A stretch of DNA of 64,000 nt. Source: Methanomicrobiales archaeon HGW-Methanomicrobiales-3 (lineage in GTDB: Archaea; Halobacteriota; Methanomicrobia; Methanomicrobiales; Methanospirillaceae). Under the pieces are notes generated by a model, which saw only the letters and a program-made list of their open reading frames with translations, was not told where the DNA came from and searched no databases. The translations under genes and the position numbers were made by a program. Where the stretch lies: the NCBI GenBank assembly GCA_002839605.1, contig PGYK01000008.1, positions 1 through 64,000 on the forward strand, given 5' to 3'. Positions within the stretch are counted from its first letter, which is position 1. Every line of letters starts with the position of its first letter. This document shows positions 1-64,000 of the stretch, piece by piece.

Positions 1-215
1 AGTTCCAACAATGGATGATTAGAATGTGCTGAATCGGGCCCAATCATCAACCAATAATACAGCAATCCCCTACCATCCCCCTCTTTTCCAAACAAAAACT
101 GTTCGGAAGGCCCCAAGGAAAATATATGGGCGCCTCTTGCAGTCGTATAATTGGGGGCGCGTGTGGGCGTCAAGGGCCTTTTTTGCATGGTAAAAGAGAA
201 AAAGGGGTTTTGGGG

Positions 216-560
216 TTAAGCATCCTCATCAAAGATGCCGGGAAAGTGTTTCTCGCAGGTTTCCCGCTCATCATCGGATAACCTGCCGTGTCCGGCATCC
301 GATGCTTTACGCAGGATAAACTCCCGGGCTTCATCTTCCGTGATAAGGGCATACTCATCTTCCGTGCCCTGCCACATCGACCAGGCATAAGTGTAATAAT
401 ACCGGGTGCCGGACCGGGCCTTGTGAGCATAGAGATCCGTTCCGCTCGTGTACCGGGTGCCGGTGTTCGGCGGGTTGTTGGGAGAATCGTAAAGCTGTTC
501 GTCGGTGGATCGGTTTATCACCACTTTCTTTCCTTCGGGCGTCATCAAAACGATTGACAT
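216..560 (-). CDS. Hypothetical protein, 114 aa
   Basis: A 114-residue soluble, acidic protein with no signal peptide or membrane segment. The N-terminal part is beta-like (MSIVLMTPEGKKVVINRS). The middle is rich in Tyr, Thr and Ser, and the C-terminal 40 residues look helical and acidic (EDEAREFIL, DDERETCEKHF). I do not recognise a family. The start is supported by a purine-rich GGAG about 9 bases upstream on the minus strand. The gene is divergent from the small gene at 652, and the two share a short AT-rich region of about 90 bases. Function unknown; judged real from its start signal and composition, not from homology. Confidence 0.55.
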   Translation of the reverse strand: MSIVLMTPEGKKVVINRSTDEQLYDSPNNPPNTGTRYTSGTDLYAHKARSGTRYYYTYAWSMWQGTEDEYALITEDEAREFILRKASDAGHGRLSDDERETCEKHFPGIFDEDA

Positions 561-651
561 TTTGGCTACTCCGTTTCCCGCATCAAGGTGCGGGTAATGG
601 TTGCTTTGGTAAACAAAGTTAAAATAGTTTACGAAGTTAAATTAGGCTATT

Positions 652-816
652 ATGGTACAAACGGCAAATACCCCGGAAATGGCAGAACCAACCAAGATGA
701 TTAAGATCTCCGTGAAATCGTACGACAGATTGAAAAAATTTGGTTATGCCGGCGAGAGCATCAACACGGCTCTAGGACGTGCGCTGGATATCGCAGAGAA
801 AAACAAGAAAGCCTGA
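652..816 (+). CDS. Small ribbon-helix-helix/antitoxin-like protein, 54 aa
   Basis: This short frame starts with ATG at 652 and encodes 54 residues ending in a Lys-rich tail (EKNKKA). The core reads KMIKISVKSYDRLKKFGYAG followed by a second helix (SINTALGRALDIAE). A short beta strand followed by two helices is the layout of small archaeal ribbon-helix-helix or VapB/AbrB-like antitoxin proteins, so DNA binding is a reasonable inference. No toxin gene lies next to it; the divergent gene at 216-560 does not resemble a PIN or RelE toxin. Two copies of AAGTTAAA lie just upstream at 616-623 and 634-641 and could be promoter or operator elements. Family assignment is tentative. Confidence 0.6.
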   Translation: MVQTANTPEMAEPTKMIKISVKSYDRLKKFGYAGESINTALGRALDIAEKNKKA

Positions 817-1017
817 TAGATACCATACACGTTCCCATTTTTGTATTACATATTCATGGCAATACCGAAATATTCATAACTCATTTCATAGGAATACTCA
901 ACATTAATAGTTGCTCATGGTGAGGTGCAGGCCAGATTTCTTTTCCGTAATGATACCTGCTGCCATCATCACGTTATTTATACCGTCCGTCCAATGTAAC
1001 CGGTGATAAGAGTGGCA

Positions 1018-1704
1018 ATGACACAAAGAACCAACCGTCCGCATGTGCTGATGATGTCCGAGATCACAGCCGACGGAAAACTCACCCTCCGGAAAGGTGC
1101 CTCCTCAAAGATCCTGATGAAATACATGGCCCACGAGACCGAACTTCTCCTGCATACAACGCGGGCAGAATACGATGCAATCATGGTCGGTGCCAACACG
1201 ATCCGGATTGACAACTCGTTCCTCACGGTCCGGTATGTTCAGGGGAAGAGCCCGCTTCGGGTCATCCCATGCAGCATGGCGGATATCCCGCTCGATGCCA
1301 ATGTACTTGGAACGGATGCGCCCACGGCAATCGCGGTCTGTGAAGCGGCCCCCAAAGAGAAGATCGAAGCGATAAAGGCAAAAGGAGCATCGGTTATTGT
1401 TGCCGGAAAGACCCATGTCGAACTCCCGCTGCTCATGCAGATTCTCAAAGAACAATTCGGGGTGAACAAACTCATGATTGAAGGTGGCCCAACCCTTAAC
1501 TTCCACATGCTGCACGACCAGCTGGTTGACGAGATCCGCCTCATCCATCTCCCGTTCATTGTCGGAGGTTCTGATACCCCGTCTCTTGTCGGGGGTATGC
1601 ATATCAACACCGAGGACGAGATGATCCGGTTATCCTTAAAGAAATTCTACCTGTGCGGGAGCAACCTTGTCTCTGAATTCGATGTCCTGTATTCCGAGGT
1701 CTGA
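1018..1704 (+). CDS. arfC: 2,5-diamino-6-ribosylamino-4(3H)-pyrimidinone 5'-phosphate reductase
   Basis: Protein of 228 aa of the RibD C-terminal/dihydrofolate-reductase-like fold. It is expected to reduce the ribosyl group of the pyrimidinone phosphate made after GTP ring opening, an early step of riboflavin, FAD and Fo/F420 synthesis in archaea. Typical family sections are visible: RPHVLMMSEITADGKLTL at the N-terminus, a DAIMVGANTIRIDNS segment, and MIEGGPTLNFHML near the C-terminus, which is the nucleotide-binding loop. The frame is open from a GTG at 1003, but GGTGAT at 1002-1007 lies 10 bases before the ATG at 1018, so the ATG is the better start. The sppA-like gene follows 4 bases after the stop, suggesting one transcript. 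Confidence 0.87.
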   Translation: MTQRTNRPHVLMMSEITADGKLTLRKGASSKILMKYMAHETELLLHTTRAEYDAIMVGANTIRIDNSFLTVRYVQGKSPLRVIPCSMADIPLDANVLGTDAPTAIAVCEAAPKEKIEAIKAKGASVIVAGKTHVELPLLMQILKEQFGVNKLMIEGGPTLNFHMLHDQLVDEIRLIHLPFIVGGSDTPSLVGGMHINTEDEMIRLSLKKFYLCGSNLVSEFDVLYSEV

Positions 1705-1708
1705 CGTG

Positions 1709-2605
1709 ATGGATAATTTTCAGTATCCTTCAGATACCCTGGAAGAATCAAAAAAAGAACCGGAACCTGTGACAGATGCACCCGTTGCAGAACCGGTGTC
1801 TGCTCTTCCGGATCCCGCTCCCGCAGTAACAGAACCGGCTGCTGCCGGAAGGATTCCTGCGGGGCTGAAATGGTTTATCCTCATCATCATTGGTCTTATC
1901 GTCATCTCCGGTCTCTGCATTGGAGCCTATTACCTTGCACAGGACGATATCCGGAGCGTGAGCATTGTCCGCATGGAGGGGACGATGATCACCGGAAATT
2001 ATGAAGATGAGGAAGTGATCGGGAGCGAAGTGGTGGGCAGGAACCTGCGGCAGGCGGCAGATGATCCCATGGTCGAAGCGATCGTCCTGCGGGTGAACAG
2101 CCCGGGAGGCACCCCTGCTGCCGCCCAGGAGATCATTGGCGATCTTGAGTATGCCAAAAGTAAAAAACCGGTCTTTGTCTCAATGGGGGACATGGGCACG
2201 TCAGCGGCTTATTACGTGAGCGCCCACGCGGACCGGATCTACGCAAACCCCGATACGTTCACTGCCGGTGTCGGCGTGATCTGGCAGTTCTCTGATGTCA
2301 GCCGCTGGATGGAGAGGGAAGGATATAATGTCAGCGTGGTCAAGTCCGGCAGTAAGAAGGATATGGGATCCACCTCGCGGCCCATCAGTACCGATGAGCA
2401 GGCATATGCAGAAAAGATTGTCGATGACAGTTTTGAGAATTTTATTGCCGATGTTATTTCAGAACGCTCGATCCTCCGGGCAGATATTGAAGATGGCCGG
2501 GTCATCCGGGGCGCGGATGCCGTGACGATGAACATCGTGGACGAACTCGGCAATCTGAACGATGCCATCGACGGGGCAAAAAGGATGGCCTCGTCCCGCC
2601 GCTAA
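1709..2605 (+). CDS. sppA: Signal peptide peptidase SppA, S49 family
   Basis: Membrane-anchored serine protease, 298 aa, expected to degrade signal peptides left in the membrane. A Pro/Glu-rich cytoplasmic N-terminus of about 50 residues is followed by one membrane segment (WFILIIIGLIVISGLCIGAY) and the S49 domain. The nucleophile Ser is in DMGTSAAYYVSAHADRI, and the general-base Lys is likely in SGSKKDMGS about 50 residues later, matching the Ser/Lys dyad of short archaeal and Bacillus-type SppA. The chosen ATG has GAGGT 7 bases upstream; a longer frame reaching back to 1667 overlaps the previous gene and is unlikely. The 3' end overlaps the convergent truD stop by 4 bases. Confidence 0.88.
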   Translation: MDNFQYPSDTLEESKKEPEPVTDAPVAEPVSALPDPAPAVTEPAAAGRIPAGLKWFILIIIGLIVISGLCIGAYYLAQDDIRSVSIVRMEGTMITGNYEDEEVIGSEVVGRNLRQAADDPMVEAIVLRVNSPGGTPAAAQEIIGDLEYAKSKKPVFVSMGDMGTSAAYYVSAHADRIYANPDTFTAGVGVIWQFSDVSRWMEREGYNVSVVKSGSKKDMGSTSRPISTDEQAYAEKIVDDSFENFIADVISERSILRADIEDGRVIRGADAVTMNIVDELGNLNDAIDGAKRMASSRR

Positions 2606-3876
2606 ATCATTTTTATCGGATCTGTTTTCATGAACTCCCGGCACACGGTTGTCGCGTAGTGGGACGGGGGTAAAACGAACTTCAGGCCAAGGCTGGTGCC
2701 ATCAATTACGGAATCAATCTCTGTTTTCAGGGCGATCGGGCGGTAAGCCCCGTCGAATCGTGTGTGCACGAATGCAGCAGCCCGGCCAAAATCATCCGGC
2801 GTGATCCGGGCATCCGCAAGCAGCGCCGCCGTGACCGGATCCACTGGCGATGAACTGCCGGGCTGGCTTTTACCGGGCATGAAGAGGGCGATGCTGCACC
2901 GTCCCCTCCGGATATGCAACGCTGCCGCGGCGAGGTTTGCAGGGGTCGCTGTATCGGTCCTGCCATTGGCAAAGATAAGTTTGTCCCCGGGAAGCGGATC
3001 CGTAAGGGTATGCCCGTCATCGAACCGTTGACTCAACGAACAGTTGAAGAGATACGACTGGTACGCGGAGACGAACATCGAGAGGAGTTTGGGAGGAAGT
3101 TCCTGCAGGGCACCGGCATAATCGCCGGGATTTGTGTAAAGGTGGTGGAGCATGGCCCGCTCATAACTCATCTGCACCGGGAGGGTATGCAGGCAGGCGC
3201 CCGGATCCCGGGTTTCCCGGAATGCCTGGCGGATCTCCCTGATGGGATCGGGCTCACCGGGAAATTCCATGGCAACATAGGTCATGACCGCCTGTTCAAA
3301 GTCGCCCCGCAGGATCCATTCACCGACCCGGTGGGTGACGGGACGGATGGCGCCGAACCGCTGGAGCCCGAAATAGTTCGGGATGCCCGCCCCGATTGTG
3401 CTGCTGATCTCCGCGACCCGGGTCTCTATGCCGGCAGTATCTGCATCTCTGATCACCAGTTCGAACCGGTTCCCCAGCAGGCTTCCCAGTGCCAGCGCCT
3501 CGTTGGACTGCCCGAGGACTTCTAAGGAGATATCCTTTAAGGATATTGCTGCCACCTGTTCAGCAGTAACGTTATAGAGCGAGATCCACTGGCGGGTTAT
3601 CGCGTTCCGGTCCTTGGTTCCCGCCCATCCGATCCTGCGGTGGCTGATACCGAGCCGTTTGGCAATCTCTTTTACCGCGTGCTGGAGTTCCCAGTTGGTT
3701 TTGGTGAGCCGGCAGATCAGAAATGGCCCGGCAGTCCCGCCTTTTCCCTCAAGCGGGATCTCGTCCACCCGGAAATCCTCAGGAACGGACCGGAGCCTTC
3801 CGCCGATACCCTCAGCATCGCTTGCATAATACCGCATCCCGAGATCGATCTCGAGCGGGAACGTACTCTTTTTCAT
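2602..3876 (-). CDS. truD: tRNA pseudouridine(13) synthase TruD
   Basis: Converts uridine 13 of tRNA to pseudouridine. The 424-aa protein shows the TruD signature: an N-terminal segment with PEDFRVDEIPLEG, then RIGWAGTKDRNAITRQW containing the catalytic Asp in GTKD, and GIPNYFGLQRFGAIRPVTH (the NYFG.QRFG motif), followed by the TruD insertion domain. The start ATG overlaps the stop of pth2 (ATGA), so translation is probably coupled; no separate Shine-Dalgarno is visible. The gene converges on sppA and shares the CTAA at 2602-2605 with it. Confidence 0.94.
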   Translation of the reverse strand: MKKSTFPLEIDLGMRYYASDAEGIGGRLRSVPEDFRVDEIPLEGKGGTAGPFLICRLTKTNWELQHAVKEIAKRLGISHRRIGWAGTKDRNAITRQWISLYNVTAEQVAAISLKDISLEVLGQSNEALALGSLLGNRFELVIRDADTAGIETRVAEISSTIGAGIPNYFGLQRFGAIRPVTHRVGEWILRGDFEQAVMTYVAMEFPGEPDPIREIRQAFRETRDPGACLHTLPVQMSYERAMLHHLYTNPGDYAGALQELPPKLLSMFVSAYQSYLFNCSLSQRFDDGHTLTDPLPGDKLIFANGRTDTATPANLAAAALHIRRGRCSIALFMPGKSQPGSSSPVDPVTAALLADARITPDDFGRAAAFVHTRFDGAYRPIALKTEIDSVIDGTSLGLKFVLPPSHYATTVCREFMKTDPIKMI

Positions 3877-4235
3877 AGGAGGGTGAGGTTTCCGCAGATC
3901 CGGTCAAGGTCTTCGCTCTTTGCCGGGCCAAGGCCGAGCGCGGTGATCGTGCCGGGCGGGATCTCGGTCATCCCTGCGTCCTGGATGAGCGACGTTGAGA
4001 TCCCCGCGCGTTCGGCAAGCACCTTGAGTTCAAACAGTGCCCGTTCGTCAGTTGCTTTCAGTACAACCTTCTTCTGTCCCTCAGTGGTCCAGGCTTTCTG
4101 GATCGCTTTGTCGGCCCCGTTGTACGCACCGATCGCGGCATGACCCGCCTGGGCACATCGTTTGCCGCAGCTCATCTTGACATCGGTCCGGATGATCAGG
4201 CATTGTTTGTAACGGAATTCAGGCTCGCGCCCCAT
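3873..4235 (-). CDS. pth2: Peptidyl-tRNA hydrolase, Pth2 type
   Basis: Releases tRNA from prematurely terminated peptidyl-tRNA. The 120-aa protein has the archaeal/eukaryotic Pth2 hallmarks: YKQCLIIRTDVKMSCGKRCA near the N-terminus, AQAGHAAIGAY with the conserved His-containing helix, and the C-terminal DAGMTEIPPGTITALGLGPA. The open frame extends upstream to 4373, but the family start fits ATG at 4235, which is preceded by TGATC; extra upstream residues are Arg-rich and unlike the family. It lies directly upstream of truD with a 4-base ATGA overlap, giving a two-gene tRNA quality and modification operon. Confidence 0.93.
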   Translation of the reverse strand: MGREPEFRYKQCLIIRTDVKMSCGKRCAQAGHAAIGAYNGADKAIQKAWTTEGQKKVVLKATDERALFELKVLAERAGISTSLIQDAGMTEIPPGTITALGLGPAKSEDLDRICGNLTLL

Positions 4236-4360
4236 AGTGATCATTCTTGGTTGCCGAACGGTCAAATACCTATACCTGTTCTCCAATTTTTGGATACGGG
4301 TTTGGGATAACCAACTATTTTTCCTCGCGCGTGCGTACCGGAACGTGCGAGCGATCCGGA

Positions 4361-5107
4361 ATGGCAGATACACGCGAGGTACAGGATCATTACGACACCC
4401 TGCTTGCCCGCAATTACGTCTGGATCATCGGAGGATGGGATACCAATTGCGAAAAATCCCGGCAATTCTTCTCCGATCATGCCATCAGACCAACCGGGAC
4501 CGGAATTGCCATTGACCTGGGAGCCGGGAGCGGGTTTCATTCGGTTGCCCTTGCAGAGGCCGGGTTCCGGGTCACAGCTGTCGATTTCAGTGCCCCGATG
4601 CTGGAAATCCTCAAAAATCATACCGGCAACCTGCCTGTCCGTCCCGTTCATGCCGATATCCAATCCCTCGTTGCAGAAGAAACGGAACCACCGGAACTTA
4701 TCATCTGTATGGGCGATACGGTGACACACCTGCCGGATTTTTATTCTGTCAGCAACCTGATCGAAAGATGCGCGCGAGAACTTACCGAAGGGGGCACCCT
4801 CATCCTGTCCTGCCGCAATTATTCAAAAAAACCTGCTGGTTCCATCGAAGTCATTCCGGTTCAGCGGGACAAAGACCGGATCTTTCTCTGCCGGATCGAA
4901 TACGGAATCGAACAGGTACGGGTCACGGATATCCTCTACACGCGCAAGTCCGGATCGTGGGAACGGATACGCGGAACCTATTCCAAATTACCGGTTGCCC
5001 CGGACCAGCTCGAACAACTGTTTTCCGGCGCAGGGTTCAGGATCCGGTTCAATGACACAGACAACGATACGATCACCCTGATCGGACAAAAAAATGGCAG
5101 CGGATGA
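4361..5107 (+). CDS. Class I SAM-dependent methyltransferase
   Basis: A 248-aa Rossmann-fold methyltransferase of the Methyltransf_25 type. Motif I is AIDLGAGSGFHSVALAEAG, followed by the acidic end of strand 2 in VTAVDFSAPMLEIL and motif IV-like LIICMGDTVTHL. The substrate cannot be told from sequence. The frame is open further upstream (4247), but the ATG at 4361 gives the usual start for such proteins (MADTREVQDHYDTLLA) and has a purine-rich GATCCGGA before it. It is divergent from pth2 and convergent with the UbiA gene. Confidence 0.8.
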   Translation: MADTREVQDHYDTLLARNYVWIIGGWDTNCEKSRQFFSDHAIRPTGTGIAIDLGAGSGFHSVALAEAGFRVTAVDFSAPMLEILKNHTGNLPVRPVHADIQSLVAEETEPPELIICMGDTVTHLPDFYSVSNLIERCARELTEGGTLILSCRNYSKKPAGSIEVIPVQRDKDRIFLCRIEYGIEQVRVTDILYTRKSGSWERIRGTYSKLPVAPDQLEQLFSGAGFRIRFNDTDNDTITLIGQKNGSG

Positions 5108-5125
5108 TCTGCCCGAAAAAAAGAA

Positions 5126-5998
5126 TCAGGTGCCCAGACGCAGGTAGGCGAACACGATGAGCATTACCGCAGCAAGGCAGATGGCACGGGTGTTGATCGT
5201 ATCAACAAACCGGTTGCGATACTCCAGATCATTCATCGCCCTGATGACCGGATGAACCAGAAGCGCACCGAACGGGACGAAGACCAGAAGCCAGAGATAA
5301 CCGGGCTCTGACAGGGAGAAGATTGCAATGGTAGCCAGTGCGGCAACAAGAAGCGCAATGGTTAAGAAAAACGCCATGCGTTCCCCGATAACCACGACCG
5401 TATTCTTCCGGACATGACGGTCTTTTTCAAGATCCCGGATCTCGTTCCCCAGTTCTCCCACTGCACCAAATATCCCAAGGAGGACAACGTACACGATACC
5501 CGTGAGATCAAGCGGCTGAAACAGGACGTACCCCATCCACCCATAGAGCGCGGGGAACAGGGCATGGTAGACAAGGTCAAGGCCGGCAATGTTCTTGACC
5601 TCGATCCAGAACGAGTACGTGATGAAGATAAAGAGCACGACCAGTTCGAGGATAAGGAGGTTTGTTGGCAAAAGTGCCATGCAGGCTGCCGCGATCACAA
5701 GCAGGATTGCGCTGACGATCTTCGCGGTACGGCAGCTCAGGGAACCATCGGCAAGGGGGTTGCGGGGCTTGTGCGCCCGGGCATCGAGGGCAATATCCGA
5801 GATGTCGTTGATGACAAAACCGAACGCCGAGGATGCGGCAACAAAGACCAAAAGGATCGCAAGTGTCAGGTTCGGAGAACCGGATGCGAGAAGGGCACCG
5901 AACAGTCCTGCAAGAATGAAAAGGATCCCGTACGCTTCAAACCGGATTAGACGTTGTAACGGGTGGCGCTCAACCACCACTTCTGGTATTCCACCCAT
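5126..5998 (-). CDS. UbiA family prenyltransferase
   Basis: Integral membrane prenyltransferase, 290 aa, with about eight hydrophobic segments. The first Asp-rich motif is NDISDIALDARAHKPRNPL (NDxxDxxxD) and the second is NEIRDLEKDRHVRKN; both bind the Mg2+-prenyl diphosphate. Methanogen paralogues include digeranylgeranylglyceryl phosphate synthase, which adds the second ether chain to archaeal lipids, and other quinone-type or unknown transferases; I cannot choose between these from the sequence. It lies alone between a convergent methyltransferase and a divergent glycosyltransferase. Confidence 0.83.
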   Translation of the reverse strand: MGGIPEVVVERHPLQRLIRFEAYGILFILAGLFGALLASGSPNLTLAILLVFVAASSAFGFVINDISDIALDARAHKPRNPLADGSLSCRTAKIVSAILLVIAAACMALLPTNLLILELVVLFIFITYSFWIEVKNIAGLDLVYHALFPALYGWMGYVLFQPLDLTGIVYVVLLGIFGAVGELGNEIRDLEKDRHVRKNTVVVIGERMAFFLTIALLVAALATIAIFSLSEPGYLWLLVFVPFGALLVHPVIRAMNDLEYRNRFVDTINTRAICLAAVMLIVFAYLRLGT

Positions 5999-6106
5999 TC
6001 AATAACAATCACCGGAAGAGAATTTATGCGTTCGCCCGGATGGAGGAGGTGTGGCGAATCATTCAAAAACCCTGCCGGCGAGATCAATACAATACCGGAG
6101 TAATGG

Positions 6107-7195
6107 ATGGCACGCGTACTGATTTCGCCGCTGAACTGGGGTCTGGGTCATGCAACCCGGGATATCCCCCTCATCCAAAAACTCCTTTCTGAAGGTCACG
6201 AGGTCACCATTGCCGCAACCGGCAATGCCCGTGCCGCGCTCATGCAGCAGTTTCCCGACTGCACGTCCATCGATCTCCCCGATTATCCGATCCCGTACAG
6301 CAACACCCGCTTCTTCCTGCCACGGTTTGTCGCGTTTCTCCCGCTCATGCTCAGGGCAGTTGCCGATGAGCGCAGGAATCTTGCCTCGATCCTTTCCCGC
6401 ACCGGCTTCGATCTTATCATCAGCGATAACCGGCTCGGGTTGTACTCGGATACAATCCCGTCCCTCTTCATCACCCACCAGCTCCATTACCACCTCCCAC
6501 TCATAGCGTGGCCGTTTGAACTTTCCGCGGTCTGGCTTAACGGCTACCTGCACAGCAAGTATCAGCGCGTCATCGTGCCGGACAATCCTCCGGGCCCTGA
6601 GGCCCTGGCAGGAAAACTCTCACGGGCAGAAACGGAGGCTACCCGCTCCCGTACCTACTATGCCGGCATCCTCACAAGCGCCAGGAAACAGAATGTTCCA
6701 GAAGATCTCGATTACCTCTTCCTGATCTCCGGCCCGGAGCCCCAGAGGACGCAGCTTGAGCGGATCCTTCTTCCAAAAATTGCAGAACTGGACGGCTCAT
6801 CTGCGGCCCTGCTCGGGAGCCCGGGCCGGAAAAACCCGCCTGCATTGTCAGACCGGTGCACCGTTCGGAGTTTTGCCTCTACTGAGGAGAAAGAGATGCT
6901 GATGAACCGGGCAAAATTCATTGTCTGCCGATCGGGTTACACCTCCATGATGGAACTTGCAGAACTGCAAAAACCCCATGGCCTCTTTATTCCCACCCCG
7001 GGCCAGACCGAACAGGAATACCTCTCGTGGTATTACGAGAAAAAGGGCTGGTTTTATTCACAAAGCCAGTACCGTCTGGATCTGTTGCAGGATATCGCTG
7101 CGGCGGGATCGTATGGCGGATTCCCTGCAATGACCGGAACAGAAGCGAATGTGACGAGACTTTACGATGATGTGCTGGCGGATTATCTTGAATGA
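6107..7195 (+). CDS. MJ1255/VC2487-type glycosyltransferase
   Basis: A 362-aa protein of GT-B appearance, related to MurG and UDP-sugar transferases. The N-terminus, RVLISPLNWGLGHATRD, has the Gly-rich acceptor-side loop with HATRD. The C-terminal half has VCRSGYTSMMELAELQKPHG followed by PTPGQTEQEYL, corresponding to the nucleotide-sugar binding region with conserved Glu and Gln. No membrane segment. Substrate unknown; surface glycan or lipid glycosylation is plausible. The ATG at 6107 has CGGAG 6 bases upstream. Confidence 0.72.
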   Translation: MARVLISPLNWGLGHATRDIPLIQKLLSEGHEVTIAATGNARAALMQQFPDCTSIDLPDYPIPYSNTRFFLPRFVAFLPLMLRAVADERRNLASILSRTGFDLIISDNRLGLYSDTIPSLFITHQLHYHLPLIAWPFELSAVWLNGYLHSKYQRVIVPDNPPGPEALAGKLSRAETEATRSRTYYAGILTSARKQNVPEDLDYLFLISGPEPQRTQLERILLPKIAELDGSSAALLGSPGRKNPPALSDRCTVRSFASTEEKEMLMNRAKFIVCRSGYTSMMELAELQKPHGLFIPTPGQTEQEYLSWYYEKKGWFYSQSQYRLDLLQDIAAAGSYGGFPAMTGTEANVTRLYDDVLADYLE

Positions 7196-7257
7196 AGTGC
7201 GGGGATACGGAGATGGCTGCATGATTCCTGCTATACCCGGTGGGGGGATGACACGTC

Positions 7258-7476
7258 ATGGATGAACTGGTTGCTGTCGGGACTGCCGGCCTGATCGGGC
7301 TCGCACTGACCGCCCTGCTCCTTCTTGGCGGGATCATCTGGATCTCCTCCCTTGCGTATGATGCCTGGTGCTCGGGAGACTGGCGCGGAATTTACCAGGC
7401 CGGAACCATCCTGTTCGTCTTTGCGCTCGCATATGCGGGAACCGGCATATGGCTGCAGAAGACCGGGCGTATCTGA
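7258..7476 (+). CDS. Small two-helix membrane protein, 72 aa
   Basis: A 72-residue protein with two predicted membrane segments: GTAGLIGLALTALLLLGGII at about residues 8-28 and GTILFVFALAYAGTGIWL at about 49-66. A short polar loop (DAWCSGDWRGIYQ) lies between them. No family is recognised. A G-rich stretch (GGTGGGGG) about 10 bases upstream is a plausible ribosome-binding site. It sits 62 bases after the glycosyltransferase, same strand, and a run of eight T residues follows at 7493-7500. Function unknown. Confidence 0.6.
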   Translation: MDELVAVGTAGLIGLALTALLLLGGIIWISSLAYDAWCSGDWRGIYQAGTILFVFALAYAGTGIWLQKTGRI

Positions 7477-7492
7477 TTTTTTGTTCCGGGCG

Positions 7493-7500
7493 TTTTTTTT
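7493..7500 (+). terminator. Oligo-T terminator candidate
   Basis: Eight consecutive T residues 17 bases after the stop of the small membrane protein gene and before the separate P-type ATPase gene. Oligo-T tracts are the usual intrinsic termination signals in archaea. No strong hairpin precedes it. Confidence 0.4.
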
Positions 7501-7598
7501 AGCAACATTGGGGCACAATATCTATTGCCTGCCATGCCATATCCGGTAAGAATCCAATCCGCTGGTTCCCGGTTCCCCCTACATTGAAGGATATACCC

Positions 7599-10169
7599 AT
7601 GATTCCATTTGACGAGATAACAACCCTTACCGGCCCGTCCGGGCTCGACTCCTCACGCGTTGAGGAGATGCGCTCACGCCATGGCGCAAACGCGATGACT
7701 CCCCCGGTGCGGGATCCGCTCTGGAAGCAGTACCTGGCAAAGTTCGATGACCCGGTCATCAGGATCCTGCTCCTTGCCGTTGCTGTCTCAACCGTTGTGG
7801 CCCTGGCGCAGGGTCATGGGCTCCTCGATACTCTCGGGATCATCGTCGCCGTCCTGCTTGCAACCGGCATCGCGTTCTTCAACGAATACCGGAGCAGTAA
7901 GGAGTTCGATGTGCTCAATGCCCACCGGGACGACATGGCCGTCAAGGTGATCCGCGATGGCAGGGCCATGGCCGTACCCTCCCGCGACATTGTTGTCGGC
8001 GACCTCATCCTTCTTGAGGCCGGGGATGCGGTCCCTGCCGATGGCTGGATTGCCACTTCCGATTCCATCCATGCAGACGAGTCTGCATTTACCGGCGAGA
8101 CCGAACCGGTCAGTAAAGATGTGGCGGAACGGGTCCTCAAAGGAACGTTCATCACGGCCGGAAAGGGTCAGATGTATGCTGCGGCTGTCGGGGATGCAGC
8201 CCAGATGGGCGTGATCGCCGCCTCGCTTGGCATCGACCATGCGACCCCGACTCCGCTCGAGCAGAAACTCGAAGCCCTCGCCCATGTCATCAGCAGGTTC
8301 GGGTATGCGATGGCGGTGCTCATTCTCGGCACGTTCCTTATCCGGGGCTTCTTGATCGGTGAGGTGACCGGGTTCAATCTCGAAACCGTCAACAGTGTTC
8401 TCCATTACGTGATGCTCGCCGTTGTCATCATCGTTGCTGCCGTTCCCGAAGGCCTCCCGATGAGCGTTGCCCTCTCCCTCTCGCTTGCCATGCGCAAGAT
8501 GACGCGGGCAAACTGCCTTGTCCGCCGGCTGATTGCCTGCGAAACGATCGGGTCGGCAACCACCATCTGCACGGACAAGACCGGGACCCTTACAAAGAAC
8601 CAGATGGAAGTGGTGGCTTCGCCGTTCGGGGATCCCAAAGAAGCCGCTGGTGTCCCGGCTACTCCTGCCGAATGGATCGCCCTTAATGCTGCGGTCAATG
8701 GCACCGCACACCTGGAAGAACGCGAGGGCCGGATCATTGTAATCGGGAATTCGACTGAAGGTGCACTGCTCCGCTGGCTCCGCACCCATGACCAGGACTA
8801 CCGGAAGATCCGGGCTGAAACAACCATCAGCCGGCAGTACCTTTTTGACGGCACGCGTAAGCGGATGTCGACGGCGGTCAGCCTTGGGGGTAAGAACTAC
8901 CTTCTCGTAAAAGGTGCGCCCGAGATCCTTGCCTCACTCTGCACGAGTCAGCCGGACCTTTCCGGTGTTTCTGAGCTTGCGTCGCGGGCAATGCGGACGC
9001 TTGCCTTTGCCCACAAGGAAATTTCCGGTGATGACGAGCACGAGACTAACCTTACCTGGGACGGTTTTGTCGGGATTCGCGATCATCTCCGGGACAACAT
9101 CCCTGAGTCGGTAGCCACCTGCCAGCACGCGGGCATCCGGGTGCGGATGGTGACCGGGGACAACCCCGAGACCGCGCGGGCTATTGCACGGGAATCGGGG
9201 ATCCTTCAGGGCGGAACGGTCATGACCGGCGCAGCGTTCCGCACTCTTTCCGTTGACGAACAGGCAGAAGCTGCCGGCAATCTCGATGTAATGGCCCGGG
9301 CAGAACCCATGGACAAGCTCCTTCTTGTCGAGGCACTCCAGAAGAACGGGTCCGTGGTTGCAGTAACCGGTGACGGGACCAATGATGCCCCGGCCCTCAA
9401 ACATGCCAATGTCGGCATGGCCATGGGGATTGCGGGAACCGAAGTTGCGCGGGAGGCAAGCGACATCATCCTGCTGGATGACTCCTTTGCCTCGATCACG
9501 AGCGCGGTCTGGTGGGGACGCTCGCTCTTTGAGAACATCCAGCGGTTCATCCTCTTCCAGCTGACCATCAACTTCAGTGCAGTCCTCATCATCTTCCTCT
9601 CGACCATTCTTGGGTATCCCGAACCCTTCACCATCATCCAGATCCTCTGGATCAATATCATCATGGACACGCTCGCCGCATTTGCGCTCTGCTCCGAAGC
9701 CCCGCACGCTGGTCTCATGAACCGGAAACCCATAGCACAGGACGCACCGATCATCACGCCATTCATGTGGCTCTCCATTCTCGTGACCGGCACGGTCTTC
9801 ATCATCGGGGGACTCCTCCAGATCGCAACCGGTTTTATCGGGGGAACAACACCTGCAGCGATTACAACCGTCTTCTTCTCGGCCTTCATCATCGCCGCGG
9901 TCTGGAACGGGATCAACTGCCGGGCGCTGGATGGCCGGATGCCCCCGTTCTTTTCCGGTAACCCGACATTTTTTGTTATCATGGGACTCGTTGTGCTTAC
10001 CCAGGTAGCCATTGTCCAGTACGGGGGTGCAGTCTTCGGAACGGTTCCCCTTTCGTTTATTGAATGGGCACGAATTATCCTGCTCACTGCACCAATCCTC
10101 GTTGTCGGGTTGCTGCTGAGGACCGCATTCCGGTATCACTCGTCACAAAAAAAATCCCCTGAACCATGA
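7599..10169 (+). CDS. Calcium-type P-type ATPase
   Basis: Ion-pumping ATPase, 856 aa, of the P2 (Ca2+/SERCA-PMR1-like) group. Domains in order: cytoplasmic N-terminus, two membrane helices, actuator domain with DESAFTGETEPV, helices 3-4 with the ion-site motif VPEGLPMSVAL, phosphorylation loop CTDKTGTLTKNQM (phosphorylated Asp), KGAPEIL nucleotide-binding region, hinge motif TGDGTNDAPALK, and a C-terminal block of about six helices containing WINIIMDTLAAFAL. PEGLP rather than CPC argues against a heavy-metal pump; Ca2+ (or Mn2+) efflux is the best inference. GAAGGA 7 bases before the ATG at 7599 favours this start over a TTG at 7584. It appears to be a single-gene unit. Confidence 0.9.
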   Translation: MIPFDEITTLTGPSGLDSSRVEEMRSRHGANAMTPPVRDPLWKQYLAKFDDPVIRILLLAVAVSTVVALAQGHGLLDTLGIIVAVLLATGIAFFNEYRSSKEFDVLNAHRDDMAVKVIRDGRAMAVPSRDIVVGDLILLEAGDAVPADGWIATSDSIHADESAFTGETEPVSKDVAERVLKGTFITAGKGQMYAAAVGDAAQMGVIAASLGIDHATPTPLEQKLEALAHVISRFGYAMAVLILGTFLIRGFLIGEVTGFNLETVNSVLHYVMLAVVIIVAAVPEGLPMSVALSLSLAMRKMTRANCLVRRLIACETIGSATTICTDKTGTLTKNQMEVVASPFGDPKEAAGVPATPAEWIALNAAVNGTAHLEEREGRIIVIGNSTEGALLRWLRTHDQDYRKIRAETTISRQYLFDGTRKRMSTAVSLGGKNYLLVKGAPEILASLCTSQPDLSGVSELASRAMRTLAFAHKEISGDDEHETNLTWDGFVGIRDHLRDNIPESVATCQHAGIRVRMVTGDNPETARAIARESGILQGGTVMTGAAFRTLSVDEQAEAAGNLDVMARAEPMDKLLLVEALQKNGSVVAVTGDGTNDAPALKHANVGMAMGIAGTEVAREASDIILLDDSFASITSAVWWGRSLFENIQRFILFQLTINFSAVLIIFLSTILGYPEPFTIIQILWINIIMDTLAAFALCSEAPHAGLMNRKPIAQDAPIITPFMWLSILVTGTVFIIGGLLQIATGFIGGTTPAAITTVFFSAFIIAAVWNGINCRALDGRMPPFFSGNPTFFVIMGLVVLTQVAIVQYGGAVFGTVPLSFIEWARIILLTAPILVVGLLLRTAFRYHSSQKKSPEP

Positions 10170-10254
10170 GATCCGGCGATAGCGGTTATTCCTCCTTTTT
10201 CTTTTATCCCCCTACCGGATAGTTTATCCTTTTAAAATCCAAAAATAACCGGAA

Positions 10255-10917
10255 ATGGATCTGCTGTTTGCGATTTTTGATTTTGTTCTCCATTTCGATC
10301 ACTACCTCCCGGGAATTATCGAAACATATGGTTTCTGGACCTACCTAATCCTGTTCGGGATCATCTTCTGCGAGACCGGCCTTGTGGTCATGCCCTACCT
10401 GCCGGGCGACTCGCTCCTTTTTGTTGCCGGTGCCCTTGCCGGAGCAGGCTTTTTACAGGTCGAAATTTTGCTTGTAAGTCTCATTGCAGCAGCAGTTTTG
10501 GGGGATTCGGTCAACTACTGGATCGGTCATACGGCCGGCATGAAAGTACTGGAGAAGAATTACTCGCTTGTCCGGCGTGAGCATCTCGAAACAACCGAGG
10601 AATATTTCACCCGGTATGGTGGCCTTACGATTGTAATAGCGCGGTTCGTGCCGTTTATCAGGACATTTGCCCCGTTCCTTGCCGGGGTCGGGAAGATGCA
10701 GTACAGCCTGTTCCTTTCCTATAATGTTGCGGGTGCAGTGCTCTGGATCTGCGCATTCACGCTTGCCGGGTACTTCTTCGGGAGCCTCCCCATCGTGCAG
10801 GAAAATTTCAGTCTGATCATCTACGCCATCATCGGCATCTCGATGCTCATTGTCGGATCCATTGTCCTGAATGTGTTCCGGTCAATGAAGGCACGTGCGG
10901 GAAATGACAATTCCTGA
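10255..10917 (+). CDS. DedA family membrane protein
   Basis: A 220-aa integral membrane protein of the DedA/VTT (SNARE-associated) family, now linked to lipid-carrier flipping and membrane homeostasis in bacteria. It shows the family core: a re-entrant region with ETGLVVMPYLPGDSLLFVAG (conserved acidic residue and PGDS), GDSVNYWIGHTAG, and the RFVPFIRTFAPFLAGVG motif with the two essential Arg residues, followed by two C-terminal membrane segments. An AT-rich stretch before the ATG (TTTTAAAATCC) is a possible promoter. Confidence 0.9.
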   Translation: MDLLFAIFDFVLHFDHYLPGIIETYGFWTYLILFGIIFCETGLVVMPYLPGDSLLFVAGALAGAGFLQVEILLVSLIAAAVLGDSVNYWIGHTAGMKVLEKNYSLVRREHLETTEEYFTRYGGLTIVIARFVPFIRTFAPFLAGVGKMQYSLFLSYNVAGAVLWICAFTLAGYFFGSLPIVQENFSLIIYAIIGISMLIVGSIVLNVFRSMKARAGNDNS

Positions 10918-11052
10918 CCTGGCCTATTGAACCGGCATGCCCGCGACATCCCTGCAATGGGTTAAAAAGTCAGAATTGTAAGGATTTTATCCGCGCCCTT
11001 TGTATTTTTTTTAACAGGATGTTGCAGGATACGATCCTAAAAAATATGGGTT

Positions 11053-11337
11053 TTACGATGCGGCGCCCTGTCGCTTTCCCCGCAGTGCTGCGATATAATG
11101 GCGGCGGAGTTCTTCTTTTTCTTCTTTTGAGAAATCTTTCTTTTTATTTGTCTGGAGGTACCGCTCCATCTGCCGGACGATATGCTCAGCCTCGCGATGG
11201 TCTTCGACTTCAAGATAAACCGGCATCCGTGCCACCTCGTAGGCATGTCCGCAGAACGGGCAGAGTTTCCATTTCTGGAACCGGTCCACGTACGTGAATG
11301 TGCTGCATCCTCCCAGGCACCGGATGATGTAGTACAT
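11053..11337 (-). CDS. Small zinc-binding protein, DUF1922-like
   Basis: A 94-aa protein beginning MYYIIRCLGGCSTFTY and continuing FQKWKLCPFCGHAYEVAR, so two Cys pairs (CxxxC and CPFC) are set to bind one zinc as a rubredoxin-like knuckle. The second half is a charged helix (EDHREAEHIVRQMERYL) and a basic tail. This matches small archaeal DUF1922-type proteins of unknown role. The frame extends further upstream to 11427, but ATG at 11337 has GTGAT 6 bases before it and starts at the domain edge. It is divergent from cofE. Confidence 0.68.
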   Translation of the reverse strand: MYYIIRCLGGCSTFTYVDRFQKWKLCPFCGHAYEVARMPVYLEVEDHREAEHIVRQMERYLQTNKKKDFSKEEKEELRRHYIAALRGKRQGAAS

Positions 11338-11504
11338 AAGTATCACGTGGTGCGTGCTGTCATCATATAAAAATATCGCAGGTCTGATGGAGGATGTGGC
11401 AGAGATTCGCCCTGCCAGTGATTGCACCAGCGATCATAGTGTGGCTTAAGTCACGGAACACATTCCGAAATCCCTATATCGTGCAGTCATCGCATAGAGA
11501 TGGT

Positions 11505-12257
11505 ATGGAAGATATACTGGTCATCGGGGTGCGTGACCTTCCGCTCATCCGCGAGGGAGACGATATTGCATCCCTGGTCTGCGAGAAGGTGCAGGTTTGT
11601 GATGGTGACATTCTCTGCGTGGCCTCGACAATATGGTCCAAGTCCAAAGGGTATGTCCGGAAACTCTCCGATATCACGCCATCAGACCGGGCGGTGCGGC
11701 TCGGGAAACTCAATGGCGAGGATCCGCGTTTCGTCCAGTCGGTTCTGGATGCATCCACCGATATTATCATGGAGCACCCGTTCATCCTCTCCGAGATGGC
11801 ATTTGGGCATATCGGCGTCCGGGCCGGCGTTGACCAGTCAAACATCGATGACGGCATGGTAATATTCCTCCCTCCCGATCCCATGAAGTCCGCAGATGAG
11901 TTGCGGGCTGCAATGAAAACAGCCAGCGGCAGGGACATCAGGGTCATCATCACCGATACCTGCGGCCGCTCGTTCCGGCGCGGCCAGACCGGTAATGCGA
12001 TAGGCTGGAGCGGTTTTTGTGCAATCCGGGATTTCCGGGGCGACACGGATCTCTTCGGGCACGAACTCAAGATCACTGAAGAGGCGGTGGCTGATGAGAT
12101 CGCCGGGTTTGCGAACTTTGTGATGGGCGAGAGCAATAACGGTGTGCCGGCGGTCATCTTCCGGAACTGCGGCACCTGGACGGGCCATGACAGCCTCTAC
12201 TTCCGTGGTGATGAGGATATTACAAAGCGCGTGCTGAAAAAAGAATGGACGTCTTAA
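11505..12257 (+). CDS. cofE: Coenzyme F420-0:L-glutamate ligase
   Basis: GTP-dependent ligase that adds the glutamate tail residues to F420-0, completing coenzyme F420, the hydride carrier of methanogenesis. The 250-aa protein matches CofE throughout: GVRDLPLIREGDDIASLV at the N-terminus, DGDILCVASTIWSKSKG, MEHPFILSEMAFGHIGVRAG, and the metal/GTP region IITDTCGRSFRRGQTGNAIG followed by GWSGFCAIRDFRG and DEIAGFANFVMGESNNGVPA. The frame is open back to 11394, but ATG at 11505 gives the family length. Its TAA overlaps the stop of the convergent sec61-beta gene through a shared TTAA. Confidence 0.95.
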   Translation: MEDILVIGVRDLPLIREGDDIASLVCEKVQVCDGDILCVASTIWSKSKGYVRKLSDITPSDRAVRLGKLNGEDPRFVQSVLDASTDIIMEHPFILSEMAFGHIGVRAGVDQSNIDDGMVIFLPPDPMKSADELRAAMKTASGRDIRVIITDTCGRSFRRGQTGNAIGWSGFCAIRDFRGDTDLFGHELKITEEAVADEIAGFANFVMGESNNGVPAVIFRNCGTWTGHDSLYFRGDEDITKRVLKKEWTS

Positions 12258-12412
12258 AACATGAGGTCCAGTGCGTAAATGACGATGCCGATTGCCGCAG
12301 ATACGACCATGACCGTAACAGGGCTGATATGGATGCCCCGCCGGTCCTCGCTCTCATAATAGTTGACGAGACCCGCTGAGGAGAGTAATCTTCCACCTTG
12401 CTTCTTTGCCAT
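12254..12412 (-). CDS. Preprotein translocase subunit Sec61 beta
   Basis: A 52-aa tail-anchored subunit of the archaeal SecYE-beta protein-conducting channel. The N-terminus MAKKQGGRLLSSAGLVNYYE is the typical basic, Gly/Ser-rich cytoplasmic part, followed by a conserved acidic/basic stretch (ESEDRRGIHISP) and one C-terminal membrane helix (VTVMVVSAAIGIVIYALDL). Length and order match archaeal Sec61 beta. The gene lies on the minus strand and its stop shares bases 12254-12257 (TTAA) with the cofE stop. Confidence 0.92.
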   Translation of the reverse strand: MAKKQGGRLLSSAGLVNYYESEDRRGIHISPVTVMVVSAAIGIVIYALDLMF

Positions 12413-12457
12413 GCATAAATATTTGATTTCTCGATATATAAAGGAGAGTTACCCCCT

Positions 12458-13498
12458 ATGAAAAACCCTTGTCAGTCCCTGTCCGGGCAGGTCTTTTGTG
12501 GTGAAGAGCTCGACATCGTGCCGGCCGATATCCGGATTGAGGGCGGCATCATCACTGCCATAGAGGAGAACCGGAAAGCTCCGCAGCGCTGGATCGTACC
12601 GGCACTTTTTAATGCCCACACGCATCTTGGCGATACGGTTGCCATGGATTGCGGTGCAACGGGCGATCTCGCCCGGCTCGTAACTCCCCCGGACGGCCTG
12701 AAACACCGGCTGCTGGCAGCCACCCCGCGATCCCGCCTCATCGCGGGCATGCGGGCGAGCATGGAAGGGATGATCGCGGGCGGCACCTTCGGCTGTGCGG
12801 ATTTCCGGGAAGGGGGACAAAACGGTGTCACCGCCCTCCAGGACGCCGCATCCGGCCTCCCGTTCCACCCCCTCATCTTCGGTCGCGAAGGCGGGGAACG
12901 GTTCGGAGACGGCCTTGGCATCAGCAGCACCCGCGATGTGAATGATGTTGAACAACAGGTTGCCGCTGCAAAAAAGGCCGGAAAAAAGATTGCGTTCCAT
13001 GCCGGTGAACGGGATGCAGACGACGTGGATGCCGCGCTTGCGTATGAACCCGACCTTCTCATCCATGCCACCCATGCAACCAAAAAACAGCTCCGGTTCT
13101 GCGCTGATCACGAGATCCCCATTGCCGTCTGTCCCCGTTCGAACTGGACGCTCGGTGTCACTGCGTCATCCCGCCGCCCGCCGCTCTCGCTGATGGGCGA
13201 CCTGGGCTGCACGGTTTACTTTGGCACGGACAACGTCATGTTCGTGCCCCCGGACATGCTTGCAGAACTGTCGTTTGCCTCGACTGTGTACAAACAGCAC
13301 CCAAAAAGCCTTCTCCATGCCGGTGTGGCCGGTTCGGTTCTGGCCGGCACCCCCTTCTTCATCCGGAAAGGTGCACAGGCAAACCTTTTCGTGATCGATC
13401 CTTCCGGATCTGCCATGCGCTTCAGCCGCGATCCGGTCACATCTTTAATAAAACGGGCCCAATCCGGGCTGATTTGCAATAATGTTTTTAATTTGTAA
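12458..13498 (+). CDS. Amidohydrolase family metal-dependent hydrolase
   Basis: A 346-aa TIM-barrel amidohydrolase related to cytosine/SAH/guanine deaminases. Metal-site landmarks are in order: NAHTHLGD (His-x-His), FHAGERDADDVD (His), LLIHATHATKKQ (His) and YFGTDNVMF (Asp). A small beta-sandwich is split between the N-terminus (the VPADIRIEGGIITAIEE segment) and the C-terminal GAQANLFVIDP. The substrate is not evident; deamination of a purine- or SAH-like compound is possible. GGAGAG lies 10-15 bases before the ATG. The 3' end is AT-rich and followed closely by the UspA gene. Confidence 0.82.
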   Translation: MKNPCQSLSGQVFCGEELDIVPADIRIEGGIITAIEENRKAPQRWIVPALFNAHTHLGDTVAMDCGATGDLARLVTPPDGLKHRLLAATPRSRLIAGMRASMEGMIAGGTFGCADFREGGQNGVTALQDAASGLPFHPLIFGREGGERFGDGLGISSTRDVNDVEQQVAAAKKAGKKIAFHAGERDADDVDAALAYEPDLLIHATHATKKQLRFCADHEIPIAVCPRSNWTLGVTASSRRPPLSLMGDLGCTVYFGTDNVMFVPPDMLAELSFASTVYKQHPKSLLHAGVAGSVLAGTPFFIRKGAQANLFVIDPSGSAMRFSRDPVTSLIKRAQSGLICNNVFNL

Positions 13499-13536
13499 CT
13501 CCAATAAAAAAGGCATGTTTATTTTGGGTGATTATC

Positions 13537-13965
13537 GTGTTTACTAACATACTGGTTGCCATTGACGGATCAGAAGCAAGCCGGCGGGCTTTTGATCGGG
13601 CTCTCGATATCGCAAAGGCAGGGAATGCCAGCCTTCATGCCACGTATGTTGTTGAGACCGGCCTCTTCTCGTCCCTGCCGGCCGACAACACCGTCGAGAT
13701 CATGTATGCCGTTCTCAAAAATGAGGGCGAAGCGGCGCTTGCTAAAGTAAAAGAGCAGGCAAACGCTGCGGGTATATCCGTAACAACACACCTGAAATTC
13801 GGCCATGCAGGCAGTGAGGTCATTGCACTTGCAGAGCAGAACAAGGCAGATCTCATCGTTGTGGGTTCCCACGGGAAGAGCCAGACCGATCGTCTTCTTA
13901 TTGGAAGCGTCAGCACCTTTGTTGTCACCCACAGCAAAGTCTCGACCATGGTGGTGAGATTATAA
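13537..13965 (+). CDS. Universal stress protein, UspA family
   Basis: A 142-aa alpha/beta nucleotide-binding protein. N-terminal FTNILVAIDGSEASRRAFD and C-terminal VVGSHGKSQTDRLLIGSVS (GxxGx9GS-type ATP-binding loop) identify a UspA protein of the ATP-binding kind. Two GTG starts are possible: 13528 (MIIVFTN) and 13537 (MFTN). The GGTGAT at 13527-13532 favours the second and matches the usual N-terminus. It is followed after only 5 bases by a four-CBS protein, so the two probably form an adenine-nucleotide-sensing stress operon (inference). Confidence 0.9.
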   Translation: MFTNILVAIDGSEASRRAFDRALDIAKAGNASLHATYVVETGLFSSLPADNTVEIMYAVLKNEGEAALAKVKEQANAAGISVTTHLKFGHAGSEVIALAEQNKADLIVVGSHGKSQTDRLLIGSVSTFVVTHSKVSTMVVRL

Positions 13966-13970
13966 CCGAC

Positions 13971-14819
13971 ATGATCGTCAGGGACTACATGACATCCGAC
14001 GTGGTCCACGTCGAGATCCCGGGCAACCGGGACGATGTCTTAAAGATCCTCAAGCGCACGGGAATCTCCGGAGTGCCCGTCCTCAAGAACAAAAAGATCG
14101 TCGGGATCATTACGAGAAAGGACCTCCTGCGAAAACCCGAGGAAACCCAGCTCGGGCTTTTAATGACGGCAAAGCCCATCACCATCGATCCCGATACGGA
14201 CCTGCTCGAAGCTGCCCGCCTGCTGGTCACCCGTCGCATCCGCCGTCTTCCGGTCGTTGAGAACAACAAGCTTCTCGGTCTCCTCTCGGTTGCCGATGTC
14301 ATCCACGCTCTTGCCACAGTCAAGTGCCGCGAAGAGATCAAGGACAAATATGTCAGCAAGTCGTTTGCTCTCTGGGAAGAGACTCCCCTTCCGGTTGTCG
14401 GCAGGGTCATGGAGATCTCCGGTGTGGATGCGATCCCGATCCTTGATGCCGACAACACGCTCATGGGCATCATCTCCGAGCGGGACCTTATCAGGAGCTC
14501 GAGCATCGAGGATTCGGTCGGTGTCTCGGACTTCTCGAACGGCACCGATGACGATGAATGGACCTGGGAGAGCATCCGCGACAACCACACCATCAGTTTC
14601 GGCATCTCGAAAGTCCAGCTGCCTAACCGTCCGGTAAAACTCGCCATGGTGAAAAATGTCGTGGCCGTCCCGCAGAATGCCGAAGTGAGCGAATGTGCTC
14701 TCAAGATGAAACGCTCCCGCGTCGACCAGCTCCCGGTCATCAATGGCGACAAGAAACTGGTCGGCATGCTCTATGATCGTGACCTCATCAAAGCCCTGTG
14801 CAGCGAAGAGTCAGAATAA
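13971..14819 (+). CDS. Four-CBS-domain protein
   Basis: A 282-aa protein made of two CBS pairs and nothing else. CBS1-2 span about residues 1-115 (RDYMTSDVVHVEIPG, ISGVPVLKNKKIVGIITRKD, RRIRRLPVVENNKLLGLLS). CBS3-4 span about 125-280 (VDAIPILDADNTLMGIISERD, VDQLPVINGDKKLVGMLYDRD), with an acidic insert (GTDDDEWTWESIRDNHT) between the third and fourth. Such modules bind AMP, ATP or SAM and act as energy sensors for a partner. The gene starts 5 bases after UspA and precedes the proteasome beta gene by 85 bases. Confidence 0.88.
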   Translation: MIVRDYMTSDVVHVEIPGNRDDVLKILKRTGISGVPVLKNKKIVGIITRKDLLRKPEETQLGLLMTAKPITIDPDTDLLEAARLLVTRRIRRLPVVENNKLLGLLSVADVIHALATVKCREEIKDKYVSKSFALWEETPLPVVGRVMEISGVDAIPILDADNTLMGIISERDLIRSSSIEDSVGVSDFSNGTDDDEWTWESIRDNHTISFGISKVQLPNRPVKLAMVKNVVAVPQNAEVSECALKMKRSRVDQLPVINGDKKLVGMLYDRDLIKALCSEESE

Positions 14820-14859
14820 CAACCTTTTTATTTCCTGATATCATTGAGTACGATAAGCG

Positions 14860-14869
14860 CTTTTAAAGA
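14860..14869 (+). promoter_or_regulatory. Putative TATA box for proteasome beta gene
   Basis: CTTTTAAAGA lies about 45 bases upstream of the psmB ATG in an AT-rich gap after the CBS gene. This places transcription start near 14890-14895 and leaves a short leader holding the Shine-Dalgarno-like GGGGTG about 6 bases before the ATG. Inferred from position and composition only. Confidence 0.4.
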
Positions 14870-14904
14870 ATTTTTAGCGTACATTTTATTTTTGGGGTGT
14901 TACC

Positions 14905-15546
14905 ATGCCTGAACAGGTACAGGAGTCCATGAAGGGGACAACCACCATCGGCATCAATTTTGCCGGCGGCGTTATCCTTGCAACCGAGAAACGGGCGACC
15001 ATGGGCTACATGATCGCAAGCAAGAAAGCAAAGAAAGTTTACCAGGTGGCCGATCGTATCGGCATGACTACGGCCGGCGGTGTTGGCGATGCCCAGCAGC
15101 TTGCCCGCATCCTGACCGTAGAGTGCAACCTTTACCAGATCCGCAGGTCCCGTTCCATCACGGTCGGGGCAACGGCCACCCTGCTCTCGAATTACTTAAA
15201 CCAGAACCGCTACTTCCCGTACTATGTCCAGCTCCTTGTCGGGGGCATTGACGAGAACGGCCCGAGCATCTATTCTGTCGATGCAATGGGCGGGGCGACA
15301 AAGGAGGCCGAGATTGTGGCAACCGGTTCCGGATCCCCGATGGCCTATGGGGTACTTGAAGACCGGTTCAAGCCCAACATGACCGAAGACGAGGCCATTG
15401 AACTTGCCATCCGCGGCCTCAAGTCTGCGATGAAACGCGATGCCGGTTCCGGCGAAGGGATCCACGTTGTGGTTATAACAAAAGACAAGTACCAGGAACT
15501 TGGCGAGGATGCCGTGAACGCTCACCTTGCCAGAATTTCTGCATAA
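14905..15546 (+). CDS. psmB: Proteasome beta subunit
   Basis: Catalytic subunit of the archaeal 20S proteasome, 213 aa. A short propeptide (MPEQVQESMKG) is expected to be cleaved before Thr12 to expose the N-terminal nucleophile in TTTIGINF. The catalytic Lys lies in ATEKRATMGYMIASKKAKK and the Asp/Ser of the active centre are in DAMGG and GSGSPMAYGVLE. Ends near the C-terminus with VVVITKDKYQEL. It is followed after 21 bases by the aCPSF1 gene; the same psmB-aCPSF1 adjacency is known in other methanogens. Confidence 0.96.
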   Translation: MPEQVQESMKGTTTIGINFAGGVILATEKRATMGYMIASKKAKKVYQVADRIGMTTAGGVGDAQQLARILTVECNLYQIRRSRSITVGATATLLSNYLNQNRYFPYYVQLLVGGIDENGPSIYSVDAMGGATKEAEIVATGSGSPMAYGVLEDRFKPNMTEDEAIELAIRGLKSAMKRDAGSGEGIHVVVITKDKYQELGEDAVNAHLARISA

Positions 15547-15567
15547 CTTTTTTAGGACGACTTTTTT

Positions 15568-17487
15568 ATGCAAATTGAAGAACGGCTCAGGGAGCTCAAG
15601 GAGAAGATCAACGATAAGGTGCCAAAGGGCATCACCGTAACGCAGGTGGAATTTGAAGGGCCGGAACTGGTCATCTATACTGACGACCCGAAACGGTTCG
15701 CTGACGAAGCCGATCTTATCAGGATCCTTGCCCGGGACCTGCGCAAACGTATCGTGGTCCGGCCAACGATCCTTGAAGATCCCGAGAAAGCGTACAATGA
15801 TATCAAAGAAGTGGTTCCCGAAACTGCCGGCATTACCGACATCTTCTTTGACGCAGATACCGGGGAGGTACTCATTGAAGCAGAAAAACCCGGTGTTGTC
15901 ATTGGCAAGAACGGCACCACCCTGCGGGACATCACCCGACACATCGGCTGGACCCCGAAAGTTGTCCGGACACCGCCCATCGAGAGTTCAACGGTCAAGC
16001 AGGTCCGGCAGTACCTCCGATCCGTCAACGAGGAACGCAAGCAGTTCCTCAGAACGATCGGCCGCAGGATCCACCGCGATCTCCCGGGAAAGGATGAGGC
16101 AACAAAAGACGCCCCAAAAAAAGACCAGTGGGTCCGGGTCACCACGCTCGGGTGCTGCCGGGAAGTCGGCAGGGCGGCTTTCCTGCTCTCAACACCCAAC
16201 AGCAAGGTCCTCATCGACTGCGGGGAGAAACCGGACAATGCGGGCGGCACCCCCTACCTCTATGTCCCCGAGATCCACCCCCTCTCCCAGCTTGATGCCG
16301 TTGTCCTCACCCACGCCCACCTTGACCACTGTGCCCTCATCCCGCTGCTCTACAAGTACGGGTACGAAGGCCCGGTCTATGCAACACCACCCACCCGGGA
16401 CCTCTCGGCCATGCTCCAGCTGGACTACCTCGACGTTATCCACAAGGAAGACCGGAAGATTCCCTACTCCTCAAACGAAGTCAAGACCTATATCCGGCAC
16501 TCCATCACCCTCAACTATGGCAGTGTGACCGACATTGCGCCGGATATGAAACTCACGTTCCACAATGCCGGGCATATCCTTGGCTCGGCCATCGCCCACT
16601 TCCACGTGGGTGACGGGATGTACAACATCGCGTTCACCGGCGACTTCAACTATGCCAAGAGCCGGCTCTTCAACCCGGCCGTCAACCAGTTCCCCCGGCT
16701 TGAGGCCATCTTCATGGAAAGCACGTACGGCGGCAGCAATGACTTCCAGCAGCCACGGCTTGAAGCGGAGGGCCGGCTCTACGAGACCGTCAATACGGTC
16801 ATCCAGCGCGGCGGCAAGGTTATCATCCCGGCCTTTGCCGTGGGCAGATCGCAGGAAGTGATGCTTGCCCTCGAAGAAGGCATGCGTCTTGAGAAGATCC
16901 CAAAAGTCAAGATCTACCTTGACGGCATGATCCGCGAGGCAACCGCCATCCATACCACCTACCCCGAGTATCTCAACAACGAGCTCCGGAACCTCATCTT
17001 CCGCGAGGGGATGAACCCGTTCCTTTCAGAATGTTTCCAGCAGGTGGACTCCTCCGAGCTCCGCGAGAAAGTGATCAGCGGCGACCCCTGTGTCATCATC
17101 ACCACCAGCGGTATGCTCAATGGCGGCCCGGTCATGGAGTACCTCCAGAACCTTGCCGATGACGAGAAGAATGCCCTCATCTTTGTCGGGTACCAGGCCG
17201 ATGGCACGTACGGGCGCCGGATCCAGAAGGGCTGGCGCGAGGTACCGATGGGAAGGAAAGGCACCATCACCATCAACCTTGAGATCGTAACCGTTGACGG
17301 GTTCTCCGGCCACTCCGACCGCCGGCAGCTGATGAATTTCATCGGGCAGATCCAGCCAAGGCCCGAGAAGATCTTCTGCATCCATGGCGATGAGAACAGT
17401 ACCATCGATCTCGCCAGTTCCATCTACAAACGGTACCACATCGAGACGCACTCTCCCATGAACCTTGAGACCTATCGCATGGTCTGA
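15568..17487 (+). CDS. fttA: Transcription termination factor/ribonuclease aCPSF1 (FttA)
   Basis: A 639-aa beta-CASP metallo-beta-lactamase nuclease, the archaeal CPSF73 homologue that cleaves nascent RNA at U-rich sites and terminates transcription. Two N-terminal KH-like domains (about 1-70 and 75-145, the second with VVIGKNGTTLRDITRHIG) precede the MBL domain with LTHAHLDHCALIP (HxHxDH), FHNAGHILGSA and FTGDFNY. The beta-CASP insert includes FAVGRSQEVML and TTSGMLNGGPVMEYL. The C-terminal motif GFSGHSDRRQLMNFI completes the metal site. It is probably cotranscribed with psmB. An MFS gene follows after 9 bases. Confidence 0.95.
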   Translation: MQIEERLRELKEKINDKVPKGITVTQVEFEGPELVIYTDDPKRFADEADLIRILARDLRKRIVVRPTILEDPEKAYNDIKEVVPETAGITDIFFDADTGEVLIEAEKPGVVIGKNGTTLRDITRHIGWTPKVVRTPPIESSTVKQVRQYLRSVNEERKQFLRTIGRRIHRDLPGKDEATKDAPKKDQWVRVTTLGCCREVGRAAFLLSTPNSKVLIDCGEKPDNAGGTPYLYVPEIHPLSQLDAVVLTHAHLDHCALIPLLYKYGYEGPVYATPPTRDLSAMLQLDYLDVIHKEDRKIPYSSNEVKTYIRHSITLNYGSVTDIAPDMKLTFHNAGHILGSAIAHFHVGDGMYNIAFTGDFNYAKSRLFNPAVNQFPRLEAIFMESTYGGSNDFQQPRLEAEGRLYETVNTVIQRGGKVIIPAFAVGRSQEVMLALEEGMRLEKIPKVKIYLDGMIREATAIHTTYPEYLNNELRNLIFREGMNPFLSECFQQVDSSELREKVISGDPCVIITTSGMLNGGPVMEYLQNLADDEKNALIFVGYQADGTYGRRIQKGWREVPMGRKGTITINLEIVTVDGFSGHSDRRQLMNFIGQIQPRPEKIFCIHGDENSTIDLASSIYKRYHIETHSPMNLETYRMV

Positions 17488-17496
17488 TCCCCGGCT

Positions 17497-18585
17497 ATGA
17501 CCCTGAGGACAAAACTCACCCTCTTTTCTGGCATCTTCTGTGTGATGGCACTCTCGAATGCCATCGTCCCCGTCCTTTCGTCCTATGGCTCAGCTTCATC
17601 ATTGCACGGCATGATCTATGCCGCGTATTTTCTTGGCGCGTTTGTCACCACGCTTCCGGCCGGTATCCTGTCAGATCGGCTTGGCAGGATCCTGCTCATC
17701 CGTACAGGTCTTGCCATCACGGTGACAAGCGGCCTCTTCCTTGTGGTGACCCGGGATCCGCTCCTGGTCCTGTCTGCCCGGTTCATCGAAGGGATCGGAG
17801 CCGGCCTCTTTGTTGCTGCAACCATGTCATACGTGAACAGCGAACCCGATCACGTGCAGATGAGCGGGTGGCTGATGGCATCCATGAATGCCGGTCTTGT
17901 GGCCGGTCTCCTCATGACCGGATGGCTTGCTGCCCTCCGGTCCCTGCCGGCTTCAGGCATCCTCCTGTTCTCGCTCCTTTCGGCAGTTCCGGCCCTGGCG
18001 GCGTTTTTTGTTCATGAACCTGAACTGCCGGTCACCGCGTATCCGGTCGGAACGGTCAGCCGGTTCATCATACAATTTGGCTGGCTCTGGTACTCAACGA
18101 TCATACTCATTGGTATCACCGGGGTTGTCACTTCCCTTTACCCGAAATATTCGGGCGCCCCGTCCGATATCCTTGGTTTCTGGATCGCAGGCATGAGCAT
18201 CGCAACGATAGCCGCGGTGCTCATCTTTTCCCGGACTTCTCTTTCCCCACAACCGACCATTCGCCTGGCTGCCATTCTTTTAGGGGTAGCTGCCATCATC
18301 ACCTATTATACCGCGGCGGGTTTCCTGCTTATCGGAGCGCTGGCCGGCGTGATCATGATCGCGCAGATGGCATTCCTTGCACAGGTCCCCCGCCACCAGG
18401 GCGTCCTTATGGGGCTCTTCTCAACAACCAGCTATCTCGGTATGGCCCTCCTTCCGGTTCTTGCCGGGTTTATTGCCGAAAGCATGGGGTTCTTTGTTGC
18501 GTTCGCCAGTCTTGCCGTGGCTGCGGCAAGCGTTGCTGCCACGATCGGGTTCTGCTCCTGCACGCCCGAATCTCCGGGTACATAA
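17497..18585 (+). CDS. MFS transporter
   Basis: A 362-aa major facilitator superfamily permease with about 11-12 hydrophobic segments. The loop 2-3 signature is GILSDRLGRILLIRTGLA, and the segment 4-5 region is RFIEGIGAGLFVAATMSYVN, both typical of drug- or sugar-type MFS carriers. Substrate unknown. The gene begins 9 bases after the aCPSF1 stop, so it may be read from the same transcript, though no functional link is evident. Confidence 0.85.
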   Translation: MTLRTKLTLFSGIFCVMALSNAIVPVLSSYGSASSLHGMIYAAYFLGAFVTTLPAGILSDRLGRILLIRTGLAITVTSGLFLVVTRDPLLVLSARFIEGIGAGLFVAATMSYVNSEPDHVQMSGWLMASMNAGLVAGLLMTGWLAALRSLPASGILLFSLLSAVPALAAFFVHEPELPVTAYPVGTVSRFIIQFGWLWYSTIILIGITGVVTSLYPKYSGAPSDILGFWIAGMSIATIAAVLIFSRTSLSPQPTIRLAAILLGVAAIITYYTAAGFLLIGALAGVIMIAQMAFLAQVPRHQGVLMGLFSTTSYLGMALLPVLAGFIAESMGFFVAFASLAVAAASVAATIGFCSCTPESPGT

Positions 18586-18652
18586 GGTCATGGGGTGGCC
18601 GATTGCGAACAATAGATTCATCTGCGATTAAGGGAAATTTCACGATGAGAAT

Positions 18653-19639
18653 ATGAGATCTACCTTTTTCGTCCTGATCCTCGTGGTTTTGCTTCTGCTG
18701 GTTCCTGCGGTGATGGCAGAAGATGCCCTTGAATGGTACACGCGGGGGCAGAACGCGGCAACGGTCGGCAATCACGATCTTGCGATCACGTATTACAACA
18801 ATGCCCTTGCACAGAACCCGAACTACGCACAGGCCCTTGCCGGTAAGGCGGCATCCCTGAATGCGAAGGGAGAATATGCCCAGGCCCTCCCTGTAGCAGA
18901 AGCTGCAGTAGCACTCCGTTCAACGGATAGCGTTGCGCTGAATGCCCGGGCGCTTGCCCACTTTGGGATGGGGAACTATAACGATGCGGTCGTGGCATAT
19001 GACCAGCTCTTTGTGGTCCAGCAGAACCGGGCTGATGCATGGTGCAACCAGGGATATGCGTACCTCCAGATGGAAGAGTATAGCGCAGCGGTGGTATCGT
19101 ATGATCAATGCACAAAGATGGATCCTCTGAATTTCATGTCCTGGAACTACCTGGGAAAAGCGTACATGAGCCTTGAAAAGTACGATCAGGCACTCAAATC
19201 TTTTGATCATGCAACCGTCATTACTGTCACGAACGCAACGGTCTGGAACAGCAAGGGTCTTGCGCTCATAGCACTCGACCGGCCGCAGGACGCACTTGAA
19301 TGTTTCAAGAAAGCCCTGGGTATCGATCCGAATTATGCCGAGGCAAAAAAGAACCGCGAGGAGACGACCGGCAAGCAGCAGACCATCCATATTGTCGGGA
19401 CAATTACCCCTGAGCCGACCATCAGCCGGATCGGGACATTTTATACCACGGCAACTCCCGTCCAGGAACCGGTTCCTGTAACACCTGCCATTGAGACACC
19501 GGCAGCGGGAGAGACCAAAATGCCTGTCGGGACCAGCACGGTGCCTAAAAAGACAACCTATTCCCCGTTATCTCCCCTCACCATCCTTGCAGCACTCGTC
19601 GCTGCCGGCTGTGCGGCGGCATGCCTGATCCGGAAATAA
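18653..19639 (+). CDS. Secreted, membrane-anchored TPR protein
   Basis: A 328-aa protein with an N-terminal signal peptide (FFVLILVVLLLLVPAVMAED) and about six tetratricopeptide repeats between residues 24 and 215, with repeated patterns such as YYNNALAQNPNYAQAL and FKKALGIDPNYAEAK. A Thr/Pro-rich stalk (about 240-300) follows, then a single C-terminal helix (LTILAALVAAGCAAACL) and a short basic tail. The layout suggests a cell-surface scaffold held in the membrane. It faces the M20 peptidase gene tail to tail across a T-run. Confidence 0.8.
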   Translation: MRSTFFVLILVVLLLLVPAVMAEDALEWYTRGQNAATVGNHDLAITYYNNALAQNPNYAQALAGKAASLNAKGEYAQALPVAEAAVALRSTDSVALNARALAHFGMGNYNDAVVAYDQLFVVQQNRADAWCNQGYAYLQMEEYSAAVVSYDQCTKMDPLNFMSWNYLGKAYMSLEKYDQALKSFDHATVITVTNATVWNSKGLALIALDRPQDALECFKKALGIDPNYAEAKKNREETTGKQQTIHIVGTITPEPTISRIGTFYTTATPVQEPVPVTPAIETPAAGETKMPVGTSTVPKKTTYSPLSPLTILAALVAAGCAAACLIRK

Positions 19640-19647
19640 CCGGGCTC

Positions 19648-19655
19648 TTTTTTTT
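19648..19655 (+). terminator. Oligo-T terminator candidate
   Basis: Eight T residues directly after the TPR gene stop (19639) and reaching into the stop codon of the convergent M20 peptidase gene. Probably the plus-strand termination tract; the minus-strand gene has no clear tract of its own here. Confidence 0.4.
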
Positions 19656-20820
19656 AAGAATAGTTCTTCATTACGTTTTCGTACACCTGCACCGCATTCT
19701 CAAGCGAGTCGATCCGGACGCATTCATCAACGGCATGGAGCAGGGGGAGTTCTCCGGGACCGTACTCGAGCACGGAAAAACCTGCCGAGCGCAGGTGCCG
19801 GGCATCGCTTGCCGCCCACTGGACGATCGGAAAGACGCTGCCCCCGTACACCTCCGTAATTGCGGCACAGGTACGGCGAACAATCGTGCAGTCCGGGCTG
19901 GTGAACGATGGATTGTGCGTCTCCTCTTTTTGGATCGTTGCGCTGGTTGCATGGGCAGTAATTGCGGCCAGTAATGCGGGAATATTCACGCCCCACGGGA
20001 CCCGGAACTCGACTTCAAGACTGCAATGCTGTGCCACGACATTGGATTTCTCGCCGCCGCGGATGGTGCCGGGATTGAAGGTGAGCCGTTTCAGGATTGA
20101 TTCAGCACCGTCAAGGGAAAATTCACGAGACAGGACGCCGGAGGACTTGCGGATGATCTCTTCGAGATGAGGGTCAACCATGTGCTCCACATCATACAGC
20201 CCACGGATATAATCCAAAAACTGCATGGCTTCCATAATAGCGCTGGTCCCGACAGCCGGGTACAGGGATCCGTGGCCGGGCCTGCCGGAAAAATCCATGC
20301 TGATCCGCATGAGCCCTTTCTGACCAATGGACGGGTGCCGGGAGGGGGTCGGTTCGGCAATGATGCAGTCGCAGGGTGACAGGGCATTATCGGCAAGGAG
20401 CCGGCGGATCCCGTTCTCGCCTCCGGTCTCCTCGTCACAGACAAAGACCAGGTTTGCGGGAAGATCAGATGTCTTCTCTAAAAACCTCTCGCAGGCAGAG
20501 AGGATGGCAGCACATCCGCCTTTCATGTCCGTTGAACCGCGGCCGTACACGTACTGGTCGTCAATGATGCCCGAGAAGGGTACATTCGTCCAGCCGGACC
20601 CCAGTGCCGGGACCACATCGACATGTCCGCAGAGCATGAGATCTTTTGCCGGCCCGGTGGTGACAAGATTGTCCTGGCCGTCGGGAGATCCGATTACGCG
20701 GGACTTCACACCGATACTTTCTAGGAACGACCGGATGTACTCAATGCAATCGGTTGTTTTACTGGGCGGGTTCTCGGTGTTGATCTTCACGAGGTCTGAA
20801 CAGATCCGGCTGACGTGCAT
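19654..20820 (-). CDS. M20 family metallopeptidase, ArgE/DapE-like
   Basis: A 388-aa zinc hydrolase of the ArgE/DapE/ACY1 family. Metal ligands and catalytic residues appear in order: LMLCGHVDVVP (His), YGRGSTDMKGG (bridging Asp), CDEETGGENG (catalytic Glu plus ligand Glu), IIAEPT (ligand), and LLHAVDECVRI near the C-terminus (His). A dimerisation domain with SGRPGHGSLYP is inserted in the middle. It may remove succinyl or acetyl groups from an amino acid. The dap genes here are of the short pathway and lie elsewhere, so a true DapE role is uncertain. A hypothetical gene on the same strand precedes it by 20 bases. Confidence 0.85.
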   Translation of the reverse strand: MHVSRICSDLVKINTENPPSKTTDCIEYIRSFLESIGVKSRVIGSPDGQDNLVTTGPAKDLMLCGHVDVVPALGSGWTNVPFSGIIDDQYVYGRGSTDMKGGCAAILSACERFLEKTSDLPANLVFVCDEETGGENGIRRLLADNALSPCDCIIAEPTPSRHPSIGQKGLMRISMDFSGRPGHGSLYPAVGTSAIMEAMQFLDYIRGLYDVEHMVDPHLEEIIRKSSGVLSREFSLDGAESILKRLTFNPGTIRGGEKSNVVAQHCSLEVEFRVPWGVNIPALLAAITAHATSATIQKEETHNPSFTSPDCTIVRRTCAAITEVYGGSVFPIVQWAASDARHLRSAGFSVLEYGPGELPLLHAVDECVRIDSLENAVQVYENVMKNYS

Positions 20821-20840
20821 GATGGAGGTCCGGTATTCAA

Positions 20841-21344
20841 TTATGTCTGGGCGCAGTACGTCCTGAACAGGGTTCCAAGCGAGGCGTCATCGTAGATGCT
20901 TTTTAAGAACTCCGGCTCAAAGAACTCGTCGATGACGGCAACGAAGAATCCCGGCTTCAGCGGAACCTTACTGTCCGGGTCAAGCTGGATCCGGAAACTC
21001 CGGTAACTGGCCTCGTCTTCGGTATCGTAGATCATCTGCCAGAGCGAGGGAAGAGCGGAGAATTTCTCCGGCCGGTTCTCCCGGAGCCAGTTGACAAAGC
21101 CGGGGAATTTTGCCCGGTCACCTTTCTTCTCCTCGTCGATTCTCCAGCGGAGATATTCCCCGGCCATGATATTTTTCGGCGATGCGACGTTGTATGCATA
21201 GATACCCGCTGTGTAGTCGATATGGGCGAGGGTATCGATGAAATAGAAGTAGAGCACTTTGTTAAATCCGCTGGTGTCCTGCAGGATCAGCGTCTTCTCG
21301 TACAGGTAATCGAGCACACCGAGATACTCGTTTTCTTCTGTCAT
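20841..21344 (-). CDS. Conserved hypothetical protein, 167 aa
   Basis: A 167-residue soluble, acidic and aromatic-rich protein. No signal peptide, metal motif or membrane segment is seen. Patterns such as YLYEKTLILQDTSGFNKVL and FYFIDTLAHIDYTAGIYAY suggest a mostly helical fold. It precedes the M20 peptidase gene by 20 bases on the same strand, so the two are probably cotranscribed. The family is not recognised. Confidence 0.65.
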   Translation of the reverse strand: MTEENEYLGVLDYLYEKTLILQDTSGFNKVLYFYFIDTLAHIDYTAGIYAYNVASPKNIMAGEYLRWRIDEEKKGDRAKFPGFVNWLRENRPEKFSALPSLWQMIYDTEDEASYRSFRIQLDPDSKVPLKPGFFVAVIDEFFEPEFLKSIYDDASLGTLFRTYCAQT

Positions 21345-21964
21345 AGCCGGTAGGTTCGATGCGGGATTGTAAATACGTTCTCCTCATGCACAAGGACGGG
21401 AAGCGGGTGGAAGGCAGGGGAAAACGGGCCGGGAAATTTTTTTGAGCCCCTCGTCTGGTCCCCACGTTGTGTGGTCCTTCGTTTCTTTGGAATGGTGGGC
21501 GCAGATCGACTTTTCCATCACCGGGAGCTCCGTGAGGATCCCCTCCCTTTAAAAAACTCGAACCTGTATTCATCGTACAGGAGTTTGCCACCATCGGGCG
21601 GTGTACTATTGTTTTACCCGGCCCGCAGGCCCCAGGTCCCGGCAAGGGAAAGAATATTCTGATTTTACCTCGGAATGGAACGGGATCCTGGAGGGATTTT
21701 TCGTGCGGGGGCATGACCGGTCCGGAGCTGATGAGAACAAAGTACACCGCCCGACCCCCCACATAGCCCATTGGTTTTTTTTAGAATTGCGAGAGGTATT
21801 ACGAGGTGAAATGTCCGTCAGGTGCGGGTGGCGGGATGTGGGGGGTCGGGCGGTGTACTAAAGATTTTGAGGAGGAAAAGGGAGGCTTATACCCCATTGA
21901 AAAACACCGGGTGCTGTCAGGGCACGGAACTGGCAGAAAGTTTCAGTACGGGATCCCAACTCTG
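21345..21964. other. Gene-poor 620-base stretch with inverted repeats
   Basis: No convincing protein gene is seen on either strand between the hypothetical gene at 21344 and the toxin-antitoxin relic. The stretch is rich in dyad structures. One is AAACTC..GAGTTT enclosing CCTGTA..TACAGG at about 21554-21586. Another is the long inverted repeat at 21741-21858, listed separately. A further copy of TCGGGCGGTGTACTA lies at 21594-21608. Open frames here are short and lack start signals or family features. It may be the decayed remainder of accessory DNA or may carry a structured RNA. Confidence 0.5.
21741..21858. repeat. Long inverted repeat, arms of 23-24 bases
   Basis: The left arm at 21741-21764 begins AGTACACCGCCCGA and the right arm at 21836-21858 ends TCGGGCGGTGTACT. 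The arms are reverse complements except that the central C-run has six bases on the left and the G-run five on the right. About 71 bases separate them. A partial third copy of the arm (TCGGGCGGTGTACTA) occurs at 21594-21608. The arms could form a long hairpin in RNA or mark the ends of a small non-autonomous element; no target-site duplication was identified. Confidence 0.7.
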
Positions 21965-22404
21965 TTATTTCCGTGTTTTTTCGTTCCCTATGATATGCCG
22001 GATCTCCGTTTTCAGGCCGGGCAGTATATTCCTGGCATTGTCCATGAGGATAGTATCTTTGATACCGAAATACCCGAAGATGATGACATCGCGGAACACG
22101 GCAATCTTCTTCCAGGCGGTGTCCGGATGCCGATTCCGGGATCCTCCGGGAGGTTCTTCACGGCCTTACCTGTCACTTTTAAAATCCTGATGACGGCATT
22201 CCTGTGCCAGAAGTGGTCTTTGAGGTAGAACGTGCAGTCCATGTAATTGTCAAACGTCTCTTTTCTCCTGCGGGATGCGACGATGACATCCACATCGCTG
22301 TCTGCCCGCTCCTCGCCACGTATGAATGATCCAAAAATGCCGATGGTTGCAACACTGAACCGGGATTTACGTTCCGGTTCGTGCTGGCGGGTTTTTGTTC
22401 AGAA
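21965..22404 (-). pseudogene. Relic MntA nucleotidyltransferase fused to frameshifted HepT
   Basis: The minus strand first encodes an MNT nucleotidyltransferase core: ATIGIFGSFIRGEERADSDV keeps the GSx10DxD motif, followed by KETFDNYMDCTFYLKDHF. This runs in frame into the middle of a HepT/DUF86 HEPN protein (NAVIRILKVTGKAVKNLPED). The frame then shifts by one base, and the HepT C-terminus continues as RHPDTAWKKIAVFRDVIIFG and ends at TAA 21965. There is no start codon before the MNT motif. The usual MNT C-terminus and HepT N-terminus are missing, and the HEPN Rx4HxY motif reads RDVIIFGY with Phe for the key His. This is a collapsed MntA-HepT toxin-antitoxin pair. Confidence 0.82.
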
Positions 22405-22421
22405 GACGCAAAGGCAGATGG

Positions 22422-23300
22422 TCACTTATAAAACGGTTCCCGGAGCGCTACAGCTTTCTGGAACAATTCCTCAAGCTCCCCCCCGCTCTTCCCGCGTATG
22501 TCAACATGGTTGTCAGTGCGCAGCAGGCAGGGTTTGAGTTTCCCGTCCGAAGTCACGCGAAGCCGGTTGCAGAAAGCGCAGAACTCTGAGTTGTGCCGGG
22601 GCCGGACCACCTCGACCTCGGCTCCATCAAGACAATATTTCTTACGGTGATGCATCCGGCGCGTGATGATCTGCTTTGACCGGGCGGCAAGCGAATCCTC
22701 AAGCCCGTCCAGTTTACTGTGATGATCGCAGGCATTGAAATCCATGAGCTCGATGAGCTGGAGGACGAGGTTGCGGTTGCCTCGAATGTATGAGAGGAAG
22801 TCATCGATCTCGTGGTCATTGATCCCTTCGAGCACCACCATGTTGATCTTGATGGGTGTGAGACCGGCGTCAAGGGCAGCCTCCATACCGGCAAGAACAT
22901 CATCAAGTTTGTCAGAACCGGTGATCTTTTTGTAGGTCTCGCGGTTGATAGAATCGAGGCTTACATTCACCCGCTTCATGCCCGCTGCCTTCAGGTCATG
23001 GGCATACTTTTGTAAGAGAATCCCGTTTGTCGTCATCGAGGATTCCATTGATGGCGGGACCGACCGGACGATGTCTACGATATCCGGCCGCAGGAGCGGT
23101 TCGCCTCCCGTGAACTTGACGCTACGGATCTCAAATTTTGCGGCTACCCGCAGGATCTCCGCGATCTCTTCCTGAGATAACTCAGCCTTCGGGTTCAGCT
23201 CACCCTCGCGGTGGCAGTAAATGCAGTTCAGGTTGCATTTCGGGGTGAGGCTGATCCGGATATTACTGATCGGACGGTTGAAGGGATCCTTGAGAAGCAT
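22422..23300 (-). CDS. moaA: GTP 3',8-cyclase MoaA
   Basis: Radical SAM enzyme, 292 aa, that starts molybdopterin synthesis by rearranging GTP. This pathway is needed for the Mo/W formylmethanofuran dehydrogenase of methanogens. The N-terminal [4Fe-4S]-SAM site is LTPKCNLNCIYCHREGE (CxxxCxxC), with SVKFTGGEPLLR for SAM binding. The second cluster is set by FCAFCNRLRVTSDGKLKPC (CxxCx13C). Ends with a short tail (LREPFYK), slightly shorter than bacterial MoaA and lacking the C-terminal GG, as usual in archaea. It lies 9 bases downstream of rlmE on the same strand. Confidence 0.9.
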   Translation of the reverse strand: MLLKDPFNRPISNIRISLTPKCNLNCIYCHREGELNPKAELSQEEIAEILRVAAKFEIRSVKFTGGEPLLRPDIVDIVRSVPPSMESSMTTNGILLQKYAHDLKAAGMKRVNVSLDSINRETYKKITGSDKLDDVLAGMEAALDAGLTPIKINMVVLEGINDHEIDDFLSYIRGNRNLVLQLIELMDFNACDHHSKLDGLEDSLAARSKQIITRRMHHRKKYCLDGAEVEVVRPRHNSEFCAFCNRLRVTSDGKLKPCLLRTDNHVDIRGKSGGELEELFQKAVALREPFYK

Positions 23301-23309
23301 GGTGCAGTA

Positions 23310-23891
23310 TCAGTCCACGAAGTTCTTTGCAATGATGTAGAGCTCGGTGCTCCCTTTGCGGCTTGACTTGGTACTTAAGGTCTTGACCGCGTGGAAATGC
23401 TGTTTTGTGTCAGCGTAAAGTTCAGGGAAATCCGTGCCCTGGAAGGATTTGACCACGAAATTTCCGCCATGCTTTAAGACATTGCAGGCAAACGCCAGGG
23501 CCTGTTCGTTCAGCTCGATGATCCGGGCCTGGTCATAGCTCTTGTGACCGGAGAGTTTGGGGGCTGCATCGCAGACAACAACGTTGACGATGCCAAGCAT
23601 GCTTCTGACCTGCTCCAGGATCTCCTTATCGTTGAGATCGCCTTCAAGGGTCTCCACCCCGTCAAGATGGGCAATGGGGTTGAGATCGATTCCCACAACC
23701 CGGGCGTCCGTGAGTGTCCGGAGCACCTGCAGCCAGCTTCCCGGTGCAGCGCCGAGGTCAACAATATTATCGTTGCGCCGGATAATGTCGAATTTCTTCT
23801 GGATCTCCATAAGTTTGTACGCAGCACGGGAGCGGTAACCCTCGTGTTTTGCCCGCATGTAGGCCTTGTCATATCCCCATTGTGAACCCAT
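23310..23891 (-). CDS. rlmE: 23S rRNA (uridine-2'-O-)-methyltransferase RlmE/FtsJ
   Basis: A 193-aa FtsJ-family 2'-O-methyltransferase. The K-D-K-E catalytic tetrad can be followed: Lys in YRSRAAYKLMEIQKKF, Asp in VVVCDAAPKLSGH, Lys in GGNFVVKSFQG, and Glu in SRKGSTELYIIA. SAM motif I is IVDLGAAPGSWLQVL. It is expected to methylate a U in the A-loop region of 23S rRNA. The gene is divergent from pcn across a 97-base promoter region and continues into moaA. Confidence 0.93.
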   Translation of the reverse strand: MGSQWGYDKAYMRAKHEGYRSRAAYKLMEIQKKFDIIRRNDNIVDLGAAPGSWLQVLRTLTDARVVGIDLNPIAHLDGVETLEGDLNDKEILEQVRSMLGIVNVVVCDAAPKLSGHKSYDQARIIELNEQALAFACNVLKHGGNFVVKSFQGTDFPELYADTKQHFHAVKTLSTKSSRKGSTELYIIAKNFVD

Positions 23892-23988
23892 CGTATTGTT
23901 TTCTCCAAAATTATGGGTTGTAAACCCAAAACGCTATAATTAACGTAGGACGATATACTGTATAAGAGATTGTATTAAGGGGTAAGCG
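23892..23988. promoter_or_regulatory. Divergent promoter region rlmE/pcn
   Basis: A 97-base AT-rich gap between divergent genes. CTATAATTA at about 23934-23942 is close to symmetrical and could serve as TATA box for either direction. For pcn it would place the start near 23965, leaving a leader with AAGGGG 6-12 bases before the ATG. Position-based inference only. Confidence 0.4.
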
Positions 23989-24732
23989 ATGTTAAAAGCA
24001 ACGATTGATGCAGATATTTTCAAGGAAGCGATCGATGCGATCTCGGCTCTCATCCCCGAGTGCCGGCTCCATACCGATGATGACGGGATCTCCACGCGGG
24101 CGGTTGACACGGCAAACGTGGCGATGATCGGACTCTCGTTAAAGAAGGAAGCGTTCGATTCCTACAAGGCTTCAAAGAGCCAGCTCGGGATCGACATCTC
24201 CAAGATGAAGAACATCTTCGGCATGGCGGGCAAGGGCGATCTCATCAGCCTTGAGATGGCCGACAATGCCCAGAAGATGTCCGTTTCGGTGCACGGTTAC
24301 AACTACTCGATCACCCTCCTTGACACCAATACGATCAGAAAAGATCCGAACCCGCCAACCATCAACCTGCCGGGCAAGATCGTGATCAAGGGTGAGGACC
24401 TCAACAACGCGCTGAAGGCGGCAGCGGTCATCTCCGACAAGATCGCTCTTGGGATCAACCCCAAGGACCAGACCTTTTACCTTGTTGCGGAAGGCGACAC
24501 CGACCATATCCGGCGCGACTTCTCAAAAGACGAGCTGGTATCGCTCACCCCCGCAGAAGCCCGCTCGCTCTTTTCCCTTGACTATCTCAAGGACATGGGA
24601 AAAGTCATGAGCAAGGCAGCTGAAGTTGAAATTTTCCTTGGCATCGACCACCCGGTCCGGTTCTCGTTCGACATCGCCGGCGGGAACGGGCACGTCGAAT
24701 ATCTCCTCGCTCCCCGGATCGAGGCTGACTGA
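23989..24732 (+). CDS. pcn: DNA polymerase sliding clamp PCNA
   Basis: The replication processivity clamp, 247 aa, expected to form a homotrimeric ring. The N-terminal LKATIDADIFKEAIDAISAL and DGISTRAVDTANVAMIGLSL, the interdomain connector with TNTIRKDPNPPTINLPG, and the C-terminal HVEYLLAPRIEAD are characteristic. AAGGGG upstream gives the ribosome site. The stop codon overlaps the priL start by one base (TGATG), coupling clamp and primase expression. Confidence 0.97.
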   Translation: MLKATIDADIFKEAIDAISALIPECRLHTDDDGISTRAVDTANVAMIGLSLKKEAFDSYKASKSQLGIDISKMKNIFGMAGKGDLISLEMADNAQKMSVSVHGYNYSITLLDTNTIRKDPNPPTINLPGKIVIKGEDLNNALKAAAVISDKIALGINPKDQTFYLVAEGDTDHIRRDFSKDELVSLTPAEARSLFSLDYLKDMGKVMSKAAEVEIFLGIDHPVRFSFDIAGGNGHVEYLLAPRIEAD

Positions 24733-25865
24733 TGGACTATTCTCCATCAGCAAAGGAACTTTCCCATTTCCCGTTTTTAAAAAAAGCCCAGGACCATATC
24801 AAGAAGTCATTCCCTCCTCTCGACCAGCTCTTAAAAGAGGAGAAAGGCGCGTTTTTGGTCGAACTTGCCGTGAAGCGGATCAACCAGGCGCTGGCTTCAA
24901 AAAAAACGATAGCTGCGCATTTCCAGACCCGTGACGATGAGGAGATCGCAAGTTACGTGCTTGCCCGGATTATTGTCTCCTGCGTGCAGGACAAGCAGCT
25001 CTATGATCGTCTCGCCCGGTACGAGGCTGAACGCGCCTATTATTTTCTCAACGCGGAGACCGGCTCGGAATCGGAGCAGGGCTGGAATCCTCATGCAGTC
25101 CTCGATGACGACCAGAACAGCCGGATAGCCAACTACCTTGCAGCAGAATTCCGGATTGATCTCGCAAAAGACCGGATGCCGCTTGCTGATTATGTCGAGA
25201 TCGTTTCGGTCCTGCACGAAGACCGGTTCAAACTGGTGAACCGCCGCGTGCAGAACGGGCAGGTCGGGATCAAAAAAGAAGAACTGCTCGAACTCCTGCG
25301 CGAGCGGATCCGGGTTATCCTCCGGCGCGACCTGCCCTACCATGTCCCAAAATCTCTCTGTGCACAGCTCGCACCGGTTACGGAATCGATAAAATGTGAG
25401 TACCAGCAGCAGATGCTCCAGCAGTTCGGTGCAATCGAGGAGAGCGCGTTCCCGCCCTGCATGCAGGCCCTCATCACAGCACTTACGGCCGGCACCAATC
25501 TCACCCACGCGGGCCGGTTCGCCCTGACCACGTTTGTCCACACGGTCGGCATGGATGTCCCTGCAATAGCGCAGCTCTATGCCCGGTCACCGGATTTCGA
25601 TCCGGAGAAGACGATGTACCAGGTCGAACATATCACCGGGCGGGGCGGATCGGGAACCGAATACACGGCACCTGCCTGTGCTGCGATGAGGACAACCGGG
25701 CTCTGCGTCAACCGTGATGCCATCTGCGAGAACACCAACCATCCGCTCAGTTATTACCGGTATAAAAAACGGGAGCTGGCAAAGCGGCCGAATAAATCTG
25801 AAAAGAACGAGCCGTCACCGGCAAAACCCGAGAAAGTCGGAGTACCCGGAATAAAAAACAGGTAA
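24732..25865 (+). CDS. priL: DNA primase large subunit PriL
   Basis: The regulatory iron-sulfur subunit of archaeal primase, 377 aa. The N-terminal helical domain spans about residues 1-200. The C-terminal domain carries the four [4Fe-4S] ligands: one Cys in FPPCMQALI, then Cys in APACAAMRTTGLCVNRDAIC, with HPLSYYRYKKREL after them. A Lys/Pro-rich tail of about 30 residues follows. It overlaps pcn by one base, so both are probably made from one transcript. The catalytic small subunit is not in this window. Confidence 0.93.
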   Translation: MDYSPSAKELSHFPFLKKAQDHIKKSFPPLDQLLKEEKGAFLVELAVKRINQALASKKTIAAHFQTRDDEEIASYVLARIIVSCVQDKQLYDRLARYEAERAYYFLNAETGSESEQGWNPHAVLDDDQNSRIANYLAAEFRIDLAKDRMPLADYVEIVSVLHEDRFKLVNRRVQNGQVGIKKEELLELLRERIRVILRRDLPYHVPKSLCAQLAPVTESIKCEYQQQMLQQFGAIEESAFPPCMQALITALTAGTNLTHAGRFALTTFVHTVGMDVPAIAQLYARSPDFDPEKTMYQVEHITGRGGSGTEYTAPACAAMRTTGLCVNRDAICENTNHPLSYYRYKKRELAKRPNKSEKNEPSPAKPEKVGVPGIKNR

Positions 25866-25881
25866 TGCAACCGTTTTTTGC

Positions 25882-26058
25882 CTACGTGATCTTGTCGTTG
25901 ACGAGATATCCTGCTCCTGAGAGGAAGAGGATGAAGAGGATGATTGCGCCAAGGTAAGCGTAAGCCGGCATCAGTACCATCGGGAGTGTGACCAGCAGTA
26001 TGCAGAGGAAAATAAATGCGGCCAGACCGATGACCACATCAAGAAGTCGCGCGTCCAT
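25882..26058 (-). CDS. Small two-helix membrane protein, 58 aa
   Basis: A short frame on the minus strand starting MDARLLDVVIGLAAFIFLCI and ending VNDKIT. Two hydrophobic segments cover about residues 7-30 and 33-53, joined by PAY, leaving almost no soluble part. It sits between priL and the HD gene, convergent with priL. No family is recognised. The ATG at 26058 has a purine-poor upstream region, so the start is uncertain, but the clean two-helix pattern argues for a real gene. Confidence 0.62.
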   Translation of the reverse strand: MDARLLDVVIGLAAFIFLCILLVTLPMVLMPAYAYLGAIILFILFLSGAGYLVNDKIT

Positions 26059-26151
26059 TACCCCAGTTTTTGCGTTTTGAAGATATAGGCTTATCCGCGT
26101 TTTTTTTTAACAGTAGGAAATTTTCATGAGGGCCGGCAACCTCGTATCACT

Positions 26152-26703
26152 ATGGACCGGAATGCAGCAATCAGACTTTTACGCGAGCATGTGCATGAAG
26201 ACAGCCTGGTAAAACACTGCCTGGCAACCGGCGCAATCATGAAAGCCGTTGCCGGCGATCTCGGGGGCGACGCGGAATCCTGGGAACGGATCGGGATCCT
26301 CCACGACATTGATTTTGAGGAGATCTCTGGAGAGATGCAGCGGCACGGAATTGCCGGAGCCGCAATTTTGAGCGCACACGGAATTGACAAAGACAGTGCA
26401 GACATTGTCGCTGCTCACAATCATTTTCTCCGCACCGCGCCATACGAACGCCCGGTCGATATCGCCCTGCAGGCTGCCGACAGTGCATCCGGGCTCATCA
26501 TTGCCTGCGCCCTTGTCAAGGGGGGAAACCTGTCCGGGGTATCAGTAAAGACGATCACGAAAAAGGCAAAGGAGAAGTCGTTTGCCGCAGGCTGCGATCG
26601 CAGCCGTATCGCACTGATTGCATCCCTGATGGATGTGCCGGTCTTCTACGCGTATGCGCTCCGGGGAATGATGGAGATCCGAACGGATCTTTCGCTCAAA
26701 TGA
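26152..26703 (+). CDS. HD domain phosphohydrolase
   Basis: A 183-aa HD-superfamily protein. Metal ligands can be followed: SLVKHCLATGAIM (His), RIGILHDIDFEEI (His-Asp pair), RHGIAGAAIL (His) and DIVAAHNHF (His). The C-terminal part is helical and basic around TKKAKEKSFAAGCDRSR. Members of this family without other domains often act on nucleotides or cyclic dinucleotides, but the substrate is unknown. It precedes a ThiN-like gene by 43 bases. Confidence 0.82.
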   Translation: MDRNAAIRLLREHVHEDSLVKHCLATGAIMKAVAGDLGGDAESWERIGILHDIDFEEISGEMQRHGIAGAAILSAHGIDKDSADIVAAHNHFLRTAPYERPVDIALQAADSASGLIIACALVKGGNLSGVSVKTITKKAKEKSFAAGCDRSRIALIASLMDVPVFYAYALRGMMEIRTDLSLK

Positions 26704-26746
26704 ACCCGGTGCCTTAATGCCCTGACCGTCCCAGTACTGGATCATC

Positions 26747-27292
26747 ATGAACCCGGCATCCGAACGCGCGAGTCTCATCTCCACGCTTGAAGCAGCCATC
26801 GAACCGCTGCTAAAGCAACCGGTATGCCCGCGACTCGTTCCGCCCGGGGGAATTACCATCGGATATGCCCTGCGCGGGGCCCGGGACAGTACCGGGGTTG
26901 CTCTGGCCCGTATCGGTAATCATGAGGAACCGGGGACACCGGCGTTTGACGGTCAGGTCTCGTTTGGCCATGATGAGCCGGTGGTGCGGGCTATCCTGAC
27001 GGTAACAAAGTTCAACCCGGTGATGCGGAGCGCTGCCATGCTCCAGTACTCTGACCGCGCCCTTGCGGTCCTGGAAGACTCCCTCTTTTTGGAATGCGCT
27101 TCCTTTTCGCAAAGCCCGGCCCGGCAGGGGATCAGTACCATGGACTGGGGCATCGCGTTCTGCTGCAAAGAGGATGTACCCGACGTAATTTACCAGAAAA
27201 TCCCGGGCGGGGAACCGTCCCGGCTCATCCTTCTTGGCGAGGATCCAGCCGACGTTGCAAACAATATTATTATCTGCTCGGGCCGCATTTAA
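26747..27292 (+). CDS. ThiN-like (thiamine-phosphate synthase domain) protein
   Basis: A 181-aa protein resembling the archaeal ThiN domain, which is usually fused behind ThiD or a regulator. Similar landmarks are the central FDGQVSFGHDEPVVRAIL, RSAAMLQYSDRALAVLE, and the C-terminal STMDWGIAFCCKEDVPDVIY with a Gly-rich end. It stands alone here without ThiD. Whether it joins thiamine pyrimidine and thiazole units or only binds such compounds is unknown. The start ATG has GGATCAT just upstream. The assignment is by pattern and is moderately sure. Confidence 0.55.
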   Translation: MNPASERASLISTLEAAIEPLLKQPVCPRLVPPGGITIGYALRGARDSTGVALARIGNHEEPGTPAFDGQVSFGHDEPVVRAILTVTKFNPVMRSAAMLQYSDRALAVLEDSLFLECASFSQSPARQGISTMDWGIAFCCKEDVPDVIYQKIPGGEPSRLILLGEDPADVANNIIICSGRI

Positions 27293-27318
27293 AATAGTGA
27301 ACTTTAGAGGAACCATCA

Positions 27319-27510
27319 ATGGGAATCAAACCGTCCTATATCAAATCACTCGGTACCGAACTGTTAGCCAAGCAGCGCGAGAACTTCTCGAACAACTTTG
27401 ATGAGAACAAACAGCAGCTCTCTGCATCTGCGGTCATCGGAAGCAAGCGTGTCCGGAACCGGGTCGCCGGTTACATAACGAGAAAAGTAAATACCAAAAG
27501 ACACGCATAA
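27319..27510 (+). CDS. rps17e: 30S ribosomal protein S17e
   Basis: A 63-aa ribosomal protein of the eukaryote/archaea-only S17e family. It reads MGIKPSYIKSLGTELLAKQR at the start, then FSNNFDENKQQL, and ends with RNRVAGYITRKVNTK, the conserved C-terminal motif. AGAGGAACC just upstream gives a good ribosome site. dapA begins 8 bases after the stop, an arrangement that ties translation and lysine synthesis genes into one unit. Confidence 0.95.
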   Translation: MGIKPSYIKSLGTELLAKQRENFSNNFDENKQQLSASAVIGSKRVRNRVAGYITRKVNTKRHA

Positions 27511-27518
27511 CCTATTTC

Positions 27519-28520
27519 ATGTTTGAAGGTGTCCTTCCGGCAATCATAACCCCTTTTAAAAGAAATCCCTCAATGAGCCTGGACCTTCCCGGCCTTGAGA
27601 AAAACATCGGGTTTCTTCTTTCCTGTGGCATTCACGGGATTGTGCCCTGCGGTTCGACTGGCGAATCAGCCACGCTCACGTTCGAGGAACACGAGAAGAT
27701 AATCAAGGTAACCGTCGATAAGGTCAACGGGAAGATCCCGGTACTGGCCGGTACCGGATCCAACAACACGGCAGAAGCAATCCGGCTCACGAAGGCCGCC
27801 AAGGACATCGGTGCGGACGGCGTTCTTGCGATCAGCCCGTACTACAACAAGCCCAACCGTGCGGGCCTCATCAAGCACTACCACAAACTGGCAGATCTCG
27901 ATATCCCGGTCATTGTGTACAATGTCCCGAGCCGTACCGGCCAGAACCTTGAGCCGGATCTTATCGCGGAACTTGCACAGCACCCGAATATCTGGGGAGT
28001 CAAGGAAGCGAGCGGCAACATCGGCCAGATCTCCCGGATTATCGAAGAGACCCAGGATGACGATTTCATCGTCATCTCGGGCGATGACAACATCACCCTT
28101 CCCATCATGGCCCTTGGCGGCGCGGGAGTCATCTCGGTTGCGGCAAACATCGACCCGAAGCGGATGGTCGAGATGTACGATGCGCTCCTGCTGGGTGACT
28201 ACCAGAAAGCCCTGGTGCTCAACTTCGCCCTCTCGCCCCTCTTCCGGTCAATGTTCATCGACACGAACCCGATCCCTGTCAAGAAGGCTGTCGAACTCAT
28301 GGGAATGGCCGGAGGCCCGGTCAGGCTCCCGCTCGATGAGCTGGATGCGAAGAAGACGGAGATGCTCAAAAAAGTGCTTGCAACAATCCCGGACGGTGCC
28401 AAAAAGAAAGCCCCTGCTGCAAAGAAGCCCGTGACCGCAGCAAAAAAGGCGGCCCCCAAAAAGGCGCAGGCAGCAAAGAAAGCAGCACCCAAAAAAACCG
28501 TAGCACGACGGACCCGGTGA
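27519..28520 (+). CDS. dapA: 4-hydroxy-tetrahydrodipicolinate synthase with H1-like tail
   Basis: Condenses pyruvate with aspartate semialdehyde, the first step committed to lysine/diaminopimelate. The TIM-barrel body (about 1-290) shows CGSTGESATLTFEEH (substrate loop), YNVPSRTGQNLEPD (Tyr relay) and GVKEASGNIGQIS with the Schiff-base Lys. The last 41 residues (28395-28517) are unusual: 13 Lys, 3 Arg and 14 Ala with repeated AAKKAAPKK, like histone H1 tails or bacterial histone-like extensions. This makes it 333 aa against about 290 for the family. The gene is followed by dapB after 7 bases. Confidence 0.93.
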   Translation: MFEGVLPAIITPFKRNPSMSLDLPGLEKNIGFLLSCGIHGIVPCGSTGESATLTFEEHEKIIKVTVDKVNGKIPVLAGTGSNNTAEAIRLTKAAKDIGADGVLAISPYYNKPNRAGLIKHYHKLADLDIPVIVYNVPSRTGQNLEPDLIAELAQHPNIWGVKEASGNIGQISRIIEETQDDDFIVISGDDNITLPIMALGGAGVISVAANIDPKRMVEMYDALLLGDYQKALVLNFALSPLFRSMFIDTNPIPVKKAVELMGMAGGPVRLPLDELDAKKTEMLKKVLATIPDGAKKKAPAAKKPVTAAKKAAPKKAQAAKKAAPKKTVARRTR

Positions 28521-28527
28521 TCCGCGT

Positions 28528-29292
28528 ATGATCAAGGTAGTCATATGCGGGGCCTCCGGCCGGATGGGGCAGACCCTTGGCCGGATGGTGCACGAGGCGC
28601 CGGACATGGAACTGGTGGGCGGCATCAACCTCAAGCCCAGCACCTTTTTTGGTGCCGAGATCGTTGAAGCCAAAGATGCCGATGCCCTGATAAAGAGGAC
28701 CGGGGCAGATGTTGTCATTGATTTTACCGTCGCCAGTGCGGTTGTGGGAAATGTCCAGGTGGCTGCAAGAAACAACTGTGCACTGATTGTCGGCACAACA
28801 GGGATCTCCCCGGAACAGCGTGCGGAGATCGAGAAGGCAATCCTTACGCATGTTCCGGCAGTCATCACGACCAACTTTTCGATCGGTGTGGCGATCTTCC
28901 AGCAGCTGGTGCGGGAATCAGCACGGCTTTTGAAAGAGTATGATATCGAGGTCATCGAGGCGCACCACCGCAACAAGTTGGATGCCCCGAGCGGCACGGC
29001 CAAGACCATCCTCCAGATTATCGAGGAAGAGGCCGGTACCCGCGAGAAGCTGTACGGGCGCGAAGGCATGAAGAAGCGGGAGAACGAGATCGGGGTCCAT
29101 GTCATCCGGGGCGGCGACATCGTTGGCGACCACAAGGTTATGTACTCGAAGAACTTCGAGACCATCGAACTCTCCCACCGGGCATATGATCGCTCGGTCT
29201 TTGCCAGCGGCGCGATTCAGGCCGCCCGCTGGGTTGTAGGAAAGAAACCTGGCATCTATGACATGAACGATGTGCTCGGCCTGAAAAAATAA
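28528..29292 (+). CDS. dapB: 4-hydroxy-tetrahydrodipicolinate reductase
   Basis: NAD(P)H-dependent reductase, 254 aa, acting after DapA. The dinucleotide-binding loop is VVICGASGRMGQTLGRMV at the N-terminus. The catalytic/substrate region is IEAHHRNKLDAPSGTAKTIL, and GGDIVGDHKVMYSKNFE follows in the C-terminal sheet. It forms an operon with dapA upstream (7-base gap), then the small ferredoxin and asd. Confidence 0.96.
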   Translation: MIKVVICGASGRMGQTLGRMVHEAPDMELVGGINLKPSTFFGAEIVEAKDADALIKRTGADVVIDFTVASAVVGNVQVAARNNCALIVGTTGISPEQRAEIEKAILTHVPAVITTNFSIGVAIFQQLVRESARLLKEYDIEVIEAHHRNKLDAPSGTAKTILQIIEEEAGTREKLYGREGMKKRENEIGVHVIRGGDIVGDHKVMYSKNFETIELSHRAYDRSVFASGAIQAARWVVGKKPGIYDMNDVLGLKK

Positions 29293-29372
29293 AAAATTCA
29301 TCCTGTTTTTTGTTGCAGAAAAGCGATCCTTTTTTCCTTTGTGTCGCAAACATATCAGGTGGAGTGAACGGA

Positions 29373-29546
29373 TTGGTAGCAATCGTTGACGTTGAAAAGT
29401 GTACCGGATGCGAAACCTGTGTGAGTGAATGCCCGGCATCTGCCATCTCGATGGAGAACGACAAGGCAAAGGTAGACAAGGACATGTGCGTTGACTGCCA
29501 GACCTGCGTGGATGTCTGCCCGGCTGAAGCAATTCACATGGAATAA
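29373..29546 (+). CDS. 2[4Fe-4S] ferredoxin
   Basis: A 57-aa clostridial-type ferredoxin with two complete cluster motifs: KCTGCETCVSECPASAI and MCVDCQTCVDVCPAEAI. It carries electrons at low potential, as needed by methanogen oxidoreductases. The start is inferred as TTG at 29373 with GGAGTGA ending 5 bases before it; an in-frame GTG at 29364 is the alternative. It sits between dapB and asd, but a hairpin-plus-T signal right after it suggests transcription largely ends here. Confidence 0.92.
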   Translation: MVAIVDVEKCTGCETCVSECPASAISMENDKAKVDKDMCVDCQTCVDVCPAEAIHME

Positions 29547-29547
29547 G

Positions 29548-29576
29548 GCCGGATTCTCCGGCTACCCCGTTTTTTT
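29548..29576 (+). terminator. Hairpin plus oligo-T terminator
   Basis: GCCGG (29548-29552), loop ATTCT and CCGGC (29558-29562) form a perfect 5-bp stem. Eight bases later a run of seven T residues (29570-29576) follows. It lies 2 bases after the ferredoxin stop, so it would end the rps17e-dapA-dapB-ferredoxin transcript before asd. Confidence 0.55.
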
Positions 29577-29772
29577 ACTATTTCCCCGTTTATTTTAGTA
29601 TTCCGGCAGGAATGCCCCCTGTTTCTTCCGTTTTCTGGTGCAACCCATGGCATTTTTTTTATAATTTTTAAAAACCAATGTTTTTATCATCGCAGGTGAA
29701 ATGGGATTTTATAACCCGCAAGTACAAACGAAAACGGGAGATCACACAACCAGACGTTACAGGACTATCACC

Positions 29773-30792
29773 ATGATCAATGTAGGAGTGCTCGGAGCAA
29801 CGGGTGCGGTTGGTCAGCGATTCGTTGAACAGTTAGCAAATCATCCCTGGTTCAATCTATCGACCCTCGCCGCTTCTGAACGCAGTGCGGGAAAGCCGTA
29901 TGAAAAAGTCGTCAAATGGCGTCTTGAGTCGCCATTCCCGGAAAAGATCGGAAAGATAAAAGTCGTCCCTACCTCCCCCAAGGGAATGAAGGATGTCGAT
30001 CTGGTCTTCTCTGCCCTGCCGGCAGAGATCGCCACGGATGTTGAACGTGAATTTGCCGATGCCGGGATAGCGGTCTGCAGCAATGCCAGTTCCTACCGGA
30101 TGCAGCCGGATATCCCGCTGGTGGTACCGGAAGTGAACCCGGAACATCTTGGTCTCATCGATGTCCAGAAGGATGCCGGTCGTGACGGGTTCATTGTGAC
30201 AAACCCGAACTGCTCGACTATCATGATGGTCTGCGGCCTTGCCCCCTTGCGCCAGTTCAAATTCACGGATGTACGGGTCGCGACCATGCAGGCGATCTCC
30301 GGCGCAGGATTCGAGGGAATCCCCGCCATGTCCATCTTTGACAACGTGGTCCCGTATATCGGGAAGGAAGAAGAGAAGATGGAGACCGAAGCGCTCAAGA
30401 TCATGGGAACCCTCAAGGGGAAGAAGGTGCAGAACGCTCCCTTCAGGGTCAGCGCCAGCTGCCACCGCGTGCCGGTGATTGACGGGCACACCATGGCAGT
30501 CTGGGTCGACATCAAGGAACCCGTCGAAAAACTCAAAAAAGCCTTCCGGGACTATAAGCCCCCCATAAAGGGTCTTCCGACCCAGCCTAAGGAGTCAGTC
30601 CATTTCTTTGACGAGGAACCCGATCGCCCGCAGCCCCGCCTTGACCGGATGCGCGGGAACGGGATGACCGTTTCGGTTGGGCGGCTCCGCGAAGGGATCC
30701 GGTTCGTTGCCATGGGTCATAACACCATCCGCGGTGCAGCCGGTGCCAGCGTAATGAACGCAGAACTCATAGTCAAGAAGAAGTATCTCTGA
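29773..30792 (+). CDS. asd: Aspartate-semialdehyde dehydrogenase
   Basis: Reduces aspartyl phosphate to aspartate semialdehyde, supplying DapA as well as threonine and methionine synthesis. The 339-aa protein is of the archaeal/fungal type: [19 protein letters not shown] binds NADP, the catalytic Cys is in [12 protein letters not shown], and [16 protein letters not shown] contains the catalytic His region. The frame extends upstream to 29701, but ATG at 29773 gives the family N-terminus. An AT-rich block at about 29650-29690 is its likely promoter. Confidence 0.95.
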
Positions 30793-30809
30793 CCCTGGAG
30801 GGATCCATC

Positions 30810-31091
30810 ATGCAGCAGCCAAAAGAGAACACGGTATTCGTAGGCAACAAACCGGTCATGAACTATGTCCTTGCCGTTGTGACGCAGTTCAACAATGGTG
30901 CAGAAGAAGTAGCAATCAAGGCCCGGGGCAAAGCGATCTCCCGGGCAGTAGATACTGCCGAGATCGCCCTGAACCGGTTCCTTGAAGGGGTAACAAAAAA
31001 AGAGATCGTGATCTCAACAGAAGTGATCGACACGGATGCCGGCAAGACCAACGTGTCATCGATAGAGATCGTGCTTGCACAGAACCGGTAA
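30810..31091 (+). CDS. albA: DNA/RNA-binding protein Alba
   Basis: A 93-aa chromatin protein that coats DNA and RNA in archaea. The sequence [20 protein letters not shown] contains the conserved Lys region (Lys around residue 14, acetylated in some species), followed by [20 protein letters not shown] and the C-terminal strand [12 protein letters not shown]. It follows asd by 17 bases with GGAGGGATC as a strong ribosome site, so it is probably cotranscribed with asd. Confidence 0.96.
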
Positions 31092-31092
31092 C

Positions 31093-31099
31093 TTTTTTT
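31093..31099 (+). terminator. Oligo-T terminator candidate
   Basis: Seven T residues beginning 2 bases after the Alba stop codon. It would end the asd-albA transcript. No hairpin is evident. Confidence 0.4.
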
Positions 31100-31168
31100 G
31101 GGATTATCATTCAACTACCGTCGGAAAACTCCCTGAATTTCCAAAAACATTTTAAGGTGTGTTGGCGC

Positions 31169-31678
31169 ATGTACTGTGCAATGAGAGCCTGTGCTGCCGT
31201 CCTGCTCCTCGTCATGGCTTCCTGCGTTGTAGCTCCGGCCTTTGCAGCAAACGAGGACCGGTACGGCTATATCACCATCGAGGACGTCCAGATCCAGCTG
31301 GATAATGGCACAGCAGCGATCCATGTCGACTACTCGGTTGATGAAGGCACCCGGTTCATCTTCTTTTTATTCGGAAAGCAGGATCTCAAAAACAAACTGT
31401 TGAAGATCCTTAACTATAACAATGCGCAGATGAAGAGGATCGATCTTACGAGCGCAGATTTTGTTGTTGAAGAGGCAGCACACTCCTATGGGAACGGGGT
31501 GTTCTGGTACCCGGCTCATGAGTTCAATATCGTGATCCCCAGCCTTTCGGTACAATCCCCGCAGGCAACGCGGAACTTCACCCAGACGAGCCGTTTCCCG
31601 GGGGGCATGGGATATTTTGCTGACGGACGGCCGGCACCACCCCCGGATGGTGTGATCGCTGACGAAATTTCCCAATAA
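31169..31678 (+). CDS. Exported protein of unknown function, 169 aa
   Basis: A secreted or lipoprotein-like product. The N-terminus MYCAMRACAAVLLLVMASCV is followed by VAPAFAANED, with a signal-peptidase site likely after AFA (about residue 26). The mature part is a beta-rich domain (YGYITIEDVQIQLDNG, AAIHVDYSVDEGTRFIFFLF) and ends with a Pro/Gly-rich tail. No family is recognised. The ATG at 31169 has AAGGTG about 9 bases upstream and is preferred over the GTG at 31157. Confidence 0.68.
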   Translation: MYCAMRACAAVLLLVMASCVVAPAFAANEDRYGYITIEDVQIQLDNGTAAIHVDYSVDEGTRFIFFLFGKQDLKNKLLKILNYNNAQMKRIDLTSADFVVEEAAHSYGNGVFWYPAHEFNIVIPSLSVQSPQATRNFTQTSRFPGGMGYFADGRPAPPPDGVIADEISQ

Positions 31679-32157
31679 GGGAGGGGATATCGGTTTTTCC
31701 GGTTTTTTTCATCTCCCAGAATCCGGTACTCGTTTTTTTTTAAAAGGCGTGCCCTTTTTCGTCATTCGTCTCCACGTGATCCAGAGTGCATCCGTCCAGT
31801 CATCTCTTCTTTTGAATAAAAACTCGTTCACAAAGACCGGGACGGCGATCCTTCTCTATCATGGAGTAATGGCCGGGGGGGTAAATAGGATGCCGTGGGG
31901 CGGTTTAAAACGATAAAAACCCGGTGTCAATCTTCAGGGTTCCGGAGTGAACCGGATTCGTTCATGTGCAGGTCTTCCGGGCAGTAATTATTCTGCTGGT
32001 GGCCGCCTGGGAAAATTACGACAGGTTGTCACGGGCAGGATACGATCTGCGGGATTGTGAGGAAGAGAATTGGTTTATCAGCCATCTGCGTTATAAAGGG
32101 ACACGATCCCAAGGGGTCCCATGGCGGCTCGTGAGAACAATGGTATCGTGCCCGGGT
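31679..32157. other. 479-base stretch without a recognisable gene
   Basis: Between the exported protein and the DUF373 gene (which ends here on the minus strand). T-runs at about 31701-31709 and 31732-31742 could terminate the upstream gene. A plus-strand frame opens with GTG at 31966 but runs on only as antisense to DUF373 and has no family features. Nothing else is supported. Confidence 0.5.
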
Positions 32158-33291
32158 TCAGATGATTTCGATGATCTCCTGCTTTTGCTGCTCGGCCATC
32201 TTACGGTTTATGAAGAACTGGATGATGACGCCCACAATTGCCGTGATGATGCCGGCAACAGTAGACTGGAAGATCGTGGCATAGGCAAGATCCACGCTTA
32301 CCGGAAACTCCGGTACCCCGCTCCAGGAGATGAGGTACACGCTCGCTCCATAGAGGATGAACCCGATTGCCGTGACAAAGAAGGGGAAGACGATCACCTT
32401 GCCCAGGTTTCCCCGCTCATTGGAAAAGACGTCAATGATGATGCCAACCGACATGACCAGTCCCGCAATGACCAGCCACTCGATCGCGCCAAAGATAAAC
32501 GTCATCAGGTACAGGACAAGGCCGAGGCTCCCGTCCGAGGCATAGTACTGGAGGACGGTAAAAAAACCCGATGTAAAGCCAATGACCACAAGCAGGATGG
32601 TGATCGTATACGTGATGAACGAGAACCGCCCGCGGGACAACGATATCCGGAGGGCATCGATGATGCCGTGGAAGAGTTCATCAAACCCGAAACCTTTGTA
32701 GAGCATGTAGCTCCCGATGACGCCAACGACGACGATCGTGGCGGCCCCGGGCCATCCGGCCAGCCACGCGACCGCGTACAGGAGCATGGCAAGCCCGATG
32801 GGAATGAAGATCATCCGGGAGATCTTGGGGTCGTCCAAAAGTTTCTTTAAGATATAGTAGGTGCCCTCAAGGTTCGGCATCTGGTTGACAATGACGCGTT
32901 TGATGCTGGAAACCGGGATCTTTGACTGGATGATAGGGATGACATATTCGTCTTCTGCACCGTCCGTAACAAGGATGCAACTGGTCACCTGCGTCTCTTT
33001 GACAACCTGTTCAAGCGATGCAGCGATCTTCCGGTCTCCTTCAATCATGTGCAGGTGGTTTCCGGCAACGACCGCGATTGCGGCCTCTTCACCTTTTGCG
33101 ATCAGTTCATCGTAGATCTTGATCGCGGAGAAGATTGCATTGATATCGGAGTCCTCGGGGTCCGCAAGTGCAAGCGTGGTTGCAGCCCGGAGACATGCGG
33201 CCCGGCCAATGCACGGGCTCTCGATCTTGCCCTTCCATCCGATATCATCATCCCGGTCGACGCTTAAGACCAGTGTCCGCCCCTGCATCAT
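32158..33291 (-). CDS. DUF373 family membrane protein
   Basis: A 377-aa protein found across archaea. The N-terminal half is soluble alpha/beta (RTLVLSVDRDDDIGWKGKIE; AIAVVAGNHLHMIEGDRKIA; SCILVTDGAEDEYVIPII) with an acidic DRDDD near the start that looks like a metal or nucleotide site. From about residue 160 the C-terminal half has six or so membrane helices. Function unknown. The start is one of two adjacent Met codons (33291 or 33288). A coiled-coil gene lies 67 bases upstream on the same strand. Confidence 0.85.
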   Translation of the reverse strand: MMQGRTLVLSVDRDDDIGWKGKIESPCIGRAACLRAATTLALADPEDSDINAIFSAIKIYDELIAKGEEAAIAVVAGNHLHMIEGDRKIAASLEQVVKETQVTSCILVTDGAEDEYVIPIIQSKIPVSSIKRVIVNQMPNLEGTYYILKKLLDDPKISRMIFIPIGLAMLLYAVAWLAGWPGAATIVVVGVIGSYMLYKGFGFDELFHGIIDALRISLSRGRFSFITYTITILLVVIGFTSGFFTVLQYYASDGSLGLVLYLMTFIFGAIEWLVIAGLVMSVGIIIDVFSNERGNLGKVIVFPFFVTAIGFILYGASVYLISWSGVPEFPVSVDLAYATIFQSTVAGIITAIVGVIIQFFINRKMAEQQKQEIIEII

Positions 33292-33358
33292 CAGTACAAT
33301 AAAATCGCAGGATATCTATTAAATCGTTGCTGACGGAATAAAAAAAGAAAAATGGTTT

Positions 33359-34219
33359 TTAGATGAGTTTTGAGCGCTGGAGGAGCAGGATATCGTCCGT
33401 GGTGAGTTTTTCCCCGGCACGGAAGTTCTTGAACAGGCTCTCGGCTTCTTTCCGGACAGCCTTTTGCTCTTTGGTGACCTTGACTTTCTTGGTCTTCTTG
33501 CGGAGCCCGGAGATGACCTTGTCGTAGTCGCGGAGTTCCTTCTGGCAGGTGATGAAGAACTTGTGTTCAGCATCAGCGGCTTCCTGGGCCTCGACAAAAC
33601 TCTTATGGGCAGCATCGGCAGCTTCCCGTGACTTGTCAGCCTTGCGGTAGGACTCGACCATGAGGTCGTGGTGTTTCTGGGCGAGCTCGGCAACCTCGGT
33701 TACCTTTGCATGGAGATCGGAGGCCTGCTTGCGAAATTCCCGTGCCTCCGTGATCTTGGTGTGCATCTCCTTGTTCTGCTCGAGCTCGGCCTCCTGCTCG
33801 CGGACCTGGCTCTTCATCTGCTTGATCTTGTCGATAAGTTCGCGTTCCTTATCGGTGGTGAAGACCTCGGTCTGCTGGCGGTACTCCATGAACTCGATCT
33901 GCTTCTGGAGTTCCTTGACCCCGCGGTTCTTCTGGGTGCCGTGCTCTTTCTTGAACGCTTCGATATCTTCGAAGAGGACATTGGCCTTGTCATTGAACTC
34001 GTTGCGCTGTGCCTTGATGTCAAGGACTTCCTGGTTGTACTTGTCCCGGAGGTCCTTGTTCTTCTGCGCTTCTTCGACAAACTCGCGGGTCTGGTTGTTT
34101 AAGGTATTGCGTTCGCGGGCGAATTTGCTCGCGTTGGCGTTGAGATCGTTGCGCCGGTTTTTGTGTTCTTCAGACTCTGCAAGGGTTTTCTTTCTCTTTT
34201 CCATTAAATCGTTCAACAT
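33359..34219 (-). CDS. Archaeal coiled-coil protein (COG1340-like)
   Basis: A 286-aa, highly charged protein that is almost entirely coiled coil (about residues 5-240), for example LAESEEHKNRRNDLNANASK and REQEAELEQNKEMHTKI. A short C-terminal segment (EAESLFKNFRAGEKLTTDDI) looks like a small globular or HTH-like cap. Related archaeal proteins are sometimes called phosphoserine-phosphatase-like without evidence. A structural or nucleoid-associated role is possible. Its compact C-terminus and Lys/Glu bias are intact, with no sign of decay. Confidence 0.78.
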   Translation of the reverse strand: MLNDLMEKRKKTLAESEEHKNRRNDLNANASKFARERNTLNNQTREFVEEAQKNKDLRDKYNQEVLDIKAQRNEFNDKANVLFEDIEAFKKEHGTQKNRGVKELQKQIEFMEYRQQTEVFTTDKERELIDKIKQMKSQVREQEAELEQNKEMHTKITEAREFRKQASDLHAKVTEVAELAQKHHDLMVESYRKADKSREAADAAHKSFVEAQEAADAEHKFFITCQKELRDYDKVISGLRKKTKKVKVTKEQKAVRKEAESLFKNFRAGEKLTTDDILLLQRSKLI

Positions 34220-34718
34220 GCGTTACCACTCCCCATCAGATTCTCCGTTCGCAAAAGATGCAAGGCAGCATGGCGATGAGGTATTGTGTGAAATACAAAA
34301 GCCCGGCCAAAGGGCTTTTTCACAACTCACCAGATCATGCTGCATGCGGGATGCAGGATGAAAAACACCAGAAAAGGCACAAGACGCTGGGTTACTATAA
34401 GACTCCGAAGCGAAGTCTTTGGTCAACACTCTGTTCATGATGTTCATCTCCCGATACCGGGGCACAACCGTGGACCGGATTATTGCCCCCATCCACTCAA
34501 GCAAAGGATTGGTCGAATGTACTATATTTTAAAGGAGCCGGGAATTATTAAGTGTTTCGCCGGAACGACGAGGGCAAAACGAAGTTAACGGGAGCGGGAA
34601 TTTTAAAAACGGAACAAAAAGGATGGTTGGGCATTGGATGATGCCAACGGTTCCCGGATTGACTTTGTGCTGGTTTTGGATAATTTTTAAGATTGATGAT
34701 TGTGCGTGGTTGCTTGTT
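34220..34718. other. 499-base stretch between coiled-coil gene and ftsZ
   Basis: No supported protein gene. Short dyads are present: AGCCCGGCCAAAGGGCTTT at about 34300-34318 followed by a T stretch, and AAGACT..AGTCTT enclosing a purine loop at about 34398-34418. An open minus-strand frame at 34223-34504 has no recognisable features. The promoter of the coiled-coil gene must lie near its right-hand start, and the ftsZ 3' end lies at 34719. Confidence 0.45.
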
Positions 34719-35885
34719 TTAACCGACCCATTCAAGGACGCCGCCGCCACTTGGCTGGTCCCTGCCGCTCCGCCGTGGTGCAGGCATCTCGACTGCCTTT
34801 GGGTTGGAGCGCTTGTTGTCAATGTCCTGTACCATGGTCTTGTATGACGTGCGGGTGCCGAGGATCTGTGCGCTCTTGACACCGGTCATGATTGCAAGGA
34901 CGCGGATCTTGCCTTCCATATCGGCACGAACGCGGGCGCCCCAGATGACGTCAGCGTGGGGGTCGAGCTCGTACGTGAGCGAGGTTGCAACTTCTTCTGC
35001 ATCCTGCAGGGTAAGGTCGGTGCCGCCCGTGATGTGGATCAGGCTGCCGGTTGCGCCGCGGTAGTCGATGTCAAGCATCGGGTTGGAGAGACATTCGCGG
35101 ACTACGCTCTCGGCCTTGTTCTGCTGCTTGCTCTCGCCAACGAGCATGACTGCGACGCCGCCCTTGGACATGATGGCCCGGACATCTGCGTAATCGATGT
35201 TGATGAGCGACGGTTCCGTGATGGTCTCGGAGATGCCCTTGACGGTCTCACCAATGAGCTGGTCCATGACCGAGAATGCCTGACCGAGCGGAAGGTTCGG
35301 GACAAAGTTCTTTAACCGGTTGTTGTCGAGAACAATGACTGAGTCTGCGGCTGCGGCGAAGGCTTCAAGACCTTCCTCTGCGCGGATCAGGCGTGCTTTC
35401 TCAACCTGGAACGGGTAACTGACCATGCCGACGACAATGGCGCCCTGCTCTTTTGCGATCTGGGCTACAACGGGAGCGGAGCCGGTACCGGTACCTCCTC
35501 CCATACCTGCCGTGATGAAGACAAGGTCTGCTGATTCAAGAATTGCTTCAAGGGTCGGGCGGGCCATCTCGGCTGCTCGTTTCCCGACATCCGGGTAACC
35601 GCCGGCACCAAGGCCCTTGGTTAAGGATTTCCCGATTAGGATGCGCTTGTCGGCCTGGATCATGTCCAGGTGCTGCTTGTCGGTGTTGATCGCAATCGTT
35701 TCTGCACCGGATACGCCCATGTGGTGGATACGGTTCACGGTGTTGTTCCCAGCGCCTCCGCAACCGATGATGACAATTCTCGGCTGTCCGACAAAGTCAT
35801 CTTCCATTGCTGTAGCACTGCTTGCCTTGCTTACTTCTTTTTCAAGCTCGGCGTTTTTTAAAGCGTCGTTGATTATGCTCTGCAT
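34719..35885 (-). CDS. ftsZ: Cell division protein FtsZ
   Basis: Tubulin-like GTPase, 388 aa, that forms the division ring. The GTP-binding G-box is [16 protein letters not shown], with [17 protein letters not shown] at the N-terminus. The T7 catalytic loop reads [20 protein letters not shown] with the NxDxxD residues needed for hydrolysis in the next subunit. A short variable C-terminal tail ends GGGVLEWVG. The N-terminal extension (about 30 residues) is usual for archaeal FtsZ1. It is preceded by the ribbon-helix-helix gene (12-base gap), matching the cdrS-ftsZ operon known in haloarchaea. Confidence 0.97.
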
Positions 35886-35897
35886 TTCTCTACCCTC

Positions 35898-36077
35898 TCA
35901 AACCTTGAATGAAACCTGGTCGCTTTCCTTCAGGACACGGCTGGCGCGTTTTTCTACAAGATCCCGTACCGCCGCCCTTACAGCCTCGGAGATGTTGGGG
36001 TACTCCCCAGAATCAACCAGCTGCTGGAGGAGGTTGATCTGCTGTTCGGGCAACCGTAGCGTGATTCGTTGCATCAT
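35898..36077 (-). CDS. cdrS: CdrS-like ribbon-helix-helix regulator of cell division
   Basis: A 59-aa ribbon-helix-helix protein: [20 protein letters not shown] is the DNA-contacting strand plus first helix, and [20 protein letters not shown] the second helix. In haloarchaea CdrS is encoded upstream of ftsZ2, controls it and is needed for division; the same gene order here supports the name. An upstream Met at 36098 would add seven residues, but it lies inside the operator repeats and lacks a ribosome site. ATG at 36077 has GAGAG before it and is preferred; 36074 is also possible. Confidence 0.87.
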
Positions 36078-36090
36078 CGTATCTCTCAAT

Positions 36091-36150
36091 TCTGACATAT
36101 GTCTGGCTTATGTCATGCATATGTCAGACAAAGAGAACCCTTGTGTCTGA
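36091..36150 (-). promoter_or_regulatory. Putative CdrS operator: 11-bp-phased TATGTC array
   Basis: Read on the plus strand, TATGTC begins at 36098, 36109 and 36120, exactly 11 bases apart, and a related TGTGTC starts at 36142, a further two turns away. The first copy is part of a perfect palindrome GACATATGTC (36094-36103), and TCTGACATATG/CATATGTCAGA form a larger dyad. The array lies just upstream of the cdrS start, between it and a TATA-like element. This is the expected position for autoregulation by a cooperatively binding ribbon-helix-helix protein. Spacing is seen directly; the binding protein is inferred. Confidence 0.7.
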
Positions 36151-36184
36151 CTTAACCAGATGAAACAAAATACAGCATAGATAC

Positions 36185-36191
36185 ATATAAA
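36185..36191 (-). promoter_or_regulatory. Putative TATA box for cdrS-ftsZ
   Basis: TTTATAT on the minus strand lies about 108 bases upstream of the cdrS ATG at 36077, with AT-rich flanks. Transcription would start near 36160, so the phased TATGTC sites fall at and just after the start point, where a bound repressor would block RNA polymerase. Confidence 0.45.
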
Positions 36192-36270
36192 CTTTCTTCT
36201 TTGCATCCAGCCCTCATCACACAATGCATTTATGACTGTAAAATAAAGTATTCAGGAAACGGGGCGGATT

Positions 36271-37281
36271 TTGGTGGTTGTTGACTTTCCCAAAAGGGTT
36301 ATACATGGAGGTACCGGAAAGCGCCAGCGGGAAAAAACCCACAAAAACGTGCTGGATTTCAGCGCGAGTGTCAATCCCTTCCCTCCGGCAATTGACTGGA
36401 ACGTCGATACAATAGATCTTTCCTGTTATCCGGACGATACCTACAGCGAACTCAAAGACCGGATTGCACAGGTCTTCTCCCGCGATCCGGCCGAGATCTG
36501 CGTTGGTAATGGATCGATCGAGATCATACGGGCATTCTGTTCTGTTACGCTCGGGCGTGCTGCAAAAAACGCAAAATTTTTTATTGAGCCTCCCACGTTC
36601 GGCGAATATGAACTTTCAGCCCGGCTGGCCGGGGCGGAGCGAACTCTTAATCCGGATGCCGCGGGCGTCTGTTTTGTCTGCAACCCCAACAACCCGACCG
36701 GGATTCTCCGGCCCCGCACGGAACTCCTTGACCAGCTCGACCACATCAAACGGAATGGTGGCCTGCTCTTCTGCGATGAGGCTTTCATCGGCCTCTCTGA
36801 CCCCCGCGAGAGCCTTGCCGGCATACAGGATCCTGCACTCTTTGTCCTCCACTCATTAACCAAAACGTTCTCGGTGCCCGGTCTCCGGATCGGGTTTGGA
36901 TTTGGAGATCCTGATCTTGTTGAGAAGATTGAAACTTTCCGGTGCCCGTGGAGCGTGAACGCACTTGCTGAAGCGTTTGCCATGGAAGCTCTGCTGCATC
37001 TCGATGAACTGGAAAAATCCCGGGATGCAATTTTCCGGGAACGGGACCGGCTCGTCTCTGCAATCAGCAGCCTTGGTCTTACCTGCATGCCATCAGCGGT
37101 CAATTACCTGCTGGTCGACTGCGGGCGAACTGCTACTCCCCTGTGTGAAGCCCTGGCAGGGCACAATATTCTTGTCCGGGACTGCACCTCCTTTGGCCTT
37201 CCGACAAGCATCCGCATTGCAGTGAGGACCCACGATGAGAACTCCCAACTGCTGGAGGCGCTGGCATCGTGCGTGCGCTGA
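36271..37281 (+). CDS. Threonine-phosphate decarboxylase (CobD-type)
   Basis: PLP-dependent enzyme, 336 aa, of the HisC-like fold-type I group. The N-terminal RVIHGGTGKRQREKTHKNVL followed by DFSASVNPFPP is the mark of the cobalamin enzyme that makes aminopropanol phosphate from threonine phosphate. VCNPNNPTGIL binds substrate and FVLHSLTKTFSVPGLRIGFG carries the PLP Lys. The downstream cobY gene overlaps by 13 bases and supports a cobamide role. The start is uncertain: TTG at 36271 or GTG at 36274, both with a GGGGCGGA-type site upstream. Histidinol-phosphate aminotransferase is the main alternative. Confidence 0.82.
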   Translation: MVVVDFPKRVIHGGTGKRQREKTHKNVLDFSASVNPFPPAIDWNVDTIDLSCYPDDTYSELKDRIAQVFSRDPAEICVGNGSIEIIRAFCSVTLGRAAKNAKFFIEPPTFGEYELSARLAGAERTLNPDAAGVCFVCNPNNPTGILRPRTELLDQLDHIKRNGGLLFCDEAFIGLSDPRESLAGIQDPALFVLHSLTKTFSVPGLRIGFGFGDPDLVEKIETFRCPWSVNALAEAFAMEALLHLDELEKSRDAIFRERDRLVSAISSLGLTCMPSAVNYLLVDCGRTATPLCEALAGHNILVRDCTSFGLPTSIRIAVRTHDENSQLLEALASCVR

Positions 37282-37862
37282 TCATGGCTGGCGGCGCAGG
37301 AAGCCGCCTGGCAATGGGAGAAAAACCCTTAATTTCAGTCTGCGGCCGTCCGATGATTGGGTATATTATTGATGCTTTTCGCTCGGCCGGCTGCGAACCC
37401 GTGGTGGTGGCATCCCCACGAACACCAATGACCATGAACTGGTGCAGGGCGCAGTCAATTCCGGTGGTAAACGCCCGCTGTGACGGATTTATTGAAGATA
37501 TGGCGGGAGCTGTTACAGCTCTTGAGGAGACCGGCCCGGTCATCATCAGCGTTTCCGATATCCCCTGCATCACACCGGCAATTATCAAATCCGTCATTGA
37601 AACGTACCGGGACTGCAGGAAGGATGCGTTATCCACCTGGGTCCCGGCCCGTCTGGTCAGATCCTGCCGGGGAGGTATGCCCTACCGTGAAGTGGTGGAA
37701 GAAACGTCTGCCTGTCCTGTCGGCCTCAACATCCTCCAGGGGAAATTTATTGATCAGGAACAGGATGAATTCCGGCTGCTGCTCGATGAACCACGCCTTG
37801 CCCTGAATGTCAACACCCGCGAAGATCTTGCCCGGACGATCTCGTTTCTGGAATCCGCTTAA
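37269..37862 (+). CDS. cobY: Adenosylcobinamide-phosphate guanylyltransferase CobY
   Basis: Archaeal nucleotidyltransferase, 197 aa, that activates adenosylcobinamide phosphate with GTP for attachment of the lower ligand. It is the non-homologous replacement of bacterial CobU. The nucleotide-binding loop is MAGGAGSRLAMGEKPLISVC, with IISVSDIPCITPAIIK (the metal Asp) and a C-terminal ALNVNTREDLARTI. The GTG start at 37269 overlaps the end of the decarboxylase gene by 13 bases, so translation is probably coupled. Confidence 0.87.
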   Translation: MRALIMAGGAGSRLAMGEKPLISVCGRPMIGYIIDAFRSAGCEPVVVASPRTPMTMNWCRAQSIPVVNARCDGFIEDMAGAVTALEETGPVIISVSDIPCITPAIIKSVIETYRDCRKDALSTWVPARLVRSCRGGMPYREVVEETSACPVGLNILQGKFIDQEQDEFRLLLDEPRLALNVNTREDLARTISFLESA

Positions 37863-37963
37863 GGTTTTCACTCATCAGAAGCCTGCCTTCTTCCTACATC
37901 CATTACGTCTCAATTTATGCCAATCCCAAGAAAATACGGGCAATCCTGCCTTGCTTTTGAGGA

Positions 37964-39238
37964 ATGCATATTAAGGTGCACACCCAAGATCTTGCTATTA
38001 TGGGAGAGTCGCAGGAGATAGAGCTTAAAGGTCATATCATCGACTCAGGGATCATGACCCAGCTCTTCGACCGGGTCATGGATATGGGCGGCAACTTTGA
38101 GATCCTGGTCTTTGATATCGGTAAAAAGAAGACTGACCCGAGTTACGCCCGCCTCCGGATCAATGCCTCCACCAGTGTCAAGCTGCATGCCATCTTATCC
38201 GAACTCCACCGCCTTGGCGCACGACCGGTTGAAGTGAAGGATATTATCCTTGTTGCGGCTGATGCAGACCGTCATGCTCCAAAGGGGTTCTATACAACTT
38301 CCAACCACCCGACCCAGGTAAAATACGGCGGAGAATGGATCGATGTCGGGGCAATCGAGATGGATTTTCTCATTGTTGTTGATCCCAAAGAGAAGACTGC
38401 TACGGCACGTGCCCTCGGGAAGATCCAAAAGGGAGATCTGATCGTTGTCGGGGAGCAGGGCGTGAGTGTCATCTATCCGGCCCGCCCGCGGGAACAGAGC
38501 ACGTTCGAGTTCATGCACGGGACGGTTTCTTCCGAACGCCCCAGCGAGACCCTGATTGCAAACATTGCAAAAGAGATCCTCGAGATCCGGAAAAAAGGCG
38601 GCAAAATTGCGGTTGTCGGCGGGCCGGCAATCATCCACACCGGGGCTGACAAGGCACTAGCCGGCATGATTCACAAGGGGTATGTCGATGTCCTCTTTGC
38701 CGGCAATGCACTTGCAACCCACGATATTGAATACAATCTCTTTGGGACTTCACTGGGAATGGACATCTCAACCGGAAACCCGGTGATGGGCGGGCACAAG
38801 CACCACATTTATGCCATCAGCGAAATCATGCGGGCCGGATCCATAAAAAATGCGGTTGAAACCGGTATCATCACCGGCGGCATCATGTACGAGTGCGTGA
38901 AGAGGAATGTCCCCTTTGTTCTTGCGGGTTCTATCCGTGATGATGGCCCGCTGCCGGATGTGATCCAGGATGTGATGGTTGCGCAGGATGCCATGCGAAA
39001 ACATATCGGGGGGTGCAGTATGGTACTGATGATTGCAACCCTTCTTCATTCGGTGGCGGTCGGGAACTGCCTGCCCTCGAATGTCAAGACCGTCTGTGTT
39101 GACATCAACCCGGCCCACTTAACCAAACTCATGGATCGCGGCACAACGCAGGCAATCGGGATCGTCTCCGATGCAGGCACCTTCCTGCCCCTGCTTGCCC
39201 GCCAGCTCGAGATCCAGGGCAGCCACCAGAAAAAATAA
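37964..39238 (+). CDS. LOR/SDH-type ornithine cyclodeaminase
   Basis: A 424-aa protein of the archaeal LOR/SDH bifunctional-domain family (TIGR00300), homologous to the C-terminal half of cyanobacterial AgrE. A Methanococcus member has been shown to turn ornithine into proline with loss of ammonia. Landmarks: EIELKGHIIDSGIMTQLFD, then SNHPTQVKYGGEWIDV, a dinucleotide-binding region IAVVGGPAIIHTGADKALAG, and FAGNALATHDIEYNLFGTSL. ATG at 37964 has no spaced ribosome site; ATG at 38000 (MGESQEIELKG) is an equally good start. Role inferred by family. Confidence 0.8.
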   Translation: MHIKVHTQDLAIMGESQEIELKGHIIDSGIMTQLFDRVMDMGGNFEILVFDIGKKKTDPSYARLRINASTSVKLHAILSELHRLGARPVEVKDIILVAADADRHAPKGFYTTSNHPTQVKYGGEWIDVGAIEMDFLIVVDPKEKTATARALGKIQKGDLIVVGEQGVSVIYPARPREQSTFEFMHGTVSSERPSETLIANIAKEILEIRKKGGKIAVVGGPAIIHTGADKALAGMIHKGYVDVLFAGNALATHDIEYNLFGTSLGMDISTGNPVMGGHKHHIYAISEIMRAGSIKNAVETGIITGGIMYECVKRNVPFVLAGSIRDDGPLPDVIQDVMVAQDAMRKHIGGCSMVLMIATLLHSVAVGNCLPSNVKTVCVDINPAHLTKLMDRGTTQAIGIVSDAGTFLPLLARQLEIQGSHQKK

Positions 39239-39242
39239 AATT

Positions 39243-40235
39243 TTACCGGGTGAGCGGCATGCACCAGGGCTGCTCATGGCAAAGAATATATTCCCATTCC
39301 TCTTTGCACGAACACCGGGTTTCCAGGAGGGCACCGATAAGTTCCCGATCTGCTGAAAGGGAATAATCCCGGATCCCCCTGACGAGCTCGTAGTCACATT
39401 TCCCGCAGTTATGCGGCCCGCGTGCCTGACCTCCCCCGAGCGGGTCGCAGGTCATATGGACCGGAGATTCATAAAGCAGTGTCAGGACACTCCAGAGATA
39501 CGGTGGCCGGTATGCTCCCCGTTTCCAGTAGAATTCGAGTTCGGTATTCCGCTGAACCGTGCAGGGGTTCATGGAGAACAGTTCTGCCAACGGTACGGTA
39601 TCGGCGATGGTTGTTCTCATGTCATTTACCGCTTCTGCTTCCGAAAGAAAGAGCGGCTTGAAGAGGAAATACGCTTTTACCCCGGCACCCGCAGCATGGG
39701 CCCGCCCTGCTGCATCCTCAAAGTCGGCAAAGGTAAATCCCTTGTTGATACATTTTTCCCGGATGGCATCGTTGCTGGTCTCAAGACCGATGGCACAATA
39801 CAGCGGGGTCTTCCAGCTGCCGTCATCCAGCAACCGAATGAAGGAACGGAGGGTCTCTTCATCGATATACTCCGGACGGGTCTCGACAATGAGCAGTTTT
39901 CCGTGGAACGCGGTGGCAACATCGGCATGGAATGCCATGGGGACCTCAACCGGATCAAAAAAACTCCCCGATGTGAATATTTTTACCATCCGGTACTCTG
40001 CCGGATCGTACTGGTTCATAATCCAGGCAAGCTGGGCTTTCAGGTGCAGGAGGAGATCTTCACAGGATGTTGTGTGAAAGCGTTCGTGCCGGTAACTGCA
40101 CATCCGGCAAGCTCCATAGGAGCACCCGCCGCTCCTGACGATGATGGTCAAACATTCCAGCACCTCATTCCCGTACCGCTCCTTCCCCCGCCACGACGCC
40201 AGCGGTTTTTCCATCCTGTCAGAAATCATTAACAT
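39243..40235 (-). CDS. Archaeosine biosynthesis radical SAM protein RaSEA
   Basis: A 330-aa radical SAM enzyme. The cluster motif RSGGCSYGACRMCSYRHE (Cx4Cx2C) and the layout match the archaeal TIGR01210 group, identified as the partner of ArcS that turns lysine-modified preQ0 into archaeosine at position 15 of tRNA. TSGSFFDPVEVP and IGLETSNDAIREKCINKGFT belong to the barrel. A C-terminal Cys-rich part (GPHNCGKCDYELV; ETRCSCKEEWEY) may bind zinc. The gene is convergent with the LOR/SDH gene and divergent from a surface-protein gene. arcS is not in the window. Confidence 0.85.
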   Translation of the reverse strand: MLMISDRMEKPLASWRGKERYGNEVLECLTIIVRSGGCSYGACRMCSYRHERFHTTSCEDLLLHLKAQLAWIMNQYDPAEYRMVKIFTSGSFFDPVEVPMAFHADVATAFHGKLLIVETRPEYIDEETLRSFIRLLDDGSWKTPLYCAIGLETSNDAIREKCINKGFTFADFEDAAGRAHAAGAGVKAYFLFKPLFLSEAEAVNDMRTTIADTVPLAELFSMNPCTVQRNTELEFYWKRGAYRPPYLWSVLTLLYESPVHMTCDPLGGGQARGPHNCGKCDYELVRGIRDYSLSADRELIGALLETRCSCKEEWEYILCHEQPWCMPLTR

Positions 40236-40257
40236 CCTATTAGTTGATCTGATATAG

Positions 40258-41043
40258 ATGAAAAAGATCGTCCTGTTCCTGATAGGACTCCTCTTTTTGC
40301 CACACCTGGTATGTGGCTATTATGTCAATATCGAGGCCCCGGATACCTTAACGGTAGGAAAACCGCTGGTCGTGACCGGTACTACCACGTTTGGCATCGG
40401 CACCCCTGTCGATGTGGTACTCTACCACCAGCTCACCACCACTTCGGAGATTAAACGGCTCATTGTGTACATCCAGCCGGACAAGACCTTCCGTGCGGTT
40501 TTTGATACCACGGGCCTTGAGACCGGCACCTATAAGGTGGAAGTCCCGACGAGCGGGATGGGCAGCGACGCGGTGACCTCCCGGGTGATCCAGCTGGTTG
40601 ACCGGTCTGACTCAATACACATGTCTTCCCCGCTCACCCAGCCGTTTTCCGGAAAACTGGCGATTGCCGGCACCATTGACGGCAGTGATTCTTCCGGTTT
40701 CCAGATCGAGGTTGTCGGGCCGGGCAGCGTGGTGGTCTTTGGCCCCTATTACGTGAACACCAATAACGAGGGCGATTTTTCTGTTGAGGTCCCAATTGAC
40801 GAGCCTGGGAACTATGAAGTGAGTTTCACGGATGCCCGGGGGTATATTGGCGAGAAGACTATTACGATCACCAACATCGCCAAACCCGATCAGACCCCGG
40901 TTACGGAAATTTCCCCTGCAGTACAACCATCGCCCCCAGAAATGACCCCACAATCTGCCGGTACTCCCACAACCCCGCTTCTCCCCCTGGCCGGGCTGGT
41001 TGCAGTGGGTATTGTTGCCCTTGTCATGAGAAAAGATCCATAA
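40258..41043 (+). CDS. Surface-anchored beta-sandwich protein
   Basis: A 261-aa exported protein. The signal peptide is KKIVLFLIGLLFLPHLVCGY. Two Ig-like/bacterial-big-type beta domains follow (about 22-120 with YVNIEAPDTLTVGKPLVVTG, and 122-215 with GKLAIAGTIDGSDSSGFQIE). Then come a Pro/Thr-rich stalk and a C-terminal membrane helix (LLPLAGLVAVGIVALVMRK) with a short basic tail, an anchor usual for S-layer-associated proteins of Methanomicrobiales. It is likely an extracellular structural protein. Confidence 0.75.
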   Translation: MKKIVLFLIGLLFLPHLVCGYYVNIEAPDTLTVGKPLVVTGTTTFGIGTPVDVVLYHQLTTTSEIKRLIVYIQPDKTFRAVFDTTGLETGTYKVEVPTSGMGSDAVTSRVIQLVDRSDSIHMSSPLTQPFSGKLAIAGTIDGSDSSGFQIEVVGPGSVVVFGPYYVNTNNEGDFSVEVPIDEPGNYEVSFTDARGYIGEKTITITNIAKPDQTPVTEISPAVQPSPPEMTPQSAGTPTTPLLPLAGLVAVGIVALVMRKDP

Positions 41044-41167
41044 TAATGGGGATTTATGGGGGACACCGTCCCGAGGGGATTGCAATTCCGCCCGAAAATT
41101 TCACGGCCGTGATGAAATTATGGTTAAGAAGCCTTTTTTACGTCCAAGAGCCAACATATGGAGCACT

Positions 41168-41252
41168 GCCGGGGTAGTCTAGTCCGGGAAGGCGGTAGCC
41201 TTGAAAGCTACTGGTGCCCTGCACCTCAAGAGTTCAAATCTCTTCCCCGGCG
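41168..41252 (+). tRNA. tRNA-Ser (anticodon TGA)
   Basis: An 85-base cloverleaf. The acceptor stem GCCGGGG pairs with CCCCGGC near the 3' end, discriminator G. The anticodon stem GTAGC/GCTAC encloses loop CTTGAAA, giving anticodon TGA (Ser, UCA). A long variable arm (TGGTGCCCTGCACC) is present, as required for tRNA-Ser, and the T-arm reads AGAGTTCAAATCTCT. CCA is not encoded. Confidence 0.96.
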
Positions 41253-41279
41253 TAATTCTTCAAAAATAAGTGATTCATG

Positions 41280-41287
41280 TTTTTTTT
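41280..41287 (+). terminator. Oligo-T terminator of tRNA-Ser
   Basis: Eight T residues begin 28 bases downstream of the mature tRNA 3' end, fitting a short trailer and archaeal oligo-T termination. Confidence 0.45.
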
Positions 41288-41473
41288 AAAAGAGATCCCG
41301 TTTTCCGAATTTTGTCACTCCGCCAAAAAGTCCATGGTGATAAAAGGAGCGAGGATTAACAACATTCTCCCCGCGAAAAGAGATCACCTGCCGGTCACTT
41401 TTGTACCCGAATCACTGTTTTTATGTGGTTGAACCTCCCAGAGTACAGGGAAGGTATTCGAGAGGATCATACT

Positions 41474-41698
41474 ATGTGCGTTGCAGTTCCCGCAGAAGTC
41501 CTTGAAATCAGGGATGGAAATATCGGTCTTGTGGATTTTGGCGAATTACAGCAGGAGGTCCGGCTCGATCTCGTCGATGTCCAGGTCGGGGAATTTGTTC
41601 TTGTCCATGTCGGTTTTGCCATCCAGCGACTGTCCCGCGAAGAGGGACTGGAGACCCGGGAAATCTTCAAACAGGTCTATGCTGCGATGGAGAACTGA
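41474..41698 (+). CDS. hypC: Hydrogenase maturation chaperone HypC
   Basis: A 74-aa chaperone that carries the Fe(CN)2CO unit to NiFe-hydrogenase large subunits. It starts MCVAVPAEVLEI with the essential Cys2 exposed after Met removal, followed by GLVDFGELQQEVRLDLV and GEFVLVHVGFAIQRL, the OB-fold core. GAGGA 7 bases before ATG 41474 supports this start over the upstream frame. Its stop overlaps the hypA ATG by one base. Confidence 0.94.
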   Translation: MCVAVPAEVLEIRDGNIGLVDFGELQQEVRLDLVDVQVGEFVLVHVGFAIQRLSREEGLETREIFKQVYAAMEN

Positions 41699-42036
41699 TG
41701 CACGAGTATTCCATTGCCTATGACCTGTACGCAACCGCACGCACTGCAGCGCTCGAGCACCACGCAACGCAGGTGAAGAAGATCAGTGTTGAAGTCGGGA
41801 AGATGGCCATGGTCAATCCTGAGCAGGTGGCCTTTTTGTTTGACACTATCAGGAGCGATGACCCACTCTTTAAAAAAGCGGTTCTCGACTGCGTTGAAGC
41901 AGATCCACAAACCACCTGCACCTGTGGTTACTCCGGCACCGAAGTTTATGTCTGCCCGGATTGCGGCGCACTCCCGACACTGGTCAGGGGCCGGGAGATT
42001 GTTGTTACGAACGTGGAAATTGAGGTAGAGGATTAA
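41698..42036 (+). CDS. hypA: Hydrogenase nickel-insertion protein HypA
   Basis: A 112-aa nickel metallochaperone. The MHEYSIA N-terminus holds His2, which binds Ni. The zinc site is built from CTCGYSG and VCPDCGAL (two Cys pairs). Residues such as KISVEVGKMAMVNPEQVAFL match the family. It overlaps hypC by one base and precedes hypE by 1 base, so hypCAE is one operon; hypB, hypD and hypF must lie elsewhere. Confidence 0.94.
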   Translation: MHEYSIAYDLYATARTAALEHHATQVKKISVEVGKMAMVNPEQVAFLFDTIRSDDPLFKKAVLDCVEADPQTTCTCGYSGTEVYVCPDCGALPTLVRGREIVVTNVEIEVED

Positions 42037-42037
42037 G

Positions 42038-43033
42038 ATGAAAGTCAATCTGATGCATGGCGCCGGTGGCGAAGTGATGGGGGAACTGCTCCAGACCTTA
42101 ACAAAATTCAAGAACAACAATGCCGGCGGGATCGGGCTGGAAGCCCTGGATGATGGTGCGGTGATCCCCTTTGGGGGCGAGAACCTTGTCTTTACCACGG
42201 ACTCGCATGTTGTCCGCCCGATCTTCTTTCCGGGCGGGGACATCGGCAGGATCTCGGTCTGCGGGACCGTCAATGACTTAACCATGATGGGCGGCCGGCC
42301 GATTGCGCTCTCCTGCGGCATGATCATCGAGGAAGGGTTCGATGTAGATGATCTTGCCCGGATCGTTTCCTCGATGGACGATGCGCTCGGCGAGGCCGGC
42401 GCTCACCTGGTAACCGGTGACACCAAGGTTCTTGAGCATGGGGCACTGGACGGGATCGTTATCAATACGGCAGGTGTCGGGGTTGCCAAAAAGATTGTGC
42501 GTGACAACGGGTTGGTTCCCGGTGACGTGATCATCGTTTCCGGCACGCTGGGAGATCACGGGCTTGCCATCATGGCGCACCGCGAAGGGTTCGACCTTGG
42601 CGAGCAGATAAAATCCGATGTTGCCCCCCTCTGGAAGATGATGGAGAACGTGCTTGATGCCGGTACGATTCATGCCATGAAGGATCCCACCCGGGGCGGA
42701 TTTGCGAGCGCCATCAACGAGATGGCAAACAAGAGCGGAGTTGGGGTACGGGTAACCGAAGAGCATATCCCTATCCGTAAGAGCGTGAAGAGCGCAGCGG
42801 GAATGCTCGGGCTCGACCCGCTTGAAGTTGCAAACGAAGGAAAAGTCGTGATGGGTGTGCCTGCCGCCGATGCGGATGCAATCCTTGCAGCACTCCGTCA
42901 ACACCCCTACGGGAAGGATGCAGCGGTTATCGGCCGGGTTGTCGAGGGAGCCCATGTCATCATGGAAACTTCCGTTGGCGGCGAACGGTTCATCGAAACG
43001 CCCATGGGCGATCCGGTTCCCCGGGTCTGCTGA
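42038..43033 (+). CDS. hypE: Hydrogenase maturation protein HypE
   Basis: A 331-aa AIR-synthase/PurM-fold enzyme that dehydrates the carbamoyl group on its C-terminal Cys to give the cyanide ligand of the hydrogenase iron. The N-terminal HGAGGEVMGELL, the ATP region FTTDSHVVRPIFFPGGDIGR, KDPTRGGFASAINEMA, and the C-terminal PRVC with the acceptor Cys are all present. It is the last gene of hypCAE. Confidence 0.95.
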   Translation: MKVNLMHGAGGEVMGELLQTLTKFKNNNAGGIGLEALDDGAVIPFGGENLVFTTDSHVVRPIFFPGGDIGRISVCGTVNDLTMMGGRPIALSCGMIIEEGFDVDDLARIVSSMDDALGEAGAHLVTGDTKVLEHGALDGIVINTAGVGVAKKIVRDNGLVPGDVIIVSGTLGDHGLAIMAHREGFDLGEQIKSDVAPLWKMMENVLDAGTIHAMKDPTRGGFASAINEMANKSGVGVRVTEEHIPIRKSVKSAAGMLGLDPLEVANEGKVVMGVPAADADAILAALRQHPYGKDAAVIGRVVEGAHVIMETSVGGERFIETPMGDPVPRVC

Positions 43034-43066
43034 CCCCCTGTCACATTAAAAAAAAATTCGTTCCTT

Positions 43067-44433
43067 TCACTTTTTTGCCGGTTCAGATGCAGGATCCCCT
43101 AGGGGATTCCGGTAGCCGGCGCGGGGTACCTGGATGACGAAACGTGCGCCTTTGCCCGGAGTTCCGTTCTCGTGGATCGTCATGTTGGTGATGGCGAGTA
43201 TCTCCCGGGAGAGGAAGAGGCCAAAACCGGTATTTTTAAAATATTCCCTCCGGAAAATCTTCTCTTTTTCCGTTTCCGGCACACCCACGCCGTTATCTTC
43301 AATAATGATCTGCAGGTCATCACCTTCATAATCGCAGCGCACCACAAACTCGGTCACGTGCTCGCCATGCCGGATAGAATTGTCGATGAGATTAAAAAAG
43401 ACCTTTTCGAGAAGCGGATCTGCATACACCTCTGTCTGGGGAAGATTGGCACGGATGATGATCTGGCTGGGATCGATACTTGCTGTGGCAAGCGAAACCG
43501 TCTCGGCGATATTGTGCCACTGGGGAGAATAGACGCCGATGTTCTGGTAATCGCGGGTGAAGAGGATCTGGCTCCGGATCATATCGGCTGCTTTCTTTTC
43601 CTTATCAATATACGTGAGCATCCCGGGATCCGAAATATCCTGCCGTGAGAGTTCAAGATACCCGATAAGGACGGTGAGCTGGTTGAGGATATCGTGCCGC
43701 GTCACGTTATTGAGAAGGTTGAGTTTCTTGTTCGCCTGCGTTAAGGCCTCCTGCGATAGTTTGTTGTCCGTGATATCGACAACGGTACAGATAACGCCCG
43801 GCTCGCCGGTTTCTGCTGCCGAGACCAGTGCCCAGCGCGTGCTCCCATCGAATCCCCGGAACCGTACTTCGATATCGCCAACCCGCCGCAGGTCACGGAC
43901 CTTTGCAAGGAACCCCTCCCGCTCCTCGCGGTCGGGAATGATATCCGGCAGGGAGGAGATCTCATCAATTCATCACAATCAAAGGAGATCATGGTGGCAA
44001 ATTTCCGGTTCGCATCCCGTATTTTCAACGTCTCGCGATCATAGCTGAACACGCCCGCCTGGGAATTGTAATATGCTCCGCAGCTCTTCTCCCCCTCCTT
44101 CCGGTATACCTGTGAGTAGGTGGAGATGAGGACCCCCAGGGAAACAAAGATGTAAAACCAGACCGTTGCGACCGCGTAGAGCCGGGCATCGGGAAGGCCG
44201 ATATAAAAGACCAGCGCAAGGTAAATCCAGCCCACAACCACTGTACCGTAAATGCTGAGCCGGGGCCGGGCGAATGCAATAAGGATGATGGGAATGAGGT
44301 AAAAATACGGGAAGACATCGTAGATGCCGCTCGTTAAGCTGAAATAGGTGATGACAATTGCAGCAAGGAGGCTTGAGGTGATGATGACATCATACAACAG
44401 TTGTTTGTTCCGGGAGAATGGCCGCATTGTCAC
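43067..44433 (-). pseudogene. Membrane sensor histidine kinase, frameshifted
   Basis: The minus strand encodes a kinase in two frames. N-terminal part (from 44433): five or so membrane helices (VIITSSLLAAIVITYFSLTS onward) and the first part of a PAS domain ending at FATMISFDCDE. The second frame continues the PAS domain (SSLPDIIPDREER; ALVSAAETGEPGVICTVVDI), then the His box TRHDILNQLTVLIGYLEL and ATPase boxes NLIDNSIRHGE, EDNGVGVPE and NTGFGLFLSREI, ending at 43067. The break lies at 43962-43977, where TCATCAAT/TCATCACA form a near-tandem 8-base repeat. Removing 8 bases restores one 452-aa frame. Either a real lesion or a sequence error. Confidence 0.85.
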
Positions 44434-44680
44434 AGGAGCACCAGCGTAGTTGGATGCAGGTTAAACCCTGCTCTTATTGATGAGAGGCGATCCTCATTTA
44501 TTAAAGTATGGACCCCGTATGCAAAACGAAGAAAAGGTTCCGATGATTACGGGTGTGTTATTTTTTTTGTTTTTGCCGGTTCCCGCCGGTGTATCAGGAT
44601 CTCTTATAGAACACCCTGCTTTTCACGAACGAGAGGCCTTCCCATTTTTTCCACAAAAAACTGTCGCCTCTTTTAGCCCC

Positions 44681-45232
44681 TTAACAGTATTTCATGAGCA
44701 GTTCAAGCGCTTCGAGCTCGCGCATGCCGCCGCACTTGCGGATGATCCCTGCATGGTACTCGATCGTTTCCCGGAGCCGGGGGTCCTTCTGGATTGTTAA
44801 TCGTGTCGCATGCACCGTTGCATCAATGATGCTGCCAAATCCCCGGTTGACCGGATGTACCCTGACCTCTTCAATCACCTCTTTTTTTGGGGTGAGCCGG
44901 ACCATCATCGCCCCGCTGGTCTTTTTTTCAATGTCCGCAGAGAATGCAACCCACGCCTCCGCAGCGCGGAGCCGGGTCATGGTCACGCCATCGACCGGCT
45001 CGTCAACAAACATCGTTTTTGGCAGATCTTCAAATGCGGTCTTCACGTACAGAACCGGATCGTGGATGAAGTTGGCAACAACCCACCCGTCACGCTCAAC
45101 ATTTTCAGCAGTATGGCTGCCTGAGAAGAGGATCATGGTGGCGCAGCCATCCCGCAGATGGATCCCGATGGGTGCTGCGTTGCAGGCGGTGGTTGCAATA
45201 ACCTCATTGATACCGGATCTCAGGAGTCCCAT
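44681..45232 (-). CDS. DUF447 family protein
   Basis: A 183-aa protein of the archaeal/planctomycete DUF447 family, which has a flavin-reductase-like split-barrel fold. Characteristic parts are INEVIATTACNAAPIGIHLR at the N-terminus and GWVVANFIHDPVLYVKTAFE in the centre. FMN binding is likely from fold. Its start overlaps the end of the CitG-like gene by 13 bases; the two are neighbours in many methanogens. Function unknown, possibly in one-carbon cofactor metabolism. Confidence 0.84.
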   Translation of the reverse strand: MGLLRSGINEVIATTACNAAPIGIHLRDGCATMILFSGSHTAENVERDGWVVANFIHDPVLYVKTAFEDLPKTMFVDEPVDGVTMTRLRAAEAWVAFSADIEKKTSGAMMVRLTPKKEVIEEVRVHPVNRGFGSIIDATVHATRLTIQKDPRLRETIEYHAGIIRKCGGMRELEALELLMKYC

Positions 45233-46041
45233 GACCAGCCCTCCCCGAGTGCAAGATAAATGGCAGCGATCGTGATATCCGCAACCGAACCCGGGTTGAT
45301 GCCGCGCTGGATGAGATCAGCATCGAAACTCGTGGCCGACAGGTTTCCGTCAAGGACATCCCGCGCTCTCTCCATGGTTTCCCGTGCGATTGCATTGCCG
45401 TGTTTTTTGATAATAAAGGTGTCCGGTTCCGCTGCAAGGAGGGTGAGGAAGGTATCCGTAATGGAATTCCGTCCCAGACCGAGCTCTTTGAGGAGGTCCG
45501 CACCGCGGCGGGTCTGGGGAAAGCCGGTCACCCATTCCCGGGCAATCATGTCGTGTGCTGCGGAGTGCTGCATGATATCGAGCAGGGTCATGTCGCGCTC
45601 GCGGATCAGCGTAAGCGTGTGGGGGTCATTGACATCGAGTTCATCAGTCTCGTTCATTCTCACGGCGGTCATGGCAAAAGCCTTGTAAAATGCTATCGCA
45701 TCGGACGTGTCGGTCTTTGCAATCGCCTCCAGTGCGCCGTCAATCCCGTCACCGTACACGAGCGGGATGAGCAGGATAAACGCCCCGAAATGAGTGTTTC
45801 CCCCCTCGTGGCAGTTGGTGTCGCGCACGGCATGGCCGATGATCTCCCCGATCCTTCCCGAACCGCGGGACGCCTCTTCCAGTGCCGGACGGGCCATGAT
45901 GGTGGATGCAAGAAAATGCTCAAGCCGGGTATCCGGATAGTCGTGACAGCGATCCACGTTACCCGGCTTTGGGTACGCGCAGACCTCCAGCATCATTGCA
46001 AGTTGCGCCCGTTCAACACGTGTCATCTGGTGGCAGGTCAT
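45220..46041 (-). CDS. Triphosphoribosyl-dephospho-CoA synthase-like (CitG family)
   Basis: A 273-aa all-helical protein of the CitG/MdcB family. CitG enzymes join ATP to dephospho-CoA to form the prosthetic-group precursor of citrate or malonate lyase. Family motifs are visible: EVCAYPKPGNVDRCHDYPD, NCHEGGNTHFGAFILLIPL, and GINPGSVADITIAAIYLAL. No lyase genes lie nearby, and hydrogenotrophic methanogens generally lack citrate lyase, so the real product is unknown. It is placed between DUF447 and the marker-9 gene, overlapping both, which suggests a shared cofactor pathway. Confidence 0.84.
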   Translation of the reverse strand: MTCHQMTRVERAQLAMMLEVCAYPKPGNVDRCHDYPDTRLEHFLASTIMARPALEEASRGSGRIGEIIGHAVRDTNCHEGGNTHFGAFILLIPLVYGDGIDGALEAIAKTDTSDAIAFYKAFAMTAVRMNETDELDVNDPHTLTLIRERDMTLLDIMQHSAAHDMIAREWVTGFPQTRRGADLLKELGLGRNSITDTFLTLLAAEPDTFIIKKHGNAIARETMERARDVLDGNLSATSFDADLIQRGINPGSVADITIAAIYLALGEGWSWDS

Positions 46042-47152
46042 GGAACACCCGGCTCATTATCGTATCTGATAGATCACGCTTGAGCCGCATATACTCTTTT
46101 TGGGAGATGTTTCCCCCCTTCAAAGTCATGTCCCGGAACATGCAGGGCGAGGACGTCTTGCAGCACCACGCAAGGCTGCCAAAACAGGTCTGTTTTCCCT
46201 GTTCGAGCGGGGTGCCCTCAACGGCTCCCAGCTTCATACGGATGTAGTCCTCGCGGGGCATGCCGATCCGGTTCAGGGTCGGGATGAGCGGGCATTCTTT
46301 CACCGGCATGCAGCAGAAGGTAAGGGCCCTGATGTCCCCGCCCCGACAGAGCTGCTTGGGTGAATTGTACCATCCCTCCTCATCGGCATAGCGGGTTATG
46401 GCGGCATCAAGACCGGCGAGGGTCCGCTCATCAGCATGGCGGGCAAGCGAGACAAGATCTGCCCCGTGCGAGAGCATCTCCCGCATCCGGTCAAATGAGT
46501 TGATGGAATTGTTGGCAATAATCAGGAGGGGGCAGCTGTTCCGGATCTGCCTGAGCTTTGCTGAACCGAAATCCATCAGATCAATGTGCAGGATATCAGC
46601 GCCCGCTTTCCAGCATTCTTCGGCAAGCCGGCGGTCATCCGGCACAACTCCGGCACGGATCTTAACCGAGACTGTGACATTCTCACTTTTTAAGGCGCGG
46701 ATGACCGCACCGAGTTCTTTTGTGTTGTGCAAGTAGTGTTCGCCGCACCCGGCAGCAACCATGGCAGGCTGGCGGCAGTGGGCATCAATCTCGTACACCA
46801 CGCCTTCGCCCAGTTCCTGTGCAAGCCGGGCAAATGCGGCCGGGGTGCTGCCCCGGAGGTTGATGGCGGGGATGACGTGGGTGTTTTTCAGGAGAGTGAT
46901 CTGTTTTTGCAGTTCCTGCTCCGGGTCGTCACACAAAAACTCCCTGCGGTCACCCCCTGCTGCCATCTGCCGGGCAGCTTCCAGTGCCGGCTCATCGATG
47001 GAATATCCTCCCATGAATGCAATTCCCACATGCTCCTTTCGTTCGAGCACGTACGCGGCATCGACAATGCCCGCCATGGATGCGAGGGCTACTGGTGTTT
47101 TAACTACGCGATCATTGATGAGCAGCCCGAAGCGCCCGAATGCATCCATCAT
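46013..47152 (-). CDS. Methanogenesis marker 9 domain protein (DUS-like barrel)
   Basis: A 379-aa protein with an FMN-type TIM barrel like dihydrouridine synthase (about 1-270: NRGSTPAAF-like segment, VTVSVKIRAGVVPDDRRLAE, ILHIDLMDFGSAKL, LLIIANNSINSF). A Cys-rich C-terminal domain follows (TFCCMPVKECPLIPTLNRIG; QTCFGSLAWCCKTSSPCMFR), which is the methanogenesis marker 9 domain, likely binding an iron-sulfur cluster. Found only in methanogens and relatives; reaction unknown. Start chosen at the Met pair 47152/47149, as the frame upstream to 47266 lacks family features. The 3' end overlaps the CitG-like gene by 29 bases. Confidence 0.8.
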   Translation of the reverse strand: MMDAFGRFGLLINDRVVKTPVALASMAGIVDAAYVLERKEHVGIAFMGGYSIDEPALEAARQMAAGGDRREFLCDDPEQELQKQITLLKNTHVIPAINLRGSTPAAFARLAQELGEGVVYEIDAHCRQPAMVAAGCGEHYLHNTKELGAVIRALKSENVTVSVKIRAGVVPDDRRLAEECWKAGADILHIDLMDFGSAKLRQIRNSCPLLIIANNSINSFDRMREMLSHGADLVSLARHADERTLAGLDAAITRYADEEGWYNSPKQLCRGGDIRALTFCCMPVKECPLIPTLNRIGMPREDYIRMKLGAVEGTPLEQGKQTCFGSLAWCCKTSSPCMFRDMTLKGGNISQKEYMRLKRDLSDTIMSRVFHDLPPDDTC

Positions 47153-47478
47153 AAGTTCATATCTGTTGCAGGTGATGGAACAAATGCCTTTGCATCTCAC
47201 ATTGGGGATGGGAGAAATGATGAAATGGCTGTGGAACAGGAGCGCACGCAGGTCATGTACGGACATCTCCCGAAATGCAGGCAGGCATATCCAGCCCGGT
47301 CCGGATCTTTTACATTGCGCGTTGTGGTACCCGCCCGCCCTTGGTCGAACCTCGTTCAGACGCGTTCGGGGAATCGTTGTCTCACGGGTAACCTCGGTTG
47401 TTTAGTGACTCCGGATCTCTGTATTGAAAAGATCGTTTGGTAAGAAATTTTAACCATACCGGTAATACTATTTGTTAT
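47153..47478. promoter_or_regulatory. Divergent promoter region, marker 9/cfb cluster
   Basis: A 326-base gap between divergently read gene sets. The part next to cfbA is AT-rich (AAATTTTAACC at about 47446-47456, then ATACTATTTGTTAT just before the ATG), which fits a TATA element and a short leader. I see no riboswitch-like structure or repeated operator in it. Confidence 0.4.
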
Positions 47479-47880
47479 ATGAGTAAGAAGGGAATGCTAC
47501 TCGTAGGTCATGGAAGCAAACTGCCCTACAATCAGGAACTCGTTGAGAAGACCGCCTCTATCATCAAAGAGAAGAATTCTGATTATATTGTGAAATGCGG
47601 GTTTATGAACCTGAATACACCCTCGATCAAGGACTCGCTCGAAGCGTTCCGGAAGGAACCTATCGATGTTCTTGTCGTTGTTCCGCTCTTCCTTGCAAAG
47701 GGCGTCCATATCGAGAAGGATATCCCCGGTGAGATCGGTATTCCCGAGGGAACAAAGAAAGGTACGTTTACCCTGAACGGCAGGAGCATTCCCCTGGTGT
47801 ATGCAGATCCCATCGGAAGCGATCCCCTGCTTGCCGACCTGATGGTCAAGAATGCGACTGCCGCTCTTGGCCTCATCTGA
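47479..47880 (+). CDS. cfbA: Sirohydrochlorin nickelochelatase CfbA
   Basis: Inserts nickel into sirohydrochlorin, the first committed step of coenzyme F430. The 133-aa protein is the short CbiX type: KGMLLVGHGSKLPYNQELVE has the metal-binding His, and VVVPLFLAKGVHIEKDIPGE the second His. It has one chelatase domain and so should work as a homodimer. ATG at 47479 is favoured over the frame start at 47437. It leads the cluster cfbA-cfbE-cfbD-cfbB. It could also insert cobalt for cobalamin, as cobalamin genes lie 10 kb away. Confidence 0.9.
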   Translation: MSKKGMLLVGHGSKLPYNQELVEKTASIIKEKNSDYIVKCGFMNLNTPSIKDSLEAFRKEPIDVLVVVPLFLAKGVHIEKDIPGEIGIPEGTKKGTFTLNGRSIPLVYADPIGSDPLLADLMVKNATAALGLI

Positions 47881-47890
47881 TCTTTTTTTT

Positions 47891-49108
47891 ATGCAGATCC
47901 TGGTGCTGGATACAATCCATGGCGGAATGGAGATCGGTAAAGCGTACCAGAATGCCGGTCATTCTGTTGATATCGTTGATGTCTACCATGGCACAACCCC
48001 GGATCTCGTTTCCGCTGCAAAGACAAAGACCTATGATCTGGTAATCTCGCCCGTGCACCTTGACCCGGACCACCCGCTCCGGTCACAATGGCGTGTACCG
48101 GTCATTACTCACCACGAAGCGGTACGGCAAGTGCTTGCAGAAAACCTCCCCCGGCCGTTTATTGAGATTACCGGCGCGCGGGGTAAGACCACCACCGCCC
48201 ATGCCCTTGCCCACCTCTTGTTCGGAAAGGGTGTCCTGCATACTTCAACCGGAACCTACTCGTACCCGGCAAAAACCCTGCTCTGGAAGAAGAGTATCAC
48301 GCCGGCATCCATCCTCCCCGCGGCAAGGTACGCCAATGCGATGCCGGGCTGGCTCGTTGCGGAGGAATCCCTCGGGGTTACCGGTGCCGGTGATCTTGCA
48401 ATTATCACCTCTTCGGAGGACTACCGGTTTGCCGGCGGGAGGAAATGTGCGGTCAGGGCCAAGATTGCCTCGGCAGCACATGCAAAGCGAATCCTTGTTG
48501 CAGACCGGATTTTCTGCAACTACGAGCAGGTTGTCCATATCGAGGATGTGGCCCGCTGCAACGGGATGGAATGCACGGTTGGGGTGGACGGGATGAAGTT
48601 CATTCTTAAAAATCCCCTCTTCCTCCTCCCCCCGTACCGCATGCCGCTGATGCTTGCCGCTGCTGCTGCGATGCTCCTCCATGTGAACCCGACACCGCTC
48701 AACCACTTTACCGCACTACCGGGCCGGATGTCGGTCAGCCACGAGAAAGATCTCATCGTTGTTGACAATGCAAACAGCGGCACCAACGTGGCAACTACCC
48801 TGTGCGCTTCCCGGTATGCCCGCCACTGCGCGGGGATCACTGACATAACCCTCGTGATCGGGCAGGCAGAAGGTGATGGGGCTGTCTGCGAAGGGTTCAC
48901 CCCTGATCAGATCGCCTTTGCCATCGAAAAGATCGTTCCCCGGCACGTGATCTGGGTAGGAAAACTTCCGGAGTACGGTACCGATGCTTACCGGTCAGTT
49001 GATGGCCGGATCGATGCCGTCTGTACTACCCTCGAAGAGGGAAAGGAAACTGCCCTGAAAAAAACCGACAAAGGATCGATTGTCCTCTCGGTAAAAACCT
49101 GGAGATAA
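47891..49108 (+). CDS. cfbE: Coenzyme F430 synthase CfbE
   Basis: Mur-ligase-like ATP-dependent enzyme, 405 aa, that closes the six-membered carbocyclic ring in the final step to F430. The P-loop is EITGARGKTTTAHALAHLL. Further Mur-like elements are LVAEESLGVTGAGDLAIITS and PGRMSVSHEKDLIVVDNANS. The N-terminal segment MQILVLDTIHGGMEIGKAYQ is typical of the CfbE group. ATG at 47891 is used, 10 bases after cfbA. The next gene starts 5 bases after its stop. Confidence 0.92.
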   Translation: MQILVLDTIHGGMEIGKAYQNAGHSVDIVDVYHGTTPDLVSAAKTKTYDLVISPVHLDPDHPLRSQWRVPVITHHEAVRQVLAENLPRPFIEITGARGKTTTAHALAHLLFGKGVLHTSTGTYSYPAKTLLWKKSITPASILPAARYANAMPGWLVAEESLGVTGAGDLAIITSSEDYRFAGGRKCAVRAKIASAAHAKRILVADRIFCNYEQVVHIEDVARCNGMECTVGVDGMKFILKNPLFLLPPYRMPLMLAAAAAMLLHVNPTPLNHFTALPGRMSVSHEKDLIVVDNANSGTNVATTLCASRYARHCAGITDITLVIGQAEGDGAVCEGFTPDQIAFAIEKIVPRHVIWVGKLPEYGTDAYRSVDGRIDAVCTTLEEGKETALKKTDKGSIVLSVKTWR

Positions 49109-49113
49109 CGAAT

Positions 49114-50178
49114 ATGAAATCCATGCACCCCCGACCCAGTTCGATTGTCGCCGCACTCTATACCGCACGTGACCTGAAAGTTGATGTGGCAATCCTCCAC
49201 GGCCCGTCCGGCTGCTCGTTCAAACATGCCCGGCTTCTTGAAGAGGACGGCATGCGCGTCCTGACCACCTCGCTTGCAGACAACGAGTTCATTTTCGGCG
49301 GACAGTCCCCGCTTGAAGCGGTGCTCCGGTATGCTGAAGATCATTTCCACCCGGAGCGGATGGCGGTGATCGGAACCTGTGTTGCGATGATCATCGGTGA
49401 GGATCTCCAGTCCGCAATTGATGGTGCGGGGATCACGACCCCCACCATTGCCGTGGATATCCATGCCGGTTACCCAGAGAATATTGCCGGTGTCCTGCTG
49501 ACCCTGGAATCCGCACAAGGAGCCGGGTGGATCTCAGAAGAGGAGATGACCCGCCAGCGATTCATGATGGAGAAGGCAAACGAGGTTGAACGGACACGGG
49601 GGGCGGCATACAAAGCTTACATCGAACCCTCACGCGGGGATCTCAAGCACGTGGCGGCACAGCGACTCGTTGAACTGGCAAAAAGCGGGAAGAAGGGCGT
49701 TGCCATCCTGAACGCAAAGAAAGAGACCGCGTACATGTTCATCGACGAACTGATCGCGCTCCATGACCGGTGTCCTGGCGCCGACATCACGTACCTGGCA
49801 AACCTCGACCAGCGCGGGCTGCCCAAGACCCGCAATGATGCAGAGATCATTCTTAATGAACTGAAGGCGCGGGGCATCAGCCCGCAGATTGTCGGGGCGC
49901 TGGACGAGTACGGGGCGAACGGAGACACTCTTGGGGCAGAACTTTTGCGGATCGCACCGGAATTTGCCCTCATCGCGGGGGTACCCCATGCAATCCCACC
50001 GGAGTTCACGAACGGGATCGAGTGCTTCTCCATCACGAACGGCCCGCGGCAGGTTGAACCGCTTCGCGAGATCGGTCACCAGCATGTCATCGTTGAAGTC
50101 GATCTCCACCCCAAGACTCTTGGCGTGCGGCATATCGTGGAGAGCGAGTTCGGGGCCGTGCTCCGGAGCATTCCATGA
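49114..50178 (+). CDS. cfbD: Ni-sirohydrochlorin a,c-diamide reductive cyclase subunit CfbD
   Basis: NifD/NifK-like catalytic subunit, 354 aa, that takes electrons from the NifH-like CfbC to reduce the nickel tetrapyrrole by six electrons and form a lactam ring. Seen here: MHPRPSSIVAALYTARDL, the cluster-binding HGPSGCSFKHARL, MAVIGTCVAMIIGEDL with a second Cys, and LDQRGLPKTRNDAEI. The N- and C-terminal halves are nitrogenase-like Rossmann domains. Its stop overlaps the cfbB start by 4 bases. cfbC is not next to it. Confidence 0.93.
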   Translation: MKSMHPRPSSIVAALYTARDLKVDVAILHGPSGCSFKHARLLEEDGMRVLTTSLADNEFIFGGQSPLEAVLRYAEDHFHPERMAVIGTCVAMIIGEDLQSAIDGAGITTPTIAVDIHAGYPENIAGVLLTLESAQGAGWISEEEMTRQRFMMEKANEVERTRGAAYKAYIEPSRGDLKHVAAQRLVELAKSGKKGVAILNAKKETAYMFIDELIALHDRCPGADITYLANLDQRGLPKTRNDAEIILNELKARGISPQIVGALDEYGANGDTLGAELLRIAPEFALIAGVPHAIPPEFTNGIECFSITNGPRQVEPLREIGHQHVIVEVDLHPKTLGVRHIVESEFGAVLRSIP

Positions 50179-51554
50179 AACAGATCCTGATCACCGGGGA
50201 CCGTTCAGGAAGTGGCAAGACCAGCATCACGCTGGCGCTCGCAGCACTGCTATCGAAGAATTCCAGGGTCCAGACCTTCAAGGTGGGGATGGACTATATC
50301 GACCCTTCCTATCTTGCAGCGGTCTCCGGCCGGCCGTGCAGGAACCTTGACAGTTTCACCCTTTCAACAGACCAGATCCGCGACATCTACGCGTATGGGT
50401 GCAGGGATGCGGATATCGCAATCGTTGAAGGGGTGCGGGGACTCTACGAGGGTGCCGAGGCGCTTACCGACTCGGGCAGCACAGCAGCGGTAGCAAAGGC
50501 GCTGGATCTTCCGGTCATCCTTGTGGTCTCCGCGCAGAGCATCACGCGGAGCGCGGCTGCCATTGTCAAAGGGTTCCAGTCCTTTGACCCATCCATCCGG
50601 ATTGCAGGGGTGATCCTCAACAATATCAAGGGTGGCTCCCACAAAGCAAAAGCCCAGGAAGCCATCGAGCATTACTGCGGGGTTCCGGTCATAGGGGCCA
50701 TTCCCCGGATGGAGGAGATGCAGCTTGCCATGCGCCACCTGGGTCTTGTCCCGTACCGGGAAGGATCCGGCCGGGGCGACTTTGATGCCCGCATCAGTAT
50801 CATCACGGAGATGATCGGCAAATATGTTGATCTTGACGCTTTTGTGGCACTCATGAGCAATATCGCCCCTTCCGCACACCGGAAAAACCCGTTCGAATTC
50901 CCCAAAGACCGGGATGTACGGATCGGTATTGCACTCGATGAAGCGTTCAACTTCTATTATGCCGATCTCTTCGATATCCTGCATGCATCCGGCGCAGAGT
51001 ACGTGCCGTTCAGCCCGGTCCATGACCGGCTGCCGGATGCGGACGGATACATCATCGGCGGGGGCTACCCGGAACTCTTCCTTGCCGAACTGGAGAAGAA
51101 CGACCGGATGCGCGAGGCAGTGCGGGAAGTCTCCGGAAACGGCACTCCGATTTACGCGGAATGCGGGGGCCTGATGTACCTGACCGACCGGATGACGCTG
51201 AAAGCCGGCTGGCAGGGGCGCGAGAGCGAGATGGCCGCTGAAATGTGCGGAATTTTCTCTGGTTCGACCTCGATGCCGGCCCGTCGCGTAGTAAGTTACG
51301 TTGAGGGAACCGCCGGGGCAGGGTCGCCCCTCGGGCCCGGTCCCTTCCGCGGCCACGAATTCCATTATTCGTCGGTTACTCTCGACCGCGATACACAGTT
51401 TGCATACCGACTCACCCGCGGGATCGGGATCCGGGACTCGCTCGATGGGGCATTGATCAACAATACACTCGGGAGTTATTCCCACCTGCACCCGGTTGCG
51501 AGTGCCGGCATGTTCCGGCATTTCGTGGACCTGTGCCGGACCAGACGCTCCTGA
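50175..51554 (+). CDS. cfbB: Ni-sirohydrochlorin a,c-diamide synthase CfbB
   Basis: Amidates the a and c acetate side chains of Ni-sirohydrochlorin using glutamine and ATP. The 459-aa protein has the CobB/CbiA layout: an N-terminal ATP-binding domain with ITGDRSGSGKTSITLALAAL, and a C-terminal class I glutaminase domain with the nucleophile Cys in IYAECGGLMYL and His in YSHLHPVAS. Cobyrinate a,c-diamide synthase (CbiA) is the alternative, but position in the F430 cluster favours CfbB. It overlaps cfbD by 4 bases. Confidence 0.91.
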   Translation: MKQILITGDRSGSGKTSITLALAALLSKNSRVQTFKVGMDYIDPSYLAAVSGRPCRNLDSFTLSTDQIRDIYAYGCRDADIAIVEGVRGLYEGAEALTDSGSTAAVAKALDLPVILVVSAQSITRSAAAIVKGFQSFDPSIRIAGVILNNIKGGSHKAKAQEAIEHYCGVPVIGAIPRMEEMQLAMRHLGLVPYREGSGRGDFDARISIITEMIGKYVDLDAFVALMSNIAPSAHRKNPFEFPKDRDVRIGIALDEAFNFYYADLFDILHASGAEYVPFSPVHDRLPDADGYIIGGGYPELFLAELEKNDRMREAVREVSGNGTPIYAECGGLMYLTDRMTLKAGWQGRESEMAAEMCGIFSGSTSMPARRVVSYVEGTAGAGSPLGPGPFRGHEFHYSSVTLDRDTQFAYRLTRGIGIRDSLDGALINNTLGSYSHLHPVASAGMFRHFVDLCRTRRS

Positions 51555-51714
51555 TTTTTTTTTAGTATGGGCATCTGCCCTGCAATGAATGGTCAGGCTC
51601 CTGTACTTCACGAAAGTAAAGGGGAACTATCCCTTTTGATTCGTATCCTGTTCCTGTTCTATCCAATGGAATAAAAGAAAAAACTACAAAACCCCGGGCA
51701 CCCCAACAAAGATT

Positions 51715-52584
51715 ATGATAATTTATTATGATGGGAAGTACCTGCCGGAGGACCAGGCTAAAGTGTCGGTTTTCGATCACGGGTTCCTGTATGGCGATGG
51801 ATGTTTTGAAGGAATCCGGGCATATAATGGCAGGGTTTTCCGCTTAAAGGAGCATATCGACCGGCTTTATGATTCTGCCCAGACCATCGATATCAGACCG
51901 CCCATAACAAAAGAGGAGATGACCGAGGCGATCTGCGAAGTGCTCCGCAGGAACAACTTAACGGATGCCTACATCCGCCCGATTATTACCCGTGGCGTCG
52001 GGGATCTTGGTCTCGATCCGCGCAAGTGCCCCAAACCCTCTGTCATCATCATCGCCGTGACCTGGGGCGCGATGTACGGTGACCTGTACGAGAAAGGCCT
52101 TAAGGGTGTCACGGTCTCTATCCGGCGCAATCCTGCCGAATGCCTGCCGCCGAATGTAAAAAGCCTCAACTACCTCAACAATATCCTTGCCAAGATCGAG
52201 GCGAACTACAAGGGCGGGGACGAGGCCATCTTCTTTGACACCAACGGGTACCTCTCCGAAGGATCGGGTGACAACCTGTATATCGTCAAGAACGGCGAGA
52301 TCATCACTCCTCCCACGCTCAACAACCTCCGGGGCGTCACGCGGCTTGTCGTAATCGAGATCGCAAAGTCGCTTGGCATCACGGTACGCGAACAGAACCT
52401 CGGGTACTTTGACCTGTACACGGCCGATGAACTGATCTGCTCCGGAACCGCAGCTGAAGTTGCACCCATCGTCTGGGTAGACGGGCGGACAATCGGCACA
52501 GGCAAACCCGGGCCGGTATTCCGGCAGCTGGCCGCTGCCTTCAAACCCCTGACCGCAAAGGAAGGCTATCCCATCAATAAATAA
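51715..52584 (+). CDS. ilvE: Branched-chain-amino-acid aminotransferase IlvE
   Basis: PLP enzyme, 289 aa, of fold type IV; transfers amino groups to the keto acids of Leu, Ile and Val. Landmarks are [36 protein letters not shown] with the PLP Lys, and [20 protein letters not shown] (EGSGDNL phosphate loop), with [16 protein letters not shown] at the C-terminus. A promoter is likely in the AT-rich gap behind cfbB. The ATG lies in an AT-rich context (AAAGATT) without a clear ribosome site. Confidence 0.93.
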
Positions 52585-52643
52585 TAACTCTGTTTTTACT
52601 CAGGCACAACGAAAAATCCACTGCCCGTAAACAGTTCCTTTTT

Positions 52644-55463
52644 CTATTCGATCCGCAGGATCTCCGGGTAGAACATCTTTAAGAGCTGGTCAAGGTGTAA
52701 GAACGCCTTTTTGTGGTCGATGTAAATCCTGACCGATTCACCGGACCGGGTCCTGAAGGTGACGTGTCCTGCAAAGAGCAGGGGTTTTTTCATCTCGATA
52801 GTGATGATATCCTTGCGCCAGAGTTCACAGACTTTCTCTTTTGCAAGATCTTCGATGGAGCGCGGGCTGGTATCGACCGTGGTGCCGAAGAGTTCATCGA
52901 GGATGAACGCCCCGAACTGCACGCCGTTGGGATTGGTTGCATCGAGGTTCTTGTTGTGGATGATGAAGAGCCGCTGGTCGGTAGCATACACCCCGTAGCC
53001 CCCGGTGGTGGAGCCGATTGCGCCGGCAATTGCACCAGCCATCCCCGGTTCAGGAAGCTTGACCGTGATGCTGGATATGCCGCCGATATACTGCTCTTCT
53101 TCATAGATCCCGATGATCGAGTTCACGCTTGGCTGTTCGCTGACCAGGATCGATTGGATGGAGGCGATGATAACCCCCTTGGCATCATAGATGCCGGTGC
53201 ATTTGCCCCAGATGAGCATGGGCTTGTCCTGGATTGTAACGCTTTCAAGACTGCCAAAGAAGGTATCCCCCTCCCGGGTGATGGTCGGCAATTCACCGGG
53301 AATCGAGGCATCGGGAGGCATAACAAGGTAATCGATGAGCATATGCCGGCGCTCACCATAGAACGGGATGGCGTAGGCGTAATCACCCTTGCCGATCATA
53401 TCCTTTGCCTCGATACCGGTCAGCCGGGCAATTGCATCATTCCATGCAATAACGATTCCTTTTAAGTCAATGGCAAAGATCGGGTACGGGACATTCTTTA
53501 CCGACTGGTTCAGGCTGTCCCACCGCCCGGCCGCAACAACGCTTACCGGGGCCTCTGTCATCCGCGGGAGATCCGGTAACGATGGCAGGTTTGTGGTAAC
53601 GGCCGGGGAAAAATCTTTGAGTGGATCCTCAAGTCTGAGTTTTCCTACGAGCTCAAACGTGCGAATCTCATCAAGCCATTCGGTATCGGCATCGTCGATC
53701 TCTTCGCTCGCGGATTGCAGCATCTCCGCATAGAAGAGTCTGAGCAGCTGCTCAAGATGGTCGAACGCATTCTTATGGTCAACGTAAATCCGAAACGAGC
53801 TGCCGGATCGCGTCCGTATAATTAAGAATCCCGAGAACAACCGGGGAGTCTTCATCTCGATGCTGGCGATGTCCTTCCGCCATACCTCGTACACCTTGTC
53901 GCGCTCGAGATCGGCTATGGCACGCGGGCGCATATCCACGTTGGTCCCGAAGAGTTCGTTTACGATGAACTCACCGAACTGGACTCCTTCGCCCCGCGAA
54001 GCATCGAGATGCGGGTTGTGGATAACGAACAACCGCTGGTCGGTAGCATACACCCCGTACCCCCCGGTTGCAGATCCGATTGCGCCGGCGATTGTGCCGC
54101 CGAGGCCTTCACCGGCAACCTTTAAGATTATGCTGGATACCCCGCCGATATAGTGCTCGGCAGACTGTTCACCGTCAGCAGGTGCGACATCCATGGGCTC
54201 CCCGCTGACAATGAGAGACTGGACTGCGGCGATGATGGTGCCTTTGCTATCCCGGATGGAGGTGCCTTTCCCCCAGATCTTCAGGGGATGACTACGGATA
54301 GTGACCTCCTCTACCTCTCCGGTATAGGAATCCCCGTCCTGAACAACGGCCGGGAGTTTTCGTTGATCCAGAATCCCTTTCGGGTTGACGATCGAATCGA
54401 TCAGCATCGGGCGCGGTTCGCCATAAATGGCGAGAGCATAGGCATAATCGCCTTTCCCGAGGATTGTTTTTCGTTCAATGCCGGTAAGTTGTTCGATCGC
54501 CTTGTTCCAGGCTATGACAATGCCGGCCTTGCTGATGGCAAATATCGGGTACTGGAGGTTCTCGATTGAGCCTGCAAGGTCGGAAAGGTCCGGTGTGGCA
54601 GAGGGTTTTGCTGTGGTTTCCGGAGTGCCAGTCTCCTCAGATGTACCTGATGTGCCGGAAGATTTTTGAGGAAGGATGTTGCTGAGCCGGACAACATAGG
54701 AAAGATCCCTTCCCTGCGCAAGATATTCGGTTACCTCTCCCCCCTCACCAAAAATTGCCCGGTAACTCCACTGGAACAACCGGAGCTTCTTTTTATGGTC
54801 CAGGACATGGTGTTCGATGTAGGTACCGGGATTTTTCACCGTAAGGGTGGCGAGAAGTTTTTCCACTTCGCCGCGTTCATCCTCTGGAATGGTTGCTAAA
54901 AAGTTTTCCGCGGCAATCCCGTTTCCGCCCGAGAACCGGGAATATTGTTCATTGAAAAGGGTTGTCTTTCCCCCGGGCAGGAAACTGCAGAGAAGATCCT
55001 GCTGGTACTCAACAACAGAACGGTACCAGGAATCGGCAGCGTCAGGTTTACGCTCCCTGCGTCTCCGGGCAACTGAAGTCCTTATGAACTCCAGTACCCG
55101 GGGGAGTTCGTGCTGGATCTCGACACCTTTCTGGACATAGTAGTTGCCGCCGTTGTTGAGCGTCTCAATGGCAACCTGCGCGAGGTGCCTGCCCGTGAAC
55201 ATGATGAAGAGTGCGGGATCGTTCTGGGCACGGATCTCCCGGAGCAGCGCGATGCCGTTTATGTCCGGCATGGAATAGTCCGCGATGATCGCATCAAACT
55301 GGTACTGGCCGATGAGAGTGAGAGCATCGGAACCGGAGGTACTGGCAAAGACCGACAGATCCTCTTCCCGGCCAAAGAATGTCTTGAGAAGATCGAGAAC
55401 CCATTCGTCATCATCCACGCATAAGACGGATATGGGCTGCGTATCTTCAGAAAGGCCACTCAT
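52644..55463 (-). CDS. Large response regulator with duplicated PAS-PH modules
   Basis: A 939-aa signalling protein. Order: receiver domain (about 1-125; VLCVDDDEWVL and IIADYSMPDINGI with the phospho-acceptor Asp, YYVQKG with the Lys), a first PAS domain (about 145-265), then two copies of a PAS plus PH-like module. The copies span about 300-590 and 640-939 and share YPIFAI, GKGDYAYA and GGYGVYATDQRLF. No kinase or DNA-binding domain is present, so output is probably protein-protein or membrane association (inference). At DNA level the copies lie 1062 bases apart and keep a 27-base identical block (52971-52997 and 54033-54059). Confidence 0.83.
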   Translation of the reverse strand: MSGLSEDTQPISVLCVDDDEWVLDLLKTFFGREEDLSVFASTSGSDALTLIGQYQFDAIIADYSMPDINGIALLREIRAQNDPALFIMFTGRHLAQVAIETLNNGGNYYVQKGVEIQHELPRVLEFIRTSVARRRRERKPDAADSWYRSVVEYQQDLLCSFLPGGKTTLFNEQYSRFSGGNGIAAENFLATIPEDERGEVEKLLATLTVKNPGTYIEHHVLDHKKKLRLFQWSYRAIFGEGGEVTEYLAQGRDLSYVVRLSNILPQKSSGTSGTSEETGTPETTAKPSATPDLSDLAGSIENLQYPIFAISKAGIVIAWNKAIEQLTGIERKTILGKGDYAYALAIYGEPRPMLIDSIVNPKGILDQRKLPAVVQDGDSYTGEVEEVTIRSHPLKIWGKGTSIRDSKGTIIAAVQSLIVSGEPMDVAPADGEQSAEHYIGGVSSIILKVAGEGLGGTIAGAIGSATGGYGVYATDQRLFVIHNPHLDASRGEGVQFGEFIVNELFGTNVDMRPRAIADLERDKVYEVWRKDIASIEMKTPRLFSGFLIIRTRSGSSFRIYVDHKNAFDHLEQLLRLFYAEMLQSASEEIDDADTEWLDEIRTFELVGKLRLEDPLKDFSPAVTTNLPSLPDLPRMTEAPVSVVAAGRWDSLNQSVKNVPYPIFAIDLKGIVIAWNDAIARLTGIEAKDMIGKGDYAYAIPFYGERRHMLIDYLVMPPDASIPGELPTITREGDTFFGSLESVTIQDKPMLIWGKCTGIYDAKGVIIASIQSILVSEQPSVNSIIGIYEEEQYIGGISSITVKLPEPGMAGAIAGAIGSTTGGYGVYATDQRLFIIHNKNLDATNPNGVQFGAFILDELFGTTVDTSPRSIEDLAKEKVCELWRKDIITIEMKKPLLFAGHVTFRTRSGESVRIYIDHKKAFLHLDQLLKMFYPEILRIE

Positions 55464-55813
55464 GATCTCACGATTCCGGCATAGATATGTTGTACTGGAC
55501 GTGTATTGTTTCCTTGAATAAAAATTATGTGAATATCACTGCCCGAAAATTCCCCGGATATCCGGTTTTTTATGTGGGGTGCGGGATGCCCCTTCCTCGT
55601 ACTCCCAGATTCATCTTCGATACTATATAGGATTTTTGAAATGTCGGGCCGTGAATATTCCGGGTTTCTCTTATTTTTAACGGGTGATGGGAAAAATCTC
55701 TCCATATCTTTCGTTTTTGCAGTGATTACCGGAATGCATCAAAAAACCGGGCCCGGACCGCAGATCTGCCATAACCTATTTATGACGGTGGGTGAAACTA
55801 ACTAGAGCAACGT
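55464..55813. other. 350-base stretch upstream of tRNA-Glu
   Basis: Holds the promoter of the response-regulator gene (leftward) and of tRNA-Glu (rightward). CTATTTATG at 55776-55784 lies about 30 bases before the tRNA and fits its TATA box. No protein gene is supported. Confidence 0.45.
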
Positions 55814-55888
<75 letters not shown>

Positions 55889-56172
55889 TCTCTTTCTGTT
55901 CGGGGGCTGGTTCTTGTTGTGGTTTTTTCCGGTAGTGGAACCCGCAGGAAAATAATGGTACCTGATCCCTGCGTGGTCAGCCGGCCCTCAATACTGATGA
56001 TGACGGGGCCAGACACCCCCACTCATCCTGAATTTTGCACCACCGCTCGCGAAGGAGTGCCACCGCGGCGGTTCATAACCGAAAAAAAGATCCTGACGGG
56101 TTTTTCATGCTTTAAGTGTGAACGCCCGTTCATGTGCGTCCACCAAAAAAAAAGAAAAATAAGAAAAAAATC

Positions 56173-57810
56173 CTACACGCTGGCGGTCTGGTTTGCCGTA
56201 AGATTGCTTTCAGGGGCAGTCGTCTCTTCCGGTGCAACCGTGGTCACCAGGGTTGTTGGGGCGGGAGTCGGGGTTTCTGCTGGTTTCAGGCTCATCTGGA
56301 TCTCCACCAGCCCCTTGGGGGCACTGGTGGCCTTTTTCGTGACCAGTTCGCCATCCTTGTACAGTTCAACCGTCAACAGGTCAGCGGAACCATCGACTTT
56401 CCGGATATTGGCAACTGCTGTTCCGGTGCTGGTTGAGATCTGGTAGAGTTTCTCGCCGGTATCGCTGACTTCCCGTTCTGCGCCGGGGGTTCCAACCGTC
56501 CCGCTGAACTCGTTGGCATAATTGATCCGTATCCATACTCCCGTTGCGGGAACAAGCGGTGCCGGTATGGTTGTGGGCTGAACGGTAACCTCGGGCGTTG
56601 CGACAGGGGTTGCGGGAACGGCGGTAGTGACCGGAAGCATGGTTGCGACCGGACTTACCGTGGGAACCGGTGCCGGGGTGGTGCCGTTTCCCATCTGCAG
56701 GGGATTTGCAAAGATGAAGATTGCAGCAATGATAAGAATGACCACCACTGCAATGGCTGCGATAATAATCCCTTTGCCCCTGCCGGATGAGGGTTCCGGA
56801 ACCGGGCGCAAGGGGGTTTCCGGCAAATCTTTAGGTACTTCCACTTCCGTTTTCGGGGTTTCGGGAACCGCCGATGCGGGCGTGATGACCGGCCACTGGA
56901 CTTCCGGCTCCTTTTCAGGAGCGGTCGTTTCATCGATTGCCGGTTCGGGTGCTTTTGGTATCTTGATCACCGCATCATCCATCTTGCGCGGAACGGAATC
57001 TTCGATTAGCGGTTCAATGGAATGGATGGTCTCGTCAATCGGACGTTCTCTCTTCTGGGCCGGCTGGATGGTGGACGGGGGAACCGGAATCGACACCTGC
57101 GGGACTGCCGGGGCCGGTTGCGGGGGAGCCCGGGGTGCAGGAGTGGCAGGAGCTGCATCCAGGTCCCCGTCCTTTACTACAGGAGTGCCGCACCGGTTGC
57201 AGAACCCGGATTCCGGGGGTACGCGACTCCCGCACCGGTTGCAGAAGGAACCGACCGGAAGCGTGGTTGTCTCGACGGGCATGGGCATAGCCGGTTCCGA
57301 TTCGATGATCTTTTTCATCGGCCGGGAGATCTCAATGCGTTTCTTCTGGAGAGGGGTGTTGACAATCTCGATTCGCGGGGGTTGCGACGCGGGTGCCGCA
57401 GGCTCTGTTACGGGAGGGGATACATCCACATCCGGATGTGCAATATCCGGAAGGATCGGGTGTTCGATGGTCTGGGAGATCTGGTGCCGCAGTCCCCGTA
57501 CCCATTCGTCACATTCCCGTTTCCGCTCTCCCCCGATCTTGTTGGAGAAGGTCATGATCATCTGCCGGGTGGTCCCGGTCGTGGTGATGATCGAGAGGGT
57601 GATCGTGGGGTCCCGTATTGCATTCTCGCCGCCTTCCACGTGTTTTACCGTGGCGAGAAGGATCTCCTGGGGGGGAACCATCTGCTTTTTGCTGTCGATA
57701 AGGATGAGCCGCCTTGTCGTAAGTACCGCATCGAATGTTACGGATTTGACCTTGACATTCTTCGTTTCCAGTAACCTGGATTCGTCTTTGTAGAGATCGG
57801 GATATGCCAT
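56173..57810 (-). CDS. PH-like/zinc-ribbon single-pass membrane protein
   Basis: A 545-aa protein with five parts. (1) A PH-like domain, about 1-115 (SRLLETKNVKVKSVTFDAVL; TTRRLILIDSKK). (2) A Pro-rich linker. (3) A zinc ribbon, about 188-212 (FCNRCGSRVPPESGFCNRCG, two CxxC knuckles). (4) A long Pro/Glu-rich linker, then a membrane helix at about 350-372 (GIIIAAIAVVVILIIAAIFI). (5) An outer domain after a Thr/Pro stalk (GVWIRINYANEFSGTVG; LLTVELYKDGELVTKK), ending in a Thr/Pro-rich tail. It probably joins a cytoplasmic sensor to a surface domain. A similar zinc-ribbon membrane protein lies at 60154. Function unknown. Confidence 0.78.
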   Translation of the reverse strand: MAYPDLYKDESRLLETKNVKVKSVTFDAVLTTRRLILIDSKKQMVPPQEILLATVKHVEGGENAIRDPTITLSIITTTGTTRQMIMTFSNKIGGERKRECDEWVRGLRHQISQTIEHPILPDIAHPDVDVSPPVTEPAAPASQPPRIEIVNTPLQKKRIEISRPMKKIIESEPAMPMPVETTTLPVGSFCNRCGSRVPPESGFCNRCGTPVVKDGDLDAAPATPAPRAPPQPAPAVPQVSIPVPPSTIQPAQKRERPIDETIHSIEPLIEDSVPRKMDDAVIKIPKAPEPAIDETTAPEKEPEVQWPVITPASAVPETPKTEVEVPKDLPETPLRPVPEPSSGRGKGIIIAAIAVVVILIIAAIFIFANPLQMGNGTTPAPVPTVSPVATMLPVTTAVPATPVATPEVTVQPTTIPAPLVPATGVWIRINYANEFSGTVGTPGAEREVSDTGEKLYQISTSTGTAVANIRKVDGSADLLTVELYKDGELVTKKATSAPKGLVEIQMSLKPAETPTPAPTTLVTTVAPEETTAPESNLTANQTASV

Positions 57811-57885
57811 GCAACCATTCCTGATAATATCTGGGTCATCTTAATAAAATAAGTGTTTGTAATAAATGCCGGAAACCCTCTGTTT

Positions 57886-59163
57886 TTAGAGGACTTCGCG
57901 GTTGTCCAGGTACGGCCTGAGCACGTCCGGGACAATTACCGAACCATCCTCCTGCTGGCAGTTTTCCAGGATTGCCCGGATTACCCGGGAGGTGGCAACC
58001 GCCGTTGAGTTAAGGGTGTGGATATGCTGTTTTGACTCAAAGTCGCTCTTGTCGCGGACCTTGATGTTGAGCCGGACTGCCTGGTATGCCGTGCAGTTGC
58101 TGCAGGAGACCACTTCCCTGTACGCGTTCTCGCGCGGCATCCAGACCTCGATATCGTATTTCTTCGCGGCAACCGTGCCGATGTCACCGGTACAGATGTT
58201 GACCACGCGGTAGGGAAGCCTGAGTCCATTAAAGATCTCTTCGGCATTTGCCAGCAGCTCCTCGTGGAAGCGCCACGAGTCTTCGGGCATGCAGAAGATG
58301 AACTGTTCAACCTTGGTGAACTGGTGGACCCGGAAGAGACCTTTGGTGTCAAGGCCATGCGCCCCGATCTCCCGCCGGAAACAGGGCGAGATACCGGCAA
58401 GTTTTACGGGCAGGTCTTTCTCTTCGAAGATCTCGTCCTTATACATCGCACCGATCGGGTGTTCGCTCGTTGCAATGAGATAGGCATCGTCCCCGTCGAT
58501 CTTATACATCACCTTCTCGAAATCGCCAAGGTCTGTTACCCCTTCATAGGAAGACCGGTTGATCATGTACGGGGGAATGACAGGAGTGTAACCTTTCTTT
58601 CCCAAAAGATCGATAGAATAGCGCTGGAGCGCCATGTCCAGGAGGGCAAGGCTGCCTTTGAGGAAATAGAAGCCGGCGCCGGAGATCTTGGTTGCCCGCT
58701 CGAAATCCGCCCAGCCCTTCTCCGCAGCCAGCTGCCCGTGGTTTTTGACCTCGAAGTCAAATGAGCGGATCGTCCCGGCTTTCTTTATCTGGACATTTTC
58801 AGAATCATCTTTCCCGACCGGTACGCTCTCGTGCAGGATATTGGGGATACGCATTAAGTAGTTTTTTATCGTATTCTGGATCTCTTCCTGCTCCATATCA
58901 TTGGCCTTGATCCTGCCGGGCAGCGCGGCAGCTTCTGCAAGGAGCGGGGCAGCATCCTGGCCGGCTTTCTTTGCCACATTGATGTCGCGGGCGATGGTGT
59001 TACGCCGCTGGCGGAGCTGGTCGGTGTTCACCTTGAGCTCCCGGGAGCGGGCGTCTTTGATGAGCAGGTCGTCAACCCAGGCGACCTTCTCCGGATCATT
59101 GCGTTTCTGTAAATCAGCCTTGATTATCTCCGGGTGGGCCCGGACGAACCGTATGTCGAGCAT
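57886..59163 (-). CDS. serS: Seryl-tRNA synthetase (common type)
   Basis: Class II aminoacyl-tRNA synthetase, 425 aa, charging tRNA-Ser (one such tRNA is at 41168). It is the common bacterial/eukaryotic type, not the rare methanogen type: it begins MLDIRFVRAHPEIIKADLQK and has the N-terminal antiparallel coiled coil (about 30-100). Motif 2 is FRREIGAHGLDTKGLFRVHQ and motif 3 runs through STAVATSRVIRAILENCQQ. It is a single-gene unit between two zinc-ribbon membrane protein genes. Confidence 0.96.
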   Translation of the reverse strand: MLDIRFVRAHPEIIKADLQKRNDPEKVAWVDDLLIKDARSRELKVNTDQLRQRRNTIARDINVAKKAGQDAAPLLAEAAALPGRIKANDMEQEEIQNTIKNYLMRIPNILHESVPVGKDDSENVQIKKAGTIRSFDFEVKNHGQLAAEKGWADFERATKISGAGFYFLKGSLALLDMALQRYSIDLLGKKGYTPVIPPYMINRSSYEGVTDLGDFEKVMYKIDGDDAYLIATSEHPIGAMYKDEIFEEKDLPVKLAGISPCFRREIGAHGLDTKGLFRVHQFTKVEQFIFCMPEDSWRFHEELLANAEEIFNGLRLPYRVVNICTGDIGTVAAKKYDIEVWMPRENAYREVVSCSNCTAYQAVRLNIKVRDKSDFESKQHIHTLNSTAVATSRVIRAILENCQQEDGSVIVPDVLRPYLDNREVL

Positions 59164-59390
59164 GAAAAATCTTCCCTGTATGCCAGTTCCGGTATAGTGT
59201 ATGCTGGTTACCCATCATAATTTATCGTTCTGGTGCGGTGTCCTGCCAGACTCCAAAAAGTGCCCGAAAAGGAAAAATTCCTGCGTGTGCCGTGCCGGTT
59301 CTGCCTAAATCATTCCCGTGGCCGGTTCATCCCCCAAACGGGAAGATGGCCCGGCATTCCCGTGCGCATCGCGCAATCGGAGCCCCTCAC

Positions 59391-59399
59391 ATTTTATAA
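59391..59399 (+). promoter_or_regulatory. Putative TATA box for the small gene at 59435
   Basis: ATTTTATAA lies about 36 bases before the ATG. Transcription would start near 59422, leaving a very short leader of about 12 bases, as is common for small archaeal genes. Confidence 0.45.
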
Positions 59400-59434
59400 T
59401 CTCCGGCACCTTATGACAAAACAAGAGGGCACTC

Positions 59435-59638
59435 ATGACCGAATTTTTCTATATCTGCAAACACCTGGTCGGGACGCAGGAGAGTATTGGCAAGGAATCA
59501 GCTGACCCGGCTTGTACCCGGAAGTTTAAAACCGGCTCCTACTGCACTGCAGATTCCGAAGCATCGGCCCACGAGGCAAAGCAGCACTGTCATGGTGCGG
59601 ATTTCTTAAAGGTCATCAGTTTCAAGAAGAAGAAGTAA
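59435..59638 (+). CDS. Small Cys/Lys-rich conserved protein, 67 aa
   Basis: A 67-residue basic protein: MTEFFYICKHLVGTQESIGK, then ACTRKFKTGSYCTADSEASA, and a basic tail (KVISFKKKK). Four Cys and several His residues (C8, about C27, C37 and C51) might bind a metal, although they do not form a classic ribbon. No membrane segment or signal peptide. A TATA-like element at 59391 supports transcription. Family not recognised. Confidence 0.6.
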   Translation: MTEFFYICKHLVGTQESIGKESADPACTRKFKTGSYCTADSEASAHEAKQHCHGADFLKVISFKKKK

Positions 59639-60153
59639 TTTTTTTTGCCCGGTTGAAATCTTTTTTAGAAACGCTCATTGGAATTTGTGAAGGTGACCCC
59701 CACTCTATCCCAGAGGGGGAGGCAGCCTGCGGGGGCGATCCCCTTGACCCCCAATTTTCATTTATAAAATCCCCAGCCTCGTTCCTGCTCCACGGGGCGA
59801 GGGTCGACGAGACCCCGAGCGCCCGTGGCTCTATCGCAATCGAATTTAAAAGAGTGGTAAGGTTTCCCCATGAAAAACACAATTTCCATAAGAATGGATT
59901 ATGGGGGCTGATGCCCCCATGCCCCCGGTTACGATTCTTGCCGCCGCCCCGAAGGGCACCCCGCGGCGGCCTCAATTCGGGTTCATATCATACCTGGTAA
60001 TCCACCCCCCCGTGCCGTACCGGGTCTCCGAGCCGGGGGATCCCCCAGGAAAAAGGGAGTGTTTTTCATCGTTCTGGTGTGAACCTGATCGATTCATGCC
60101 AGTTTCTCAAGAGCACCTTTTTTACAAACGGGGATGGCCAAAAAAATACTTAA
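59639..60153. other. GC-rich 515-base stretch with strong hairpins, no supported gene
   Basis: Several perfect dyads occur. GGGG-CGAT-CCCC lies at 59732-59743. ATGGGGGC-TGAT-GCCCCCAT lies at 59901-59920. CCGCCGC..GCGGCGG lies at 59941-59969, with an inner CCC-GAA-GGG. An AT-rich island (AATTTTCATTTATAAAAT) lies at about 59753-59770. Open frames on both strands read through these hairpins and have no family features. It may be a repeated intergenic element or a structured RNA gene. Confidence 0.45.
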
Positions 60154-61146
60154 TCAGTTCCGCTGTTTGTAGGGGAAGATCCGGTCGATGACGGTGTATG
60201 TCTCGCCCGTGTAGTACGTGACATTCACTTCGAGACGATCCGCATATTTCGTTCCCTGGAGTTCCGCACCCTCCCCGACAACGAGCGGCCTGAATGCCTG
60301 CACCAGCACCTGCCCGTCGGAACGGGTGAGGCGAACCGACACTTCGCGGACGGCCCGCTGCCCCTTGCCCCCGTTGAACAAGACCGTGACCATGCTGGTG
60401 ATGGGATCGCGTTCGGCCTGCAGCCAGATGCGGTAACTCTCCGGGGGCACCTGCGTGGGACGGGTAACGAAAACCGATGTGGTAACCACCCCGTCATCTT
60501 CAGCAATAGCGGGGGTTGGGGATGACGTAACAGGCAACGGAGTGGCTGCGGGAGTGTCTGCTGGTGCAGTAAAGATCCGAGTGAACGCGGGGGCCGGGCC
60601 ATTCACAAGTCCGGTCAGGACTACGGCCCCGAGAACGAGGCAGATGATGGCGACTATTACCAGAACAAGTGTTCTTTTTGGGATATGGCGGAGTGAGGGG
60701 GACGTCGGGATGCCTGGCTCCATCGAATCACCACATGGGGGGGCCGTTGTTATCCCGGTATCATCCGCACATTCCTCTTCCAATATCGGAGGATTGGCCG
60801 GGGGTTCGGCCTCCTCGTTTTCCGGTGCCAGCATGGCCGGGTGGACAAACTCGTCCTTTTTTGGGGCCTTCTTCTTTCCCCTGCGGCTTTTTCCTGATTT
60901 CTCTTTTTTGGAGCCGGCCGGTTCTTTTTCTTCCGGTCCGGGCGATTCGGGAGCGGTGCCAACCGGTGTACCGCAGGACTCGCAGAAGTTGGTGTCGGGA
61001 GCCAGCGGAAGGTGGCATTTTGCGCAGCTTGGCGGGGCGGTTACCCGTATCCCGCACGAATCGCAGAATGCGAGACCCGCCGGTACGGGTGTCCCGCAGT
61101 TGGGGCAGAATGTTACTTCTTTCTTTTTGCGTCTGAACAGTCCCAT
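60154..61146 (-). CDS. Double zinc-ribbon single-pass membrane protein
   Basis: A roughly 330-aa protein. The N-terminus MGLFRRKKKEVTFCPNCGTP starts two tandem zinc ribbons (CPNC..CDSC and CAKC..CESC, about residues 14-65). A Lys/Glu-rich linker (KKEKSGKSRRGKKKAPKK) and a Pro-rich part follow. One membrane helix (TLVLVIVAIICLVLGAVVL) lies at about 158-178, and an outer beta-rich domain (SYRIWLQAERDPITSMVTVL; VNVTYYTGETYTVIDRI) is last. ATG at 61146 is used; GTG at 61158 is an alternative start. Architecture resembles the product of 56173-57810. Function unknown. Confidence 0.76.
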   Translation of the reverse strand: MGLFRRKKKEVTFCPNCGTPVPAGLAFCDSCGIRVTAPPSCAKCHLPLAPDTNFCESCGTPVGTAPESPGPEEKEPAGSKKEKSGKSRRGKKKAPKKDEFVHPAMLAPENEEAEPPANPPILEEECADDTGITTAPPCGDSMEPGIPTSPSLRHIPKRTLVLVIVAIICLVLGAVVLTGLVNGPAPAFTRIFTAPADTPAATPLPVTSSPTPAIAEDDGVVTTSVFVTRPTQVPPESYRIWLQAERDPITSMVTVLFNGGKGQRAVREVSVRLTRSDGQVLVQAFRPLVVGEGAELQGTKYADRLEVNVTYYTGETYTVIDRIFPYKQRN

Positions 61147-61368
61147 GGGACCCGGCACCGCACTCCCGATATCGTGTGCTGCTCAGCGTTCGTTTTTCCA
61201 ACTATAAGACTTCGTTGAACCTGCAGGTTATACGAATGGCATTTTTTTGAACAAAAAACTCTGCAAGGACCCCCGGTTTTCGTGGAGCAAATCCTCATGC
61301 CGCCAAAAATTTTCACGCAATGAAATAAAATAACAGGAGAGCGCATCTGCTGTACAGGGTATGCCGCA

Positions 61369-62172
61369 ATGAAGATCGCAGTCTGTGGGAAAGGTGGCGT
61401 GGGCAAGACCTTTATTGCCGCAAGCCTGGCAGAACACTACGCAGCGTGTGGCCATGCCGTTCTTGCTATCGACGCTGATTCGAGCCCGAATCTTGCCCTC
61501 TCACTGGGACTCCCCCGCGAAGAAGCCTCCCGTATCGTTCCCGTAGCAGAGAACGAAGAACTCATCCGGCTCAAGACCGCAACAGAGTATTCCGGGGTCT
61601 TCCGGCTCACCTTCACCGTTGACGATATCATCGCAAAGTATGCAGAGAAAACCCCGGCAGGCCCGAATCTTCTGGTCATGGGTACCGTCAAGGCGATGGG
61701 ATCCGGCTGTACCTGCCCGGCCCATTCCGTGATAAAAGCCCTCATGCGCCATCTCGTGGTCGAGCGGGACGAGGTGGTCATCCTCGACATGGAAGCCGGC
61801 ATCGAGCATCTCGGGCGGGGCACCGCGGAGCACGTGGAGATCCTGCTGGTGATATCAGACGCGAACAGGAAGTCCCGCGAGACCGCGTCGGCCATCATCC
61901 GGCTTGCCCGCGAATCAGAAATCCACGATATCCGGCTTGTCGGGAACCGTGTTGCAACGCCCCGCGAAGAGGAGATCCTGAAGAGCTGTGCCCTGGAGAA
62001 CCAGGTACCGCTCGCTGCGCTCATCCCCTTTGACCGCAACGTTGCCGAAGCCGGTATTTCCGGTGAAGCGGTCAGAAACACGGGTGCCGGCGCACCTGCA
62101 TCGATCGCCCTGTTAGCACAAGATCTTGCAGGAACAAACGAGAAAAAATCATTGAGGAGAAGCCCGCAATGA
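61369..62172 (+). CDS. cooC: CooC-type nickel-insertion ATPase (CODH maturation)
   Basis: A 267-aa MinD/NifH-fold ATPase. The deviant Walker A motif is AVCGKGGVGKTFIAASLAEH with both signature Lys residues. A CxC pair in GSGCTCPAHSVIKALM matches the metal-binding motif of CooC, which loads nickel into carbon monoxide dehydrogenase. Walker B is VVILDMEAGIEHLGRG. The gene overlaps a second CooC-like gene by 4 bases and is followed by cdhA, the CODH subunit, fitting this role. CfbC was considered but lacks support (see rejected items). Confidence 0.87.
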   Translation: MKIAVCGKGGVGKTFIAASLAEHYAACGHAVLAIDADSSPNLALSLGLPREEASRIVPVAENEELIRLKTATEYSGVFRLTFTVDDIIAKYAEKTPAGPNLLVMGTVKAMGSGCTCPAHSVIKALMRHLVVERDEVVILDMEAGIEHLGRGTAEHVEILLVISDANRKSRETASAIIRLARESEIHDIRLVGNRVATPREEEILKSCALENQVPLAALIPFDRNVAEAGISGEAVRNTGAGAPASIALLAQDLAGTNEKKSLRRSPQ

Positions 62173-62936
62173 AGACGTTCGTGACCATGGGCCGGGGAGG
62201 AACCGGCAAGACGAGTTTCGTTGCCCTGATGGCAAAATACCTGATAGCGAAGAACGCAACCCCGATCCTTCTGGTTGATGCAGATCCCGACCAGAACCTT
62301 GCGGAGATGGTGGGAATCGACCCCGAATCATCCGGCCAGAAAACCATTGCCGAACTCCTCTCGGAGACCTTCATCGAGCGGGGCGGCACAACCGTTGGCG
62401 TTCCCCCCTCGCACCGGATCGAGAACCGGATCTGGGAGCAGGGCCTCTGCGAAGGGGACAACTTCGATCTCCTCTCGGTGGGCACCAAGTGGGTCGAGGG
62501 CTGTTACTGCCTGCCAGACGCGGCCCTCAAAAATGCCCTCGCCGCCATTACCCGGCAGTATCGTTACATCCTTATCGATTCGCCCGGAGGTCTCGAGCAC
62601 CTCAACCGGAAGATTGCAAGCAGCGTTGACACCATCTTTGACGTGATGGGCCCGTCGAGCAAATCATTCGCCCATGTCAAACGGGCACACCGGGTGATCC
62701 AGGAAGTCGGGATCACGTTTGACCAGTTTTACGTGATCGGCGGCTATGCATTCCCACGGGAACTGGATGCCCGGGCTTCTGAAGAGACGGGCCTCCCGTA
62801 CCTGGGTAAGATCGCACAGGACCCGCTTGTTGCCGGCCGCGTCCTCTCGGGTGAATCCCTCCTCGATATCCCGTCCACTTCACCGGCATACCAGTCCGTT
62901 GCTGCAATGCTCGATACCCTTCTCCTTCCGGATTAA
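62169..62936 (+). CDS. Second CooC-like ATPase with altered Walker A
   Basis: A 255-aa paralogue of the upstream gene. It has the CxC pair in EGCYCLPDAALKNALAAI and Walker B ILIDSPGGLEHLNRK. The Walker A loop reads TMGRGGTGKTSFVALM: the first, signature Lys of the deviant Walker A (KGG) is Arg here, while the second Lys is kept. In NifH/MinD-type ATPases the first Lys reaches into the partner subunit to activate hydrolysis, so this copy may need the upstream CooC as partner (inference). It overlaps that gene by 4 bases (ATGA). Confidence 0.82.
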   Translation: MKTFVTMGRGGTGKTSFVALMAKYLIAKNATPILLVDADPDQNLAEMVGIDPESSGQKTIAELLSETFIERGGTTVGVPPSHRIENRIWEQGLCEGDNFDLLSVGTKWVEGCYCLPDAALKNALAAITRQYRYILIDSPGGLEHLNRKIASSVDTIFDVMGPSSKSFAHVKRAHRVIQEVGITFDQFYVIGGYAFPRELDARASEETGLPYLGKIAQDPLVAGRVLSGESLLDIPSTSPAYQSVAAMLDTLLLPD

Positions 62937-62950
62937 AAGAAAAAATCCCT

Positions 62951-62967
62951 CCGGTTTTTTCAACCGG
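62951..62967 (+). terminator. Hairpin terminator candidate
   Basis: CCGGTT (62951-62956), loop TTTTC and AACCGG (62962-62967) form a perfect 6-bp stem 15 bases after the second CooC-like stop. With T residues within the loop it may slow polymerase and separate the ATPase pair from cdhA. Confidence 0.4.
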
Positions 62968-62992
62968 CTGGTGTCGAAGTCTCTTCAATACA

Positions 62993-63001
62993 CTTATATT
63001 T
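62993..63001 (+). promoter_or_regulatory. Putative TATA box for cdhA
   Basis: CTTATATTT lies about 50 bases upstream of the cdhA start codon, placing transcription start near 63022-63026. Suggests cdhA also has its own promoter separate from the CooC pair. Confidence 0.45.
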
Positions 63002-63044
63002 GGTATCTTTCAATTACTAACGTATAGCTGTCGGGGGCAAAGAC

Positions 63045-64000
63045 GTGAGCAGGAAAGGGGTCAGTTTCAGGGCAAAAGAGATCAATTCTGACGTGGCACA
63101 GATCCGCGATCTCAGCATCTCCATTGGTGCAATCCATGAAGAGCGATGGGACGAAAGAATGGGCCCGACCCCGTTTCCTTCGCTCTCCACCCTCCGATCC
63201 TGGGATCACCTTCTCCTGAACCGGTACAAGCCCTTCTACCTCCCGTTCTGCGATCTCTGCTGCCTCTGCACGTACGGCAAGTGCGATCTCACGGGAACAA
63301 AACGCGGTGCCTGCGGGATAACGATGCCCGCCCAGCAGTCCCGGATGGTGCTCATCGCTGCCTGTATCGGAGCCGCCACCCACACCAGCCACGCCCGTCA
63401 CCTCCTCACCCATGTCATCGAAGAGTTCGGCCGCGACTGCCTCATCAATGTCGGCGGCACCAGCGTTGAGGTTGAAGCCCCGATCTCCCGGCTTGTCTGC
63501 GGGGTGAAACCCGAGACGCTTGGCGATCTCGAACCGGTCCTCGATTACTGCGAGAACCAGATAACCCAGCTCCTTGCGGTAACCCATACCGGCCAGGAGG
63601 GCAGCAACCTTGACTTTGAGTCCAAGGTCTTCCATGCCGGCATGGTCGATCACGTTGGCATGGAGGTAGCCGATATCGCCCAGATCTCGGCGCTCGGGTT
63701 TCCCAAGGCCGACCCCGTCTCCTCTATGGCCGATCTCGGCCTTGGCACTGTTGACACAACAAAACCGGTCATCCTTGTCATCGGGCACAACGTGCCCCCG
63801 GCAACGAGCATCATCGACTATCTCCGGACAAACGGCATCCTCTCCGAGGTCGAGGTCACCGGCATCTGCTGCACCGCGCTTGACGTGACCCGGTACTCGG
63901 ACCGGGCAAAGATCGTCGGTCCCATCTCGTGGCAGCTCCGGTATATCCGGAGCGGGGTGCCGGACGTGGTTGTCATTGACGAACAGTGCGTCCGTACCGA
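63045..64000 (+). CDS. cdhA: CODH/ACS (ACDS) complex alpha subunit CdhA, 5' part
   Basis: The first 318 codons of the nickel-iron carbon monoxide dehydrogenase subunit of the acetyl-CoA decarbonylase/synthase complex, cut by the window end. It begins MSRKGVSFRAKEINSDVAQI with a GTG start and contains FCDLCCLCTYGKCDLTG then RGACGI, the Cys set for the B- and D-type iron-sulfur clusters. QQSRMVLIAACIGAATHTSH and VILVIGHNVPPATSIIDYLR also match CODH. The remaining cluster C ligands lie beyond the window. The CooC pair upstream fits its nickel need. Confidence 0.92.
   Translation, partial: MSRKGVSFRAKEINSDVAQIRDLSISIGAIHEERWDERMGPTPFPSLSTLRSWDHLLLNRYKPFYLPFCDLCCLCTYGKCDLTGTKRGACGITMPAQQSRMVLIAACIGAATHTSHARHLLTHVIEEFGRDCLINVGGTSVEVEAPISRLVCGVKPETLGDLEPVLDYCENQITQLLAVTHTGQEGSNLDFESKVFHAGMVDHVGMEVADIAQISALGFPKADPVSSMADLGLGTVDTTKPVILVIGHNVPPATSIIDYLRTNGILSEVEVTGICCTALDVTRYSDRAKIVGPISWQLRYIRSGVPDVVVIDEQCVRT

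Follow-up and report, generated by a model that had tools for sequence, protein, structure and literature searches.

A conserved six-unit GTCnGAC array upstream of cdrS-ftsZ2 in Methanomicrobiales, a probable autoregulatory operator of CdrS

The cdrS-ftsZ2 locus

The DNA analyzed (the window) comprises the first 64,000 nucleotides of contig PGYK01000008.1 of Methanomicrobiales archaeon HGW-Methanomicrobiales-3. On the minus strand of this window cdrS lies directly upstream of ftsZ2 (Table 1), an adjacency also found in the relatives checked outside the order. CdrS consists of a single ribbon-helix-helix domain (PF01402 above the cut-off), and its nearest solved relatives are ribbon-helix-helix antitoxins and NikR. 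The AlphaFold model contains both helices, the strand being without assignment in the monomer; the strand motif R-x-T-x-R is common to methanogen and haloarchaeal CdrS. A second close relative of CdrS was not found in the same genome. The start of cdrS was placed at ATG 36077 and not at the upstream ATG 36098, which begins the open reading frame and falls within the array described below, because an in-frame TGA separates the two codons in most congeners.

The C-terminal tail of CdrS (window 35898-35925) was nearly invariant though modeled with low confidence, and within the order its codons were nearly invariant as well (GAC, CAG and TTC in 32/32). This tail is a candidate partner-binding peptide or translation signal for ftsZ2.

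Table 1. Features of the cdrS-ftsZ2 region (window positions)
Feature	Position	Strand	Basis or remark
ftsZ2 (tubulin/FtsZ GTPase)	34719..35885	(-)	PF00091 and PF12327; 12 bp downstream of cdrS
cdrS, ribbon-helix-helix regulator	35898..36077	(-)	59 aa from ATG 36077; PF01402 30.2 bits, cut-off 20.5
Six GTCnGAC boxes in tandem with an 11-bp period; predicted CdrS operator	36086..36151	(-)	direct reading and order-wide in-register alignment
Unit 6 GTCAGAATTGA	36086..36096	(-)	
Unit 5 GCCAGACATAT	36097..36107	(-)	
Unit 4 GCATGACATAA	36108..36118	(-)	
Unit 3 GTCTGACATAT	36119..36129	(-)	perfect core; best-conserved of the six
Unit 2 GGGTTCTCTTT	36130..36140	(-)	degenerate, likewise in nearly all relatives
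Unit 1 GTCAGACACAA	36141..36151	(-)	perfect core
TATA box TTTATATG	36184..36191	(-)	
Divergent gene, cobD-like judged by eye	36271..37281	(+)	probably not the target of the array

An 11-bp tandem array between the TATA box and the start codon

Read along the coding (minus) strand from 36151 to 36086, units 1 to 6 follow one another with a period of exactly 11 bp, each unit combining the pseudo-palindrome GTCnGAC (7 bp) with an A/T-rich linker of 4 bp. A sequence-only reading of this DNA had described an 11-bp-phased array of TATGTC boxes, starting at 36098, 36109 and 36120, between a TATA-like element and the cdrS start. Direct reading confirmed these starts and also the palindrome GACATATGTC at 36094-36103, in which the first copy was placed, and the phasing and the location of the array were borne out. 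TATGTC as the repeat unit was ruled out, since conservation is limited to the GTC/GAC part; it is the junction between array units, and the conserved array comprises six GTCnGAC units. The TGTGTC reported as a further box is present at 36142, but it overlaps unit 1 and is not a separate box; the stretch that separates it from the other copies is unit 2, which is degenerate. Although nearly all genera show this degeneracy, the 11-bp frame runs on through unit 2. From the usual archaeal spacing, transcription of cdrS is predicted to start near 36161, and the array would therefore lie within the predicted 5' UTR.

The arrangement TATGTC-N5-TATGTC-N5-TATGTC occurred once in the window and in 0/100 shuffles. 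In a post hoc count, triples of any hexamer at any constant spacing from 7 to 30 numbered two in the window, where simulation gave a mean of 0.5, so that the evidence from the window alone is weak to modest. The strength of the evidence is comparative, and over the set of relatives it is overwhelming.

Conservation of the array within the order

The sequence-only reading had proposed looking for spaced boxes upstream of cdrS in related genomes, and had named their absence as a refutation; no such absence was seen, the array being found in every relative examined within the order: it was present at 94/94 loci from 29 genera and six families, a set that includes 35 Methanoregula loci, and no indel interrupted the six-unit frame. 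With one locus per genus, the best six-unit score ranged from 22 to 31 of 36 (shuffle maximum 21), and the mean best score was 27.4 at period 11 versus 14.9-16.7 at the other periods from 8 to 15. GTCnGAC box pairs occurred at lags of 11, 22, 33, 44 and 55, and information content was concentrated at the GTC and GAC positions, the linkers contributing little. The weakest fit to units 1 and 2 was seen at one locus, L074, where the frame is ambiguous. Between unit 6 and the cdrS start lay about 15-25 nt in nearly all loci, a length that varied by several bases while the internal spacing stayed constant, and a TTTATA-like element some 40 nt before unit 1 was the commonest arrangement among the relatives.

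A strict two-unit search of 134 genomes of the order matched 18 genomes, 15 of them at the cdrS promoter; the four matches away from cdrS promoters were isolated pairs, none of which extended into an array. In three genomes of the order (G059, G048 and G083; L265-L267, L292-L294) no cdrS match was obtained and only an ftsZ1-type ftsZ scored above the cut-off; cdrS and ftsZ2 appear to have been lost, or left unassembled, together.

In the genome of the window, further two-unit sites with at most two mismatches were not in excess (53 places versus 99 for the reversed control), the best of them lay at the 3' end of a gene, and no second array was found. This lack of a two-unit excess suggests that CdrS may be mainly an autoregulator in this organism, weaker or single-box sites being possible. 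A triple GACA match at C2:179923 was rejected because it belongs to a different sort of repeat, of the CCCGACA type.

In other families of the phylum, GTCnGAC arrays with 11-bp spacing were found before cdrS adjoining ftsZ2 (families f7, f24 and f25), and a few boxes at 10-12 bp occupied the same place in families f8 and f16.

GTCnGAC pairs at haloarchaeal CdrS targets

In Haloferax volcanii, ChIP placed CdrS at 18 sites, which show a symmetric motif and include ftsZ1 (-50) and dacZ (-47) from the TSS; hisB and a PRC protein are also on the list, and the cdrS promoter is not among the 18 (PMC8406309). We found GTCnGAC-N4-GTCnGAC, at a match of at least 10/12, in 11/12 haloarchaeal ftsZ1 promoters and 14/25 dacZ promoters (the other 11/25 were without a good pair); among 1445 control windows taken from these loci the frequency was 1.9%. 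The pairs lay mostly at about -60 to -68 from the ATG, in agreement with the ChIP positions, and nearly all of them just upstream of BRE/TATA, and boxes and ChIP targets were compared by promoter, position and symmetry, not by the published motif letters.

A Haloferax genome (G291), the CetZ of which is nearly identical to H. volcanii CetZ1 (4b46), carries two perfect GTCnGAC units before ftsZ1; pairs with no mismatch or one also precede hisB and PRC-barrel genes, a correspondence with the ChIP list that rests on the kind of gene and not on locus tags. In this genome (L381-L415) the pair with at most one mismatch occurred 50 times versus once for the reversed pattern, an excess that may come partly from GTC/GAC codon use; some of these sites lie between genes, ahead of hisB, PRC and zinc-ribbon genes, and others are within genes. 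Because the pairs sit at the ftsZ1 and dacZ promoters where ChIP placed CdrS, GTCnGAC at 11-bp spacing is very probably what CdrS reads (the CdrS box), and the array very probably an operator through which CdrS regulates its own operon. This would make GTCnGAC the likely CdrS recognition sequence for the phylum.

The haloarchaeal cdrS promoters (L214-L234) carry a related element, GTAAGAC-N4-GTCTTAC; in the haloarchaeal genomes searched, its only mismatch-free copies were at cdrS. In Halobacterium the cdrS promoter was the only site in CdrL ChIP, and CdrL, reported only from Halobacteria (PMC7439475), has a ribbon-helix-helix domain of its own. Since CdrL ChIP found this promoter only, the element is probably the CdrL site and a strong candidate for the CdrL operator.

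Proposed autoregulation by CdrS and alternative explanations

We consider it probable (about 80%) that the array serves cdrS-ftsZ2 as its autoregulatory operator, bound by CdrS dimers that repress the operon and set the dose of its products. Each dimer would bind one GTCnGAC box via its antiparallel strand pair (R-x-T-x-R). As the boxes are 11 bp apart, neighboring dimers would lie on the same face of the helix, which favors side-by-side binding, and up to six of them could line up, probably cooperatively, along the ~66 bp that closely follow the TATA box. CdrS on the array would block initiation or early elongation and thereby lower both CdrS and FtsZ2, a negative feedback that would set the dose of the division protein FtsZ2. 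Archaeal regulators located at or downstream of the promoter usually repress (PMC8406309), and we infer negative autoregulation because the array is downstream of the TATA box and over the predicted early transcribed region. Autorepression by CdrS had also been the conclusion of the sequence-only reading, and the order-wide array and the GTCnGAC pairs at ftsZ1 and dacZ support it. The array, its conservation across the order, the ribbon-helix-helix family of CdrS and the GTCnGAC unit at CdrS-bound promoters are established here; binding by the methanogen CdrS, cooperativity, repression and the dose-setting role are what we infer.

CdrS might bind the array and activate cdrS-ftsZ2, giving positive feedback, as reported for ftsZ2 in Halobacterium, where deletion of cdrS lowers ftsZ2 in early log phase (PMC7439475); CdrS is also thought to activate ftsZ1 in Haloferax (PMC8406309). 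We regard this as unlikely for the methanogen operon, since haloarchaeal activator-type boxes lie upstream of BRE/TATA, whereas those of the array follow the TATA box and precede the start codon, where archaeal repressors are usually located (PMC8406309). That a DNA-binding protein other than CdrS occupies the array is very improbable: the Halobacterium cdrS promoter is known to bind CdrL, and the related element described above is found essentially only at haloarchaeal cdrS promoters, but reports of CdrL are confined to Halobacteria, the array shares its GTCnGAC box with the CdrS ChIP targets, and the genome lacks a second close CdrS relative. There is scarcely a case for the array serving the divergent cobD-like gene. 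This neighbor is kept in many genera of the order, but the array keeps its distance from the cdrS start, downstream of the cdrS TATA box, and outside the order, where cdrS-ftsZ2 has different neighbors, the boxes are still found before it.

The repeats could also act as RNA, in a structured 5' leader controlling translation or elongation. The array falls within the predicted 5' UTR, shuffled versions of the window leader fold less well than the leader itself (z -3.4), and the center bases of units 1 and 3 are complementary at 0.79 versus 0.52 expected. On the other hand, the leader folds well because the array units are self-complementary, and such units fold in many ways, with pairing partners that differ between genera. 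RNAalifold on 28 genera gave ~0 kcal/mol; the consensus fold was empty, and no conserved covarying structure was found in the leader of these genera. Linker positions of the unit 1-unit 3 stem were without convincing covariation, and the covariation at the unit centers possibly reflects lineage history or operator symmetry. A spacing of exactly 11 bp is a constraint imposed by the DNA helix, and the GTCnGAC unit also occurs upstream of haloarchaeal promoters, outside the transcript concerned. An RNA function is very improbable, as is a foreign binder, and repression by CdrS bound to the DNA remains the preferred explanation.

Relation to known systems

Arc and MetJ are small ribbon-helix-helix repressors that autoregulate through tandem boxes. 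Together with omega and ParR/parC they resemble the present system in that a small ribbon-helix-helix protein regulates its own synthesis via such boxes; they differ in that the array described here belongs to the chromosomal division operon of an archaeon and is not known to act in partition. In plasmid R1, parC consists of direct repeats around the promoter (PMC5016525). SegB of Sulfolobales is likewise an archaeal ribbon-helix-helix protein with sites upstream of its own operon and a suggested feedback, but its sites are 13-bp TCTAGA-S-TCTAGA palindromes, dozens of them genome-wide, and its role is in chromosome segregation (PMC12284271).

Tandem iterons upstream of genes for an adaptor and a tubulin-family GTPase are a parC/tubC-like layout, and the order of iterons, small DNA-binding protein and tubulin-family GTPase recalls tubC-tubR-tubZ and parC-parR-parM, which we offer as a lead only. 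TubR is a winged-helix protein, and CdrS is a ribbon-helix-helix protein. It is conceivable, and at present quite speculative, that a filament of six CdrS dimers on the array contacts the FtsZ2 polymer as in ParR-parC or TubR-tubC and so couples the locus, or expression from it, to the state of the division ring.

CdrS, ribbon-helix-helix autoregulation and phased ribbon-helix-helix operators are already known. In the literature searched we found no earlier account of a six-box array on cdrS-ftsZ2 maintained across an order, and its occurrence on this chromosomal division operon appears undescribed. So far only haloarchaeal CdrS has been studied as a means by which archaea set the amount of division tubulin, and a deeply conserved operator with a defined box would provide a concrete feedback circuit for cell division in methanogens.

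The haloarchaeal CdrS regulon (PMC8406309, PMC7439475) shares with the methanogen system a ribbon-helix-helix protein encoded beside ftsZ2, the R-x-T-x-R strand and GTCnGAC units 11 bp apart (ftsZ1, dacZ). It differs in that its boxes are pairs upstream of the TATA boxes of other genes and CdrS has not been reported at the cdrS promoter, whereas the six methanogen boxes follow the TATA box of the regulator's own gene, cdrS, and nowhere else in the genome does a site stand out. Autorepression is not conserved in these haloarchaea, because cdrS is not a ChIP site in H. volcanii and, in Halobacterium, CdrS activates ftsZ2 and CdrL binds the cdrS promoter. The deeply conserved operator suggests that haloarchaea may have rewired an ancestral loop of CdrS on cdrS, with CdrL brought in and CdrS moved to ftsZ1 and dacZ. 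The putative CdrL operator resembles the methanogen array in that it stands at the corresponding place before cdrS and consists of related 7-bp units, two of them, with 11-bp spacing; it differs in its outer half-sites, which are GTA and not GTC, in having only two adjacent units, and in its binder, which by ChIP is CdrL. Further copies of GTAAGACA and GTCTTAC were seen in the haloarchaeal cdrS leaders (L214-L234).
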